Below, piece after piece: positions 1 through 64,000 of a stretch of DNA of 64,000 nucleotides. Below the pieces are notes generated by a model. That model saw only the letters and a list, made by a program, of their open reading frames with translations. It was not told the DNA's origin and made no database searches. Source of the stretch: Methanolinea sp. (GTDB taxonomy: Archaea > Halobacteriota > Methanomicrobia > Methanomicrobiales > Methanospirillaceae); the NCBI GenBank assembly GCA_018263335.1, contig JADFCY010000009.1, positions 20,554 through 84,553 on the forward strand. The letters run 5' to 3'. The position numbers and the translations under genes were made by a program. Each line of letters begins with the position of its first letter. The stretch's first letter is position 1.

Positions 1-145
1 GTTCGCGGGCCCTCCGGGTATATCGCATGATGCGGTGTATGGCACGCTTGCAGGGAGAAAGGGAACCATTATTGCATATGCAGCCCACTCCTCATCTACG
101 CCCCAAAAACCGGGAAAAAAGAGTGAGAAGAGGAGAATTGCGCAG

Positions 146-673
146 ATGGACCAGATTGAGAAGGGATACAGGGAACTTTTGAAGAAGATCGACGAATTCA
201 ACTCGAAAAGAGACGAGCTCTCAGAAGAGGTCCGTGCCCGCGAGGCAGCCCTGATGGCCCGCATGGGCGAGATGACCGCACCCCTTGTCGCAAGGATTGG
301 GATGAATATGCTGAAGAGGGGAAAGGCGGACACCAAAGGCGAGATGTACGACACGGTGTATTATCAACAGAAGATGATAGTCCTTGGAAAGACCGATCCT
401 GTTGCCCACCGCCCCGACAACATCAGCAAGAAGGTTGACGACCAGTTCTGCGTCCTCGCCGAGGACGGCAGGTTTTACGAGATGATGTACAGCACCGGGG
501 GTATCGTCGTCGATTCCTACCAGAACCCCCTCTCACCGGAAGACGCGCTCCAGATCTACGGCCATGAGATCATGGTGATGCTGTACCGGGCGATGCGCGA
601 TTACCTTGAGGGGCAGAAGGAACTCCTGGATGCACTTGAGAAGACCCTCGCGTTCGTGCTTGCAGAAAAGTGA
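146..673 (+). CDS. hypothetical protein, N-terminal coiled coil
   Basis: ORF 35..673; internal ATG at 146 (MDQIEKGYRELLKKIDEF...) is the plausible start; charged helical N-terminus. Confidence 0.6.
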   Translation: MDQIEKGYRELLKKIDEFNSKRDELSEEVRAREAALMARMGEMTAPLVARIGMNMLKRGKADTKGEMYDTVYYQQKMIVLGKTDPVAHRPDNISKKVDDQFCVLAEDGRFYEMMYSTGGIVVDSYQNPLSPEDALQIYGHEIMVMLYRAMRDYLEGQKELLDALEKTLAFVLAEK

Positions 674-688
674 GTGAGAAGAAAAGGA

Positions 689-1156
689 TCACTTCCACTT
701 GAAGAGGGGGAAGACGGGTTTCAGGAGGTCTTCGTCGGGTTTGTCGAATACCGAGATCTCCATGTTCTTCTCATATGCCTTCCCCTGCTCATTCTGGTAT
801 TTTACCCTGACCCTGGTCTTCTCGATCGTCATTTCAGAGGAGAGCATCTTCTCTGCATCCTCTTCAAGAGACGGGACGTGATACTTGACCTCCTGAGGCA
901 TCAGGGTGAGGAGTATCGAGACTGCCTTCGCATTCCCCTTGTTCCTGACGATAATTCCCCTGCCGTCCTCTCTCATGCGCACGGATATGTTGGGTGTCAT
1001 GGCACTGTCCTGCATGATAAAAAAAGACATCGCGAGTGCGATCACGAGGACGACCCCAATAAGGCTCGCATAAATGTCCACGAGGAAGTAAAGTGCCCCG
1101 CAGGCCACCAGTCCCAAAACCACCAGAATAATCTGGTTCTTTTCCATGGTATCCAC
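689..1156 (-). CDS. hypothetical membrane protein
   Basis: 155 aa, two hydrophobic N-terminal segments (IILVVLGLVACGALYFLV, LIGVVLVIALAMSFFI) then a soluble domain. Confidence 0.65.
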   Translation of the reverse strand: MDTMEKNQIILVVLGLVACGALYFLVDIYASLIGVVLVIALAMSFFIMQDSAMTPNISVRMREDGRGIIVRNKGNAKAVSILLTLMPQEVKYHVPSLEEDAEKMLSSEMTIEKTRVRVKYQNEQGKAYEKNMEISVFDKPDEDLLKPVFPLFKWK

Positions 1157-1188
1157 TCAGCTCCGATCGGTAATAAGAAGGTATGAAG

Positions 1189-1262
1189 TGGGCCCGATGT
1201 GATTCGAACACATGACCTCCCGGTTATCAGCCGGGCGCACCACCGGGCTATGCTACGGGCCC
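1189..1262 (-). tRNA. tRNA-Ile (GAU)
   Basis: Reverse complement GGGCCCGTAGCATAGCCCGGTGGTGCGCCCGGCTGATAACCGGGAGGTCATGTGTTCGAATCACATCGGGCCC folds as a cloverleaf with anticodon loop CTGATAA. Confidence 0.93.
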
Positions 1263-1392
1263 CTGATGTCCCAATAAGTTAAACCCCCGACCCTTTTATA
1301 GGTTTTGAGTCGCTCCCTTCGTTCTCTCGTGACCGTCATATTATTTGTACCTGCGCAGAGTAACTGTGACAGGAACATGTTGGTGGAGGATA

Positions 1393-3162
1393 ATGACGAC
1401 ACAGTATCTGCTTGGCAATGAAGCAATCGCAAGAGGGTGCCTCGCATCACCCGTCCATTTCGTGACCGGGTATCCCGGGACGCCTTCCTCGGAGGTGATC
1501 GACATACTCCGTTCCCTCCCTGAACGGGACTTCTACGTCGAATGGTCGGTGAACGAGAAGGTGGCACTCGAGAATGCCCTGGCCGCGGCGTGGTGCGGGC
1601 TCCGGGCGCTCTGCACGATGAAGCACGTGGGCCTCAACGTCGCCGCCGACCCGCTGATGACAAGCGCCTATACCGGGGTCACGGGGGGCCTCGTGATCAT
1701 GAGCGCGGATGACCCGTTCGCGCACAGCTCCCAGAACGAGCAGGACAGCCGCTGTTATGCGCTCTTCTCGCGCCTCCCCTGCCTTGACCCCTCCACCATC
1801 CAGGAAGCCCACGACATGGTCAGGGACGCCTTCGCACTCTCTGAAGAGTTCTCCCTCCCGGTCATCTTCAGGCCGACCACACGGATCTGCCACTCCAAGG
1901 GGGACACGGTGACAGGGGACCCTGCCCATGTCAAAAGGAAAGGAGAGTTCCAGCGAAACCCCCAGCAGTACGTGGTGATCCCCGCGCACACACGGGTTCT
2001 CCACCGGAAACTGAACCAGAAGCAGCCGCTGGTAAAGAGAGCACTGGTTGAGAAGGGGTATAACCATGCGGTGGTGCGTGGTCCCGTGGCCGTCGTGGCA
2101 AGCGGGATTGCGGCGTCCTACGTCCAGGAGGTGCTTCCCGACAGTGTCTCCTTCATGAAGATAGGGGCATATCCGATCGACGAGGAGTGGCTTGCGGCGT
2201 TTGTCCAACAGCACGAGATGGTCCTCGTCGTCGAGGAGCTTCACCCAGTGGTGGAGGATGCGGTGCGGCAGGTGGCGGGCTGCGTGGCCGTGCATGGAAA
2301 GAAGGACGGCATGGTCCCGTACGAGGGGGAGCTCTCCACCGTGGCGGTGGCAAAGATCATGCAGGCCTGTGGCATCGCACCTTCCAGGGTGTTCTCAGAA
2401 CCCAGTCCGGCCGGGGATGTCCCCGGCCGTCCCCCCATCCTCTGTGCAGGGTGCATGCACCGGCCGGTCTTCTATGCCATGCGGAGAGTCTTCAAGGACG
2501 GCATCTTCCCAAGCGATATCGGGTGCTACACCCTCGGGCTCCAGCTTGGTGCCGTGGACACCACGATCTGCATGGGGGCATCCGTCACGGTTGCCAGCGG
2601 TATCGCCCAGTCGGGGGAGGATCGGGACGTGGTCGCAACCATCGGCGATTCGACGTTCCTGCACACCGGCATCCCGGGCCTCCTGAACGCGGTCTACAAC
2701 GGGGCGAAGATGATCCTTGTCATCCTCGACAACAGGGTGACAGCCATGACCGGCCACCAGCCGAACCCCTCCAGCGGGATGACTGCCTGCGGCACCCCTG
2801 TCCCCCCGGTCTCCCTCGAGGCCATCTGCAGGGCATGCGGCGTCAGTTACGTGGAGACAGTGGACCCCTACGACCTCGTCTCCCTGATCTCCGTCCTGAA
2901 GGAAGCACGGGAGCGCCCCGGCGTGAAGGTCATCATCGCCCGCCAGCCGTGCGTCATCACCGCACGCAGGGCAGGCATACGACGCGGCAGGTATCAGGTA
3001 GACCCCGAGACCTGCACGGCATGCGGTCTCTGCATCAAGTTCGGGTGTCCTGCCATCGAGAAGGCCGGCGAGAAGGCGTTCATCAATGACCTGTGCAGCG
3101 GCTGCGGGGTGTGCGTCCAGATTTGCCCTGCAGGTGCAATCGGCAGGGAGGTGAAGAGATGA
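1393..3162 (+). CDS. iorA: indolepyruvate:ferredoxin oxidoreductase, alpha subunit
   Basis: TPP enzyme; GYPGTPSSEVID N-terminus, CAGCMHRPVFYAMRR, C-terminal 2x[4Fe-4S] ferredoxin domain (CTACGLCIKFGCP, CSGCGVCVQICP). Confidence 0.93.
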   Translation: MTTQYLLGNEAIARGCLASPVHFVTGYPGTPSSEVIDILRSLPERDFYVEWSVNEKVALENALAAAWCGLRALCTMKHVGLNVAADPLMTSAYTGVTGGLVIMSADDPFAHSSQNEQDSRCYALFSRLPCLDPSTIQEAHDMVRDAFALSEEFSLPVIFRPTTRICHSKGDTVTGDPAHVKRKGEFQRNPQQYVVIPAHTRVLHRKLNQKQPLVKRALVEKGYNHAVVRGPVAVVASGIAASYVQEVLPDSVSFMKIGAYPIDEEWLAAFVQQHEMVLVVEELHPVVEDAVRQVAGCVAVHGKKDGMVPYEGELSTVAVAKIMQACGIAPSRVFSEPSPAGDVPGRPPILCAGCMHRPVFYAMRRVFKDGIFPSDIGCYTLGLQLGAVDTTICMGASVTVASGIAQSGEDRDVVATIGDSTFLHTGIPGLLNAVYNGAKMILVILDNRVTAMTGHQPNPSSGMTACGTPVPPVSLEAICRACGVSYVETVDPYDLVSLISVLKEARERPGVKVIIARQPCVITARRAGIRRGRYQVDPETCTACGLCIKFGCPAIEKAGEKAFINDLCSGCGVCVQICPAGAIGREVKR

Positions 3163-3764
3163 CCCGGAGTTTCGACATCCTGATGGTGGGAATCGGCGGG
3201 CAGGGGATCATCCTCGCCTCGAATATCCTGGGGGAGGCATGCCTGATCGAGGGGAGGAGCGTCCGCGGAGCAGAGACCCACGGCATGGCCCAGCGGGGAG
3301 GCTCTGTCGAGGGGCACATCCGCATTGACGGGAAGTTCGGGCCACTCATTGCACCCGGCACCGCGCACCTGATGATCGCCTTTGACATGCTCGAGGCGCT
3401 GCGGTATGCCCATTTCCTTATGCCCGACGGGCACATGGTCGTAAACAGCCACATCGTCATCCCCACGTCAGTATTCATGCAGGGGGCCGCGATACCGGAC
3501 AAGGAGGCGGTGCGGGAGCGCCTGGAGGGGTGGCCACTCTGCCTCGTGGACGCGGATGTGCTCGCCGCGGAAGCGGGCAGTCCCCTGTCGCAGAACGTGG
3601 TGATGATCGGCGCGGCATCGTGGTTCATGCCCTTTGCACCCTCCTCGCTTCTCACCGCGGTCGAGCGACTGGTCCCAAAGAAGACGGTCGCGATCAACAG
3701 GAACGCATTCGAACTCGGCAGGGCGGCCGGGGAGAAGTGCAAAGAAGGGAGCAGGAACGCGTGA
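3159..3764 (+). CDS. iorB: indolepyruvate:ferredoxin oxidoreductase, beta subunit
   Basis: MTRSFDILMVGIGGQGIILASNILGEA...RGAETHGMAQRGGSV; start overlaps iorA stop. Confidence 0.92.
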   Translation: MTRSFDILMVGIGGQGIILASNILGEACLIEGRSVRGAETHGMAQRGGSVEGHIRIDGKFGPLIAPGTAHLMIAFDMLEALRYAHFLMPDGHMVVNSHIVIPTSVFMQGAAIPDKEAVRERLEGWPLCLVDADVLAAEAGSPLSQNVVMIGAASWFMPFAPSSLLTAVERLVPKKTVAINRNAFELGRAAGEKCKEGSRNA

Positions 3765-4546
3765 GATCCCCCGATCTCGGCCCGTTCTCCCCGGACACAC
3801 TCTACCACGGGGACGCCCTGGACCTCCTGCCGCTCCTCGGTGCGGGGAGCATCGATCTCATCGTCACGGATCCCCCGTTTGCCATCGACTTTAGGGCCAG
3901 GAAGATGAATTACCACCGCACCGGTTCGCGGGTACTCGAAGGGTACCGCGAGATCCCGGGACACGAGTACGGACAGTTCACTAAACAGTGGATGGAGGAG
4001 GCATTCCGGGTGCTCTCGCCGACGGGAAGCATGTATGTCTTCTCAGGGTGGAACCGGCTGAAAGATGTCCTCTGCGGCCTGGACGACGCAGGGTTTACGA
4101 CAATCAACCACCTGATCTGGAAGTACCAGTTCGGGGTGTTCACCCGGAAGAAGTTCGTCACCAGCCATTACCATATCCTTTTTGCGGTAAAAGATCCCGG
4201 GAATTACGTCTTTCACAAGGTGGAACATTATCCTGAGGACGTCTGGGTGATCAACCGCGAATACTGGAAGGGCAGGAAGAAGACACCCACGAAGCTCCCC
4301 TCCCAGCTTGTGCGCAGGATACTTGCGTTCTCGAGCAACCCCGGGGACATGGTGCTTGACCCGTTCATTGGATCGGGTACCGTTGCGGTGGTGAGCCGGG
4401 AGATGGGGAGGCACTTCCTCGGGTTCGAGGTGGTCGACGAGTATTTCCGTTTCGCGCAGGAGCGGCTGGATGGGGGCGTGCCCGCAGGCGCACGGGAAAG
4501 AGACGGCAGTGGCGAGAGAAAAGAGCACGCTGAGGGGGAGAATTGA
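3761..4546 (+). CDS. site-specific DNA methyltransferase (N4-C/N6-A, beta-class motif order)
   Basis: DPPFAIDF catalytic motif followed by C-terminal DPFIGSGTVAVVSREMGRHFLGFE; GTG start overlapping the iorB stop. Confidence 0.85.
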   Translation: MRSPDLGPFSPDTLYHGDALDLLPLLGAGSIDLIVTDPPFAIDFRARKMNYHRTGSRVLEGYREIPGHEYGQFTKQWMEEAFRVLSPTGSMYVFSGWNRLKDVLCGLDDAGFTTINHLIWKYQFGVFTRKKFVTSHYHILFAVKDPGNYVFHKVEHYPEDVWVINREYWKGRKKTPTKLPSQLVRRILAFSSNPGDMVLDPFIGSGTVAVVSREMGRHFLGFEVVDEYFRFAQERLDGGVPAGARERDGSGERKEHAEGEN

Positions 4547-4611
4547 ACTCCCGAGGGGCAGAAGCCCCACAGGCTCTCCAGGCCTGCGCCGTACCGCTAG
4601 ACTACCTCAGC
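4528..4611 (-). tRNA. tRNA-Ser (GGA)
   Basis: Reverse complement GCTGAGGTAGTCTAGCGGTACGGCGCAGGCCTGGAGAGCCTGTGGGGCTTCTGCCCCTCGGGAGTTCAATTCTCCCCCTCAGC; class II with long variable arm, anticodon loop CTGGAGA. Confidence 0.93.
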
Positions 4612-4742
4612 AAAAAGGTGTATCCATACTATGGGGCGGGTCTTTTTTTAATGGTATCTCATCGAGAGGGCAGGAGAGATGAGATCCCAGGCGACTGAGG
4701 GATGAGCGGGAACGTTTTTTTAAAGGCTCTTCTCCCCGCCCC

Positions 4743-5636
4743 TCATCGCTTCTCCTTCGTTTTCCAGCCCTTTTGGTATGTCCCGGGCCGCATGAAGACG
4801 GTCCGCGGCGCCGCCACGAGCCCTGTCTGTCCCGGTGCGACCTGCGCAGACGAGACGATAGCCTCGCCGATGCAGACCAGTTGTCCCTTCTCCGTCAGGA
4901 CCGCAACCGCCTCGCCTCTCGTAAATGCATCCTGGCGGATGACCCCCACCCCTGCAAGCGCCGCGCCGTGGCAGAGCGCGTCCACGGCGGTGTCCCGGAT
5001 GACAAGGGAAGGGAGTCCTCCCGCAATCGTCTCTGGAGGGAGGATCATCTCTGCGAGGTGACGGAGGTTCCCGTCACCGGCACGCACCGCCGCGTCTTTG
5101 AGGTCGTGGAGCGTATGTGCGTGTTCCTCTGAGAAGACCCCTGACCTCACCCGCCGGAGCTCCTGCATGTGGGCACCGCAGCCGAGTGCAAGCCCCAGGT
5201 GGTGGCAGAGCGAGCGGATGTACGTCCCGGCGTCGCAGGTGATGCGGAGGACCGCCAGGCGCTCACTGGCCTCGAGGACATCGAGCGCTTTCACGGTCCT
5301 GATGCGCAGGTTGCGGGCGACCGCGCTCCTTCTGGGTGGCCGCTGGTAGATCCGCCCGCAGAACTCTGCGGCCGCCCGCCTCAATGCCTCTTCCCGCACA
5401 TCGCCGTGGAGGCGGATGGCCGCCACGTACTCCTTCTCCTCCGAGAGGAGGATCGGGGCGAGCCGCACGGCGTTACCGATCATCACGACGAGGACCCCTG
5501 AGACCCCGGGGTCCAGCGTTCCCGCATGGCCGACCCTCGCGCCGAGGATTTTGCCGGCCCAGGCCGTCACCTGGTGGCTGGAAGGCCCCCTTGGCTTGTC
5601 CAGGACCAGCAGCCCGTGTTCCGGGATCGTGGTCAT
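4743..5636 (-). CDS. cbf5: tRNA/rRNA pseudouridine synthase Cbf5 (TruB family)
   Basis: LLVLDKPRGPSSHQVTAW...VGHAGTLDPGVSGVLVV; C-terminal PUA domain. Confidence 0.9.
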   Translation of the reverse strand: MTTIPEHGLLVLDKPRGPSSHQVTAWAGKILGARVGHAGTLDPGVSGVLVVMIGNAVRLAPILLSEEKEYVAAIRLHGDVREEALRRAAAEFCGRIYQRPPRRSAVARNLRIRTVKALDVLEASERLAVLRITCDAGTYIRSLCHHLGLALGCGAHMQELRRVRSGVFSEEHAHTLHDLKDAAVRAGDGNLRHLAEMILPPETIAGGLPSLVIRDTAVDALCHGAALAGVGVIRQDAFTRGEAVAVLTEKGQLVCIGEAIVSSAQVAPGQTGLVAAPRTVFMRPGTYQKGWKTKEKR

Positions 5637-6340
5637 CCCCCTCCGGGCCGCCGCGTGCCGGGATTCCCTTCCAGGTAGCGGTTCAGCGCATCAAGCGTCC
5701 CTTCAAGCGAGCCGTCCCCCACGACCACGGGGTCGTGCCCGCCGCCCCTCATGGCCCCGGCGGTGACCTCGCCGATTGCCACCAGCAGGAGGCCGGGACG
5801 GTCTTCCCACCGTGCCTCCCGGTACGACATGGCGCTCGTGAAGAGGAGGGCGTCTGCATCCCCGAGAGGGAGGGGTTCCCCCGTGGGTATAAGGGAGTAG
5901 CATGCGACCTCTGTCACCCGTCCCCCTGCATCCCTGATGGAGGAGAGGAGTCCGGGGTTCGGGACGTCTGCCCGGGGGATCCCGATATGTTTCCCCTCGA
6001 TCCACGGCCCGAGGAACCGGACGAAGTCGCTGCTGTAGAAGCGGGGAAGCACCTCTGCCTCGATGCCGTACGCTTCCAGTTCCCTCCGCGTCTGGGGCCC
6101 GATTGCCACCACCCTCGGCCAGCGGGAGAGGCGCGGCCCGATCAGGCGGGCGGGAAGTGCGCTCGTGAAGAAGATGCAGTCGAAGGTGCTTTGGTCAGTA
6201 TCATCGACGAACCGGGCGATCTCCTCCATGTTCACCCTTGCCCGGAGCGGCGAGACGGAAAAGCACCGGTGCCCGAACCGGGCACAGCGCGCCCCGTCGT
6301 CACAACTCTTCTCCTGCAACCTGGTGATCGCGATCAGCAT
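5633..6340 (-). CDS. hemD: uroporphyrinogen-III synthase
   Basis: 235 aa two-lobed HemD pattern (FTSALPARLIGP, AIGPQTRRELEAYGIEAEVLP, ADALLFTSAMS, AIGEVTAGAMR). Confidence 0.8.
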   Translation of the reverse strand: MLIAITRLQEKSCDDGARCARFGHRCFSVSPLRARVNMEEIARFVDDTDQSTFDCIFFTSALPARLIGPRLSRWPRVVAIGPQTRRELEAYGIEAEVLPRFYSSDFVRFLGPWIEGKHIGIPRADVPNPGLLSSIRDAGGRVTEVACYSLIPTGEPLPLGDADALLFTSAMSYREARWEDRPGLLLVAIGEVTAGAMRGGGHDPVVVGDGSLEGTLDALNRYLEGNPGTRRPGGG

Positions 6341-6422
6341 ACGGAGGCTCCCGGCATTATGGAGAGTGGTGTTCTATCTGTTTCGATTCCTTTATCTTAA
6401 TTCCCCTCCATCCTAGGCGAGG

Positions 6423-7634
6423 ATGATAGAGATCCTGGCAGGGACCGCGGCTGGAGTGGCACTCGGGCTCCTCTCAGGCCTTCTCCCAGGGGTCCATGTC
6501 AACACGATGGCCGCGATCATGCTTGCGTCCCTCGCGATTCTCCTCCCCCTTTTTGGTCCGTTTTTCCTTGCGGCAGCCCTCTTCTCGGCCCTTATTACCC
6601 ACTGCTTCCTCGATGCCGTCCCGAGCACGTTCCTTGGCATCCCCGATGCCGATACTGCGCTTGCGGTGCTGCCGGCCCATGCCCTCTGCATGGAGGGGAA
6701 GGGGGAGGAAGCGGTCCGGATCTCTGCACTCGGGAGCGCAACGGGCCTTGCGCTCGCCGTACCAGTCACCGCCGCACTGCTCCTTGTCATGCCACACCTC
6801 CAGTCATCCCTCGACTGGGCGAGCGGTGTCATTCTGGTCGCGGTGATCGGCTTTCTGCTGGTGCAGAGCGAGGCCCCGGGGTGGGGCCTTCTCGTCTTCT
6901 TCGCATCAGGGATTCTCGGGGTATTTTCGTTCCGGTACGCGTTTCTTGCCCCGCCGCTCCTTGGGGAGAGCGCGGTGCTGATGCCGCTCCTCTCCGGCCT
7001 CTTTGGCATATCCATGCTCCTTTATTCGGGGAGGGGGGCCATCCCGCCCCAGCGTTTCTCCGGGCTTGCAATCGGGAGAGAGGGGGTCCTGAAAGGGACG
7101 CTGCTTGGGGGTGTGGCAGGGCTTGTGGTCGGGTGGCTCCCCGGCCTCTCCAACGCGACGGCGAACGGGGTGCTCGCATCGGTGGTGAATTACACCCGCG
7201 ACCGCAGGGGGTACCTCCTTGCCACAAGCGCGGCCAATACGATGAACTCTGTCGTGGGCCTGGCAGCATTCTTCGCCGTCGACCGCATGAGAAACGGCGT
7301 GGTGGCAGCCCTCTCCCTGCTTGAGATACCCTCCCTCCCGCTCCTCCTCTTCTCGGGGACACTTGCAGCACTCGCGGCGTATCTCCTCACCATCCGCCTT
7401 GCGGGGATGGCATACCTCCTGGAAGGGGTGGACCGGACCCTCATGAACAGGGTGGTGATGGTGTTCGTGGCGGCGGTCTCTCTCGTCGGCGCAGGCATCT
7501 TCGGGCTCATGCTGCTTGCACTTGCCACCGCCGTGGGCTGTATCCCCCGCCTCGTGAACGTCCCGCAGGTCTTCTGCATGGGAGCAATCATGCTCCCCGT
7601 CATGCTCTATTCATTCGGCCTCGGCGGCATCTGA
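6423..7634 (+). CDS. TctA/DUF112-type multispanning membrane transporter-like protein
   Basis: 403 aa hydrophobic protein; GLLSGLLPGVHVNT and GWLPGLSNATAN repeats typical of archaeal TctA-like proteins. Confidence 0.7.
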   Translation: MIEILAGTAAGVALGLLSGLLPGVHVNTMAAIMLASLAILLPLFGPFFLAAALFSALITHCFLDAVPSTFLGIPDADTALAVLPAHALCMEGKGEEAVRISALGSATGLALAVPVTAALLLVMPHLQSSLDWASGVILVAVIGFLLVQSEAPGWGLLVFFASGILGVFSFRYAFLAPPLLGESAVLMPLLSGLFGISMLLYSGRGAIPPQRFSGLAIGREGVLKGTLLGGVAGLVVGWLPGLSNATANGVLASVVNYTRDRRGYLLATSAANTMNSVVGLAAFFAVDRMRNGVVAALSLLEIPSLPLLLFSGTLAALAAYLLTIRLAGMAYLLEGVDRTLMNRVVMVFVAAVSLVGAGIFGLMLLALATAVGCIPRLVNVPQVFCMGAIMLPVMLYSFGLGGI

Positions 7635-7698
7635 TTCTGGCCCGGAAGTGAGGAGACTACAGGTGAGATTAATACCGCGCCCGGCACCAGAGTAACTG

Positions 7699-8559
7699 AT
7701 GGCATCCTACTGGTTCGGCGATGTGGAAGGCGGAGTATGCAGGCCATTCCCTGGCCGCGAACCGGACGCACTCTCGGAGCGCCTGGATCTCCTCATCGAA
7801 AAGGACGATCCTTACGTCCCTTTCACCTGGGAATTCGCACGGGAGTGTGGTTTCGTTCATTCGAGGGAAGAATACGTCGGGGTGCTGCGATCGCTCTGCA
7901 CCATGCGGGCGGAGAAGGAACTGGGCCGGATAGCCGGGACGCCCGAGATGGAGCTTGTGTACATGGTCCGGATGCTTGACCAGATCGACGAGGCGGCAAA
8001 CCTCCTCACGGGACGGGCGCTCGAATGGCACGCGGCAAAGGACCCTGCCTTCTCGAGGAAGTTTCGCGAACTGCGGGGACAGAAGGCCAGGGAGGTGCTC
8101 GCGGGGAGCAAAAACCCTGTTCTCTCTTCGATTGCGACGGAGATGGCGCATCTCTCGGAGGTCAGGTCAGCACTCTCCCGCGAGATCACGGCCCTCGCCG
8201 CCGACGTGATGCCCAACACCAGCGGACTGGTCGGCGGCGTGGTGGCAGCCCGGCTCCTCTCCGGGGCAGGGGGACTGTCCCGGCTGGCACGCCTCCCCGG
8301 AGCGACCATCCAGGTCATGGGCGCCCGGATTGCGCTCTTCTCACACCTGAGATCGGGGACTCCTCCCCCAAAGCACGGCATCATCTACCAGCACAGGCGG
8401 GTGCATGCGGCGGGAAAGGCGCGGAGAGGGAAGGTTTCAAGGACGCTCGCCGCAAAACTGGCGATTGCGGCGAGGATAGACTACTACCGCGGCCGGCCGG
8501 ACCCCGGCTTCCTCGAGTCCGCAGGGCAGGCGATTGACCGCGCCGGGGGCAGGAGATGA
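7699..8559 (+). CDS. Nop5/Nop56-like C/D box RNP core protein
   Basis: NOP domain signature MPNTSGLVGGVVAARLLSGAGGLSRLARLPGATIQVMGARIALFSHLRSGTPPPKHGIIYQH. Confidence 0.93.
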   Translation: MASYWFGDVEGGVCRPFPGREPDALSERLDLLIEKDDPYVPFTWEFARECGFVHSREEYVGVLRSLCTMRAEKELGRIAGTPEMELVYMVRMLDQIDEAANLLTGRALEWHAAKDPAFSRKFRELRGQKAREVLAGSKNPVLSSIATEMAHLSEVRSALSREITALAADVMPNTSGLVGGVVAARLLSGAGGLSRLARLPGATIQVMGARIALFSHLRSGTPPPKHGIIYQHRRVHAAGKARRGKVSRTLAAKLAIAARIDYYRGRPDPGFLESAGQAIDRAGGRR

Positions 8560-9182
8560 TCTGGGTAGACGGAGTCCTCGTCTCGATCGGCGAGGGCGGG
8601 GTCTACGGAGAGCGCACCCTCTCTGGTAAGCGGGTGTGGAACCCGTACCGGAGCAAGCTTGCGGCATATTATCACCTGGGGGGAGACGTGGAGATAGACC
8701 GCTTGACGCGGGTCCTGTACCTCGGCGCAGCCCATGGCACCACCGTATCGCATGTCGCCGATTATGCGGAGATCGTGTATGCCGTCGAGAATGCCTGCAT
8801 TCCGATGCGCGACCTCCTTGCGGTCGCGGCAAGGAGGAGGAATATCATACCCCTTTTTGCAGACGCCACCCGGCCGCGTGAATATGCCCCCCTGGTGGAG
8901 ACCGTGCATCTGCTCATAGAGGATGTTGCTCACCCCGACCAGGCAGGCATTGCGATTGCCAACTCGGTCTTCCTTGAGGCCGGGGGAGCCGCGATCCTCG
9001 CGATCAAGGCCAGGAGCATCGACGTCTCCCGCAGCCCCCGCGAGGTGGTGGACGAGGTATGCAGGACACTCAGCGGGTCACCGCTCGTGGTCGGGAAGGT
9101 GATCTGGCTCGAACCGTACCACCGTGACCATGCCATCATGGTCTGCAGGAAGATCGGACCGTGCACAGAAGAGAAGGAGTAG
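8556..9182 (+). CDS. flpA: fibrillarin-like rRNA/tRNA 2'-O-methyltransferase
   Basis: SKLAAYYHLGG...VLYLGAAHGTTVSHVADY...VYAVENA; follows Nop5. Confidence 0.95.
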   Translation: MIWVDGVLVSIGEGGVYGERTLSGKRVWNPYRSKLAAYYHLGGDVEIDRLTRVLYLGAAHGTTVSHVADYAEIVYAVENACIPMRDLLAVAARRRNIIPLFADATRPREYAPLVETVHLLIEDVAHPDQAGIAIANSVFLEAGGAAILAIKARSIDVSRSPREVVDEVCRTLSGSPLVVGKVIWLEPYHRDHAIMVCRKIGPCTEEKE

Positions 9183-9252
9183 CCCGGAGCAGATTCGAAC
9201 TGCTGTCGCGGGATCCAGAGTCCCGCATGATTGACCGCTACACTACCGGGCT
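9180..9252 (-). tRNA. tRNA-Gln (CUG)
   Basis: Reverse complement AGCCCGGTAGTGTAGCGGTCAATCATGCGGGACTCTGGATCCCGCGACAGCAGTTCGAATCTGCTCCGGGCT; anticodon loop CTCTGGA. Confidence 0.9.
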
Positions 9253-9333
9253 ATCGCACCTCACATTATCTGTCCTTTTCCATAATTAACCTGACTGATT
9301 CTGGAAAAAAACTGCATGCGGGCCGACACCCGT

Positions 9334-10050
9334 TCAAAGAGGACACTTCCCACAGGCCCTGCATACCGGGGGAACCGGCCGGAACCGTTCTCCCCGGGCG
9401 CAGAATGGCTCGATGTCGTCTGCGTCCCTCCGGTAATAGATGTGGGGGACAAGGGAGATGTGCGTATAAGACCCGCAGTCCAGGCAAAGCGACTTTGCGA
9501 TCTCCTTCTGCAGCGAGACGAGGGCATACATGTTCGCACCCGCAGCCGTCAGCATGTCATTGCTCCGGAAGACCACCTTCATGTGCAGCAGCCCGTCCCG
9601 CGAGACGCACTGCACCAGCTGGAGGCAGGGACAGTCATCAAGGTGCTCGTCAACTACCGGGTTCCAGGTGATGGCGATGGCCCTCCTGCTTGAGGGGGCC
9701 TTCTTGAGCTTATGCACGATGTAGGCGACCTGGTCCACGTGGACGTCTTCCCCGTGCTCATTCCGGAGCCCCCCGCCCCAGTTGAAGAGACGGTCGTGGT
9801 AGTCATACTCGAAGACGGAATCAGATCCCTCGATCAGGTCGCGTGCGTACTTCTCCATGAACCGCTGCTGGAACCGTGAACACGGGCTGACCATGGGCGG
9901 GCTGTCCGGGCGCTCCACCCGCATCGTCACCTCCTCGAACTCGATGGTACCTTCCTGGTCCTCTGTCTCGAGGACCCACCCCTTCTCGAGGATCATCCTC
10001 ACCACCTGTTCGTGGGCCGATGCCAGTGTGGGTGCCTTGATGATACGCAT
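9334..10050 (-). CDS. thymidylate synthase (archaeal ThyA-type)
   Basis: SRRAIAITWNP...DDCPCLQLVQCVSRDGLLHMKVVFRSNDMLTAAGANMYAL; catalytic PC and RSND-type motifs. Confidence 0.85.
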   Translation of the reverse strand: MRIIKAPTLASAHEQVVRMILEKGWVLETEDQEGTIEFEEVTMRVERPDSPPMVSPCSRFQQRFMEKYARDLIEGSDSVFEYDYHDRLFNWGGGLRNEHGEDVHVDQVAYIVHKLKKAPSSRRAIAITWNPVVDEHLDDCPCLQLVQCVSRDGLLHMKVVFRSNDMLTAAGANMYALVSLQKEIAKSLCLDCGSYTHISLVPHIYYRRDADDIEPFCARGERFRPVPPVCRACGKCPL

Positions 10051-10345
10051 ATATCATTATAGCATACCGAATGATAGTTAAATTACTGCCAGGAGCGCTG
10101 AAGGGGATGTGCAAGTGCAGAGATTCCTCAAATCTCCGGGTTCTCACAGCCTTCCCGCCTTCAGTACCCGGGGCTGTTATTTCAGGCGCTGGAGCGGTGC
10201 GCGTGGGAATGAAGGGGGTCTGGCAAGTGCGACGATGGCAGATCCTTGTGGGGGATGGCAATGAACCCAGAAAACCGGCGATCTCATACTCTTTGCCGGA
10301 TTCAGCGCCTGCTCACCGATTTATTCCCCCTGAATCGACCAAAAA

Positions 10346-10355
10346 GGATATATTA
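10346..10355 (+). promoter_or_regulatory. TATA box (box A) of the S-layer gene
   Basis: ggatatatta in an AT-rich stretch about 150 bp before the S-layer start; SD aaggagg just before the ATG at 10502. Confidence 0.45.
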
Positions 10356-10501
10356 AGTGTTCCACAAATATTGAATCATATTCCGTTATTCGGAGTATGG
10401 AGCATGGTGGAATTGCCGTTCGACACCTGTCGATGGCAGTTCTGACGTGTGCAATGGATTCGAACGTTCAGGATTTGGACATGAGTTAAGGAGGACAAAA
10501 G

Positions 10502-13045
10502 ATGATTAAGCGTTTTAGCCTTGCACTGATCGCCTTGGTCGCGCTGGCAGTGCTGATGCTTCCCGCATCCGCAGCCACGATCAAGAACATCCCTGCAGGC
10601 GGAGATGTGTTCATCGGTGAAGAGGGTCTTGACATATCTGCCGGACTCGGAGCCGCAACCCAGATTGCATACTGGGCATCCGGGACCTCGACAGGTGACC
10701 AGCCCACCAACATCATCACCGTTGGAACCCCCACCAGCTACTACATTTCCCCGCAGATCTTCGTAGGGAAGACAGGTACCTGGTACCAGTGGACCGGCGC
10801 GAGGGGACCCGCCGTAATGAACGTCGTTGACCCCGCACTGACCGTCAAGGTATGGGACAACACTGCAGGAAAGGACGTGACCGGCAAGTCCGTGCCGCCG
10901 GGCAACTACCTGAACTTCAGGATTGAGACCAACACCTACTCGGCCACTACCAGGTCTGACGCAACGGGCCAGGGGTTCGTGAACATCCGCGTGAAGACTG
11001 CCGATGGTGCGACCTACACTGCACTGTTCCAGACCACGACGGTTTCCCGTTCGCTTACCAACCAGGCACCCAACAGCGACCTCTGGTACTGGGCACCCCA
11101 GGTAACCAACCAGGGATGGAACACCGATGTCCTTGATGCAAACGGCGCAAGGATGTACAAGTCCGGGACCTACACCGTCTATGCCGAACTTGACCTGAAC
11201 AAGATCAAGGACAACTACAAGGCACCCGACGGCACCGACTACACCGGTAAGACCATCTCGGCAACCCAGACCGTGATCATCGCGTCTGACACCGTCAAGA
11301 TCGAGGCCAGCAAGGATGTAGTCGTCCGCGGCAACCCGTTCTCTGTGACTGTCACCGGCAGGCCGAACACCTACTACGTGCTGTGGGTGAAGGGAACTGG
11401 CCAGATGGCCGGAACCGCACTTGACCAGCCCCCGCTGCTTGTTGCAAGCCAGAAGGATGTCGAGTCCAACGCCTTCATCGGCCAGTATGCCTATGAGGGT
11501 GGCGCAGGTCGCACCGTAGCAGATGACGTTCCGGCCCAGCCGGCAAAGACCAGCTACTACGCCGCGGCAAAGACCTCCAACAGCGGTACCATCACCGTAG
11601 GATGGGTCACCTCCCAGGCAACCAAGGACAAGAAGTACACCTTCCGTGTTGAGAGGGGTCCCGGCGCAGCCGTCATCACCGACCCGACCTGGCGCGACCG
11701 TCTCTATGCAGACCAGTTCAAGTCCGATGAAGTCGACGTGAAGGTCGAGAAGGGAACCGTGACCGTAGTCGCTGCAGGCGACCAGAGCTACTTCCTGGGC
11801 CAGGAAGTCAAGCTGACCGGAACCAACTCCGAGACTGACACCGTGTACCTCTTCATCACCGGGCCGAACCTCCCCTCGCAGGGTGGCAGGCTGACTGACC
11901 CGAGGACCGGTGTTGTGAACGGCGTTACCACCACCTTCACCACTGCTGACGTCCTCGACGACAACACGTGGGAGTACAAGTGGCAGACCGCCAACCTGAA
12001 CATCGACGCGGGTACCTACACCATCTACGCAGTGGCAACCCCATCTGACAAGAACACCCTCGCCGACACCCAGTACGCAACCGTCTCCATTATCATCAGG
12101 AAGCCGTTCGTGACCGCAGTTGCATCCCAGTCCACCGTCGCCCAGGGTGACAAGTTCTTCATCCGCGGCGTGGCCGAGGGCCAGCCCTCCCAGGGTGTCC
12201 AGGTCTGGATCATGGGTAAGAACTACGTGCGGGTTGACACCGAGAGCGTCAACAACGACGGAAGCTTCGAGAAGGAGATCAACCAGGGAATCACCGCCAA
12301 CATGGCACCCGGGCAGTACTTCGTGGTCATCCAGCACCCGATGTACAACGACAGGCTTGATGTGAACCCGAGGGCAGTCGCTCCGTGGCCCTACCGCGAG
12401 GTCGTCGGACCCTACCCCGTAGCCAACTCCGTGCTCTTCCTCCTTGAGGGGCCCGGCAGCCTGCAGGGATCTGACGCTGCAGAGGCACTGGTCGTGGCAC
12501 TCGACAACGCAGCCGTTGACGATACCTACACCAAGCTCCAGTTCCTGATCGAGGCACCCACCATCAAGATCACCCCGATCACCGAGAAGCAGGTAGGCGA
12601 GAAGTTCGAGATCAAGGGCACTACCAACCTTGCCGTCGACGACGAGCTGCTGGTTGAAGTCGTCTCCTCGTCCTTCTCCCCGACCCAGAAGACCCAGAGC
12701 GGTGAGTTCAGTGGCGCAACTGGAACGGTAAAGGTCCAGAAGGGAACCGAAGGCTTCAACACCTGGTCCTTCCCTGTCGACACCACCACCTTCAAGCCCG
12801 ATGAGTACATCGTGCAGGTCTCTGGCGTGACCGTGGACGTGACCTCGACTGCACTCTTCAACGTTGTCGCAGTCAAGCCGACCACGATCCCGACCACCGC
12901 CCCGCCGACCACGGTGACCACTGTTGCAACCCCTGTGCCGACCACCCCGACCCCGACCCCGACCCCGACAACTCCGGGATTCGGTGCCCTGGTTGCCCTG
13001 ATCGGCCTTGGTGCAGTGGCCTTCCTCATCGTGCGCAAGCACTGA
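10502..13045 (+). CDS. S-layer-type surface glycoprotein with PGF-CTERM sorting signal
   Basis: Signal peptide MIKRFSLALIALVALAVLMLPASAA; Thr-rich stalk PTTTPTPTPTTPGFGALVALIGLGAVAFLIVRKH at the C-terminus. Confidence 0.9.
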   Translation: MIKRFSLALIALVALAVLMLPASAATIKNIPAGGDVFIGEEGLDISAGLGAATQIAYWASGTSTGDQPTNIITVGTPTSYYISPQIFVGKTGTWYQWTGARGPAVMNVVDPALTVKVWDNTAGKDVTGKSVPPGNYLNFRIETNTYSATTRSDATGQGFVNIRVKTADGATYTALFQTTTVSRSLTNQAPNSDLWYWAPQVTNQGWNTDVLDANGARMYKSGTYTVYAELDLNKIKDNYKAPDGTDYTGKTISATQTVIIASDTVKIEASKDVVVRGNPFSVTVTGRPNTYYVLWVKGTGQMAGTALDQPPLLVASQKDVESNAFIGQYAYEGGAGRTVADDVPAQPAKTSYYAAAKTSNSGTITVGWVTSQATKDKKYTFRVERGPGAAVITDPTWRDRLYADQFKSDEVDVKVEKGTVTVVAAGDQSYFLGQEVKLTGTNSETDTVYLFITGPNLPSQGGRLTDPRTGVVNGVTTTFTTADVLDDNTWEYKWQTANLNIDAGTYTIYAVATPSDKNTLADTQYATVSIIIRKPFVTAVASQSTVAQGDKFFIRGVAEGQPSQGVQVWIMGKNYVRVDTESVNNDGSFEKEINQGITANMAPGQYFVVIQHPMYNDRLDVNPRAVAPWPYREVVGPYPVANSVLFLLEGPGSLQGSDAAEALVVALDNAAVDDTYTKLQFLIEAPTIKITPITEKQVGEKFEIKGTTNLAVDDELLVEVVSSSFSPTQKTQSGEFSGATGTVKVQKGTEGFNTWSFPVDTTTFKPDEYIVQVSGVTVDVTSTALFNVVAVKPTTIPTTAPPTTVTTVATPVPTTPTPTPTPTTPGFGALVALIGLGAVAFLIVRKH

Positions 13046-13281
13046 AAACACCAAAACCTACCTTTTTTCTCGCACGCCTCCTCTGCCAGGGGGGTCATTT
13101 GCCGGGCCGCGGGTGACCGTGGTGCGTCCAATCACCGACGCAAGAGAAATCACTAATACCATGCGGCCGAAAACCTAAAAAGCAGGTATCAGGCGCGGAT
13201 TTCACGCTCTTCGCCCACGTCCGACAGGACCGGGCGGCAAAGACGACGGGTTTTCCCGCTGCCTGCCCGGAGAAGGACCAC

Positions 13282-14808
13282 ATGAAACTGACTGCAAAGC
13301 TCGTTGACATCGGCACACGGGAAGTCCTCCTGCATATCGACGATTCGAGGAATATCGGGGTACTGCCGGGAGACCGCATCCAGATACTCAACGAGGTGAC
13401 AGGGGTTTCCGTTGCGGCCTTCATCGGCACCACCAGCACGCTCCTGCCCAAGGGGACGATCGGGATTTACAAGGTCACCAACGAACGACTTCAGCTCGAA
13501 GACGGGGTACCCGTGGAGGTCAGGAAAGCCGAGAGACCGGTCACCCTCGACTACATCAAGAAGAAGATGGACGGCCAGCACCTCACAAAGGAAGAGACGT
13601 ATGCCGTGATCAGGGACGTGGTCTCCGACAACCTCTCTCCTGCCGAGCTGACCGCGTTCATCACTGCCTGCTACATAAACGAGATGGACATGGACGAGGT
13701 GGAGCACCTTACCAGGGCGATGGTAGACACCGGCGAGCGGCTCACGTTCCATGCCCACCCAATCGTTGACAAGCACTCGATTGGCGGGGTGCCGGGGAAC
13801 AAGATCTCCCTCCTTGTTGTCCCCATCATCGCCGCGAGCGGTCTCAAGATCCCAAAGACCAGCTCACGGGCAATCACCGGTGCGGGTGGGACGGCCGATC
13901 TCATGGAGGTCCTCGCGCCGGTCGATTTTTCGGCATCCGAGGTCCAGAGGATGACAGAGAGGGTAGGTGCCGTGATCGTGTGGGGCGGCGCCACAAACAT
14001 CGCTCCCGCAGATGACAAGATCATCATCCAGGAGTACCCGTTCCGTATCGATGCCAGGGGACAGATGCTGGCGAGTGTCATGGCCAAGAAGTATGCGGTG
14101 GGTGCCGACCTTGTCGTGATCGACATCCCGGTGGGAGCCCACGCCAAGGTGGCAACAATCCAGGAGGGAAAGAAGCTTGCCCGCGACTTCATCGAGCTCG
14201 GGGACCGCCTCAACATGCAGGTTGAGTGTGCGCTCACCTACGGGGACTCTCCCGTCGGGCGGAGCATCGGGCCGAACCTCGAAGTGATGGAGGCGCTGCG
14301 GATCCTCGAGGGGGGAGAGAGCCCGGGCTCTCTTTTGCAAAAAAGCGTCGCCATCGCGGGCATGGCGCTCGAGATGTCGGGGAAGGCTGCAAGGGGAATG
14401 GGAGCGCAGATGGCCGAGGATATCCTCAAAAAAGGCGATGCACTGAAGAAGTTCCGCCAGATCATCGAGATCCAGGGAGGAGACCCGAAGATCCGGTCTG
14501 ATGACATCGAACCCGGGAAGTACCAGTTCGTTGTCAACGCTCCCACGTCGGGGTATGTCATCGAGCTGAACAACCGATCCCTCATCAGCCTGGCAAGGAC
14601 TGCCGGAGCGCCCCATGACCGGGGGGCGGGCATTCTCCTCCATGCCAAGAAAGGGAGCCGCGTCGAGAAAGGCCAGCCCATCTTCACCATATACGCCGAC
14701 CGCAACTGGAGGCTGCAGAAAGCCCTGGAGGAAGGGAGGCAGCTGATGCCAGTGGTCGTCGAAGGGATGCTCCTTGACCGGGTGCCGCACGACACCCGGT
14801 GGAGCTGA
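13282..14808 (+). CDS. AMP phosphorylase (thymidine phosphorylase family)
   Basis: [52 protein letters not shown]; archaeal N-terminal extension, 508 aa. Confidence 0.92.
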
Positions 14809-15092
14809 TCGCCTCTTCAATCCCCTTCACCACCCGTTTTTTTTCGGGCTATCAATTAGCATTGCGCCCATTCCCTTGGCCGGCAAGAGGACTGCGACGG
14901 GGAGACTCGTGGATTGAATAGCCACCCGAAGTGTCCAGTGGAACAGCGTGTGCGGAGAACATGAACATGACCGCGGAATCTCCACCCTGCAGGCACGCGT
15001 CACAACGCAGGTCCCGAGATTTTTTGCCATTTGGAACCTTTCCTGGCCGTTCTACCAATGAGAAGATATAGAGAGAGCGCCGATATCAGAAT

Positions 15093-16484
15093 ATGCAAAG
15101 GACTGGAACCTGTGTTGCATGCGTCCTTCTCCTGACACTTCTCTGCGCTTCCCCGGTCCTGGGGGTGACGGTGCTCGTGAACGTGTACGAGCACGAGGAA
15201 AACATCACCCCTCTCCAGGGGGCATCGCTGTTTGCGAACGGTGCAAGGGTTGGCAAGACCGACAGCAGCGGGAACATCGAGTTCTCCCACCCGGGAACAG
15301 GGATCATACAGGTCATGGTCGAGAAACCCGGCTATGATCCCTGGTCGGGTGACATCGGGGTCAACACGACTACGCTCCTTGTCGAGATGCAGAGGAAGAA
15401 AGTGCCCCTCCTCGTACAGGTATTTGATGCTGACACCCTTGCGCCAGTCGCCGGGGCCACAGTCAGCCTAATCGAGAGAGTGACCAGGCAGACGGCCAGG
15501 ACAGAAGAGAACGGGACAGCCTCCTTTTCCGTTACTGGCGATTCGATGTACACCCTCGAGGTCACCGCCCCCGACTACAGGGCGTATTCTGCAACAGTCG
15601 AGACGGGGCTCGAAGCAAAGACTGTCCAGGCATTGCTCTTTCGTGACGACCGGTTCTCGGTGCTTGTCAGGGACGAAAGTTCCGGCAACCCTGTTCCCGG
15701 CGTGGCAATCCTCGTCGACGGCGAAGCCCGCGGGATCACGGACCAGAAGGGTGCGGTCACGCTGAACCTTCCCCGCGGAAAGGTCTATTCGTTCCAGGCA
15801 AAATTGGAGGGATATGAGGACTACCGCGAGCGGATCATCGTGGACGAGGACCAGGCCCTCGTTGTCCTCACGCTCAATAAGTCTCCCTACAGTGTATTCG
15901 TCTCGGTGTACAGCGAGGAAAAGGCCCCTGTCGAGGGGGCACTTGTCCTTCTCGACGGTCAATCCCATGGGACTACCAACAGGTACGGGAGGGTGCAGCT
16001 TGCGGACCTTAGGCTCGGCGAATACCTGCTCGAAGTCAGGCACCCTGCCTTTGTCAGCCATTCCCAGGTATTGCCGGTCCGCACCCAGGGAGAAGATGTG
16101 GCCGTCGAACTCGAATATCCGGGAGTAAATGCCACCATATCGACCATGGAGGAAGACAAGGTCGCGGTCCCTGGTGTCGTGATACGGATCGACGGGAAAG
16201 AGCAGGGAGTCACGGGGGAAGATGGCACGCTCTCCCTTCGCATGAGGCTGAACACCTCGTACGTGATCACGACGGAAAAAGAGGGGTACGACCCGGCAGA
16301 GATAAAGAAGACGTTTGCGTCACTGAACGAGACTGGCCTTCTTCTCATCCCCATGAAAAAAAGTTTCAACTGGCTTGGAGTGGGCGTGTTGATTGCGGTG
16401 GCGGCAGCACTCTCAATTGCCGCATTCGTGGTTTTGAAGAAGAGGAGACCCGGGAACCTACGCCGCAGGGGAAAAGGCCTGTAA
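15093..16484 (+). CDS. membrane-anchored extracellular protein with multiple PEGA/carboxypeptidase-regulatory-like domains
   Basis: Signal peptide; about five repeats of the form (G)V/ARVGKTDSSGNI..GYDPW, EARGITDQKGAVTL..GYEDY, QSHGTTNRYGRVQL, KEQGVTGEDGTLSL..GYDPA; C-terminal TM and basic tail. Confidence 0.8.
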   Translation: MQRTGTCVACVLLLTLLCASPVLGVTVLVNVYEHEENITPLQGASLFANGARVGKTDSSGNIEFSHPGTGIIQVMVEKPGYDPWSGDIGVNTTTLLVEMQRKKVPLLVQVFDADTLAPVAGATVSLIERVTRQTARTEENGTASFSVTGDSMYTLEVTAPDYRAYSATVETGLEAKTVQALLFRDDRFSVLVRDESSGNPVPGVAILVDGEARGITDQKGAVTLNLPRGKVYSFQAKLEGYEDYRERIIVDEDQALVVLTLNKSPYSVFVSVYSEEKAPVEGALVLLDGQSHGTTNRYGRVQLADLRLGEYLLEVRHPAFVSHSQVLPVRTQGEDVAVELEYPGVNATISTMEEDKVAVPGVVIRIDGKEQGVTGEDGTLSLRMRLNTSYVITTEKEGYDPAEIKKTFASLNETGLLLIPMKKSFNWLGVGVLIAVAAALSIAAFVVLKKRRPGNLRRRGKGL

Positions 16485-16578
16485 CCCCATGGAGGGGCAT
16501 TCCCCTCAAAATCCACTCATCCGGGAAGTGAGGCACACCGCACCCGCCAGTATGAAGCACTCACCGATTCAGGAAAAG

Positions 16579-16650
16579 CGGACCCAGCGGGAATCGAACC
16601 CGCGTCCTTGGGTCCGAAGCCCAAGAGGATATCCTCTACCCCATGGATCC
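16579..16650 (-). tRNA. tRNA-Arg (UCG)
   Basis: Reverse complement GGATCCATGGGGTAGAGGATATCCTCTTGGGCTTCGGACCCAAGGACGCGGGTTCGATTCCCGCTGGGTCCG; anticodon loop CTTCGGA. Confidence 0.92.
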
Positions 16651-16708
16651 GTCACAGGCGTTGGCAGGACAACCTATTAAGCATTTTCTGTAGTATTGAT
16701 CTGTAACA

Positions 16709-17146
16709 ATGATCCTGTCGTCGTCAGAGATCGCCAGGCGCCTCCGGGGATGTGAAGGTGAGGGCGACCTCGTCATAGAACCCTACAGCGAAGAATGCCA
16801 GCAGCCCGCATCGTACGATCTCAGGGTGGGTGGCGATTTTGTCCTGCCACCGGGGATATGTACACTTGTGAGCACCCTTGAAAGGGTAGAGCTGCCTTCG
16901 GACCTTGCAGCAACGCTCAGGTGCAGGTCATCCTTCGGGAGGAGAGGCATCGTGCTCACCGCGGGCTTCGTTGACCCGGGTTTCAGGGGCCAGCTGACTC
17001 TCTGCCTGGTCAACATGGGGGCAGAACACCTCACCCTGCGAAAGAATGACCGGGTGGTCCAGATGATATTCCACCAGGTCACCGATGGCAGGAGCATGTA
17101 TTGCGGGCGATACCAGGACAGCACAGGCGTCATACAGGCGAGATAA
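16709..17146 (+). CDS. dcd: dCTP deaminase / dUTPase family protein
   Basis: EPYSEECQQPASYDLRVG...LRCRSSFGRRGIVLTAGFVDPGFRGQLTLCLVN. Confidence 0.88.
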   Translation: MILSSSEIARRLRGCEGEGDLVIEPYSEECQQPASYDLRVGGDFVLPPGICTLVSTLERVELPSDLAATLRCRSSFGRRGIVLTAGFVDPGFRGQLTLCLVNMGAEHLTLRKNDRVVQMIFHQVTDGRSMYCGRYQDSTGVIQAR

Positions 17147-18094
17147 ATGATACGAACAGAGCGGAAATACATCGAGATCCTGCGCATACTCAAGGAACAC
17201 CGGGAGCCAATGGGCGCAAAGCGGCTCTCGGAACTGATGGCCGAGAGGGGTTTTGTCTTAAGTGACCGCGCGGTCCAGTATTACCTGCGTTACCTCGATG
17301 AGATGGGGTTTACCGAGAAAGTCGGGAACATGGGCCGCATCCTCACCCCCTACGGCAAGGAGGAGACCGAAAGCGCCCTCGTCGGGGACAGGATCGGCTT
17401 CATCATCTCCAAACTCGAGCGGCTGGCCTTCCGGAGCACGTTTGATCCCGAAACCGGCACAGGAGACGTGGCCTACAACCTCTCGATAGTCCACGAAGAA
17501 CGGCTTTCCGATGCAATGAAGGCCTTCGACGAGGTTATTGCGGCGAGGTGCGGTTTTTTCCCGCGCTACCGGGTCGTTGACCGGGACCCGCGGGTCCCCT
17601 CCGGGAGCGCAGGGATCATGAGCATCTGCAGCATCACGATGGACGGAGTATTCCAGCGCCACGGCATCCCTGTGAGGATGGCATACGGAGGACGCCTGGA
17701 CATCCAGCACGGGGAGGCGACCCGGTTCGTGGACCTCATCGGGTACCGCGGGACGACCATCGACCCGCTCCAGCTCTTCATCTCTGCAGGGCTCACCTCC
17801 CTTTCTTCCCTCGTCTCGACCGGGACCGGCACGGCCCTCGCGAACGTCAGGGAGATCCCGGCACTTGCGGAGCAGAGAGCACGCGAAGTGGTCGCGCAGA
17901 TGAAGAAAGCAGGGTTTATCTTCCCTGTCGCGATGGGAAACTCGGTCTTTAACCTGGTCGCCGATCCATACCGGCTCTCCATCGTTGCATTCTCCGGGAT
18001 GAACTTTGTCGCAAACACCGTCGAGAAGGGAATTCCGATCAGGACCGAGATCGGTGCAGGAAACATCCCCTTCTCAAAGATACACCGGGACTGA
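17147..18094 (+). CDS. NrpR-type transcriptional regulator (winged helix + DUF128/NrpR domain)
   Basis: N-terminal winged-helix (KYIEILRILKEHREPMGAKRLSELM), then an NrpR domain; adjacent to dcd stop. Confidence 0.85.
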   Translation: MIRTERKYIEILRILKEHREPMGAKRLSELMAERGFVLSDRAVQYYLRYLDEMGFTEKVGNMGRILTPYGKEETESALVGDRIGFIISKLERLAFRSTFDPETGTGDVAYNLSIVHEERLSDAMKAFDEVIAARCGFFPRYRVVDRDPRVPSGSAGIMSICSITMDGVFQRHGIPVRMAYGGRLDIQHGEATRFVDLIGYRGTTIDPLQLFISAGLTSLSSLVSTGTGTALANVREIPALAEQRAREVVAQMKKAGFIFPVAMGNSVFNLVADPYRLSIVAFSGMNFVANTVEKGIPIRTEIGAGNIPFSKIHRD

Positions 18095-18168
18095 CAGGAG
18101 AGGCGTTCGGCCGGGAGCCTCGAGTCGCGAGGCGGCCTTCAGAAAGTGTGCAGGAGAGTCTTCGCAGT

Positions 18169-19359
18169 TCAGGTGCCGGCGTCCTGCGCCGCCGTATCAG
18201 GGCCCCTGCCCCTCACCCTTTCCCTGACCCGCCTCAACTCCTCCACCCGTGGCAGCGTCTCCATGCCTGCAAGGATGATGAATATGCCAAGGAACCGGGT
18301 GCCGCTGACGGGATAATCCCCTGACCGGAGTTCGAGCCCCCTGATGGTCCGGTCAATCCACTTTCTTACTGTCATAAAACCCCTCATGCTCATCTCATGG
18401 GAGGGGCCTGCGATGAGGATGAGGGCTTTTTGTGCCTCCTCGAGTTCGGTGGGCGTTGAAATCTCCTCGAATATTGCCTTCTTTGCAAGCTCCACGACAC
18501 GGGATGCCTTCAGGTGGCCATCCTGAACCGCGGGGGCGCCAGGACGGAACCGTGAGAGCAGTTCGATGGGGCGCTCCGAGGCAACCTCCTCGCGTGCATA
18601 CCCCATGGTGATGAATCCCATTCCCCGGATAGTGTTTAAGATCTCTCCGGCATCAAGGACCACTTCAGGCAGCTCGTCGGGCGATCGTTCGGAGAATTCC
18701 CCTGCCCTGAGCAGCAGGGTGAAACGCCGGCCGATAAGGTCATTGTAGTCGCGGTAGAACCTCTCCATCCCTGTGAGGGGGACGGGTTCTCTCTGGCGCC
18801 GGCCGATCAGGGCGCCAAGGTCGCCCTGGCGGGAGGTACCCGCGTCAACCGTCGCGGGTGGCACTTTCCCGCGCCACGACTCGTTGTCATAAAGGACGAT
18901 TCCTTCAAGGAGGCCTTGCAGGCTCTCAAGCTGATCAGCTGCAGACGAGGAGCGGTCCTCTCCCTCATCACTGCACGGGAGGGTGAAGAGGCCGAAGACC
19001 GGCTCGGCAATGCTTTTTTTCAGGCAGGTGACGAGCGCAGGGGCAGTTGCAGCCATGGCGCCGCCAAGGCCTGCACAGACGAAGAGGGCGTCGATATCGC
19101 CGTCGTCAAGGGCCTGGAGTCGGGAGAGGGCCTCCTCGGAGGGCAGGTGAGCTGCCAGGTCTTTTGGATGGGCAGGGTCGAGCGGCTGAAAGAAGAGCCT
19201 CTGGTCTACCGGCACATTCTGAAGGGAGTTCAACTGTTCGGCGTCGCAGTCGATGGCAATCCCGAAGACACAGTGAACGGGGGCCTTCCGGTCGTGGGCG
19301 AGGAGGCGGTCCACTATCCTGCAGCCGGCTCCGCCGAGACCTACAGTGAGAATTCGCAT
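18169..19359 (-). CDS. divergent FtsZ/tubulin-superfamily protein
   Basis: N-terminal MRILTVGLGGAGCRIVDRLL; FVCAGLGGAMAATAPALV in place of the GGGTGTG loop; LPEVVLDAGEILNTIRGMGFITMGYA aligns with the FtsZ T7-loop region. Confidence 0.75.
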   Translation of the reverse strand: MRILTVGLGGAGCRIVDRLLAHDRKAPVHCVFGIAIDCDAEQLNSLQNVPVDQRLFFQPLDPAHPKDLAAHLPSEEALSRLQALDDGDIDALFVCAGLGGAMAATAPALVTCLKKSIAEPVFGLFTLPCSDEGEDRSSSAADQLESLQGLLEGIVLYDNESWRGKVPPATVDAGTSRQGDLGALIGRRQREPVPLTGMERFYRDYNDLIGRRFTLLLRAGEFSERSPDELPEVVLDAGEILNTIRGMGFITMGYAREEVASERPIELLSRFRPGAPAVQDGHLKASRVVELAKKAIFEEISTPTELEEAQKALILIAGPSHEMSMRGFMTVRKWIDRTIRGLELRSGDYPVSGTRFLGIFIILAGMETLPRVEELRRVRERVRGRGPDTAAQDAGT

Positions 19360-19813
19360 GATATCGTGTGGTTCCTGTGCATTCTACGGGTATGCGTGGG
19401 TAAGGAGAGGAGGGAATGGGAAAGACCCGCCCCTCCAACGGCGAGGCGGGGACAATCACAGCGTACAGCGCGTCTCATCGCGTATCTCCTCACACATTCT
19501 CTTTATCAGGATTTTTCCCTGTGATAATAAAGCACTTCTCCTCTCCCCTTCCTGGAATGGAAGGAAGATCCCTTGCAGGATCTTTTTTGGGCACGCGATG
19601 CCTGGTGCAGGTGCTGTCCCATCGCAGGGTATTCCTTTTCCCTAAAGATGAAATCTCTCTGCGTCTTGGATAAAATGATGAATGCCAATGGGAATCCGGG
19701 GCCGTACAGGGAGTATTTTTCGGGGAATCGGGGGTTATCCCTACATTCCTGCAATAAAAAATGATAATGTATTTAAATCTTCGTTCGATAATACTCCATG
19801 AGGTGAAGTTACC

Positions 19814-20803
19814 TTGACAACCTATGGAATAGAATTTGTGCCTGGCAACGTGAATGTCAAGCAGGTGGTCAATTTCTGCAAGCTCGCAGAGTCGAAGGAC
19901 ATTGACTACGCGTGGATCACCAACCACTACAACAACCGCCACTGCTACCCCACCCTTGCCATGATCGCCGCCGCCACCACCACCCTGAAGATGGGGCCGG
20001 GGATCATGAACTCGTTCACCGACACGCCCGCCGCAATGGCCTCGTTTGCGTGCACGCTGAACGAGATCTCGGACGGCCGTGCGGTGCTCGGCATCGGGCC
20101 CGGTGACCTGTCCACCCTCCCGAAGCTTGCCATCAAGCCCGAGAAACCGGTCGCACGGCTCGGAGAGGCGATCGCCCAGATCCGCAAGCTCTGTGCCGGA
20201 GAAGAGGTCAAGAAGTCGGGGATGCAGTTCTTCGACTACGACGGTGCCAAGCTCACGGGAGTAAACCTCCCTGGCAAGAAGGGCATCCCGATCTACGTCG
20301 GCGCGCAGGGGCCAAAAGTCCTCGAGCTTGCCGGGACTGTAGGAGACGGTGCACTGATCAACGCATCCAACCCGAAGGACTTCGCCGTGGCAATCCCGAT
20401 CATCAAGGCAGCCTGCGACAAGGTTGGCAAGAAGGGCTTTGACGTCGGTGCCTACACTGCAATGTCCATCGACATGAACGAGAAGAAGGCCCGGAACGCT
20501 GCCAAGATCGTCGCTGCCTTCATCGCCGCAGGCTCCCCGCCCGAGCTCCTCCAGCGCCACGGTCTTGACGCCGCAAAGGTGGCAAACATCAAGGCCGCGC
20601 TCGCCAAGTTTGACTTCAAGACCGCCGGAGAAAACGTCGATGACAAGACCATCGATGCCTTCACCATCGCCGGAACCCCCGACACGGTCAAGCAGAAGTG
20701 CGAGGACCTGGCAAAGGCCGGTGTCACCCAGATCATCTTCGGGTCCCCACTCGGGCCTGACATGACCAACTCGATCCGCCTCCTCGGCAAGTACATTGTC
20801 TAG
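19814..20803 (+). CDS. mer: 5,10-methylenetetrahydromethanopterin reductase (F420-dependent)
   Basis: YGIEFVPGNVNVKQVVNFCKLAESKDIDYAWITNHYNNRHCYPTLAMIA...; TTG start. Confidence 0.96.
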   Translation: MTTYGIEFVPGNVNVKQVVNFCKLAESKDIDYAWITNHYNNRHCYPTLAMIAAATTTLKMGPGIMNSFTDTPAAMASFACTLNEISDGRAVLGIGPGDLSTLPKLAIKPEKPVARLGEAIAQIRKLCAGEEVKKSGMQFFDYDGAKLTGVNLPGKKGIPIYVGAQGPKVLELAGTVGDGALINASNPKDFAVAIPIIKAACDKVGKKGFDVGAYTAMSIDMNEKKARNAAKIVAAFIAAGSPPELLQRHGLDAAKVANIKAALAKFDFKTAGENVDDKTIDAFTIAGTPDTVKQKCEDLAKAGVTQIIFGSPLGPDMTNSIRLLGKYIV

Positions 20804-20886
20804 GCCTGGCGCATTCGAGCACCGGTAACACTCCCTTTTTTTCAGACTGGTCCGGGACCTTTCGTCCTGAGATACCCAGGAGACCA

Positions 20887-21816
20887 ATGTTTCGCATCAC
20901 CAGGGTCCGATCAGGGGACAGCTCGATCGAGTACCGCGAAGAGCACATATCAGGGCTCCGGTGCAGGATCGCTCCAGGGCGGCTCAACCGAAGGCTCGAC
21001 GTGGCCTACACTCCGCCGGAACAGACCGCGCTTTGCCCGTTCTGCACCGGCCGGGTTGAGGAGACGACCCCCTGCTTTTCGGACGGGACCCGGATCGTAC
21101 GGGGAGAGAGCGTCACGTTCCCGAACCTCTTTCCCTATGCAAAGTGGCACACGGTGACAGTCATCACCAGGGCTCATCACGTCGAAGCATTCACTCCCGG
21201 ACAGGTAGGGGATGCGCTTATGGGGATGATGGAATCACTCGCCGGCCAGCCAGGGTTCCCGTCCATCAACTGGAACTATCTCTCCTCGGCAGGGGCTTCG
21301 ATTGTCCATCCCCATCTCCAGGGGCTGGCGGACCCCGTACCCCCGCCACTGGTGGAACGGTACCTGCGGGGCGGCGCTTCCCACCTCAGCCGTCATGGGC
21401 GCAGTTACTGGGATGACCTCCTGAAAGAGGAGCGATCCGGCCCGCGGTTCCTCTTTGGCGACGAGGTCTGCTGGCTGGCCCAGGCGGTGCCGCTCGGCGA
21501 GCGGGAGGTGCGGGCCATCCTCCCGATATCGTCCCTGCCTGATTTCGAGCCGTATGTCGAGACATTCGTTGAGGGGCTCCTCTCGGTCCTCTCGATGTAC
21601 CGGAGTCTTGGGACTCATGCATTCAACATGTCCCTCTTCTTTGACCGGCCGGGAGCACCCCGCGGGTTCTCTGCGTTCTGCTCTCTTATCTCGCGCATGA
21701 ACCCGAACGCATCTTCCACGAGCGATTCTGCATTCATGGAACGCCTCCACCTGGAACCGGTCATTCTTACCCTTCCCGAGGAATTGGCCGCCTATTTTAC
21801 AGAATCGAGGACCTAG
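20887..21816 (+). CDS. galactose-1-phosphate uridylyltransferase-like HIT-superfamily protein
   Basis: CPFCTG zinc-like motif and HIT-type ASIVHPHLQ motif. Confidence 0.75.
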   Translation: MFRITRVRSGDSSIEYREEHISGLRCRIAPGRLNRRLDVAYTPPEQTALCPFCTGRVEETTPCFSDGTRIVRGESVTFPNLFPYAKWHTVTVITRAHHVEAFTPGQVGDALMGMMESLAGQPGFPSINWNYLSSAGASIVHPHLQGLADPVPPPLVERYLRGGASHLSRHGRSYWDDLLKEERSGPRFLFGDEVCWLAQAVPLGEREVRAILPISSLPDFEPYVETFVEGLLSVLSMYRSLGTHAFNMSLFFDRPGAPRGFSAFCSLISRMNPNASSTSDSAFMERLHLEPVILTLPEELAAYFTESRT

Positions 21817-21890
21817 AAAGGTATCGCCTTGAGGTAATCCGGGCGATTAAGTCGCGCACTTTCGCGAGGGTATAAAAAAAAGGAAGATGT

Positions 21891-22730
21891 TTACTCGGGC
21901 TTGCTGATCAGCTTGGTCTTTGAGACGATCACGCCGTCTTTCTTGTGGGGTTTGCGGATGACCCCGTCACATGCCTTCTCGAGTTCACGGGCCTCGTCGC
22001 AGAGCACCGCGGCGACCCTCATCATCTCATGGGCACTGGACACGATCGGGATGTACTTCTCCCACTCCTTGGTCATGAAGCAACCCTTGACGTTGACCAT
22101 TGCCACCGACTGGGCGATCTCGTACGCGGCGCGTGCCTTCGCGAGCGCGTAGGGGTTGGTGAACTCTCCGTCGACTGCCTTGTCAGAGGTGACCACGAGC
22201 TTGGGGAGTGCCAGTTCGGCGCCCTTCTTGCCTGCCTTTACCTGGTTAATGACCTGGTCGAGGGCCATCTGCAGCTTGCGGAATGCTCCGGTGATGGAGA
22301 GCACCTTCACCAGGTTGCCGTTATAGTCTGCCATCTCGATGGGGTCCAGGAACTCCCTGCGGGCGCCGATCATCGCATCGCCCTTCATGATGATGTACCC
22401 GAACTTGCCGTCCTTGATCTCTGCCCACTCCTTCTTGGTGGTCACATCGTCGGTGATGAAGACGGTGGGGATCCCGGCTGCAAGGAGCCGCTCGCGGGCA
22501 CCGGTGGGGCCGGGAAGGACACCGTTGGGGGAGACCACGATGGCAAAGTCAGGTTTCCAGGCCACCATGTTGTTCACGACGCGGTCGATGTCCTCGGGCT
22601 GGAGCTTGGTCCCGCTCGTGGCCATGAATGTCTGCATGTCCTCTCGGTCGGCTCTCTCATCAAGAAGAAGCTCGGCCATCACACCACTGGCGATATTGCC
22701 CAGTTTTGCAACTCCTACTTTCACAACCAT
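21891..22730 (-). CDS. mtd: F420-dependent methylenetetrahydromethanopterin dehydrogenase
   Basis: [32 protein letters not shown]...[15 protein letters not shown]...[14 protein letters not shown]. Confidence 0.96.
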
Positions 22731-22946
22731 GTAATACACCTCATTTTTGGTGATAACAGGTTACTATTCGCCGGTGCGAATATAAACGTTTTGAAATCTT
22801 TTTTTTTGCGAATAATGGCTAATTCTTCGTTTAACGATGAATTCACGGGAGGACATCCCCTGCAACGCCCGGGCCTCCTCCTCGCGGGGGTGAGACAGGG
22901 AAAAGTTAACGAAAAGTGTTTAAGTCTACTGATCGTATCCAGTAGC

Positions 22947-23351
22947 ATGAAAGACGGGCTGCTGACGGATCGGCAGAAGGAAGTCCTGCGATACAGGAAG
23001 CAGGGGCTTACCCAGCAGCAGATTGCAGATATCATTCACACTTCGAAGGCAAACGTCTGTACCATCGAGAAATCGGCAGTGGAGAACATCAACAGGGCGA
23101 AAGAGACACTGGAGTTCCTGTACACGCTGGATGCCACCCACCTCTGCAATATCCCCGCAGGGACAGACCTTCTTGATGTCGCAACCCTGATCTACCAGGA
23201 AGCGGAGAAGATGGGCATCAAGGTGAAGTACGATACCATCTCGCTTATCAACAAGATGCGGGATTCTGCACCGGAACGCTTCAAAGCCCGTTTTGTGAAG
23301 GAAAATATCGCGGTATACATCAACGAGGACGGGGAGTTGTACTTCGGATAA
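22947..23351 (+). CDS. Tfx-family DNA-binding transcriptional regulator
   Basis: LLTDRQKEVLRYRKQGLTQQQIADIIHTSKANVCTIEKSAVENINRAKETLEF HTH plus a C-terminal domain typical of Tfx. Confidence 0.88.
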   Translation: MKDGLLTDRQKEVLRYRKQGLTQQQIADIIHTSKANVCTIEKSAVENINRAKETLEFLYTLDATHLCNIPAGTDLLDVATLIYQEAEKMGIKVKYDTISLINKMRDSAPERFKARFVKENIAVYINEDGELYFG

Positions 23352-23935
23352 CCGCGCACCCCTCCCGGACTGGAACAAGATTTATATTCATTTCCCTCGT
23401 ATAATAAAGGAAGCCTATATGAGGTTCCATATGCGCCCCGGCACCAGGTGCCAGGAGATGGAGGCTCATCAAAGGTCGGGGGCACGAGTCCTTCTGGGCC
23501 CGTGCCTTTGTATGAGTATGTGGTGAGCAATCACCACCGGATGACACGGTGGATCTGAAAGAGGCGAGAAGGGCGGACGTATCCTCTGGGATATGAGCCC
23601 GGTACCGGGCCCGGGGTGGCCGGTACACGCCCGTTTCAGGATCTCTTTCGCGAGACAGGTCACAGGGGAGACGGCCAGGAACCAGAGAAAAGGCCGCCTT
23701 TCCGGGGTACTGCACCAAAAGAGGGGATCTCCCTCTTCGCACCGCTGCGGCGATGCCCCGGGTGCCCGGACAGATTCCAGGCATCCTTCTTTGGGCACCG
23801 GCATGCCAGCGGCCCGGAAACATCACTCATATCCGGTGTACAATCGGCCGATATTAGGCGAGTGAAACCGATTAGGTTCGGTTCAGGCCATGAAATGGCC
23901 AACGTTCCAGTCATTAGTGCAGGATTGATTGAACC

Positions 23936-24949
23936 ATGCCAAAGATAAACCAGCCAAGAAAAGGATCCCTTGCCTTCAGTCCCCGCAAGAGGGCCAAGAG
24001 CCCGGTACCGAAGTACCAGTCCTGGCCTTCCTACCAGGGGAACCCGATACTGCAGGGCTTTGCCGGCTACAAGGTAGGCATGACCCACGTGATCATGGTC
24101 GACGATCACAAAAACAGCCCGACCGAGGGCAAGGACATCATGGTCCCTGTCACGGTCGTGGAGATCCCGGCGATGAAGGTCGCCGCGATCAGGGCATACG
24201 GCAGGGACTCCTACGGCAAGCACCCCATCATCGAGGTGTGGGCAGGGGACCTTGACCGCGCCCTGGAGAGGCGGATCACGCCACCGAAGCAGTATGACGG
24301 AGAAACCGCAAAAGCGGTGATAAAGGACGCGATTGCGAGGGGCATCGTCGCAGAACTCTTTGCAGTGATGCATACCCTTCCACACGAAGTATCAGGCGTT
24401 CCAAAGAAAGTGCCCGAGATCATGGAGATCAGGGTTGCCGGGGGTTCGGCCGAGCAGCAGTTCGCGTTCCTCGAGGGCCTGCTTGGAAAAGAAGTCGACT
24501 TAAAGAGCGTGATACAGCCCGGTGCATACGCGGACATCACGGCCATCACCACCGGAAAGGGGACCCAGGGCCCGGTGAAGCGCTGGGGGATAAAACTCCG
24601 GAAGCGCAAGCATTCCCGTGGCGGGAAGAAGCGCCACGTGGGCAACCTGGGGCCATGGAACCCCCACCACGTGCGCTGGCAGGTCCCCCAGATGGGACAG
24701 ATGGGGTACCAGCAGAGGACCGAGTTCAACAAGCGCATCCTCAAGATCGGGGAGAATGGAGCCGAGATCAGCCCGGCAGGCGGATTCATGCACTACGGTG
24801 TGCTGAAGAACCCCTATGTCCTGATCAAGGGCTCGATCCCCGGCCCGGTCAAGCGCCTGGTGCGCATCCGCCCCGCCATGCGGCAGGGCGAGCACGTGGT
24901 CAGGCAGCCATCGATTGAGTTCGTGAGCGTGGAGAGCAAGCAGGGGTGA
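23936..24949 (+). CDS. rpl3: 50S ribosomal protein L3 (uL3)
   Basis: [21 protein letters not shown]...[12 protein letters not shown]; head of the S10-like cluster. Confidence 0.96.
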
Positions 24950-24956
24950 GAGAGCG

Positions 24957-25703
24957 ATGAAAGCACAGGTATTTTCACTCGACGGATCGGTCGCAGGGGA
25001 GATCGAACTCCCGCCGGTGTTCACTGAAGAGTTCCGGCCTGACCTGATCAAGAAGGCGGTCATCGCCCTTCAGAGCACACGACGCCAGCCCCACGGGACA
25101 TACCCCTATGCCGGCATCCTGTCCTCTGCGGAGAGCTGGGGATCAGGGCGCGGCGTGGCGCAGCTCCCGAGGATCAAGGGAGGTTCCCGGGCCGCGAAGA
25201 TCCCGCAGGCCAAGGGTGGCCGCGAGGCGCATCCCCCAGTAATCCAGAAGGTCCTGGCCCGCCAGATCAACAAGAAAGAGAAGCAGAAGGCATTCCGCTC
25301 GGCGCTTGCCGCAACGGTATGCGAAGACCTGGTAAGGTCCCGCGGGCACGCCTTCTCATGCCCCGTACCCCTCGTGATGGAGGACCGCTTCGGCGAGCTC
25401 GGCAAGACGAGCGAGATCATCTCGGCCCTGGCCGCGGTGGGCGCACTCCAGGACGTGGAGCGGGCGAAGGCGAGCAAGAAGGTCCGTGCAGGACGCGGAA
25501 AGATGAGGGGCCGCCGCTACAAGCAGAGGAAGAGCCTCCTGATCGTGACCGCGGACGCGCCCCTTCGGGCGGCAGGGAACCTTGCCGGAGTGGATATCGC
25601 GACGGTTGACCAGTTGAACTGCGAGCTCCTTGCACCGGGGACTCAGGCCGGCAGGCTTACCCTCTGGACAGAGAGCGCGCTCAAGAGGCTGGGAGGGCAG
25701 TGA
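24957..25703 (+). CDS. 50S ribosomal protein L4 (uL4)
   Basis: archaeal L4 signature GRGVAQLPRIKGGSRAAKIPQAKGGREAHPP; gene order. Confidence 0.95.
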   Translation: MKAQVFSLDGSVAGEIELPPVFTEEFRPDLIKKAVIALQSTRRQPHGTYPYAGILSSAESWGSGRGVAQLPRIKGGSRAAKIPQAKGGREAHPPVIQKVLARQINKKEKQKAFRSALAATVCEDLVRSRGHAFSCPVPLVMEDRFGELGKTSEIISALAAVGALQDVERAKASKKVRAGRGKMRGRRYKQRKSLLIVTADAPLRAAGNLAGVDIATVDQLNCELLAPGTQAGRLTLWTESALKRLGGQ

Positions 25704-25704
25704 C

Positions 25705-25953
25705 ATGGTGCTCCGTTACCCGTTCGTCACAGAGAAGGCCATGATGATGCTCGAGAACCAGAACAAGCTGCAGTTCATGGTGGACAGCAACGCCACAAAG
25801 AACCAGATCAAGCGGGAGATCGAGCGAACTTTCGAACAGGAAGTCACCCATGTGTCCACCATGATGGCCATGGATGGCAGGAAGAAGGCGGTAATCAGTT
25901 TCGCGAATGAGAAGGCGGCCGAGGAGATCCTCAGCCGGCTTGGCATCATGTAG
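25705..25953 (+). CDS. 50S ribosomal protein L23 (uL23)
   Basis: MVLRYPFVTEKAMMMLENQNKLQFMVDSNATKNQIKREIE; gene order. Confidence 0.95.
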   Translation: MVLRYPFVTEKAMMMLENQNKLQFMVDSNATKNQIKREIERTFEQEVTHVSTMMAMDGRKKAVISFANEKAAEEILSRLGIM

Positions 25954-25962
25954 GTGGGGAAG

Positions 25963-26679
25963 ATGGGACATCGCATTACCACACAGAGCCGGGGGAAAGG
26001 AGGTCCGACCTACCGGGCTCCCTCCCACCGGTACAAGGCCGCACTGCGGCACGTGAGCAGCGGCGAGAGCACGGTGCGCGGCCGGGTCGAGGATATCGAG
26101 CATGACCCGGCAAGGCACGCCCCGATAGCCCTGGTGAGGCTCGAGACCGGGAGCAAGGTCTACATGCTGATCACCGAGGGAATGGGCGTCGGCGACAGGG
26201 TCGCATGGGGACCGGAGGCCGAGATAAGGAACGGGAACACCCTTCCCCTGGGCGAGATCCCGACCGGGACCTACGTCTGCAACATCGAGGCGCAGCCAAA
26301 CGACGGAGGCAAGTTCGTCCGTTCTGGTGGCGTCCAGGCGGTCGTCGTCGACAAGAGCGAGGGCCGCGTGGGTGTCACCATGCCGAGCGGCAAGACCAAG
26401 TGGTTCAACGATCGCTGCCGGGCGACGGTAGGGATCGTTGCCGGCGGAGGCCGGGGAGAGAAGCCCTTCGTCAAGGCTGGAAAGAAGTACCACAAGATGC
26501 GGAACACTGCATCCAACTGGCCCCGCGTCAGGGGTGTTGCCATGAACGTGATCGACCACCCGTTTGGCGGTGGAGGACATCAGCACCCTGGGCGGCCGAA
26601 GACGGTCGCAAGGGGCACCTCCCCCGGACGGGCGGTAGGGCACATGGCAGCAAGGAGAACCGGGCTTTCGAAGAAGTGA
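25963..26679 (+). CDS. 50S ribosomal protein L2 (uL2)
   Basis: MGHRITTQSRGKGGPTYRAPSHRYKA...VAMNVIDHPFGGGGHQHPGRPKTVARGTSPGR. Confidence 0.96.
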   Translation: MGHRITTQSRGKGGPTYRAPSHRYKAALRHVSSGESTVRGRVEDIEHDPARHAPIALVRLETGSKVYMLITEGMGVGDRVAWGPEAEIRNGNTLPLGEIPTGTYVCNIEAQPNDGGKFVRSGGVQAVVVDKSEGRVGVTMPSGKTKWFNDRCRATVGIVAGGGRGEKPFVKAGKKYHKMRNTASNWPRVRGVAMNVIDHPFGGGGHQHPGRPKTVARGTSPGRAVGHMAARRTGLSKK

Positions 26680-26688
26680 GGGAAAAAC

Positions 26689-27102
26689 ATGGCAAAGAAG
26701 ACACAGAAGAGACTTCCAAGGCGGCGCGAGGAGTTCACCTACAGGGGATTCCGGCTTGATGACCTTCGCGCGATGGGAAGATCCGAGCTGATCCCGCTGA
26801 TGCCCTCCCGCGCCCGCCGCAAGGTGATTCGCGGCCTGACCCGAGGCGAAGAGCACCTCCTCACCCAGTTCCGGAAAGGCGACGGGGCCATCCGGACCCA
26901 CCTGCGTGACATGATCATCATGCCCGAGATGGTGGGAAGTGCGGTGGAGATCCACAACGGCAAGGAGTTCGTGAAGGTCGAGCTGCAACCCGAATCCCTC
27001 TTCCATTACCTGGGCGAATTCGCCCTCACGAGGAAGAAGGTGAGCCACGGGAGCGCCGGTATCGGTGCAACCCGGTCGAGCAAGTACGTGCCGCTGAAGT
27101 GA
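26689..27102 (+). CDS. 30S ribosomal protein S19 (uS19)
   Basis: FTYRGFRLDDLRAM...EFALTRKKVSHGSAGIGATRSSKYVPLK. Confidence 0.95.
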   Translation: MAKKTQKRLPRRREEFTYRGFRLDDLRAMGRSELIPLMPSRARRKVIRGLTRGEEHLLTQFRKGDGAIRTHLRDMIIMPEMVGSAVEIHNGKEFVKVELQPESLFHYLGEFALTRKKVSHGSAGIGATRSSKYVPLK

Positions 27103-27109
27103 TTGAACA

Positions 27110-27571
27110 ATGGCAAGAACACATTATTCCCAGGAAATCGGGGGCGACAACGTGGCGCGGGGGAAGGCAAACGAGCTCCCCATCTCCCCCAAGCACGCCA
27201 TGGAGATTGCCAGCTTCATCAAGTTCAAGCGCACGGGAGAGGCCATCTCCTACCTCGAGCAGGTCATCGACCAGAAGAAGGCCATCCCATTCCGGAGGTT
27301 CAACCGGAAGGTGGCCCACAAGCGCGGCCTGCCCGGCTGGGACGCGGGGCGCTACCCAAAGAAAGCGTCCCACGCCTATATCAGGCTCCTGCAGTCAGTC
27401 GTAAAGAATGCCGAGTACATCGGTCTCGATACTGAGAACCTGGAGATCGTGCATGTCTCGGCAAACCGCGGCCGCGGCTTCCGGGGCATGTTCCCCAGGG
27501 CCATGGGCAGGGCGACTCCCAAGCGCAGGGAGACCGTGAACATCGAGATAGTGGTCAGGGAAGTGCAGTAA
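27110..27571 (+). CDS. 50S ribosomal protein L22 (uL22)
   Basis: archaeal L22 ([21 protein letters not shown]...[20 protein letters not shown]). Confidence 0.95.
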
Positions 27572-28284
27572 TGGCAGTAGAGAGAAAATTCGTGGCTGAA
27601 GGCGTACGAAAGGCCCGCGTGGAGAAGCACTTAAAGAAGGAGCTGAAAAGGGCCGGGTACGGAGGCATGGACCTGCAGCGCACTCCCCTCGGGACCCAGG
27701 TCACCATATTCGCGGAGAAGCCCGGTATCGTGATCGGAAAGGGAGGGAAAGTGGTACGCCAGCTCACCCAGGACCTCGCAACCGATTTCGCGGTCGAGTC
27801 CCCCCAGATCGAGGTGCAGCAGGTTCCAAATCCCAGTTTCAATGCCCAGATCATGGCAGAAAGGCTGGCAAACGCGCTGGAGCGCGGCTGGTACTTCAGG
27901 AAGGCCGGCCAGAGCATCATCCGCAGGGTGATGGAGGCCGGTGCGCTCGGCTGCGAGGTGGTCATCGCCGGGAAGCTGACTGGTGCACGGGCACGCGTCC
28001 AGAAGTTCTCGGACGGCTACATCAAGCACTGCGGTGAGCCTTCGAACACCATCGTCGAGAAAGGATACGCCGTTGCGGTCAAGAAACTGGGGGTAATCGG
28101 TGTGCAGGTCAAAATCATCCCTGCCGGTGCAAAGATACCCGACCACTTCGAGGTGACTGCAAAGCGTGAGAAGCCACGGGTGACCGAGGAGATCGCCGTC
28201 ACCGCGGTAGGCGAAGAGATCATCGACGACATCCCGGAAGGGCCCGACGACTTCGACGAAGAGAAGCTGCTGGGGAGGAAGTAG
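27571..28284 (+). CDS. 30S ribosomal protein S3 (uS3)
   Basis: [62 protein letters not shown]. Confidence 0.96.
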   Translation: MAVERKFVAEGVRKARVEKHLKKELKRAGYGGMDLQRTPLGTQVTIFAEKPGIVIGKGGKVVRQLTQDLATDFAVESPQIEVQQVPNPSFNAQIMAERLANALERGWYFRKAGQSIIRRVMEAGALGCEVVIAGKLTGARARVQKFSDGYIKHCGEPSNTIVEKGYAVAVKKLGVIGVQVKIIPAGAKIPDHFEVTAKREKPRVTEEIAVTAVGEEIIDDIPEGPDDFDEEKLLGRK

Positions 28285-28488
28285 ATGGCGATATTCCGTG
28301 CTCAGGAAGTACGGCAGCTCTCCGACGTGGAGCTGCAGGAGCAGATGGAGAAGCTCAGGATGGAGCTCATCCAGCACAACGGGAAGGTCAGCGCAGGGGG
28401 TTCCACCGAGAACCCGGGCAGGATCAGGGAACTGCGCCGGACCATTGCCCGGATAAAGACCGAAGCGAACAGCAGGAGACGCGGGTGA
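28285..28488 (+). CDS. 50S ribosomal protein L29 (uL29)
   Basis: MAIFRAQEVRQLSDVELQEQMEKLRMELIQHNGK; gene order. Confidence 0.94.
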   Translation: MAIFRAQEVRQLSDVELQEQMEKLRMELIQHNGKVSAGGSTENPGRIRELRRTIARIKTEANSRRRG

Positions 28489-28489
28489 G

Positions 28490-28774
28490 ATGATCTCCCC
28501 CCAGAACATCCTCAGGCACGAACTCATTGGCCTGGATGTCGCGGTGGTGGAGGCAAGCAACCCTGCGCTGACTGGCCTCTCGGGGCAGATTATCGATGAG
28601 ACCAGGAACACACTGGTCATCCGGTGTGACCGTGGGGACAAGAGGGTCCAGAAACACAGGACCCGCTTCCGCGTCACCCTTCCGGATGGCGTCCTGGTGG
28701 AGATAGACGGCTCCGCGCTGGTCATGGCACCAGAGAGGCGGATCAGCGCATTGCACAAGACCAGAGGGAAATAA
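28490..28774 (+). CDS. rnp1: ribonuclease P protein component 1 (Rnp1/p29)
   Basis: [39 protein letters not shown]; canonical position between L29 and S17. Confidence 0.93.
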
Positions 28775-29100
28775 TGGCAAACAACATCGGATTGAGCGTC
28801 AGGCAGCCCGAAAGGGACTGTAACGACGCAAATTGTCCGTTTCACGGCACTTTGCCGGTGCGCGGCCAGGTGATCACCGGCAAAGTCGTGAGCGACCGGA
28901 TGATTGGAACGGTGGTGGTAGAGCGGGCATACCTGCACTACGTGGGCAAATACAACCGCTACGAGAAGCGGAACAGCAAGATCCATGCCCACAACCCACC
29001 CTGCATTCAGGCGAAGACCGGTGATACCGTGCGCATCGCTGAGTGCAGGCCGCTCTCTAAGACTACCACCTTTGTCGTGGTGGAGGTGCAGCCATCATGA
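28774..29100 (+). CDS. 30S ribosomal protein S17 (uS17)
   Basis: [58 protein letters not shown]. Confidence 0.95.
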
Positions 29101-29495
29101 AGGCGAAGCAGTCGAACATCCCGAGGGCACTCTCCACCGGGACCCGGATGATCTGCGCAGACAACACCGGGGCCCGGGAGGTGCAGATCGTCTCCGTATT
29201 CGGGTACCACGGGGTGCGCAGGCGCCAGCCCAAGATGGGACTTGGCGACATCGCGACCGTCAGCGTCAAGAAAGGCACCCCCGACATGCGCCGCAAGCTC
29301 GTGCGGGCGGTAGTGATCCGCCAGAAGAAGGAGATGCGCAGGCCGAGCGGGCTTCGGGTCAGTTTCGAGGACAACGCCGTCGTCGTCGTGGACGAGAAGA
29401 ACGAGCCACGCGGGACGGAGATCAAGGGCCCGGTCGCCAGGGAAGTGGCGGAGCGGTTCCCGAAGATCGGCTCCATGGCCACCATCATCGTGTGA
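29097..29495 (+). CDS. 50S ribosomal protein L14 (uL14)
   Basis: [41 protein letters not shown]. Confidence 0.95.
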
Positions 29496-29505
29496 GGGAT
29501 CGGCC

Positions 29506-29871
29506 ATGGCAAGGATCGAGAGTACACAACCAAGGAAGCAGAGGAAGGCAAGGTTTACCGCATCGTTACACGTCCGTGGCCGTTTCCTCCACGCACCGCT
29601 TGCACCTGACCTCCGGAAGCAGTACCGGACACGGAGCGTGCGCGTCGTGGTGGGAGACACGGTCAAGGTGCTCCGGGGCGAGGCGGCCGGGACCGAGGGG
29701 CCTGTTGACGAGGTGGACACCAAGATGTCCCGCATCGTTGTCCAGGGGGTCTCCATTCCCAAGGCTGACGGGACCGAGATGCCAAGGCCTGTCTCCCCTT
29801 CCAACGTGCAGATCACCAAACTGAACCTGAAGGATCCGCGGAGGGCCGCGTCCCTGGGGGAGAGTGAATAA
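29506..29871 (+). CDS. 50S ribosomal protein L24 (uL24)
   Basis: KOW motif VRVVVGDTVKVLRGEAAGTEGPV; gene order. Confidence 0.94.
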   Translation: MARIESTQPRKQRKARFTASLHVRGRFLHAPLAPDLRKQYRTRSVRVVVGDTVKVLRGEAAGTEGPVDEVDTKMSRIVVQGVSIPKADGTEMPRPVSPSNVQITKLNLKDPRRAASLGESE

Positions 29872-30596
29872 TGTCAGACCACCTCAAGAGGCTCAATGCC
29901 CCGAAGTCCTGGCACGTAGCCAGGAAGACGGAGAAGTTCATCACCAGGACCTGCCCTGGCCCGCACAATGCCAATGCCATGCCGGTCGCGGTGTGGCTCA
30001 GGGACCACATGCACTTTGCCTCCAACATGAAGGAGGTCAAGCAGATCCTGGTCCAGAAGGATGTCATCATCAACGGAAAACCCTGCCGGAATCCCCGGAT
30101 GGGGATCGGGATCTTCGACATCATCTCCATTCCCCGGATCAACAAGCACTACAGGATCCTGCGCGACAAGAGGGGCAGGCACAAGACCATTGAGATCGAT
30201 GCCGAGTCGGCAAAGAGCCGCCTGGCGAAGATCAAAAACAAGACGATCCTCCCGGGAGGAAAGGTACAGCTCAACCTCCGCTTCGGCGCAAACGTGCTCG
30301 CAGACAACACCTACAAGCCCGGCGACTCGGTGGTCATATCCCTTGAACCCGAGAACCGGTTCGCAATCCTTGACCACTTCCCGTTCGCGGTCGGCAACAT
30401 GGCAATGGTCATCGGGGGCAAGCACTCCGGCATCATTGCCCGCGTCGTCGGGATCGAGGTAGTGCCAGGGAGCGTACCGAACCGGGTGATCCTGGAAGAC
30501 CAGGAGCGCAACGCGCGTTTCGAGACCATCGACGACTATATCTACATGGTGGGCCGCGAACAACCGGCTCTCAAAGAGTGGGGGATCGAGGAATGA
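29871..30596 (+). CDS. 30S ribosomal protein S4e (eS4)
   Basis: MSDHLKRLNAPKSWHVARKTEKFITRTCPGPHN; archaeal S4e. Confidence 0.95.
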   Translation: MSDHLKRLNAPKSWHVARKTEKFITRTCPGPHNANAMPVAVWLRDHMHFASNMKEVKQILVQKDVIINGKPCRNPRMGIGIFDIISIPRINKHYRILRDKRGRHKTIEIDAESAKSRLAKIKNKTILPGGKVQLNLRFGANVLADNTYKPGDSVVISLEPENRFAILDHFPFAVGNMAMVIGGKHSGIIARVVGIEVVPGSVPNRVILEDQERNARFETIDDYIYMVGREQPALKEWGIEE

Positions 30597-31099
30597 ACCC
30601 CATGCGCAATGTCTACGTGGAGAAGGTCGTGGTGCACATGGGGGTCGGCGAGGCCGGCGACAAGCTGACCAAGGCAGTCGACCTGATGAAGACCATCACG
30701 GGAGGTACCCCGGTGCGAAGCAATGCCAAGCAGACGAACACCACGTTCGGGATCCGCAAAGGCGCCCCCATCAGCTGCAGGGTCACGCTCCGCGGCGACA
30801 AGGCAGAGACCTTCCTCAACACGGCGCTCGGGATTGTGGAGAGGAAGATCAGCGAAAACCAGATCGACCAGCGTGGGAACTTCTCGTTTGGGATCGAGGA
30901 GCACACCGATTTCCCCGGCATGAGCTACGACCCCCAGATAGGCATCTACGGCATGGACATCAACGTCGTCCTCGCCCGCCCGGGCATCCGCATCTCGCGC
31001 AGGTCAATCGAGCAGCGCAGGCTCCCCAGTAAACAGCAGGTAGGCCGGCAGGACGCCGTTGCCTTCCTCAAGGCGAGCCACCAGGTGGAGGTGCTCTGA
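30593..31099 (+). CDS. 50S ribosomal protein L5 (uL5)
   Basis: [32 protein letters not shown]. Confidence 0.95.
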
Positions 31100-31100
31100 A

Positions 31101-31256
31101 ATGGGCGGAGAGAAGGTCAAAAAGTACGGCCGCGGTGCACACGAATGCAAGATGTGCGGCCGGAAGCAGGGCCTGGTGCGGCGTTACAATATCATGTTCT
31201 GCCGCCAGTGTTTCAGGGAATGGGCGCAGAAGATGGGCTTTAAAAAGATGAACTAG
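31101..31256 (+). CDS. 30S ribosomal protein S14 (uS14, zinc-binding)
   Basis: [34 protein letters not shown]. Confidence 0.95.
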
Positions 31257-31272
31257 AGGGAGCGTCAGGCAA

Positions 31273-31665
31273 ATGGCAAGACTTAATACAATCGCAGATG
31301 GCATGTGCGCCCTCAAGAACGCGGCAGACGGAGGCAAGTCCGACGTGATCATCGAGCCGGCAAGCAAGCTGCTGGGCGCGATGTTCCGCATCATGCAGGA
31401 GGCCGGGTACATCAGCGGCTTCGAGTTCATCGAGGATGGGAGGGGAGGCCAGTTCATGGTTCACCTCAATGGCAGGATCAACCGATGTGGCGCCATCTCT
31501 CCCAGGTACTCGGTGAAGACTTCCGAACTGGAATACTGGGAGACCCAGTTCCTCCCGGGGAAGAACTTCGGGATACTGCTCCTCTCAACCTCAAAAGGCG
31601 TGATCACTCATGAACAGGCCCGCCGCGAGGGTGTGGGCGGGGAGCTCCTGGGGTATGTCTACTAG
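31273..31665 (+). CDS. 30S ribosomal protein S8 (uS8)
   Basis: [55 protein letters not shown]. Confidence 0.95.
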
Positions 31666-31683
31666 AGGGGGTGCGAAGAGATT

Positions 31684-32208
31684 ATGGCAACAGAACGAAC
31701 CGTGACCATCCCCAAGGGTGTGAACGTAGAGATACAGGGCTCCCTGGTCAGGGTGAAAGGCCCAAAGGGGCAGCTCGAGCGGGTCTTCCGGTTCCCCCAG
31801 ATCGCCATGAGCGTTGCAGGGGATGAAGTGGTCATCTCCACCGCGGCAGACAGGAAACGGGTCGTCGCAATGGTGGGGACCATCCAGGCACACGTGGCAA
31901 ACATGTGCAGAGGGGTCTCGGAAGGGTTCGAGTACCGCATGAAAGTGGTCTACAGCCACTTCCCGATCCAGCTCAAGCTCTCGGGCAACCGGCTCGAGAT
32001 CAACAATTTCCTCGGTGAGAAGAAGCCGAGATATGCGCTGATAAGGGACGGTGTCACCGCCAAGGTGGGCAACGACGAGATCGTCCTCTCCGGGATAGAC
32101 CGGGAGATGCTCGGGATCACCTCGGCAAATATCGAGGACGCGACAAGGATCCGGAACCGTGACCCCCGTATCTTTCAGGACGGCATATACCGGGTTCTGA
32201 GGGGATGA
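31684..32208 (+). CDS. 50S ribosomal protein L6 (uL6)
   Basis: VTIPKGVNVEIQGSLVRVKGPKGQLER; gene order. Confidence 0.95.
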   Translation: MATERTVTIPKGVNVEIQGSLVRVKGPKGQLERVFRFPQIAMSVAGDEVVISTAADRKRVVAMVGTIQAHVANMCRGVSEGFEYRMKVVYSHFPIQLKLSGNRLEINNFLGEKKPRYALIRDGVTAKVGNDEIVLSGIDREMLGITSANIEDATRIRNRDPRIFQDGIYRVLRG

Positions 32209-32213
32209 GGATC

Positions 32214-32660
32214 ATGGCTGACGAAAAAATCCGACGTATTCGTGTCAGGGCAGAGAAGTCCGCCCGTTTCAGGAGAGACGGGGAAGGAAAGAAGGAGCGT
32301 CTCGCCGACACGTGGAGGAGGCCCCGCGGGCTTCACAACAAGCAGCGGATCCAGAAGAAGGCCAAAGGCCCCATGCCCACGCCCGGCTACGGAAGCCCGG
32401 CCGACATCAGGGGACTGCACCCAAGCGGATACCGCGACGTGCTGGTCCACACTCCCGGAGATCTCGAAGGACTCGATCCTGCGCTCGATGCAATCCGCAT
32501 CGCGGCCCAGGTGGGTGCCAGGAAGAGGGGCATCATTCAGGAGAAAGCCCTCGCCGCAGGACTCAAAGTCCTCAATGCAAAGGATCTGTCCGCAAAGAAA
32601 GAAGCAGAAGCCGCCGGGGAGGAGCCGGTGAACGACGAGGAGGGAGAAGAGAATGACTGA
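32214..32660 (+). CDS. 50S ribosomal protein L32e (eL32)
   Basis: KERLADTWRRPRGLHNKQRIQKKAKGPMPTPGYGSPADIRGLHPSGY. Confidence 0.93.
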   Translation: MADEKIRRIRVRAEKSARFRRDGEGKKERLADTWRRPRGLHNKQRIQKKAKGPMPTPGYGSPADIRGLHPSGYRDVLVHTPGDLEGLDPALDAIRIAAQVGARKRGIIQEKALAAGLKVLNAKDLSAKKEAEAAGEEPVNDEEGEEND

Positions 32661-33105
32661 TCTCTCCACCCAGAGGAGGTTATCCGCCTCGATCCTGAAG
32701 TGCGGTGTCCACAGGGTCTGGTTCGACCCCGACCGGACCACAGACATCCAGAACGCGATCTCCCGCGAAGACCTCCGAGGTCTCATCGACGAGGATGCCA
32801 TCAGGGCGCTCCAGCCCAGGGGCAACAGCAGGGGGAGAGCGAGGGAGAAGATGGCAAAGCGCTCGTACGGGCACCGCAAGGGCCCGGGGAGGCGCAGGGG
32901 AGCGGCAGGGGCACGGAGCCCCCGGAAACGTGAATGGATCAAGAAGATCCGGGCGATCCGAAAGACTCTCGCGGAACTCCGCGACACCGGGGAGATCAAT
33001 CCCCACCTGTACCGCACGCTCTACCGCCAGGCGGCCGGGGGGCAGTTCAGGAGTGTCGCGCACCTCAAAGCGCACCTTGCGCTTATCGTCGGGAGGATGA
33101 AGTAA
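32653..33105 (+). CDS. 50S ribosomal protein L19e (eL19)
   Basis: [41 protein letters not shown]. Confidence 0.95.
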
Positions 33106-33106
33106 C

Positions 33107-33634
33107 ATGGCGACAGGACCACGCTACTTCGTTCCCTTCCGCAGGAGGAAAGAGGGCAAGACCAACTACTATGCCAGGGCAAAGCTGGTGGTATCGGACC
33201 GGCCCCGCATGGTGGTGCGCCGCACGAACAGGCACATCATCATCCAGCTGGTCACCGCGGAGATGGACGGGGACCGGACGCTGGTCTCCGCTCACTCGGG
33301 CGAGCTCGCAGGGTTTGGGTTCGCAGGGTCCACCTCGAGCACCCCTGCAGCGTATCTCACCGGTGCGCTCTTTGCGGTCAAAGCCCTGAATGCGGACTAC
33401 GAGTCTGCAATCCTTGACATCGGACTGCACCGTGCGACCCGGGGGGCCCGCGTCTTCGCAGCCCTGAAAGGGGCGGTGACTGCAGGTCTCGATATCCCGC
33501 ACGGCGAGGAGATCCTCCCTGACGATGACCGGGTGAAGGGTGCGCATATCGCCGCATACGCACCTGACCGCGCAGGCGGACTCGTGCAGAACGTGGAACA
33601 GACATTGGACGCCATCATGAAGGAGCTGGAGTAA
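33107..33634 (+). CDS. 50S ribosomal protein L18 (uL18)
   Basis: [49 protein letters not shown]. Confidence 0.95.
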
Positions 33635-33635
33635 T

Positions 33636-34253
33636 ATGGCATATGAGAAAGAGGAATGGATCCCGCTGACCGGCCTTGGGAAGATGGTGGTATCGGGCCA
33701 GCTGACCAGCATCGACCAGGTGCTGGAGAGCGGTCGCCCCATCAAGGAGCCGGGCATCGTCGACGCCTTCCTCCCCGACCTCGAAGACGAGGTCCTTGAC
33801 ATCACCATGGTGCAGCGGATGACCGACTCCGGCCGCCGGGTGAAGTTCCGCGCCGTCGTGGTGGTCGGGAACAGGAACGGGTACATCGGGTTTGGCCAGG
33901 GCAAGGACTCCCAGGTAGGAGACGCCATCAAGAAAGCAATCGTGGATGCCAAGACCAACCTTATCAAGGTCCGGAGGGGCTGCGGCAGCTGGGAATGCGG
34001 CTGCGACACCGTCCACTCAATCCCCATGATGGTGGAAGGGGCGGCAGGCAGCGTCAGGGTCACCCTCAAGCCGGCGCCCCAGGGTATCGGCCTTGTGACC
34101 GGAGAGATCAGCAAGAAGGTGCTGGAACTTGCCGGAATCCGTGACGTGTGGACATTCTCCCGCGGCCAGACCCGGACCACCATCAACTTCGCCAAGGCCA
34201 CCTTCAACGCCCTGAAGGCGACCAACATGATCCGCACGGGAGGCCAGGAATAA
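33636..34253 (+). CDS. 30S ribosomal protein S5 (uS5)
   Basis: [54 protein letters not shown]. Confidence 0.96.
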
Positions 34254-34714
34254 TGTACGCAATCGTGCAGGTCCGCGGGGTGGTGAATACCCGGCGGGAC
34301 ATCAAGGATACCCTAAAGATGCTCCGCCTGCACCACATCAACCACTGTGTCCTGGTCCCGGACACCCCCGAGTACCTCGGGATGATCCGCAAGGTCAAGG
34401 ACTTCGTGGCCTATGGCGAGGTGGATGTCGAGACGGTCGAGACGATCCTCCGCACCAGGGGCAGGGTTGAGGGGAACAGGCCCCTCACCGATGAATACGT
34501 GAGGGAGAACTCGACATACCCGGGCATCACTGACTTTGCCAGGGCCCTGGCATCAGGAGAGGCCCGGCTGTCGGATATCCCCGGCGTAAAACCGGTGCTC
34601 AGGCTCCATCCTCCCAGGAAAGGATACCGGACCATCAAGAGGACCTATCCCCAGGGGGGAGCCCTCGGGTACTACGGAAAGGAGATCAACGAGCTCCTGC
34701 ACAAGATGAGGTGA
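34253..34714 (+). CDS. 50S ribosomal protein L30 (uL30)
   Basis: [57 protein letters not shown]. Confidence 0.95.
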   Translation: MYAIVQVRGVVNTRRDIKDTLKMLRLHHINHCVLVPDTPEYLGMIRKVKDFVAYGEVDVETVETILRTRGRVEGNRPLTDEYVRENSTYPGITDFARALASGEARLSDIPGVKPVLRLHPPRKGYRTIKRTYPQGGALGYYGKEINELLHKMR

Positions 34715-34718
34715 AGCG

Positions 34719-35144
34719 ATGCCAGTGAACAAGAGATCAAAATTCCGCGGCTCGAGGACGTGCGGCGGAGGCACTCACAAGAACAGGAGAGGTGCGGGTA
34801 ACCGTGGCGGCAGGGGCCGTGCCGGACACCGCGACCACCGGTTCTCCCATTTCCTCGTGTACGGGGAAGTCCACAACGGCAAGCACGGGTTCTTCAACCA
34901 GACGTCGGCCGAAGTAAACGTGCTCTCGGTGGGCAGGCTCTCAGAGATGGTCGAGGAGCTCATCGCTGCCGGGATGGCGTCCAGGGAGGGTGACGCAGTC
35001 GTCATCTCCGCGGATCAGATCGGTATCGATAAGATACTTGGCAACGGAAAAGTCACACAGAAGATGCACGTCTCAGCACGTGCATTCTCAGGACAGGCAA
35101 AACAGAAGATAGAGGCGATGGGTGGCCAGGCCCTGGTTATCTAA
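34719..35144 (+). CDS. 50S ribosomal protein L15 (uL15)
   Basis: SRTCGGGTHKNRRGAGNRGGRGRAGHRDHRF; gene order. Confidence 0.95.
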   Translation: MPVNKRSKFRGSRTCGGGTHKNRRGAGNRGGRGRAGHRDHRFSHFLVYGEVHNGKHGFFNQTSAEVNVLSVGRLSEMVEELIAAGMASREGDAVVISADQIGIDKILGNGKVTQKMHVSARAFSGQAKQKIEAMGGQALVI

Positions 35145-35164
35145 TCCCTTTTTGTGGTGAAAGA

Positions 35165-36598
35165 ATGGGAGAACTTCTGGACCGAATGGAACCGCTGCTC
35201 GCAGCGATGCCCACCGTAAAAGGACCTGAAGGCCACGTCCACTTCAAGAACAAGCTGGTCTGGACCGCAGGGATCCTCATCCTGTATTTTGTGCTTACCA
35301 ATATCCCATTGTTCGGCCTTGACCCGGGCTCCCAGGACATATTCTTCTACTGGCGCGCCCTCCTCGCCGGTGCCAGCGGGTCCCTCGTGCAGCTTGGGAT
35401 CGGCCCGATCGTGACCGCGTCCATCGTCCTGCAACTCCTGAAGGGTGCGGACCTCATCCATATCGACACGAGCGATATGAGAGGGCAGATCCAGTACATG
35501 GGCCTGCAGAAACTCCTGATCTTCGTGATGATCATCGTCGAGGCGGCACCAAACCTCGTGGGCGGCTTCCTGATGCCGGACCCCGCCATCGCGAATGCAT
35601 TCTTTGGAGGAAACCTGTTCCTGGTCTCGTTTATCATCTTCCTCCAGGTCTGCATCGGTGGGGTGCTGATCGTCTTCATGGACGAGGTGGTCACCAAGTG
35701 GGGTATAGGGTCCGGTGTCGGCCTCTTCATCATCGCCGGGATATCCCAGGCAATTATCAACGGGTTCATCAACTGGGCGCCGGTGAGTGACCAGTATCCC
35801 GTCGGGTTCTTCCCCCGCATCGCGGCTGTCATTATGGACGGGGCAAACTTCCTGCAGTACATGGGCACCGACATGATCGCGTTCATCACCACGGTCGTCA
35901 TCTTCCTGGTCATCGTGTACGTGGAATCGACCAGGATCGAGATCCCGCTTGCGCATGCGCAGGTCCGTGGTGCACGGGCGAGGTTCCCGGTCAAGCTGAT
36001 CTACGCGAGCGTGCTGCCGATGATCCTCGTCCGGGTGCTGCAGGCAAACATCCAGATGATCGGTCTCTTCCTGAACAACGTCGGGATCACCATCCTCGGC
36101 GCATTCCAGGGTGCCACCCCCGTCAGCGGGCTGATGTGGTACCTTGCGCCCATCAACGGTCCCGATGACTGGATGTGGTGGCTGTATGACCTCGGGCATG
36201 CGCCCTGGGAGGTGCTGGTCAGGATGGGGATCGATATCTTCGTCGTGGTCGTGGGAGGCGCCATCTTTGCCCTCTTCTGGATCAAGACCGCGGGAATGGA
36301 CTCAAAGGACGTGGCACGCCAGATCCAGCACTCGGGGATGTCCATCCCGGGATACCGGAGGAATCCCCAGGTGCTGGAGAAGTACCTTGACCGTTACATC
36401 CCCAGGGTCACTGTCATCGGCGGTGTGTTCATCGGCGTCCTCTCGGTCTTTGCCAACCTCTTCGGCGTGATCGGGGCGGTGAGTGGCACGGGGCTCCTGC
36501 TCACGGTGTCCATCACCTACCGGCTCTACGAGGAGATCGCGAGCCAGCAGATCATGGAGATGTACCCGTTCATGCGGACATTTTTCGGAAAGGAGTAA
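35165..36598 (+). CDS. secY: preprotein translocase subunit SecY
   Basis: LNVGIGPIVTASIVLQLL-type core; SGMSIPGYRRNPQVLEKYLDRYIPRVTVIGG; 10-TM pattern. Confidence 0.96.
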   Translation: MGELLDRMEPLLAAMPTVKGPEGHVHFKNKLVWTAGILILYFVLTNIPLFGLDPGSQDIFFYWRALLAGASGSLVQLGIGPIVTASIVLQLLKGADLIHIDTSDMRGQIQYMGLQKLLIFVMIIVEAAPNLVGGFLMPDPAIANAFFGGNLFLVSFIIFLQVCIGGVLIVFMDEVVTKWGIGSGVGLFIIAGISQAIINGFINWAPVSDQYPVGFFPRIAAVIMDGANFLQYMGTDMIAFITTVVIFLVIVYVESTRIEIPLAHAQVRGARARFPVKLIYASVLPMILVRVLQANIQMIGLFLNNVGITILGAFQGATPVSGLMWYLAPINGPDDWMWWLYDLGHAPWEVLVRMGIDIFVVVVGGAIFALFWIKTAGMDSKDVARQIQHSGMSIPGYRRNPQVLEKYLDRYIPRVTVIGGVFIGVLSVFANLFGVIGAVSGTGLLLTVSITYRLYEEIASQQIMEMYPFMRTFFGKE

Positions 36599-36600
36599 GT

Positions 36601-37173
36601 ATGACAGGAAGGAGAGTGATCGTGACCGGGGTCCCGGGGGTTGGCAAGACCACCGTCGTGACCGGTGCACTGAAAGTCCTCGAAGCGGAGGGGATCTCTT
36701 ACCGGTCCCTCAACTTCGGGACTTACATGTTCGAGACCGCCCAGAAGGAGGGGCTCGCAAGGGATCGCGACGAGATGCGCCGGCTTCCCGGTGATGTCCA
36801 GAAGACGCTCCAGCAGAGCGCCGCACGTGCGATGGCACGGGAGAGCGGAAACATCCTCGTCGATACGCATGCATCCGTCAAGACGCCCAGGGGATTTTTG
36901 GCCGGCCTGCCCGAGTGGGTGCTCCGTGAACTGATGCCGGACACTCTCATCCTTGTGGAGACCGACGAGGACCAGATCCTTATGCGCCGGCTATCGGACG
37001 AGACGCGGACGAGGGATATGGAGGGGTCCGGGGCGATTGCCGATCACCAGCAGTTCAACCGTGCAATCGCGGCATCCTATTCCATGCTCACCGGGTGCAC
37101 CATCAAGTACATCACCAACGCGGATTTCCTGCTCGACCGCGCAGTGGAAGAGATGGCCGCAGTCCTCAGGTGA
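36601..37173 (+). CDS. adkA: archaeal adenylate kinase
   Basis: VIVTGVPGVGKTTVVTGALKVLEAEG...LNFGTYMFETAQKEGLARDRDEMRRL. Confidence 0.94.
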   Translation: MTGRRVIVTGVPGVGKTTVVTGALKVLEAEGISYRSLNFGTYMFETAQKEGLARDRDEMRRLPGDVQKTLQQSAARAMARESGNILVDTHASVKTPRGFLAGLPEWVLRELMPDTLILVETDEDQILMRRLSDETRTRDMEGSGAIADHQQFNRAIAASYSMLTGCTIKYITNADFLLDRAVEEMAAVLR

Positions 37174-37178
37174 GTGGA

Positions 37179-37775
37179 ATGAAGAAGAAGAAGTTCGGGG
37201 GCTTTATCGCCCTGCTGGTGGCCATGGCCATGATCCTCTCCTACAGTATCGCGCCCATCAGGGACGGGGTAGGGGAGGCCCTTGATGTGGTCCTGGGGCC
37301 GCTTGCAGGGATGATGCCATTCTACATCCTGATCATCATCCTCTCCGCAGCCACCGGGCTCTATTCATCAATCATCCAGAAGTATACGATAGACTACGAG
37401 AGGATGACCGAGGTGCAGGAGAGGATGAAGGTCTTCCAGAGAGAGTTTCGCGAGGCCCAGCTCTCCGGGGATGAGAAGAGGATCAAGAAGATGGACGCAA
37501 AGAGGGACAAGGTGATGAAGGAGCAGATGGAGCTCTCGCAGCAGCAGTTCACCCCCATGGCCTACATTTTGATCATCACTGTCCCGATCTTCTTCTGGCT
37601 CCTCTTCAGGCTGGGAGTCGCACCTGATGCGACCGTGGTTATGCCATTCTTTGGGTCCCATACGCTCACCGATGCGGTGCTTGGCCCTGTCCCGGCCTGG
37701 ATCCTCTGGTACATGATCTGCTCGCTCTCCATCAGCCAGGTGGTCAGGAAGTCGCTGAACATCGGGGGCATCTGA
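37179..37775 (+). CDS. DUF106 (Oxa1/YidC/EMC3-like) membrane insertase family protein
   Basis: TM-coiled coil-TM pattern between adkA and cmk (YSSIIQKYTIDYERMTEVQERMKVFQREFREAQ). Confidence 0.88.
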   Translation: MKKKKFGGFIALLVAMAMILSYSIAPIRDGVGEALDVVLGPLAGMMPFYILIIILSAATGLYSSIIQKYTIDYERMTEVQERMKVFQREFREAQLSGDEKRIKKMDAKRDKVMKEQMELSQQQFTPMAYILIITVPIFFWLLFRLGVAPDATVVMPFFGSHTLTDAVLGPVPAWILWYMICSLSISQVVRKSLNIGGI

Positions 37776-38320
37776 TGCGTATCACGGTGAGCGGGCTTCC
37801 CGGGAGCGGGACCACCTCGCTCGCCCGCCACCTTGCAGCGACCAGGAATTATACCCTCATATCAGCCGGAGAGGTATTCCGGCAGATGGCAGCCGAGAAA
37901 GGCCTCGATATCGCGGAGTTCGGAAGGCGTGCAGAGCAGGACCCCTCGATCGACCGGGAGATCGACGCCCGGCAGCGCGAGATTGCCGAGTCCCGTGACG
38001 AGATCATCGCCGAGGGGCGGCTCTCGGGATGGTGCGTGCGCAATGCTGACCTGAAGATCTGGCTCCAGGCTTCCATGGAGTGCAGGGTTGCACGGATATT
38101 CTCCCGGGATACGCTCGAGGATATCGATACCGCCCTCCTCCTCACCCGGGAACGGGAGGCATCGGAGGCACATCGCTACCGGGAATACTACTCGATCAAC
38201 ATCAATGATCTCTCCCCCTACCACCTGATCCTCAACTCAGAGAAGTTCGGGGTGGAAGACCTCTCCTCCATCGTTGAGGCGGCGATCGAAAGGGTTGAGC
38301 GGGCGCATCCTCTTCACTGA
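37775..38320 (+). CDS. cmk: cytidylate kinase (archaeal)
   Basis: MRITVSGLPGSGTTSLARHLAATRNYTLISAGEVFRQMAAEKGLDIAEF. Confidence 0.92.
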   Translation: MRITVSGLPGSGTTSLARHLAATRNYTLISAGEVFRQMAAEKGLDIAEFGRRAEQDPSIDREIDARQREIAESRDEIIAEGRLSGWCVRNADLKIWLQASMECRVARIFSRDTLEDIDTALLLTREREASEAHRYREYYSININDLSPYHLILNSEKFGVEDLSSIVEAAIERVERAHPLH

Positions 38321-38510
38321 CCCTGGCGGATACTGCCGCTCCCTCCCATCTTTTTCTCGTCCCGTCATGCGAAGCCGGGCTTTTTTTTCGTTCTCCCGCA
38401 TCAGGCCACGGCACACCCGATGGTGGCCCATTATCGTCTCGGAAAGAAATACTGTTGTTCCAGGAGGATTCGGAACGCGTAGTGTTCATGCAAGGAGGGG
38501 GCTTCCCACG

Positions 38511-39350
38511 ATGAGGCTCTCGGTGCTGACGGACAATTCAAGCCTGACGGACCGGTATTACCTTGCAGAGCCAGGGTTCTCGGTACTTTTGGAGGAAGGG
38601 GTCCGAAAGGTGCTCTTTGACCTGGGATACTCCGATGTCTTTGTGAGGAATGCCATGAAGATGGGACACTCCCTTCTTGACCTCGAGTACGTCGTCCTCT
38701 CGCACGGGCACCTCGACCACACCTGGGGCCTGGTGCACCTCGTGATGGCGCTCACAGAGGCAGAGATCGAGAAAAGAGACTTCAGGAGACCCACACTTGT
38801 CGCACACCCGGACGTCTTCCTGACCAAGCAGTCGGGAAAGGTCCCCGAGTCGGGCGCGCTCTTCTCTGAAGAGAAGTGCGGGGAGCACTTCAGACTCACA
38901 CTCTCCAGGCGCCCGGTCTGGCTCTCAGACGACCTCGTCTTCCTGGGCGAGATCCCCCGGAGGTTTGGATTCGAGCTCCCCGAAGGCGGCAGGCGAAGGA
39001 AGCGGGGTGGGACCATAGAAAACGACGAAATGGCCGATGACAGTGCGCTCGTGTGGAGGGGAAGAGACGGCCTCGTCGTGATCACCGGGTGCTCTCACAC
39101 AGGCATCTGCAACATCGTGGCATATGCCCGGGAAGTCTGCGGTGAAGAGCGCGTGCAGGATATCATCGGCGGCCTCCACCTGATGAAGGCGCCGGAGAGC
39201 CGACTCGATGCCACGGCTGCAACCCTGAAAAGCATGGGTGTGGTGCGGATGCATCCCTGCCACTGCACCGGTTTTACGGCGGTCCACCGCTTTGCCAGGG
39301 AGTTCATCGTGGAAGAGACGGGATCAGGCCTGGTGTGCGAGTACTCCTGA
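38511..39350 (+). CDS. MBL-fold metallo-hydrolase
   Basis: VVLSHGHLDHTWGL metal motif, VITGCSHTGICNI, GGLHLMKAPESRLDATAATLKSMGV. Confidence 0.85.
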   Translation: MRLSVLTDNSSLTDRYYLAEPGFSVLLEEGVRKVLFDLGYSDVFVRNAMKMGHSLLDLEYVVLSHGHLDHTWGLVHLVMALTEAEIEKRDFRRPTLVAHPDVFLTKQSGKVPESGALFSEEKCGEHFRLTLSRRPVWLSDDLVFLGEIPRRFGFELPEGGRRRKRGGTIENDEMADDSALVWRGRDGLVVITGCSHTGICNIVAYAREVCGEERVQDIIGGLHLMKAPESRLDATAATLKSMGVVRMHPCHCTGFTAVHRFAREFIVEETGSGLVCEYS

Positions 39351-39410
39351 CCATATATTTTCAGTGTGAAGGGAACAATTATTCCTCATTCTCCGGGAAG
39401 GTGGGATAGC

Positions 39411-39851
39411 ATGGTGACCTTGGGGGGCGACATCGATATCTTCGCAGTGAGTGAATGGGATGCCGAGGCGCTTCTTGCGCTCTACCGCGCGGGGGGATGG
39501 TGGAAGGAGGAGTGGGACCCATCCCACATCCCTGTCCTGGTCAGGTCTACCTTCTCATTCGTGGTAGCCGTGCACCGGCAGAGCGGGCGGACGGTCGGGA
39601 TGGGGAGGGCAATATCAGACGGTGTATCGGACGCGTACATACAGGACCTCGTTGTCCTCCCCGAATTCAGGAACCGGGGTGTCGGAAAGGCGCTCCTTAT
39701 GAGGCTGGTTGAGATCTGCAGGGCCAGGGGGATCTCCTGGATCGCGCTCGTTGCCGAGCCGGGAACGTCCGACTTTTACCGGGAGTCGGGGTTCGTGGTC
39801 ATGGAAGGGCATATTCCCATGCGTTACCAGGGAGGGGAGCGCAGGTGCTGA
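39411..39851 (+). CDS. GNAT-family N-acetyltransferase
   Basis: DLVVLPEFRNRGVGKALLMRLVEICRARGISWIALVAEPGTSDFYRESGF. Confidence 0.88.
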   Translation: MVTLGGDIDIFAVSEWDAEALLALYRAGGWWKEEWDPSHIPVLVRSTFSFVVAVHRQSGRTVGMGRAISDGVSDAYIQDLVVLPEFRNRGVGKALLMRLVEICRARGISWIALVAEPGTSDFYRESGFVVMEGHIPMRYQGGERRC

Positions 39852-40753
39852 AATTCTCCCAGTTTCGTCCCGTCACCTTCCGGGAGCAGGCGCTCTTCCG
39901 GGACCATTACCGCCTTTATCCCCAGGTGCACAGTGACAACCTCTTCTCCAACATGCTCTGCTGGAACCATTACGCCAATTATGCATTCCTGCAGGTGAGG
40001 GGATCGATCGTGCTCTGCAGCACCATCCAGGGAAAGACCCGGTTTCGCCCCCCCATCGGCCCACGGGACCCGGATATCCTCGAGGATGTGATACGCCTTG
40101 CCGTGGAGGAAGGGGATGAGGCGCCGCTGGTCCTTGTCGATACGCCCACGAGAGAGTGGATGGAGTACCTGTATCCTGGCATTGTCCTCCATGAGGACCG
40201 CGATCACTTCGAATACGTATACCGCGCAGAAGACCTCGCCCGCCTTCCGGGGGGGGAATACCTGACGATCCGCCGGCAGCTCAACCGGTTCAGGAAGCAG
40301 TGCAGACCGCAACTTGAGGAGATCGGGACCCGGAACCTCTCCGAAGTGGAGACTTTCCTCCACGAGTGGTGCGAGTGGAAGCAATGCAACGAACACCCGT
40401 TCCTCTCTGCCGAGAAGGATGCAGTGATGTATGCGATCTCGCATTTTCGCGAACTCGGTCTCCTGGGGCTCCTCATCAGGGTCAATGGCAAGGTGGGAGC
40501 AATCGCGGTCTTTGAGGAACTGAACCGCGAGACGGCGGTGGTCCACTTCGAAAAAGGCCTTCCCGAATGCGAGGGGATCTACAAGGCCATCAACGCCGAG
40601 ACCGCGGCATTCCTCGAAGAGCGGTATACCTACATCAACCGGGAGAGCGATATGGGAGTCCCTGGCCTCAGGGAGGCAAAGATGCGGTACCACCCCCATC
40701 ACATGGTAGAGGTCTCCTATGCCCTCCGTGATGACCTCGCGAGGCTGGTGTGA
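39845..40753 (+). CDS. DUF2156 (phosphatidylglycerol lysyltransferase C-terminal-like, GNAT fold) protein
   Basis: YLTIRRQLNRFRKQC...AIAVFEELNRETAVVHFEKGLPECEGIYKAINAETAAFL...NRESDMGVPGLREAKMRYHPHHMVE. Confidence 0.8.
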   Translation: MLKFSQFRPVTFREQALFRDHYRLYPQVHSDNLFSNMLCWNHYANYAFLQVRGSIVLCSTIQGKTRFRPPIGPRDPDILEDVIRLAVEEGDEAPLVLVDTPTREWMEYLYPGIVLHEDRDHFEYVYRAEDLARLPGGEYLTIRRQLNRFRKQCRPQLEEIGTRNLSEVETFLHEWCEWKQCNEHPFLSAEKDAVMYAISHFRELGLLGLLIRVNGKVGAIAVFEELNRETAVVHFEKGLPECEGIYKAINAETAAFLEERYTYINRESDMGVPGLREAKMRYHPHHMVEVSYALRDDLARLV

Positions 40754-40794
40754 ACGCGCTGAAACGCGCGTTCTCCCCCCTGCGCGGCGCAATC

Positions 40795-41095
40795 AGACTT
40801 CTTTTTTAAAATAAAGGATATAATATTATTTTTCGTAATATACCACGAAAAAATATGACCATTAAGGCCTTATTTTTCCCTCAAAAATAGGACGTGCGCG
40901 TTCGGAATTGAAGCAATTCTGTGCCATTTTTCAATAATGACCGATTTTGCCAGATTTAACCGAAAAAGGCTCATTATTTACCTAGATTATTGAAAAAGGA
41001 GAGCGTATCGCGTGTGGAACAAGGCAAAGCTTTAAAATAGGGAAATTTAACCTCTAAGATAGTAGTTCCATGGGAACTATGGTGGGAGAATTCAA
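40795..41095 (+). promoter_or_regulatory. AT-rich, inverted-repeat-rich upstream region of the AdoMetDC-like gene
   Basis: TTTTTCAATAAT (40927-40938) / ATTATTGAAAAA (40986-40997), AATAATGA / TCATTATT (40933-40940, 40971-40978), TTTTTCGT..ACGAAAAA; TATA-like tttaaaata near 41031. Confidence 0.5.
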
Positions 41096-41521
41096 ATGCT
41101 TGAGATGAAGCGTGAAGCAGTTGTCCGGAATATGAAGGACAATGACGTGATAAAGAAGTTCCAGACAGACAAGGCGTGGGGTTTGTGCACGATGGTGGAC
41201 CTGAAGCACTGCAACCCGGAGACCATCAGGGACCCGGAGAAGATCCAGGAATTCATCATCCAGCTCTGCGATCTCATCGATATGAAGAGATTCGGCGACC
41301 CCACTATAGTCCACTTCGGCCCCTGTGCCAAGGTAGCAGGCTACTCCATGACCCAGCTGATCGAGACCTCGCTGGTATCCGGGCACTTTGCCAATGAGAC
41401 CAATTCGGCATACCTGGATATCTTCAGCTGCAAGGAGTATGGCCCTGAAAAGACCGCGAAATTCTGCAAGGAGTTCTTCGGCGCGCAGTCGATGAACTTC
41501 ACTGTGGCATTCAGGTACTAA
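41096..41521 (+). CDS. S-adenosylmethionine decarboxylase-like protein
   Basis: VHFGPCAKVAGYSMTQLIETSLVSGHFANETNSAYLDIFSCKEYGPEKTAKFCKEFFGA resembles the AdoMetDC core including the FSC cysteine. Confidence 0.7.
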   Translation: MLEMKREAVVRNMKDNDVIKKFQTDKAWGLCTMVDLKHCNPETIRDPEKIQEFIIQLCDLIDMKRFGDPTIVHFGPCAKVAGYSMTQLIETSLVSGHFANETNSAYLDIFSCKEYGPEKTAKFCKEFFGAQSMNFTVAFRY

Positions 41522-41719
41522 AAGGCAGGCAGATAGTTCCCGGAACACTCCACTGCCGTTGGGCAGGGGAGATGCGGAATCCTTTTTTTTCAAAATCCCT
41601 ACATGATACTGCCCGGGTCGATCCGGGCGGGACGAGGGAGGCAGTCTTTTTTTACCGCCCCCAGAATCAGCAAAGTTCAAAACTCCTGGTCGACCAGGAG
41701 GTTTCGGACATGAGATCTC

Positions 41720-42307
41720 CTAGAAGAGACCGATGATCCCATCGGCGATGATCTTCACCGCGATGGCCGCAACCAGCATCCCGAGGACTTTTGCCATGAT
41801 ATCGATGACGGTTTCGCCAACGATCCGCTGGAGGTGGGATGAGAACCGGAGGATGACCCACGTTGCCACGAGCGAGAGCGTGATCGCAATGGCCGGCACA
41901 AGGATCCCGTATTCTTCGGAGAGGAGAATGACGGTGGTGATGGCACCGGGCCCGCAGAGGAGGGGGGTTCCGATCACCACCCCCGCCACTGACTGGGAAG
42001 GGCCCCTTGATCTCCCGATATCGAGCCCGAGCGCCATCTGCATCCCCAGGATAAAGAGGAGGATGCCCCCTGCGACCTGGAAGCTTGGCATGCTGATCCC
42101 GAGGATATTGAAGATAAAGAAGTTGAAGAAGAGGAATATGTAGAGGAGAAAGCCGGCCACCGCGACGGCAATGAGTGCCTGCTTGTTGATCTCAGATGAA
42201 GACTGTCCCTTGGTCATCGAGGTGAAGATCGGCACGCTGAGTATTGGATCCAGGATGACGAAGAGCGCCGAGAAGGCATATATCACAGACGAGAGCATGT
42301 CCGGCAT
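41720..42307 (-). CDS. MarC-family membrane protein
   Basis: FVILDPILSVPIFTSMTKG...GTPLLCGPGAITTVILL. Confidence 0.9.
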   Translation of the reverse strand: MPDMLSSVIYAFSALFVILDPILSVPIFTSMTKGQSSSEINKQALIAVAVAGFLLYIFLFFNFFIFNILGISMPSFQVAGGILLFILGMQMALGLDIGRSRGPSQSVAGVVIGTPLLCGPGAITTVILLSEEYGILVPAIAITLSLVATWVILRFSSHLQRIVGETVIDIMAKVLGMLVAAIAVKIIADGIIGLF

Positions 42308-42643
42308 ACAACCGCTGGATCAATATTCTTCTCCCGGACAATTAATAGCGTGGATGGAAATCCAAGGAACAATGTACAGGGAACGACCTTCCGAGAAAAA
42401 TCAGATGCTCCCCTGGTATGGTCCTGATCGATAGGGGGGTTGATGCCAGATTCTGGGGGTGTCCGGCAAAATGAAAAAAACCAGGTGACATAGCCAGGGA
42501 GAGCAATATCATATCCACTTCCTGGTTTAAAAATTTTCATGTTTATCATGGGCAGGGGAGGAAAAACCGGGCAGGGCGGGGCGTTTTCCACGAATTGCCA
42601 CGCACACCCCCGCATTCCTCCCCTGCGTGCCGGGATTGGGCGT

Positions 42644-43996
42644 TTAACGGCGGTCTACCAGTCGTTTCGGCCGCCCTTTCACGCGGGAGAGTTCAAGACC
42701 ACCCGGCGGGGTGAACTTGAAGAGGACGTGGAAGTCTTCTGATATGGCCGGTGCAAGGCCTGGTTTCGCGCGGAGGAACGAGGCAATGAACCGCTCGCCG
42801 ATCTCCTCTCCGGGCAGGTGCGCGGGGTCAAGCGCCTCCATGCTCACCCGGAGGACGACTCCGCCATTCTCGCCGTGGTACACAAATGCCTCGTATTCAC
42901 CGGTCAGGTACTCTATGTTCCCCCGCTGGAAGACCCCTCGCTCGATATCCACCCGGTTCACCGGAGTCCCCATGATCCAGAGGGTCTCAGCCTCTCGCTG
43001 GGGGGAGTAGATCTTCATGTGTGTTCTGCCGCATGCGCACGGCTCGCGGGTCATCACGACGGTCGTGTCCTCCGTGTCGTAATTAATAAGCAGCGTGCCG
43101 CACCGGCCGCCGGGAGGGACGAGGGTGGTGAGCACCGCCCGCCCGCATTCGCCGTCAGGGACAAACCCGCCCATCGAGGGATCATACACGTCAAGGTGGA
43201 CGAGGTCTTCGGGCACGTGGAGCCCTGAGCGTTCGCGACACTCCCCGCACATGGTCCCCTCAGTGCTGCCGTACGTGTTGAAGACCTCGCGGTCCCACAC
43301 TTCGGCGAGGTACGCTCTCGATTCGTCGGCAAAACTCTCGCCGCCGACGATGAGCCGTTCAAGCGAGGTCTCCCTGGGGTCAAGGCCCTCTCCTTCGAGC
43401 TGCCGTGCGAGTCTCAGCAGCTTAAAGACGCTTCCCACGATCCCCGTGGGTTGGTAGCTCTCGAGGATCCTCCGGGGGAAAGTGCACTTGCCGATCGGGA
43501 TGATGGTCATCCCGATCCCCCGCGCCGCAAGCGTCATGGTATTGGCCCCGACGTTCATCCCGTAGGAGGCACAGATCACCACCCTGTCACCCTTTCCAAA
43601 GCCCTGGGATGCAAATATCCGTGCATACTTTGCGGCATAGCGTTCCCAGTCCTCCCAGGTGAGGAAGAAACTCTTGGGCGTGCCTGAGGTCCCGCTGGTC
43701 TCGTGAACGGTAAAGATCTCCTCCCATGGCACGCTCCTGAACAGGAACTCGCTCTTCTGCGGGGGCTGGTGTTCGCGGATTGTCCTCCCGGATATGATGG
43801 GGAGGGACTTCAGGTCGTCATGGGACTTGATATCCTCCGGCCGGATGCCATGCTCGCGGAACCAGTTCCGGTAGAACGGGGAATGGTCCCGCGCGTACCT
43901 GGCGGTATATTGTATCCTCTCATCCACCAGGGCATCGAGTTCACCACGCGGGAGCGTCTCCATCTGGCGGTCGAAGAATGAAGCGGCTGACATCAT
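42644..43996 (-). CDS. phenylacetate-CoA ligase-like acyl-CoA ligase (AMP-forming)
   Basis: VHETSGTSGTPKSFFLTWEDWERYA...NTYGSTEGTMCGEC. Confidence 0.88.
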   Translation of the reverse strand: MMSAASFFDRQMETLPRGELDALVDERIQYTARYARDHSPFYRNWFREHGIRPEDIKSHDDLKSLPIISGRTIREHQPPQKSEFLFRSVPWEEIFTVHETSGTSGTPKSFFLTWEDWERYAAKYARIFASQGFGKGDRVVICASYGMNVGANTMTLAARGIGMTIIPIGKCTFPRRILESYQPTGIVGSVFKLLRLARQLEGEGLDPRETSLERLIVGGESFADESRAYLAEVWDREVFNTYGSTEGTMCGECRERSGLHVPEDLVHLDVYDPSMGGFVPDGECGRAVLTTLVPPGGRCGTLLINYDTEDTTVVMTREPCACGRTHMKIYSPQREAETLWIMGTPVNRVDIERGVFQRGNIEYLTGEYEAFVYHGENGGVVLRVSMEALDPAHLPGEEIGERFIASFLRAKPGLAPAISEDFHVLFKFTPPGGLELSRVKGRPKRLVDRR

Positions 43997-44204
43997 GTGA
44001 TGATCTGTACGGGGGATGAATAAATCTCCCTTCAGGGCTTTTCTGTCACTGGGGCAAAGACCCCGAAAATCCCCGAAAAATCGGCCCGGCTCCCCCTCCC
44101 TTGCGGCATGGGTTGCGGAGGAGAGGGTGTGCGAAAGATTCCGTTAAAAATAGTATTAAATCCTCCAGGGGCATCACATTGCACTATAAAGAAGGTGAGT
44201 GATC

Positions 44205-44591
44205 ATGACTGGAACGAAACGCTATAAATGCAAGGTCTGCGGCTATATCTACTCCCCGCTGCGTGGAGAGCCGCACAACGGCATTCCCGCAGGGACGGCC
44301 TTTGAGGACCTTCCGGACAGCTACATCTGCCCCATCTGCGGCATGGAGGGCAAGGGAAAGATCGGAAAGTGGGGATTCGAGGAGTGGGCTCCCACCAAGT
44401 GGCTCTGCTCGGTCTGCGGGTACGTCTATGACCAGAAGCGCGGAGAACCTCACCGTGGTATCAAACCCGGGACGGCATTTGAGGATCTCCCTGAAGATTA
44501 TACCTGCCCGGTCTGCAACCTCGACCCAAAGATCTCCAAGCAATTCGGAAAGGTCTTCAAGCAGGGGTTCGACCCTCTGGACATCCCCTGA
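44205..44591 (+). CDS. tandem rubredoxin (two rubredoxin domains)
   Basis: [38 protein letters not shown] and [37 protein letters not shown]. Confidence 0.95.
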
Positions 44592-45025
44592 ACCATCACT
44601 TTTTTCTCCTCTCGTCAGTCTGACGAGGGAGAGGTGCTCGATTCCGTGGGGTCTATTCCCGCACCCCGCTCCTGCTCCCTCTTCCCACCTCCAAAAAAAG
44701 TTGTGCGGAGGGAGCGATGCATCCCGCACGCAATATGTGGGATGCGACCAGTCGCAATCTGATGAATTTGGGTTCACCCCTATCTCCGAATACCAGAACC
44801 GGTTACACAAAGGCGGGAGCGTTCACTGCCGAAGGGTGGGATACCGGAAAACCCCCCTCCCCCTGTATTGCATCATGCGGTATATACCGAAAAATACTCC
44901 AGGGGGATTGGCAGAGCGCCGCCATATGCGACACGAGACAGCGAACCCAACGCTGATGTACAAATTAATACGTCATCGCTGCAACACTCTTACCAGACCA
45001 ACTCTGCAAGGGTGAATTTTTCAGC

Positions 45026-46348
45026 ATGTGTGAGCGAATCCTCATCCCCACCGACTTCTCGTGGTATGCCCAGAGGACGATCCGGTACGCAACGGAGATA
45101 CCTGGGGCCACCGCGGCCATTCTCCTGCACGTCACTGAAGAGGCAACGGAGTGCATGACCTGGCACTCATCCGCAGAGGCGAGGAATTCACCGAGCACGC
45201 CCGCCAATGCCCTTGCATACGCGGGTGAAGCGCTCGAGAAGGCCGGGTTCTCCGTCACCTACGAGGTTGCCCCCCCGAAGAGTGCCGGCATCCATGCCGC
45301 GATCCTCGAGTCAGCGGAGAGGAACGGGGCGGATCTCCTCCTGATCGGGGGAAAGGGCAGGGGTTTTTTGAGGGACGTTCTCATGGGACATGTCTCAAAA
45401 AGAGTCGTGGAGGAGGCCAGGATCCATGTCCTTGTCACCCATTTTCCAGAGGAACCCGGCCCGGGGAGTGAGGCTGCCGGTGTTGCCGCTTCCCGGGAGA
45501 GGCCGCTCTTCTCACGCATACTCGTTCCGGTGGATTTTTCCCGTACCACCTTTGAGACCATAGAGTTCCTGGGCGACCTGGATGGATACGAAGAGATCAT
45601 CCTCATGCATGTCATTGGCTCGGTCAATGACCGGCATGACCTGCAGAAGAAACTCCAGCACTCCATTGAGGCGCTCTCCTTCCTCCAGCGTGACCTTGCG
45701 CCCCGTGGAGGGAGGGTAAGCCCTCTCATCAGGTTCGGAGACCCCGCCGGGGAGATCTGCAGGATGGCCGAAGAGGAGCAGGCAACCCTGATCCTCGTCT
45801 CCAGGTTTGGCGCATCAGGTTACCTGAAGGAGGGACCCATCGGCAGCATTGCCGCGGAGGTCGCAAAGCGCGCCCGCATCCCCGTCCTCATCCGCTTCCC
45901 CGGGTCATCCCGTGAGGTCCAGGTCAGGGAGATCGGTACTGCCGAATTTTCACGTGCAGAAGAGACGTGGTCTCATTACCGTCAGCAGCGTGCAGATCCC
46001 TCTGTGGATCGCATATTCGGCGTGTTTGTCGACGGAGACCTTGTATCCCTCGCCCGCTGCAGGAGGTATCCCGATGGTCTGGAGATCGACGGGGTGTTCA
46101 CGCAGGAAGGATTCCGCCGCAGGGGATACGCCAGGAGCGTGGTCTCTCTCCTGGTACACGAGTGCGGTGCAGAGACCCTGTACACCTTATCCACCGGGGA
46201 GATGATCGAGTTCTTCAGGTCTTTTGGGTTTACTCTGGTCCCGGAGAAGGAGATGCCCGAATCCATCCGGGAACGGTATGGGTTTGCCCTGGGAGACCTT
46301 GCGGGGGCGGACCTCTACCCCATGAAGAGGAGCAGCAGGGAGTCATGA
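45026..46348 (+). CDS. Usp-Usp-GNAT fusion protein
   Basis: Two UspA domains (RILIPTDFSWYAQRTIRYA...LLIGGKGRGFLRDVLMGHVSKRVVEEARIHVLV; RILVPVDFSRTTFETIEFL...LVSRFGASGYLKEGPIGSIAAEVAKRARIPVLI) then an acetyltransferase-like domain (DGVFTQEGFRRRGYARSVVSLLVHECGAETLYTLSTGEMIEFFRSFGF). Confidence 0.85.
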   Translation: MCERILIPTDFSWYAQRTIRYATEIPGATAAILLHVTEEATECMTWHSSAEARNSPSTPANALAYAGEALEKAGFSVTYEVAPPKSAGIHAAILESAERNGADLLLIGGKGRGFLRDVLMGHVSKRVVEEARIHVLVTHFPEEPGPGSEAAGVAASRERPLFSRILVPVDFSRTTFETIEFLGDLDGYEEIILMHVIGSVNDRHDLQKKLQHSIEALSFLQRDLAPRGGRVSPLIRFGDPAGEICRMAEEEQATLILVSRFGASGYLKEGPIGSIAAEVAKRARIPVLIRFPGSSREVQVREIGTAEFSRAEETWSHYRQQRADPSVDRIFGVFVDGDLVSLARCRRYPDGLEIDGVFTQEGFRRRGYARSVVSLLVHECGAETLYTLSTGEMIEFFRSFGFTLVPEKEMPESIRERYGFALGDLAGADLYPMKRSSRES

Positions 46349-46551
46349 GAGCCCGTCGGCATGGGATGAAACAGACACGGGGGGGACCCCCCGGCGGGGA
46401 CGAGGAGGGGGGATGAGGGTACAGGTGTGCGGGAGACGCTTCCAGGAGGAACGTGCGTCTTGCCACGGGAACCTGCAGGGATAAAACGGGAAAACCCCCA
46501 TCCTCCATAGTTATAGGGCACATTCGTGCCCGTCGTCCCCTGCGGGAGAGA

Positions 46552-46806
46552 CTACTCCCCCCTGTGCGGTTCTTTTACCAGCTCGACAAGCAGAGAGAAC
46601 ATCGCCGCTTCTAGGGGGTCCTCGATCGCGGAAAGGCGGTCGGTAGCGTGGGCCCGGATCATCTCTGCCAGCCGCTCGGCATAGGGCTGGTCTGCTGCCG
46701 GGACCGCCCGACGGGCCCGGAGCCAGCGGTCAGCGGTCTCGTGGAGGTCCAGGCGCCCGTTCCGGGGCATTCCCGGTGCGGATGGTTCATGCATTCCCTG
46801 TCTCAT
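46552..46806 (-). CDS. hypothetical protein
   Basis: 84 aa MRQGMHEPSAPGMPRNGRLDLHETADRWLRARRAVPAADQPYAERLAEMI..., plausible helical composition. Confidence 0.4.
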   Translation of the reverse strand: MRQGMHEPSAPGMPRNGRLDLHETADRWLRARRAVPAADQPYAERLAEMIRAHATDRLSAIEDPLEAAMFSLLVELVKEPHRGE

Positions 46807-46997
46807 GGCAGGTATCTGGATCACCGGCAGGTATGAATGGAGTGGCAGGGGGAGTGAAAGTGAGGGGGCCTGATGCAGAAGGCTCGCCCGGCGGGAGCGG
46901 GGCGCCCAGGCGGGACGTATTGCAATCCTATTTCTGCAATGGCGGCCAAACTCGCACATACCGTGATTGGAAAGGGGAAGATGGGAGGGGAGAGACA

Positions 46998-47375
46998 ATA
47001 AAACTGGGAATCATCATCTGCGACCGCTACCGGACCTGTGCGGGGGGAAAATGCCTCCGTGCGTTGCGCAACCGGGAGGGTGCATTCGAACGGTACAAGG
47101 GCAGGGATGTTGAACTTGTCGGGTTTGCCACCTGCAACGGGTGTCCCGGTGGAAACGTCGAATACGTGCCCCAGGAGATGAAGAAGAACGGGGCAAAGGT
47201 CGTCTTCCTCTCGACCGGAATGGTGGTCGGATATCCACCCTGCCCGCGCATCGGATACTTCTCGCGGTTCCTCCGTGAAAAATACGGCATTGACGTGGTT
47301 GTCGGGACCCACCCGATCCCTCAGAACTACTATGCCACCCATGCGAACCTTGGCACCTGGGATTCCGCGGTGTAA
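46998..47375 (+). CDS. CGGC-domain putative metal-binding protein (start uncertain, possibly ATA)
   Basis: IKLGIIICDRYRTCAGGKCLRALRNREGAFERYKGRDVELVGFATCNGCPGGNVEYVPQEMKKNGAKVVFLSTGM; strong SD-like ggaggggag just before ATA 46998. Confidence 0.78.
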   Translation: MKLGIIICDRYRTCAGGKCLRALRNREGAFERYKGRDVELVGFATCNGCPGGNVEYVPQEMKKNGAKVVFLSTGMVVGYPPCPRIGYFSRFLREKYGIDVVVGTHPIPQNYYATHANLGTWDSAV

Positions 47376-47527
47376 AAAAGATCTGCTCGCGCCAACGCTC
47401 ACCGATGAGAAGACGCGACTCTCGTATGATTCACGTCCAGGATCTGCCGGACGCTGATGGGTCTCATAGGGTCCAAGGGTGCAGGAAAGGCAACCCTTAC
47501 CACCCATGGGGATAAAACTCTCCTCTC

Positions 47528-48703
47528 ATGAAGAATGCCTTCCACGTGATGATCGTCCCCACTCTCGGCTGCCCTGCCAGGTGCAGGTACTGCTGGAGTT
47601 CAGACCCCGCGTCTCCACGGATGGGCATGGGGACCCTCAGAGAGGTGGTGGACTGGCTGAAAGGCATCGAGAAGGAGCGGGTGACATTCACTTTCCACGG
47701 CGGCGAGCCGCTCCTTGCAGGCGCCGGGTTCTACCGCGAGGCGCTGCCCCTCATCTCGCGCGAGCTTGCGCACCTGGAGCCCGAGTTTGCCATGCAGTCC
47801 AATCTCTGGCTGATGACCCCAGAGATCGCGGATGTCCTGGCAGAATACCATGTTCCCATAGGGACGAGCATCGACGGCCCGGAGGATCTCAACGACACCC
47901 AGAGGGGAGAAGGCTACTTCCAGAAGACGATGAAGGGGTACGCGATCGCGCGGGAGCACGGGCTGAAGGTGAGTTTCATCTGCACCTTCACGTCGCGGTC
48001 CTTCCACGAGCGGGAGAAGATTGTCCGTTTCTTTAGGGAGAACGGCTTTACCCTCAAGCTGCACCCGGCACTCCCGTCGCTTCGAAACGATAACCCAGAG
48101 CCCTGGACACTCGATCCCGCCGATTACGGGGAGCTGCTCGTCTATCTCCTTGATACGTCCCTTGAGCACCTGGGGAGAATGGAGATCATGAATATCAACG
48201 ACCTGTGCAAGTGCGTCTTCTTCCGGCACGGAACTGTCTGCACCTTCGTCGACTGCATGGGGAGCACCTTTGCGATCGGTCCTGACGGCGGCATCTACCC
48301 CTGCTACCGGTTCGTGGGGATGCCGGAGTACGTGATGGGGAACGTGGCCGACCGTCCGACGCTCGATTCGCTCGCGGACTCTCATATCGGGCGGCTCATG
48401 AGGGATTTCCGGGCCTTTGTCAACCGGGCGTGTGCCGGGTGCGCCCATATCCGGTATTGCCGGGGAGGGTGCCCCTACAACGCCATGGTCCCGCATGGCG
48501 GAGAGATAAAGGGGGTGGACCCCTACTGCACCGCGTACAGGCGCATATTCGACGAGATCACGGGCCGCCTTGACCGCGAGATGGCGGACTCCCTGCCGTT
48601 CGAGATGGGACCGTTCCCGCCGGCCCGGCAGAAGGGGAGGAAGCCAGGCATCATGGCGCTGATGCGGCACCAGGCGATGAAGATGCGGATGCAGATGCCG
48701 TAA
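47528..48703 (+). CDS. radical SAM/SPASM protein (anSME-like / putative peptide-modifying)
   Basis: GCPARCRYCWSSD (CX3CX2C), FTFHGGEPLLAG, SPASM cysteines GPDGGIYPCYRF and CAGCAHIRYCRGGCPYN. Confidence 0.88.
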   Translation: MKNAFHVMIVPTLGCPARCRYCWSSDPASPRMGMGTLREVVDWLKGIEKERVTFTFHGGEPLLAGAGFYREALPLISRELAHLEPEFAMQSNLWLMTPEIADVLAEYHVPIGTSIDGPEDLNDTQRGEGYFQKTMKGYAIAREHGLKVSFICTFTSRSFHEREKIVRFFRENGFTLKLHPALPSLRNDNPEPWTLDPADYGELLVYLLDTSLEHLGRMEIMNINDLCKCVFFRHGTVCTFVDCMGSTFAIGPDGGIYPCYRFVGMPEYVMGNVADRPTLDSLADSHIGRLMRDFRAFVNRACAGCAHIRYCRGGCPYNAMVPHGGEIKGVDPYCTAYRRIFDEITGRLDREMADSLPFEMGPFPPARQKGRKPGIMALMRHQAMKMRMQMP

Positions 48704-48784
48704 GGTATCTCTCATTCGGATGCAGCTTCAGGGATAAAGCGCACTTTCTCAACAGAACCGGGTAGTGGAGGAGCGTACCCCAGG

Positions 48785-48975
48785 CAGGGTGGGTTCCGCG
48801 AATGCATACAGATTCGGCGTGTGCAAGGAGTGAGGACCAGGAAAAGGGTACCCTGGCAGGGTGCGTTCCGCGAATGCATACAGATTCGGCGTGTGTAAGG
48901 AGTGAGGACCAGGAAAAGGGTACCCTGGCAGGGTGCATTACCCCAATGCACACGCCTCTGGCGTGTGCATGCATG
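48785..48975 (+). repeat. 72-bp tandem repeat, about 2.6 copies
   Basis: Units starting CAGGGTGSGTTCCGCGAATGCATACAGATTCGGCGTGTGYAAGGAGTGAGGACCAGGAAAAGGGTACCCTGG at 48785 and 48857 (2 mismatches), partial third at 48929. Confidence 0.9.
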
Positions 48976-48990
48976 TGCATCTAAAAAAAG

Positions 48991-50028
48991 TTAAATGAGT
49001 TTGAATATGGGGTGGTTCTCGGCCTTGCACTCGATTCCCATCTGCCGGGTGGCTTCCAGCACGACCATGTCGGTGTATGCCTGGGCAGTGATCATGGCCT
49101 CCACGTTCTCGATGGGGCCGTACATGATCAGGTCGGCACCAAGGGTGCTTGCGATCATGTTGCAGCCGATATCGGGTGCGGACCATGCCGCCTGGATGAC
49201 CCCGTCGAGGCCGCCCTGGTAGTGGTGCAGGAGCTGCTCGAGGTAGGCGTCCTTGCCCTTCAGGGACTCGGCGAGCTTGGACGGGTTCTTCTTTGAGCCC
49301 TTCCAGCGCTTCAGCCAGGTCCAGGAGACGGTCATGTTGTGGTACGCGCCGCCCGTGGGGTAGCCGTGGATGGCCTTGCAGGCCAGGATCTCGCGGTATG
49401 CGCCACCCGAGCCGAGGCCGAGGGGTGTTGCCGCAGTGTCGAGGATGGGCCTGGTGATTCCTGCCTCCTCGGCGATCTGGATCATTCCCTTGGTCTGGCC
49501 GGCGACACCGCCCTCGACGAGGGTCTTCTCCCTGCCTGCGACCGAGGGGTCGGCGGGGTTGAAGGCCAGCACGATTGCGGCGTCGACGTCGCTGTTCTTG
49601 ATTGCCTCGACGTTCTCCGGCGGGATGGACCCGTTAATGGAGTTGTAGATGGCCCTCTTCGCAAGCCCGACTTCCGTCACGTACTTGCAGGCGTGCGCGA
49701 GCGCAGCCGGCACCGACGAGTCCATCAGGAACGCGGTCTTGTTGTCGATCTTGTCAAACCAGGTGAAGTAGCTCTCGAACGCTTCCCCGAACTCCGCAAT
49801 GATCTGGATAAAGTGGGGGATCCCGGTCATGTCGGAGAGTTCCTGGCAACGGTTCCAGAGCGCCTCCGCCTTCTTCTCATCGATCTTGCCCTTGTGGTCA
49901 TCAAGCACTACCTCATGCTTGTTGTAGAAGATTGACGCACCGAGCACAGTCGGGTATTCTCCAGGCTGGCCACCGATCTTGGTGCCATTGAAGTCCCAGA
50001 CTTTCTGTTCTTTCTCAAACCTGAACAT
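48991..50028 (-). CDS. mtrH: tetrahydromethanopterin S-methyltransferase subunit H
   Basis: MFRFEKEQKVWDFNGTKIGGQPGEYPTVLGASIFYNKHEVV. Confidence 0.96.
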   Translation of the reverse strand: MFRFEKEQKVWDFNGTKIGGQPGEYPTVLGASIFYNKHEVVLDDHKGKIDEKKAEALWNRCQELSDMTGIPHFIQIIAEFGEAFESYFTWFDKIDNKTAFLMDSSVPAALAHACKYVTEVGLAKRAIYNSINGSIPPENVEAIKNSDVDAAIVLAFNPADPSVAGREKTLVEGGVAGQTKGMIQIAEEAGITRPILDTAATPLGLGSGGAYREILACKAIHGYPTGGAYHNMTVSWTWLKRWKGSKKNPSKLAESLKGKDAYLEQLLHHYQGGLDGVIQAAWSAPDIGCNMIASTLGADLIMYGPIENVEAMITAQAYTDMVVLEATRQMGIECKAENHPIFKLI

Positions 50029-50045
50029 CTGAATTCACACCTCCT

Positions 50046-50783
50046 TCACATCATCACATTCAGCTTCGGGAGCAGGACCAGCAGCATGACGAATACCATC
50101 AGTCCGGCGACCAGTCCATAGAGGATGCCTATATCCCGGCCGATCTTCCTGCCCACACGCTGGGCTATCTCTGCATCGGCGAACTCGATCTGCTTCTCGA
50201 CCTTGTCCAGCCGCTTCTCTATCTCCAGGAATTGCGGGTTGACCCCTGCCGCGGCGACCTCGACGCCGCCAGCGGCCTCCTTGACCTCCACGACCATGGG
50301 GTCTGCGGCGAATGCGCCCGGGTCGCGTCCCTTGAGCTCGTTGATCTTGGCCTTGATGGCGCCGAGGTCCTCGGCCTCCATGATGTTGACCACTTCAACC
50401 TGCTCCTGGAAGCGCTTGATGGCGGCATCGTTGAGGTTCTCGATGAAGGGGATTGCACCCTCAGCACCGACGACCCTGCCGTCCTTGACCCCGCCCTTGT
50501 GGAGGGCGGCCATGGTCTGGCCTGCGAGGTGACCCTTGACCTCGGTCCCGCAGAGCAGGAGGAACCGGATGTTGGGGTTGGAGATGATGTTGGCGATGAC
50601 CTTCTCGAGACCGAGGTTCTCGGTCTTGCAGGACCCTGCGATGGCGGCCCCGCCGTCGCAGATACCCTTCTCGTCGAGGTGGGACCCGCAGGTCATGACG
50701 GCCACGGGGCTGTTTGGGTCGCCTGCGTGGAAGTCTCCCTGCACGATCGGCCATCCGCTTGCTGGTGATTTCTTGTCTGCCAT
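50046..50783 (-). CDS. MtrA-MtrG fusion: duplicated MtrA corrinoid domain fused to MtrG
   Basis: Residues 1-173 identical to the mtrA product; C-terminus [57 protein letters not shown] is MtrG-like and sits in the mtrG operon slot between mtrF and mtrH. Confidence 0.85.
50266..50783. repeat. 518-bp direct repeat, copy 1 (within the mtrA-mtrG fusion)
   Basis: Manual alignment to 51210-51727 shows 2 mismatches. Confidence 0.9.
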
Positions 50784-50795
50784 TTCTCTTTCACC

Positions 50796-50999
50796 TCACA
50801 TGACCACGGCAGGCACGACGATCAGGATCAGTGCGGTCAGTACTCCTGCGGCAAACCCGATGATACCGGAGCCCAGGAGTGCCGAGTCGTACTTGTTCGA
50901 TCTCGCCAGTATCTGCGCCTTGTAGCGGATGTTCTCCACCATGTTCTCGATGGCAACCATCCTGATAGGTCCTGCCATCTTCTGTCCTTCTTCTGCCAT
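50796..50999 (-). CDS. mtrF: tetrahydromethanopterin S-methyltransferase subunit F
   Basis: MAEEGQKMAGPIRMVAIENMVENIRYKAQILARSNKYDSALLGSGIIGFAAGVLTALILIVVP. Confidence 0.9.
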   Translation of the reverse strand: MAEEGQKMAGPIRMVAIENMVENIRYKAQILARSNKYDSALLGSGIIGFAAGVLTALILIVVPAVVM

Positions 51000-51004
51000 T
51001 TTGT

Positions 51005-51727
51005 TCACCCCATCAGCATGAACCCGAGGACGGCGAACGACACGATGAGACCGATCATGATACCCTCGATCTTACCTGAGTAGACACCGGCCGCAAACTT
51101 GTCGCGGTACCCGATGTCTGTCACCATCTTCTCGATCACTTTCATTCGCGCGTGGATGAGGGCCAGTTCGCCGGACATGGGCTGGACGACCCCTCCGGTC
51201 TCTTCCACCCCGCCAGCGGCCTCCTTGACCTCCACGACCATGGGGTCTGCGGCGAATGCGCCCGGGTCACGTCCCTTGAGTTCGTTGATCTTGGCCTTGA
51301 TGGCGCCGAGGTCCTCGGCCTCCATGATGTTGACCACTTCAACCTGCTCCTGGAAGCGCTTGATGGCGGCATCGTTGAGGTTCTCGATGAAGGGGATTGC
51401 ACCCTCAGCACCGACGACCCTGCCGTCCTTGACCCCGCCCTTGTGGAGGGCGGCCATGGTCTGGCCTGCGAGGTGACCCTTGACCTCGGTCCCGCAGAGC
51501 AGGAGGAACCGGATGTTGGGGTTGGAGATGATGTTGGCGATGACCTTCTCGAGACCGAGGTTCTCGGTCTTGCAGGACCCTGCGATGGCGGCCCCGCCGT
51601 CGCAGATACCCTTCTCGTCGAGGTGGGACCCGCAGGTCATGACGGCCACGGGGCTGTTTGGGTCGCCTGCGTGGAAGTCTCCCTGCACGATCGGCCATCC
51701 GCTTGCTGGTGATTTCTTGTCTGCCAT
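51005..51727 (-). CDS. mtrA: tetrahydromethanopterin S-methyltransferase subunit A
   Basis: [33 protein letters not shown]...; C-terminal TM anchor; operon order B-A-F. Confidence 0.95.
51210..51727. repeat. 518-bp direct repeat, copy 2 (within mtrA)
   Basis: Manual alignment to 50266-50783 shows 2 mismatches. Confidence 0.9.
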
Positions 51728-51738
51728 CTCTTGTCACC

Positions 51739-52020
51739 TCACATCAGATGGAACGCATACACCCCTGCGATGAAGAGGCCGACTGCCAGTCCGTACCAGT
51801 AGGCGGTTGCCGCTCCCGCGGTTGGAAGGGCGTTCTCCCTGTTCGGGAACGAAGCGAGGAAGTTGCCTTTTCCGGAGAGCATGTTCACGATATCGTTGGC
51901 GACGGCTTCCATGTCGGCGACCTTCTCGATCACCGGTGCAAGCGACTCGCCCGCGGTGGTCACGACACCGACCATCGGGTCGACCACGAGTCCGTATTCC
52001 GGAAGAACCTGGACGTACAT
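51739..52020 (-). CDS. mtrB: tetrahydromethanopterin S-methyltransferase subunit B
   Basis: MYVQVLPEYGLVVDPMVGVVTTAGESLAPVIEKVADME; operon order. Confidence 0.93.
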   Translation of the reverse strand: MYVQVLPEYGLVVDPMVGVVTTAGESLAPVIEKVADMEAVANDIVNMLSGKGNFLASFPNRENALPTAGAATAYWYGLAVGLFIAGVYAFHLM

Positions 52021-52021
52021 A

Positions 52022-52870
52022 TCAGTGTCCCTCCAGTTCCGGTATCGGTTTTGCGTCGAGCCAGGCTGCGGCGTCGCGCTTCGAGAGCTCGATGTACTTC
52101 GTGTAAGTGTAGTACCACCCCACGAGTGCCACGATGACCGAAACCAGTGCTGCGGTCATGCTGACAAGGGCCATCGACATCACTGCGACGGCGATCATGG
52201 AGAGGAACCCGCACTCCTGCGCGAGCGTGAGCATCCTGTCCTGGGTCCAGTTGGGGCCAAGGCACGCGTTGAACGGGTGCTGGATTGCAATCCCGCCGAG
52301 CATGAACGCCACCGCGATGAGACCCCCTCCGATGAAGGATGCCTGGTAGCTCGGGAGCGAGAGCCCGAGAATCGTCACGGTGCCCGAGGTCAGCGGTGAG
52401 AACTCAAACGATCCAGACATCATTGCGGCAAATCCCATAAGGACAAGGGCACCGATGATGGCCATCTCGATGAGAGACTGGATCATGACCGGGATGCGCA
52501 TGTTCAGCACGTTGTTGGACAGGAACCCAAGAATTGCACCGATGATTGCGGCCAGGACGACTGCGACGATCGGTGCGGCCACTCCGTACTTGGTGGCAAA
52601 CAGCATGGCGATCACGCCGGAGCCGAATGCCATCATCCCTGCGGAAGGCACACCGGTACCGATACCGTAGCTGCACAGGTGCTTGATGGCATGGCTTCCC
52701 CATACGATGGCGGCGACCGCGCCCAGTCCACCGAAGAACGAGAAGAGCTGGGTCCCGGTAAGGACGTTCGCATACGTCAGGTAGATGAGTACCAGCGACG
52801 CGACAAGGCCTGCTGCCAGGATGGTGTTGTGGGGAACGCCTCCCTCGATTACTTCAACCTTTACTGTCAT
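52022..52870 (-). CDS. mtrC: tetrahydromethanopterin S-methyltransferase subunit C
   Basis: Hydrophobic MtrC; WGSHAIKHLCSYGIGTGVPSAGMMAFGSGVIAMLFATKYG. Confidence 0.94.
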   Translation of the reverse strand: MTVKVEVIEGGVPHNTILAAGLVASLVLIYLTYANVLTGTQLFSFFGGLGAVAAIVWGSHAIKHLCSYGIGTGVPSAGMMAFGSGVIAMLFATKYGVAAPIVAVVLAAIIGAILGFLSNNVLNMRIPVMIQSLIEMAIIGALVLMGFAAMMSGSFEFSPLTSGTVTILGLSLPSYQASFIGGGLIAVAFMLGGIAIQHPFNACLGPNWTQDRMLTLAQECGFLSMIAVAVMSMALVSMTAALVSVIVALVGWYYTYTKYIELSKRDAAAWLDAKPIPELEGH

Positions 52871-52879
52871 TTCTGCACC

Positions 52880-53716
52880 TCACATTGCCACGATCAGGAT
52901 GGCGACCATCCCGCAGAGTGCGGATGCCACTGCAGAGGCCACGAGTGCCCGGGGGAACCGCTTGAACTTGGGGTCATGCGGCCCTTCGATGGTCCCCGTG
53001 ATGTTGTATGCGGTGAGCACGGCGTTCACCAGGAACATTCCGATGGCGAATATGCCCGCCAGGCTTACCGCGATGGGAAGCACCTGTGCCGGCAGCGCCT
53101 GCATCATGCCGGGGAGTGCCTCCTTGTACACGTCCAGGAGCATGATGTAGATGAGCGTCCCGCCGCCGCCACCGAGGAGACCTCCAATGACGCCTCCCAC
53201 GTAGGAGACGAATGGCAGTCCGTGACCTTCAGTACCCTGGGACTTGAACTCGGCCTGGGTGTCCCCGCTGATGGGGTCCTTGGCGACTTTTCCCGAGGCA
53301 CAGGGGATACCCATGCCAAAGACATAGATGAAGGTGACGAACATGCAGGTGATGGCCATCATCAGGCCGCCACCGACCGCGCCTGTGACAACTGCGACCA
53401 CGATGCCCTGTTCTGCGGCCCATGCGCCCCCGAAGAGGCCTGCAAGTCCTGCACCGGCAGCAAGCATGGCGACACCGGTGGCGATACCGGGTGCCTGCCC
53501 CATGGCTGCGGGTGCGCCGCCGACCGGGACGAAGTGGACGCCGAAGGCGATGGCGAGTCCGCCGATGATGATCCCGATGAGTGCCATGAACATCAGGCCC
53601 GGCCCTACCATGAAGTAGGTGGCGCCGATGATCACGAGCAGGAGAATGATGCCTGCGATGGTGGCAGGCATGTCCATTGCCCCTCCTGCCTGTGGTTTTG
53701 CTCCGACAGCGCTCAT
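52880..53716 (-). CDS. mtrD: tetrahydromethanopterin S-methyltransferase subunit D
   Basis: FVPVGGAPAAMGQAPGIATGVAMLAAGAGLAGLFGG...; operon order. Confidence 0.94.
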   Translation of the reverse strand: MSAVGAKPQAGGAMDMPATIAGIILLLVIIGATYFMVGPGLMFMALIGIIIGGLAIAFGVHFVPVGGAPAAMGQAPGIATGVAMLAAGAGLAGLFGGAWAAEQGIVVAVVTGAVGGGLMMAITCMFVTFIYVFGMGIPCASGKVAKDPISGDTQAEFKSQGTEGHGLPFVSYVGGVIGGLLGGGGGTLIYIMLLDVYKEALPGMMQALPAQVLPIAVSLAGIFAIGMFLVNAVLTAYNITGTIEGPHDPKFKRFPRALVASAVASALCGMVAILIVAM

Positions 53717-53718
53717 CT

Positions 53719-54618
53719 TCAGGATCCCTCCTCAGCAGGCTTTCCATAGGGTCCGTAGTTCTTGCGGGCCCAGACCTCGATATAGCGGTCGATGACCGCG
53801 AAGATCAGGATGATGATGATCCCTACAATGATCGCTCCCCAGCCGGCACCCACGTGCTCGAAGAGCACGGTACGCCAGATCTCGAGGAATACGATCAGCC
53901 CGAAGCAGAGCCCTGATGCGGGGCCGCCGAGCTTTGCAGAGAACCAGCCGTTGTCAAGAGAGTTCCTCTCACCCGCTTCGGCATAGCGGACGATGTTTCC
54001 GGATGCGGCGATGGGCACACCGGCGCCGAATTTCTGGGACTGGTACTGCCGCTCCTTTCCATAGAAGGGGTTTCCAGTCGCGGATCCGGCAGCGCCGAGG
54101 GCAATACCCCACACAAGCCCCAGCAGGGGCAGTGGGAAGGGATGGCCGAGCGCGGCGTTGATCAGGTGACACATGGTCACCGTGGTGAAGATGGCGACAA
54201 ATGCATGTGCCATGGTCACCGTGGTCATGGACTTCAGCACGTCTACAAAGACGGGCTGGCCAAACTTCGCGAGACTTGCAGTCCTGCCGAGGTATGCGGT
54301 GGTCGCATACACGCCCTGGATGAATACGGCCAGGGCGCTTCCCAGCACGAGTGCAAGTATCGGATTGATCTGCATCGCCATGAATGCCCAGGCAATACCG
54401 GCGCCCAGGCATACCCACAGCCCATAGGCGGGGGGCTCACCGGCAATGGCCTTATTGAAGATGCGGTGAAGGTACCCCATCTGGGGGGCGAGCTGAACCT
54501 GCGAGTTCGGGTCACCCTGTGAACCGATATCAGATTCAGTGTTCTCCGCAGCACCGGCCACTGTGGCAAGAGCTCCTGCCAATGCAGTTATTCCAATGCC
54601 AAACGCAATACTTTCCAT
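53719..54618 (-). CDS. mtrE: tetrahydromethanopterin S-methyltransferase subunit E
   Basis: ESDIGSQGDPNSQVQLAPQMGYLHRIFNKAIAGEPPAYGLWV. Confidence 0.96.
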   Translation of the reverse strand: MESIAFGIGITALAGALATVAGAAENTESDIGSQGDPNSQVQLAPQMGYLHRIFNKAIAGEPPAYGLWVCLGAGIAWAFMAMQINPILALVLGSALAVFIQGVYATTAYLGRTASLAKFGQPVFVDVLKSMTTVTMAHAFVAIFTTVTMCHLINAALGHPFPLPLLGLVWGIALGAAGSATGNPFYGKERQYQSQKFGAGVPIAASGNIVRYAEAGERNSLDNGWFSAKLGGPASGLCFGLIVFLEIWRTVLFEHVGAGWGAIIVGIIIILIFAVIDRYIEVWARKNYGPYGKPAEEGS

Positions 54619-54749
54619 TTAGCCTCCTCCCTCCGTGCGTAGAAGAGTGCACGAGAGTGTTCGATACACATTGCCACTCACATCGAGTACAAACCCTTTG
54701 TGGTTCATCTAACAGTCGATGATGGAAGAGTTAAAGGTTTCGAAATTTT

Positions 54750-54766
54750 TGCTTATATACGCGGTT
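54750..54766 (-). promoter_or_regulatory. probable TATA box of the mtr operon
   Basis: Minus strand CGCGTATATAAGCAAAAATTTCG upstream of mtrE. Confidence 0.5.
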
Positions 54767-54845
54767 AATGTGCCGGAATCGCCAAAAAAACGGGTTTTCA
54801 GGATTTTTTATCATCTGGATTTTAGTTAAAGAAAATTAAATTGTA

Positions 54846-56174
54846 TTATTCACAATCTGGCTGTAGATTGGAACCGTAATACCTGTAGAGCAGGTCCGTG
54901 ACTGCACGGATCTCGGCCCCCTGTTTCCTTGCTTCCTTCAGATAGAGGTCAAAGACCTGGTCGGTAATGACATGGAGGCGTGGCTTGTACATGTCTGCAT
55001 CCATCATCATCCCAAAGCAGCGTGCTTCGGCGATTGAGAGGCCAAATGAACGGTATTCTCCCTTGTCCGGCCTGAAGAGGGGGTTCTCGTCCCTCTGTGT
55101 GCGAAGGACAAGGCGGGCCAGGGGAGTGCCGGGGATAGGTTCGGCAATGCTGACGAAGACGTCGTCCAGGCACTGTTCCGCGATGAATTCCCTGCTCGCT
55201 GCATAGTCTTCATCGGTCTCGGTGGGATACCCGACGATGAAACTTCCCGCAACCTTCAGGCCGTGGCTCCTGCATGCCTCAACCGCGTCGCGGGCCTGCG
55301 AGACGGTGACGCCTTTGCCCATCTGGGAGAGGATGCGGTCGCTGCCTGATTCGATTCCGAAGAAGACCCATCCGATTGTGTACTTCCGTATCGCATCCAG
55401 GATCTCATCCGTGATGCAGTCCACCCTGATATCGGGTGCAGAGACATTTGCGCTGCCCATGATTTCAGCCATGCCCGACAGGAGATCGATAAAAGCCCCG
55501 GGATTCAGCTTCCCGTTATGGGAGCAGTAAAGTGACCCGGTCCCCCCCGAGATGGAGATACGCCTCGCACCTTTCTCTCTGAATGCCCTGACCTCTCTCA
55601 AGACTTCGCCGATCTCACGGGAACGTATCTCGCGGCCAAAGAACCGCGGGACCTGGCAGAAGGTGCACCCCCCAAGGCATCCCCGGTGGCTCTCGATATA
55701 TGCGTTGGCACCCCTTATACTCTGGCTCCCGATATCGTCAGGAATGAGGGGAAGTGGCCTGCGAAGGTTCGCAGGGGGAACCGGTGCCTGTATCACGATA
55801 CGGTCCCCGTCACGATACGCGATTCCCGGGATTTCAGCCGAGACCCCTTGTCTGACGAGTGGAACGATGGCATTCTCCCCCTCCCCCACTACGACGGCGT
55901 CGACTCCGAGCTCGCCGAGCACCATTTCAGGTGCCGTGGAGGCAGGTCCTCCTGCATAACAGAGTCCCCCGTTCTCCCGGTGCTGCTTGACGCAGTCCCT
56001 GATTCGGCGGTCCAGGAGGTGCTGCGTGGAATAGAGCGAAAGGAGAAGGATCTTCTCTTCGCATGGCCCAGCCGACCGTGCCAGGGTCACCTCCATCCCC
56101 GCGTCCTGCAATATCCCGCCGATCAGCATGGCGCCGTAAGTGTAGAGATCGGGGGAGAGAATGCGGACGTTCAA
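54846..56174 (-). CDS. B12-binding domain/radical SAM protein, candidate MCR-modifying methyltransferase
   Basis: N-terminal cobalamin-binding-like domain, then SHRGCLGGCTFCQVPRFFGREIRSR (CX3CX2C), GIESGSDRILSQMGKG, VGYPTETDEDY. Confidence 0.85.
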   Translation of the reverse strand: MNVRILSPDLYTYGAMLIGGILQDAGMEVTLARSAGPCEEKILLLSLYSTQHLLDRRIRDCVKQHRENGGLCYAGGPASTAPEMVLGELGVDAVVVGEGENAIVPLVRQGVSAEIPGIAYRDGDRIVIQAPVPPANLRRPLPLIPDDIGSQSIRGANAYIESHRGCLGGCTFCQVPRFFGREIRSREIGEVLREVRAFREKGARRISISGGTGSLYCSHNGKLNPGAFIDLLSGMAEIMGSANVSAPDIRVDCITDEILDAIRKYTIGWVFFGIESGSDRILSQMGKGVTVSQARDAVEACRSHGLKVAGSFIVGYPTETDEDYAASREFIAEQCLDDVFVSIAEPIPGTPLARLVLRTQRDENPLFRPDKGEYRSFGLSIAEARCFGMMMDADMYKPRLHVITDQVFDLYLKEARKQGAEIRAVTDLLYRYYGSNLQPDCE

Positions 56175-56523
56175 CCCTGCGGTGCCTCCTTGGTGCTCGT
56201 GACAGTCATTTGATCTGAAACACTGATAAATGGTGATGATTTCACCGCCATTGGCATCGCGGCCGGATACCTCGTCGAATCGCTGCGGGCCGGGAGCAGT
56301 GAGGGGCTCGTCAAGGGACAGGCCCGGCCGGCGTGGATCATTGCAAAAGAATCACAGGATTCGCATCAGTGCAGTAGCACAGAGAATTCTCAATGCGGAT
56401 GCACGCGGTTATCAACACTGCCCCCATATAATTCCATCACGAGGGGATTGTGACCTTCGTGACTCGTCCGTTCCTCCTCAAAAGGAAAATTGAAGGAAGT
56501 TCCCGCGGCATTCAGATTTCCGG

Positions 56524-56880
56524 TCACTCGTGGTCGCAGGAATGGCCTTCGGTATGATGGCAGCTCGAGACACCAGGGACGATCCGGCCCGCGATGAACT
56601 TCTGGGCGACGAGGTCGACAGGACCGCTGATCCCGAGGATCACCTGGATACCGTGCTGCTGGAAGAGTTCGACCGCCCTTGGCCCCATGCCGCCCGCGAT
56701 CACGTGGGTCACGTCACGGGAGGCAAGGAACGGCGGGAGCATGCCAGGCTGGTGGCCGGGACTCTCCAGCACCTCCCGGTGGAATATCACGCCGTTCTCA
56801 ACCGAGTAGAGGGTATACTTGCTGCAGTGGCCGAAATGCTCGGAGACCCTCGACCCTTCGCTTGCAATCGCAATCTTCAC
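56524..56880 (-). CDS. NifX/NifB-type dinitrogenase iron-molybdenum cofactor-binding domain protein
   Basis: VKIAIASEGSRVSEHFGHCSKYTLYSVENG...VTHVIAGGMGPRAVELFQQHGIQVILG; GTG start. Confidence 0.85.
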   Translation of the reverse strand: MKIAIASEGSRVSEHFGHCSKYTLYSVENGVIFHREVLESPGHQPGMLPPFLASRDVTHVIAGGMGPRAVELFQQHGIQVILGISGPVDLVAQKFIAGRIVPGVSSCHHTEGHSCDHE

Positions 56881-56884
56881 CCTT

Positions 56885-57154
56885 TCACCTCCAGGACCCC
56901 TGGCGGTTGAGTGCACTCATACACCTGCCGTGTCCATATCCTCTTCCACACCCGCGGGCAATGCCGCCCCTTCCCAGGCCGTACACAGCGGCTTTTCCTT
57001 GAACAGGCTTTTCGGTCTCCTGACCTGAAAGGTCCTTCCCTGCGTCCTCTTCGTCTGCAGCAGGAGAGGGCATTGTACCACAGCGCCCAAACCCCCTCCC
57101 GGTCATTGCCCCTCTTCCCCGGGGCCCGCTTCCGTCAAATCCAGGCATACTCAT
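56885..57154 (-). CDS. DUF5320-like Gly-rich protein
   Basis: MSMPGFDGSGPRGRGAMTGRGFGRCG N-terminal signature. Confidence 0.8.
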   Translation of the reverse strand: MSMPGFDGSGPRGRGAMTGRGFGRCGTMPSPAADEEDAGKDLSGQETEKPVQGKAAVYGLGRGGIARGCGRGYGHGRCMSALNRQGSWR

Positions 57155-57187
57155 GTCTCCTCACGCACGGGATCGCGCGTGTAATAA

Positions 57188-57203
57188 TTACTCATATGAG
57201 TAA
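57188..57203. promoter_or_regulatory. 16-bp perfect palindrome TTACTCATATGAGTAA, candidate operator
   Basis: Read directly; immediately downstream of a minus-strand TATA-like tttaaata, upstream of the DUF5320/NifX genes. Confidence 0.55.
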
Positions 57204-57300
57204 AAATCTATTTAAACCTGATGAACCTGGCACGCGGGGAGTACACCGTCTGTAAACTCACAAACCGGCGGAAAAAAGAAAAAGGGGGTGGTTTCTGACC

Positions 57301-59007
57301 TTACCGCGCGGGTATGATCAGCGAGCGCTCTCCGGCGGGCATGAACTCGCGGATTGCACCCTTGGCGAACTCGCGCCTGGGCTCGGCGAAGTCGAACTTG
57401 AGCGAGGGGTCGGCGAAGGCGACTTTGATCAGCGCGTTGAGTGACCAGGCATCTCCGCGTCCGTAGTGAGCACCTCCGACGATAGCGGCGTACTCTCCCT
57501 GGTGCCCCACGTTCATGGCGTAGTTCGGGTAGTTGGGTCCACGGAGTTCTCCGACTGCACCCTCGTCGGGTCGAATCGCGAGCGAGTTTGCGGAACCGCA
57601 CTGGTCCTGCAGGTCGTAGCCGAAGAACCCGAGACGGGACCAGCCTTCCTTGTGCATCAGCATGCACAGGTACCAGGCGTTCAGCCCTGCATTCGAGTTT
57701 CCTGTGGCGATAGAAGTGGACAGACCGCAGGCAGCGGCGAGCACACCGGCACGCTGGGAACCGCCGAAGTGGTCCTCCATCATGGTCGGGAACTGCTCGT
57801 ACTGCTCCATACCGTTCAGGCACACTTCAGTCGCGATGTCGTTGACGATCTCCTGGGTGGGCTTGACCTTGTCCTTTTCGCTCGGGTTCTGCCAGTCGAC
57901 TTTGTATTTCTGCTTGATGTAGTCCATCCCATAATAGGTGAACTCGTCAAGGATGTTGTCGGTGTAGGCAGCGGTTGCGTACTGCGTGAACCCGACACCG
58001 CCGGACATGTAGGACCCGAGCCAGATCTGGTCGAAGAGCATCGTCCCTGCACCGACGACCTCGAGGGAGGCGCGGGCGGGGTCGTGCGGGTACTTCCTGT
58101 CGGCCTGGACCATGTCGGCAAAGTGTCCGAACTTGATGCCACCAGGCTCGTTCGGGCCACGGGCACGGCGGGCGGGCAGGATGTCGGCCATCTGGATCAC
58201 ACCGGCGTGCTTTGCGGCGAACGCCAGGTCGGCGACGGCGGCTTCTCCGGCGCACATGCGGTAGGCGCCGATGAACGACATGCCGAGCTGCATCGCAGAC
58301 CAGCGGGAGGTGGTGCCTCCGTCACAGGTCCTCGAGACGATGGTCGGGATGTGGATTGCCTGCCAGAGGGACTTGCCGAGTGCAGCTTTCAGCTGTGCAG
58401 CCTGCTTTGCGGGGAATAGCTTGTCGATGTTGATGACGAACTGGGGCTCGAGGTCGTCGACCATCTCGTCGTCGCCGGTATATACCTTACAGTAACAGTC
58501 GTCGACAAGGCCGGGGTGGGTCTCAACCATGTGCTCCTGGACGACGGCTGCGCCGGGCATCGCATGGTTCAGCACGTGCAGGTACTCGTTGATGGTCTCG
58601 GGGGTCACTTCCTTGCCCAGACGCTTCTGCAGGGTCTGGTGGGCAAGGTCCATGTTGACGAGGATGGTCCTGCGGATGTCGTCCCACATCTGCTGCATGG
58701 CAGCGTTGTTGACGAAGTGCAGGTCGTCGCCCTCCACGAATACGCCTGTCGTCGAGACCTCGTAGGTCATCAGCTGGCGCTGCCCGAGCGGGATACCGCC
58801 GAGGTGGCAGCGGACAGGGTCGTACATGGAAATGCCACGGGCCATCTCCATCTTCTTGCCGGACTCAAGGAACTCCCTCTTCCTGGGGGATTGCTTGAGA
58901 CCCTCGCGGGCGTAGACCACGTTCGTGGACTGGGGGTCCTCTGCGAATTTCCCCTTCAGTGCCTTTAAGAAGAGTTTCTGGGTCCTCTCGATCTTTGCTT
59001 TTGCCAT
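57301..59007 (-). CDS. mcrA: methyl-coenzyme M reductase subunit alpha
   Basis: [26 protein letters not shown]...[33 protein letters not shown]...[18 protein letters not shown]. Confidence 0.98.
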
Positions 59008-59012
59008 GTCAA

Positions 59013-59777
59013 TCACTCCACCGGCATGAAGCCGTACTTGGTCCTCAGCGAGTGGATACGCTGAACATATTCGACGTACTCTGCGTCGTCACGGAAGGCT
59101 ACCCCGCCGAGCGAGTGGTAGATGGTGGTGTGCGCCTTGAGCCACTTCTCGTCCATCGGCTTGCCGACCTTGACTTCCTTGTCGAGCGGCTCGCCGATCT
59201 GGTTCTTGACGTACTTGACCATGTTGCTCTTCTTGTCGAGGATGCACCTCTGGAGCATGTCGAACATCATCCCGTCCTCTGCAAGACGGAGGGAGTGCCC
59301 GTGCACGGTCGCGCCCCTGATACCAGTGCGGGCCGGGTCGAAGAGCTCAGTGCTGACGAGTTCCTTTGCATATTTCTCAAGGTCACGCTCGCGGCACTCT
59401 ACGATCTGACGGCCGGAAAGGGTTCCCGGGTCGACGCCGCGGTAGCGGTAGGCCTGGAGGTAGGACCTCTCGTATGGGTGGGTGGGTGCAAAGAACATCG
59501 AGTCTGCGAACTGGATGTAGCGGATGCGGTCCCCGTGCTTGGCCCCGTCGGTGGGGGTGACAAGCTTCCGGATGGGGCAGTCGGGTTCCTTCTGCTCTGC
59601 GAGCGGCGGGTGGGCAGTCGGGTAGGCTGCACCGGGCGCCCTGTGGCCCATAAGCAGAACGATGTCCTCATCCGAGATGTCCCGGACCTTCTCCAGCTTG
59701 TGGCCGGGGTCCATGTACTTGCGCCTGTTCTCGGCGACTACAGTGGATCCGGGCCCATACTGTGGTTTGTAAGCCAT
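59013..59777 (-). CDS. mcrG: methyl-coenzyme M reductase subunit gamma
   Basis: [53 protein letters not shown]. Confidence 0.97.
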
Positions 59778-59791
59778 ATTTTTACTCACTC

Positions 59792-60412
59792 CTAATTCTT
59801 AATCAATCTCATCACTGCATGAATGACTTCCGCCATCTTCTCCCGGGTGGGTGTCTGGCCGCGGGTTACCCCGCTCACGATGGCCATGACAGTGCCCCTG
59901 GTTTTTATCCTCTCCGGGGATGGCATCACCAGGGCGGTCTTCACACCTTCCCTGGCCAGGTCCTCGAAGTCTATCGGGGCCTGCGAGACCACGACTGCCT
60001 TCACGTCACAGGCTGCGAGGATATAGCGGACCTTGTGGACCACATGGGATGTCACGTTCCCGTGGTGGAGGATGGCAATCCGGTGCTTCTCTATCTGGTG
60101 GATCTCCTTCTCCGTCAGGCCGAAGTATGCCCCGAGCACCGCACCACCGATATTGGTGGCGTCCGGGGGGACACCGGAGCCCGCGTTCAGGACCAGGGTG
60201 CTCACGCTGTACTCGATCCCCTGCTGCCGGAGGGCAGAGGTGATGTCACAGACGGGCTTTGTCACGTGGCGCCTTCCCGGGGACATTCCGACCACGATGA
60301 CATCGGGGTAGCGGCACTCTGATATCGTGCCCCTCTGGGCGATTCCGCCGCCTTTTCCCATGCCCATGGCCTCCCTGCAGTCGACTACCTGGGTGACTCT
60401 TCCCATTGGCAT
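59792..60412 (-). CDS. mcrC: methyl-coenzyme M reductase operon protein C
   Basis: MPMGRVTQVVDCREAMGMGKGGGIAQRGTISECRYPDVIVVGMSPGRRHVTKPVCDIT. Confidence 0.95.
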   Translation of the reverse strand: MPMGRVTQVVDCREAMGMGKGGGIAQRGTISECRYPDVIVVGMSPGRRHVTKPVCDITSALRQQGIEYSVSTLVLNAGSGVPPDATNIGGAVLGAYFGLTEKEIHQIEKHRIAILHHGNVTSHVVHKVRYILAACDVKAVVVSQAPIDFEDLAREGVKTALVMPSPERIKTRGTVMAIVSGVTRGQTPTREKMAEVIHAVMRLIKN

Positions 60413-60413
60413 A

Positions 60414-60881
60414 TTACTTGGTTCCCTGGAGGATGACAAGTCCGGACTTGCCCGGTTCCGTTAACCCGATGATAGTTTTGTCAGCATCGGGTCCATACTT
60501 TGCATAGTCCACAAGCGACGGCTCGGTCTTCATGTACCTGCCCTCCTGGAGGTACCACGGGAACTTTGTAATTCCCTTCTCGCAGGCCTCCTTTATAGCA
60601 GGAATAAAGTCCCTGCTCACCAGTTCGAGCACGATGGTCCCTACATGGACCTCAAGCTGCACATCCTGCCCCCCGATCTTGATGACCCTGCGAAGCTCGG
60701 TTGGGTTCGGCAACCCCTTCGCGGGACCATAGGGGACGGTAGCAGGGAGTCGGGGACCATTCAGGATGATCCTCCGCACCCCTGATGTTGCAACGATGAG
60801 GTTCATGACCTGCTCGACAGTGTCGGGGTTCATGAGCCGTTCCGATACGATCCTGACCTGAGGATATGTGGCGTCTGTCAT
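60414..60881 (-). CDS. mcrD: methyl-coenzyme M reductase operon protein D
   Basis: VRIVSERLMNPDTVEQVMNLIVATSGVRRIILNGPRLPATVPYGPAKG. Confidence 0.95.
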   Translation of the reverse strand: MTDATYPQVRIVSERLMNPDTVEQVMNLIVATSGVRRIILNGPRLPATVPYGPAKGLPNPTELRRVIKIGGQDVQLEVHVGTIVLELVSRDFIPAIKEACEKGITKFPWYLQEGRYMKTEPSLVDYAKYGPDADKTIIGLTEPGKSGLVILQGTK

Positions 60882-60896
60882 TCTTGTATGAGGACG

Positions 60897-62210
60897 TTAC
60901 ACCGCCTTTGCAATGGTCTGCAACGGCATCTTGAACTCGTCCAGCTGTCCGAAGGTGTCCTGGTAGACCTTTGAGGTCTGCTCGGGTCCGAACATCTGGG
61001 TTCCTGCATCCAGCGAACAGGCGACGCACACGCACGGGATACCCACACCGGCAGCGTGCCTGGTCACGACGTGGTTGCCGTTGAACACACCGGGGCCACC
61101 GCCACCATAGATCGAGTGGCTGAAGAAGGAGAACCCGACGGCGACTCCCATGACGCGGCCAAAGTCGCATCCGGGCAGACCGGTCTCGTGCTCAAGCAGG
61201 TCGTTGAAGTAGAGCAGGGTGGAGGATACCGCCTGTGCGAACCGCCCGGCACCGCAGTTGACCATGGTTGCAGCCATGGTTCCGGCGGCAGCGTACGCGT
61301 TCCACATCATGGGGTCCTTGGTGTCGTAGAAGATGTAGCCGCTCTTGCCCTTCTTTCCGGCCTTGATGACCTTGTCCTCGATTGCCCTCTCGACGAGGCT
61401 CTGGACAACGGTCCCAATGGTCCCGGTCTTTCCGTTCTTCTTCACGAGGTCGTAGACCATGTTGTTGGCATTCAGGCCCTGGTATGCATACAGCAGGAGC
61501 TGGGCGCGCTCGAACGGCCCAATCGCCATTCCCATCTCGAACTCTCCGGCCTGCTCGAATGTGGAAGAGAGTGCGGCGGTCTGCATGGCATTTTTGTGGG
61601 TCATCATTGCCACGTGGTTGGCGGGGATGTTCCGGAGCGCATAGCCAAGACCCTCGTTGTTCTGGGGGATTGACAGCACAGACACGACGTTGCCGCCCTG
61701 CATGTCCATAGTCTGGGGGTATGCACCCCATACTGCGGTCTTGACATAGGGAGCGTCGAACATGCCAATCTTGTACTGGTCAATAATGGCGTAGGTGGTC
61801 GCTGCGGCCACTGCGGTTGCTGCTGCATCGTAGGTCGCTGCGGCCTTCAGGCGGGCGCTCGGGACTTCGACGAGGAGCATCTTGCCGCCACCGACCTTGG
61901 TGATCTTGGTGTCATCCTTGTCGGCAACCGCAACCATCTTCTGGATCTTGTCAATCAGGGCGTCGCAGTCCTTGACGCAGTCTGCCTTGATCTTGTATCC
62001 AAGGATCTGGTTGTTCTTCCCGGCCATCATGCCGGTCTTGATCGCGTTGTCAATTCCGGCCAGGTTGACCGCTACCGTCCTCTTGGTGAGGTCGATGAGT
62101 TTCAGGGTCCCTGCATTGTTCAGGGGACTGACCTTGTCGAGTGCAACACCACTCTTCAGAACTTTCCCCTGGTCGTCATACAGGTCGACGGTGTCTTTGT
62201 ATTTTGCCAT
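60897..62210 (-). CDS. mcrB: methyl-coenzyme M reductase subunit beta
   Basis: [30 protein letters not shown]...[29 protein letters not shown]. Confidence 0.98.
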
Positions 62211-62554
62211 AATTTATCCTCTTTTCGTCATTTCGTGTCGCGTTGCATTACAATAACTGAACGACGGCATTCGCTAATATGAACACTGATGCTGGATGAT
62301 GGTCACTACTGCACGTCCCCTCACGGGACAATCTACTATACTTATTCGCTTGATAAAAGGTTTCCGATTTAATTCTGGCATTCTATTTTATAATAATTAC
62401 CAGATAATTAACCATATTTGGGAAAAAGTTCAAATATTACAGGGTTTTTCGGTTTCCTTTTTTTAACCCATATTAAAAAAATTAAAAATTTTGTTACTTA
62501 TTATTACACATCTCTAAAAAATGTATGAAAATCTGGTGCGCTCCGTGCCCGGAA

Positions 62555-62578
62555 AAGTTATATCTTGAGATATAACTT
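62555..62578 (-). terminator. hairpin overlapping the fwdC stop codon, probable terminator or processing element
   Basis: Minus strand AAGTTATATC-TCAA-GATATAACTT followed by TT: 10-bp perfect stem, 4-nt loop. Confidence 0.55.
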
Positions 62579-63358
62579 CCCGTACACGATTTGGCCCTTT
62601 CTCTTGGGGTGCCTCTCGCCGGTATCCCCATAGAAGAGCGAGAATTTTCCGCTCTCCCCGTCCACCTCGAGCTCCTCGTCATGGACGTACTTGAAACCGG
62701 GCATCATCACGTCGATTGCGCCGTAGACGTAGATCTCGCCTCCGACCATCTGGCCGCCCACCTTGCTCGGGGCATTGCCCTTGATGATGATCTTGCCTCC
62801 CTCCATGTGGGTGCCTACGTGGACATCGGTGTTGCCGTGCACGACGATGGTGCCGCCGTTCATGAAGTACCCGATGTCGCTGCCTGCATCGCCCTTGACG
62901 CGGATGAGGCCGCCCTGCATGCCCCTCCAGTCGCCGCGGTAGGCGGCCCCAAGGTAATTGCCTGCATTGCCTTCGATGACGAACTCTCCGCCCTTCATCC
63001 CGATGCCGGCAAACGCCTCGACACTGCCCTTCACGAGGAGCTTTCCGCCCTGCATCCATGCACCTGTGTACATGTCGGGGCTGTTCTCCACCACCACTTC
63101 TCCGGCAGTCATCTTCATGCCGATATACTTCACCCTGCTCACATCGCCCTTTACGACGATGCGGGTATCGGCGGCGGTCGCTCCGGCTTCGCCGGCGACC
63201 TCGAAGTACTTGCTGAGCGTGGTCTGGTCACGCCCCTCGTAGGCGTGGAGGGCGGCAATCTCTGACGCCTTCTTCCCGGCGAACTTGTCCGGCGAGATGT
63301 TGTCTGCCTCGAGATAGAGTTTGGGCTGGTTTTTCATGGTTAATGTGACAGTCTCCAT
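62558..63358 (-). CDS. fwdC: formylmethanofuran dehydrogenase subunit C
   Basis: GXXMXGG beta-helix repeats (MKGGEFVIEGNAGNYLGAAYRGDWRGMQGGLIRVKGDAGSDIGYFMNGGTIVVHGN...). Confidence 0.94.
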   Translation of the reverse strand: METVTLTMKNQPKLYLEADNISPDKFAGKKASEIAALHAYEGRDQTTLSKYFEVAGEAGATAADTRIVVKGDVSRVKYIGMKMTAGEVVVENSPDMYTGAWMQGGKLLVKGSVEAFAGIGMKGGEFVIEGNAGNYLGAAYRGDWRGMQGGLIRVKGDAGSDIGYFMNGGTIVVHGNTDVHVGTHMEGGKIIIKGNAPSKVGGQMVGGEIYVYGAIDVMMPGFKYVHDEELEVDGESGKFSLFYGDTGERHPKRKGQIVYGKLYLKI

Positions 63359-63367
63359 TCCTCCACC

Positions 63368-64000
63368 TCACGCGGTTGCGTCCACCTCGATCACGTACGG
63401 ATTGGGGACGAAGTGCTTTGATACGTCGTAATTTGCCTGGGTGACGCTGTAGTAGCGCAGGAACTTGTCCTTGATGTCGCGCATCACCTGCGGGTTCTCG
63501 TTCACCTTGGCGTGGACCCAGATGGTGCGCTTGTTCCCGTTGCTGACGATCTCGCCGTCGATGACGACCGGAACGCCCGTCTTCATCACGTAGGCCGCCC
63601 GTGAGAACGCCTTCTCGATCTCGTCGGGCTTGTGCGATTTTTCGGGGTTGAAGTCGTAGACGACCACATCTGCGTCCATTCCGGGTTTAAGCCCGCCGTA
63701 GAGGTGTCCCATACCGAGCGACCTGGCCGGCCCTGCCCTGGTCATCTGGGCGATCTCGTAGAGGGTGAGCTCACGGTCGATCCCCGCGATATGGGTGGCC
63801 TCCACCATCTTCGCGCCGTGCTTGAAGGAGTCGATCTGCTGCTTCCTTGCCTCGGCGCTCATCAGCCACTTGATGATGCGCGGGTAACGGGTGAACGGAC
63901 CGGCGTTCGGGTGGTCGGTGGTGATGAAGGTGCGCATGGGATCCTTGGTAAAGAGCGCGATCTCAAGCCCGATTGCCCACTGGATCTCGCAGACCTTGAT
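63368..64000 (-). CDS. fwdA: formylmethanofuran dehydrogenase subunit A (partial, runs off window)
   Basis: RTFITTDHPNAGPFTRYPRIIKWLMS...GHLYGGLKPGMDADVVVYDFNPE; frame stays open to the window edge. Confidence 0.93.
   Translation of the reverse strand: MKVCEIQWAIGLEIALFTKDPMRTFITTDHPNAGPFTRYPRIIKWLMSAEARKQQIDSFKHGAKMVEATHIAGIDRELTLYEIAQMTRAGPARSLGMGHLYGGLKPGMDADVVVYDFNPEKSHKPDEIEKAFSRAAYVMKTGVPVVIDGEIVSNGNKRTIWVHAKVNENPQVMRDIKDKFLRYYSVTQANYDVSKHFVPNPYVIEVDATA

Follow-up and report, generated by a model that had tools for sequence, protein, structure and literature searches.

A Methanolinea-like member of the mtrA-2b (MtrA-MtrG fusion) genes of Methanomicrobiales and a possible second cobamide shuttle in the Mtr complex

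Mtr is a central Na+ pump of methanogenesis, and current structural models of it rest on complexes with a separate MtrG. In the structure of the canonical Mtr(ABCDEFG)3 complex from Methanothermobacter marburgensis, MtrA, B, F, and G each contribute helices to a stalk in which MtrA and MtrG are closely paired. The MtrA corrinoid domain, whose His84 is the axial cobalt ligand, is mobile on a disordered linker rich in glutamate and glycine and was proposed to swing from MtrH to the MtrCDE cavity and back (PMC10998594). A different gene organization was described by Wang et al. in 2015: mtrA-2b of Methanomicrobiales is exactly an MtrA-G fusion gene, and a parallel MtrA-F fusion, mtrA-2a, is found in Methanococcales and in Methanocella arvoryzae (PMC4632066). 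The MtrA domains of mtrA-1 and mtrA-2 were reported in the same study to be homogenised by gene conversion, and the MtrA-G fusion was detected again in a 2018 genome-wide screen (PMC6053082).

The stretch of DNA analysed here (the window; 64,000 nucleotides) comes from a genome related most closely, among named taxa, to Methanolinea and other Methanoregulaceae, i.e., Methanomicrobiales. It contains a complete mtr operon with the gene order E-D-C-B-A-F-AG-H, in which a fusion gene occupies the mtrG slot between mtrF and mtrH and mtrA-1 lies upstream. The features of the operon are as follows.

53719..54618, minus strand: mtrE (Pfam PF04206, E 1.4e-127)
52880..53716, minus strand: mtrD (Pfam PF04207, E 1.1e-92)
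52022..52870, minus strand: mtrC (Pfam PF04211, E 2.2e-72)
51739..52020, minus strand: mtrB (Pfam PF05440, E 3e-30)
51005..51727, minus strand: mtrA-1, canonical MtrA with corrinoid domain and its own C-terminal membrane helix (Pfam PF04208, E 1e-83; NCBIfam TIGR01111, 345 bits)
50796..51008, minus strand: mtrF, a separate gene of 70 aa (Pfam PF09472, E 2.2e-21)
50046..50783, minus strand: mtrA-2b, MtrA corrinoid domain fused to MtrG (Pfam MtrA and MtrG in one frame of 245 aa)
50259..50783, minus strand: MtrA domain of the fusion, residues 1-175, the homogenised (gene-conversion) tract (DNA alignment)
50046..50234, minus strand: MtrG portion of the fusion with stalk and membrane helix, residues 184-245 plus stop codon (matches positions 11-63 of the Pfam MtrG profile and PDB MtrG chains 9qtq_S and 8q3v_G)
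48991..50028, minus strand: mtrH (Pfam PF02007, E 1.8e-97)

An earlier note on this DNA had read the gene in the mtrG slot as an MtrA corrinoid domain joined to MtrG, and profile searches confirmed this assignment. The ORF, complement(50046..50783), starts with ATG and encodes 245 aa, of which residues 4-172 match Pfam MtrA (PF04208, E 1.2e-83) and residues 184-236 match MtrG (PF04210, E 2.9e-22); the protein also scores above the cut-off for the NCBIfam mtrG model TIGR01149. Its C-terminal part (residues 177-235) aligns to residues 6-65 of the MtrG chain 9qtq_S, near the N terminus of that chain, and His85 is the counterpart of His84 in MtrA of M. marburgensis. Solved structures exist for homologues of the MtrA part and of the MtrG part. 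The identity to MtrA-1 reported in the note is real, although the count of 173 residues fell two short: identity runs through residue 175, and DNA alignment of the first 516 bases revealed differences at two positions only, both silent. The two MtrA domains in this genome share 99.6% DNA identity, and they are the only MtrA matches found by a profile search of the genome, both lying in this operon. The statement that no separate mtrG lies between mtrF and mtrH was likewise correct and extends further: across all 2.03 Mb of the assembly (99% complete), the fused match to PF04210 is the sole one even when E values as high as 10 are admitted, and a standalone mtrG elsewhere in the genome was thereby ruled out.

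In its domains, its place between mtrF and mtrH, the normal mtrA-1 upstream, and the homogenised MtrA domains, the locus agrees with the published mtrA-2b (PMC4632066) and differs from it in nothing of substance; it adds to these genes a representative from Methanoregulaceae, in a Methanolinea-like genome. With mtrA-2a it shares a second MtrA domain that lacks a helix of its own, is carried on a small stalk subunit, and is homogenised with mtrA-1, but the partner in mtrA-2a is MtrF and here it is MtrG, and the two fusions are of independent origin according to the same study. The gene in the window is not of the mtrA-2a type, given that mtrF is a separate gene. Compared to the canonical complexes from M. 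marburgensis (PDB 8Q3V, PMC10998594) and Methanosarcina mazei (PMC12774963), the subunits, the MtrA/B/F/G helix stalk, and the His84-type corrinoid domain are the same, whereas MtrG in those complexes is a separate protein without a second MtrA domain.

The earlier note had proposed a survey of mtrG in related genomes, and 232 genomes of Methanomicrobiales from six families (f1-f6) were compared. MtrA matches were found in 190 of them, commonly as two matches about 940 bases apart, and MtrG matches in 179. Among the matches listed, MtrG starts at profile position 5-11 in all six families and, on unbroken contigs, lies in frames of approximately 240-320 aa. In the same phylum outside the order, MtrG matches start at profile position 1-4 and lie in frames of 73-143 aa, which are too short to contain an MtrA domain. 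No close relative with a standalone mtrG and a single mtrA was seen. The fusion is therefore present throughout the order and, having been described in 2015, is both already known and ordinary for Methanomicrobiales; the singularity implied by the earlier note was not borne out. The gene is almost certainly mtrA-2b, the MtrA-G fusion characteristic of the Methanomicrobiales mtr operon.

The earlier note had also raised the concern of an assembly artefact, in which the mtrA repeat was wrongly joined to a standalone mtrG. An almost exact tract of more than 500 bases is common to both copies, and short-read assemblies handle such tracts badly. Ten of the shorter MtrG frames in relatives were inspected at the sequence level. 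Eight run into a contig end (G090, G160, G060, G064, G165, G181, G222, and G216); the other two (G166 and G227) contain N runs inside the mtrA repeat, and MtrA and MtrG can still be recognised there in a single frame. Assemblies break at the near-exact repeat; they do not create it. Because the same arrangement recurs in dozens of genomes of six families, and independent genomes of many species that carry it are single contigs (e.g., G056, G085, G088, G112, G120, and G196), the artefact was rejected, with virtually no probability left to it. A duplication private to the lineage of the window, recent enough to account for the 99.6% identity, is extremely improbable: in every family sampled, the fusion sits at the same place and its junction is of the same kind, and relatives with the same architecture have paralogue identities from 79% to 100%, a range that is explained by gene conversion (PMC4632066).

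Breaks or N runs at the mtrA repeat affect a number of Methanomicrobiales assemblies (including seven of the ten above, G090, G160, G060, G064, G165, G166, and G227, and others, L113-L125). They truncate mtrA-G frames and make mtrA or mtrG seem lost, and surveys of gene presence may be misled by them. Three nearly complete genomes from the genus of the window (G144, G149, and G150) have no MtrG match, and MtrA is represented by one partial match in G150 and by none in G144 and G149; the missing MtrG is probably an assembly dropout at the repeat.

Conservation of the fusion was assessed in 51 distinct operons, each on a single locus. The fusion is in frame in all 51, with a length of 237-248 aa. 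The motif GRDIGILYG is present in every fusion and in none of the MtrA-1 proteins, and 12-15 residues separate residue 169 from the NPQ(F/Y)xE start of the MtrG part. The cobalt-ligand histidine (His85) is kept in both copies in 51/51 operons. Between genomes, the fusions are approximately 78% identical in amino acids and approximately 50% identical at third codon positions, with the MtrA and MtrG parts alike in this respect, and this difference indicates that both parts are under purifying selection.

Homogenisation was examined in the same sample. DNA identity averages 91.8% between paralogues within a genome (range 79% to 100%) and 74.6% between orthologues, compared to published values of 92.4% and 73.7% (PMC4632066); paralogue identity drops sharply after codon 170, from approximately 87% to approximately 27-33%. 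In 30 of the 51 genomes, the MtrA domain of the fusion resembles the mtrA-1 of the same genome more closely than it does any other fusion. In a FastTree phylogeny of the 102 domains, 30 of the 51 pairs are sisters, and the remaining 21 (about 40%) are non-sisters that group by related genomes into small clades; the largest clade comprises 16 sequences from eight genomes, including Methanospirillum. These non-sister pairs indicate that conversion, although recurrent, does not act continuously in all lineages, which modestly refines the published picture with its eight Methanomicrobiales. In eight Methanospirillum-like loci (L008-L010, L016, L021, L028, L069, and L072), the mtrA-1 and mtrA-2 domains differ by approximately 16-20% within a genome, which suggests that this lineage has ceased to homogenise them. 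The best explanation of the gene is that an ancestral mtrA duplicate lost its own membrane helix and became joined in frame to an mtrG that lost its first ~10 residues; gene conversion with mtrA-1 keeps the corrinoid domains alike, up to the sharp boundary near codon 170.

The product of the gene could in principle be a short MtrG alone, generated from an internal start or by cleavage, with the second MtrA domain a mere passenger. An in-frame ATG at codon 163 and a GTG at codon 165 offer possible starts, but these are the only ones in codons 141-200, and both also occur in mtrA-1 because they lie within the homogenised tract common to the two genes; an internal start specific to the fusion was rejected on these grounds. 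The full fusion frame has its own GAGGTGA before the ATG, as does mtrA-1, and the purifying selection on an MtrA part that retains its histidine also speaks against a passenger, making this explanation very unlikely. It is more conceivable, although still unlikely, that the fusion is made and the second MtrA domain mainly provides dosage of the protein or a partner for conversion instead of acting as a distinct second shuttle. The two domains are identical in the window genome, so no specialisation is visible, and Methanococcales reach the same outcome via MtrF (PMC4632066). However, with about 40% of pairs being non-sisters, conversion is not obligatory, and the fusion still persists in frame with its histidine.

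The presence of two cobamide domains per protomer is plausible from their sequences, since both keep the cobalt-ligand histidine and both are under purifying selection, and a complex with two cobamide shuttles per protomer is the most likely working model. In this model, the fusion would stand in for MtrG within the stalk of MtrA, B, F, and G, and its short Gly/Ala-rich linker would bear a second, likewise mobile, cobamide domain. Each protomer would then possess two shuttles that move methyl groups between MtrH and the MtrCDE cavity, one tethered via the MtrA helix and the other via the MtrG helix, giving up to six cobamides per trimer. It is possible, although proposed here only tentatively, that the two shuttles act from different points on the stalk in a methyl-transfer and Na+-pumping cycle unlike the single-shuttle cycle proposed for Methanothermobacter and Methanosarcina. 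The MtrA-G gene is known; the functional consequence of two shuttles was not found described in the literature searched, nor was cobamide loading or use of the second MtrA domain. Evidence for an Mtr complex from Methanomicrobiales at the level of expression, proteome, or structure was not found in the same literature, and a literature search on Methanoculleus turned up nothing pertinent to expression of the fusion. Methanomicrobiales and Methanococcales each carry, independently, a second corrinoid domain, which bears on whether the proposed pumping cycle depends on there being one mobile MtrA domain in each protomer.

Other features were noted in the surroundings of the operon. Just downstream of mtrH, a 72-bp unit is repeated in 2.7 copies (48779-48969) and has no other match in the genome. 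Beyond it, a gene convergent with mtrH (47528-48703) encodes a radical SAM protein with a SPASM domain, and a protein of 130 aa with two tandem rubredoxin domains is encoded at 44199-44591.
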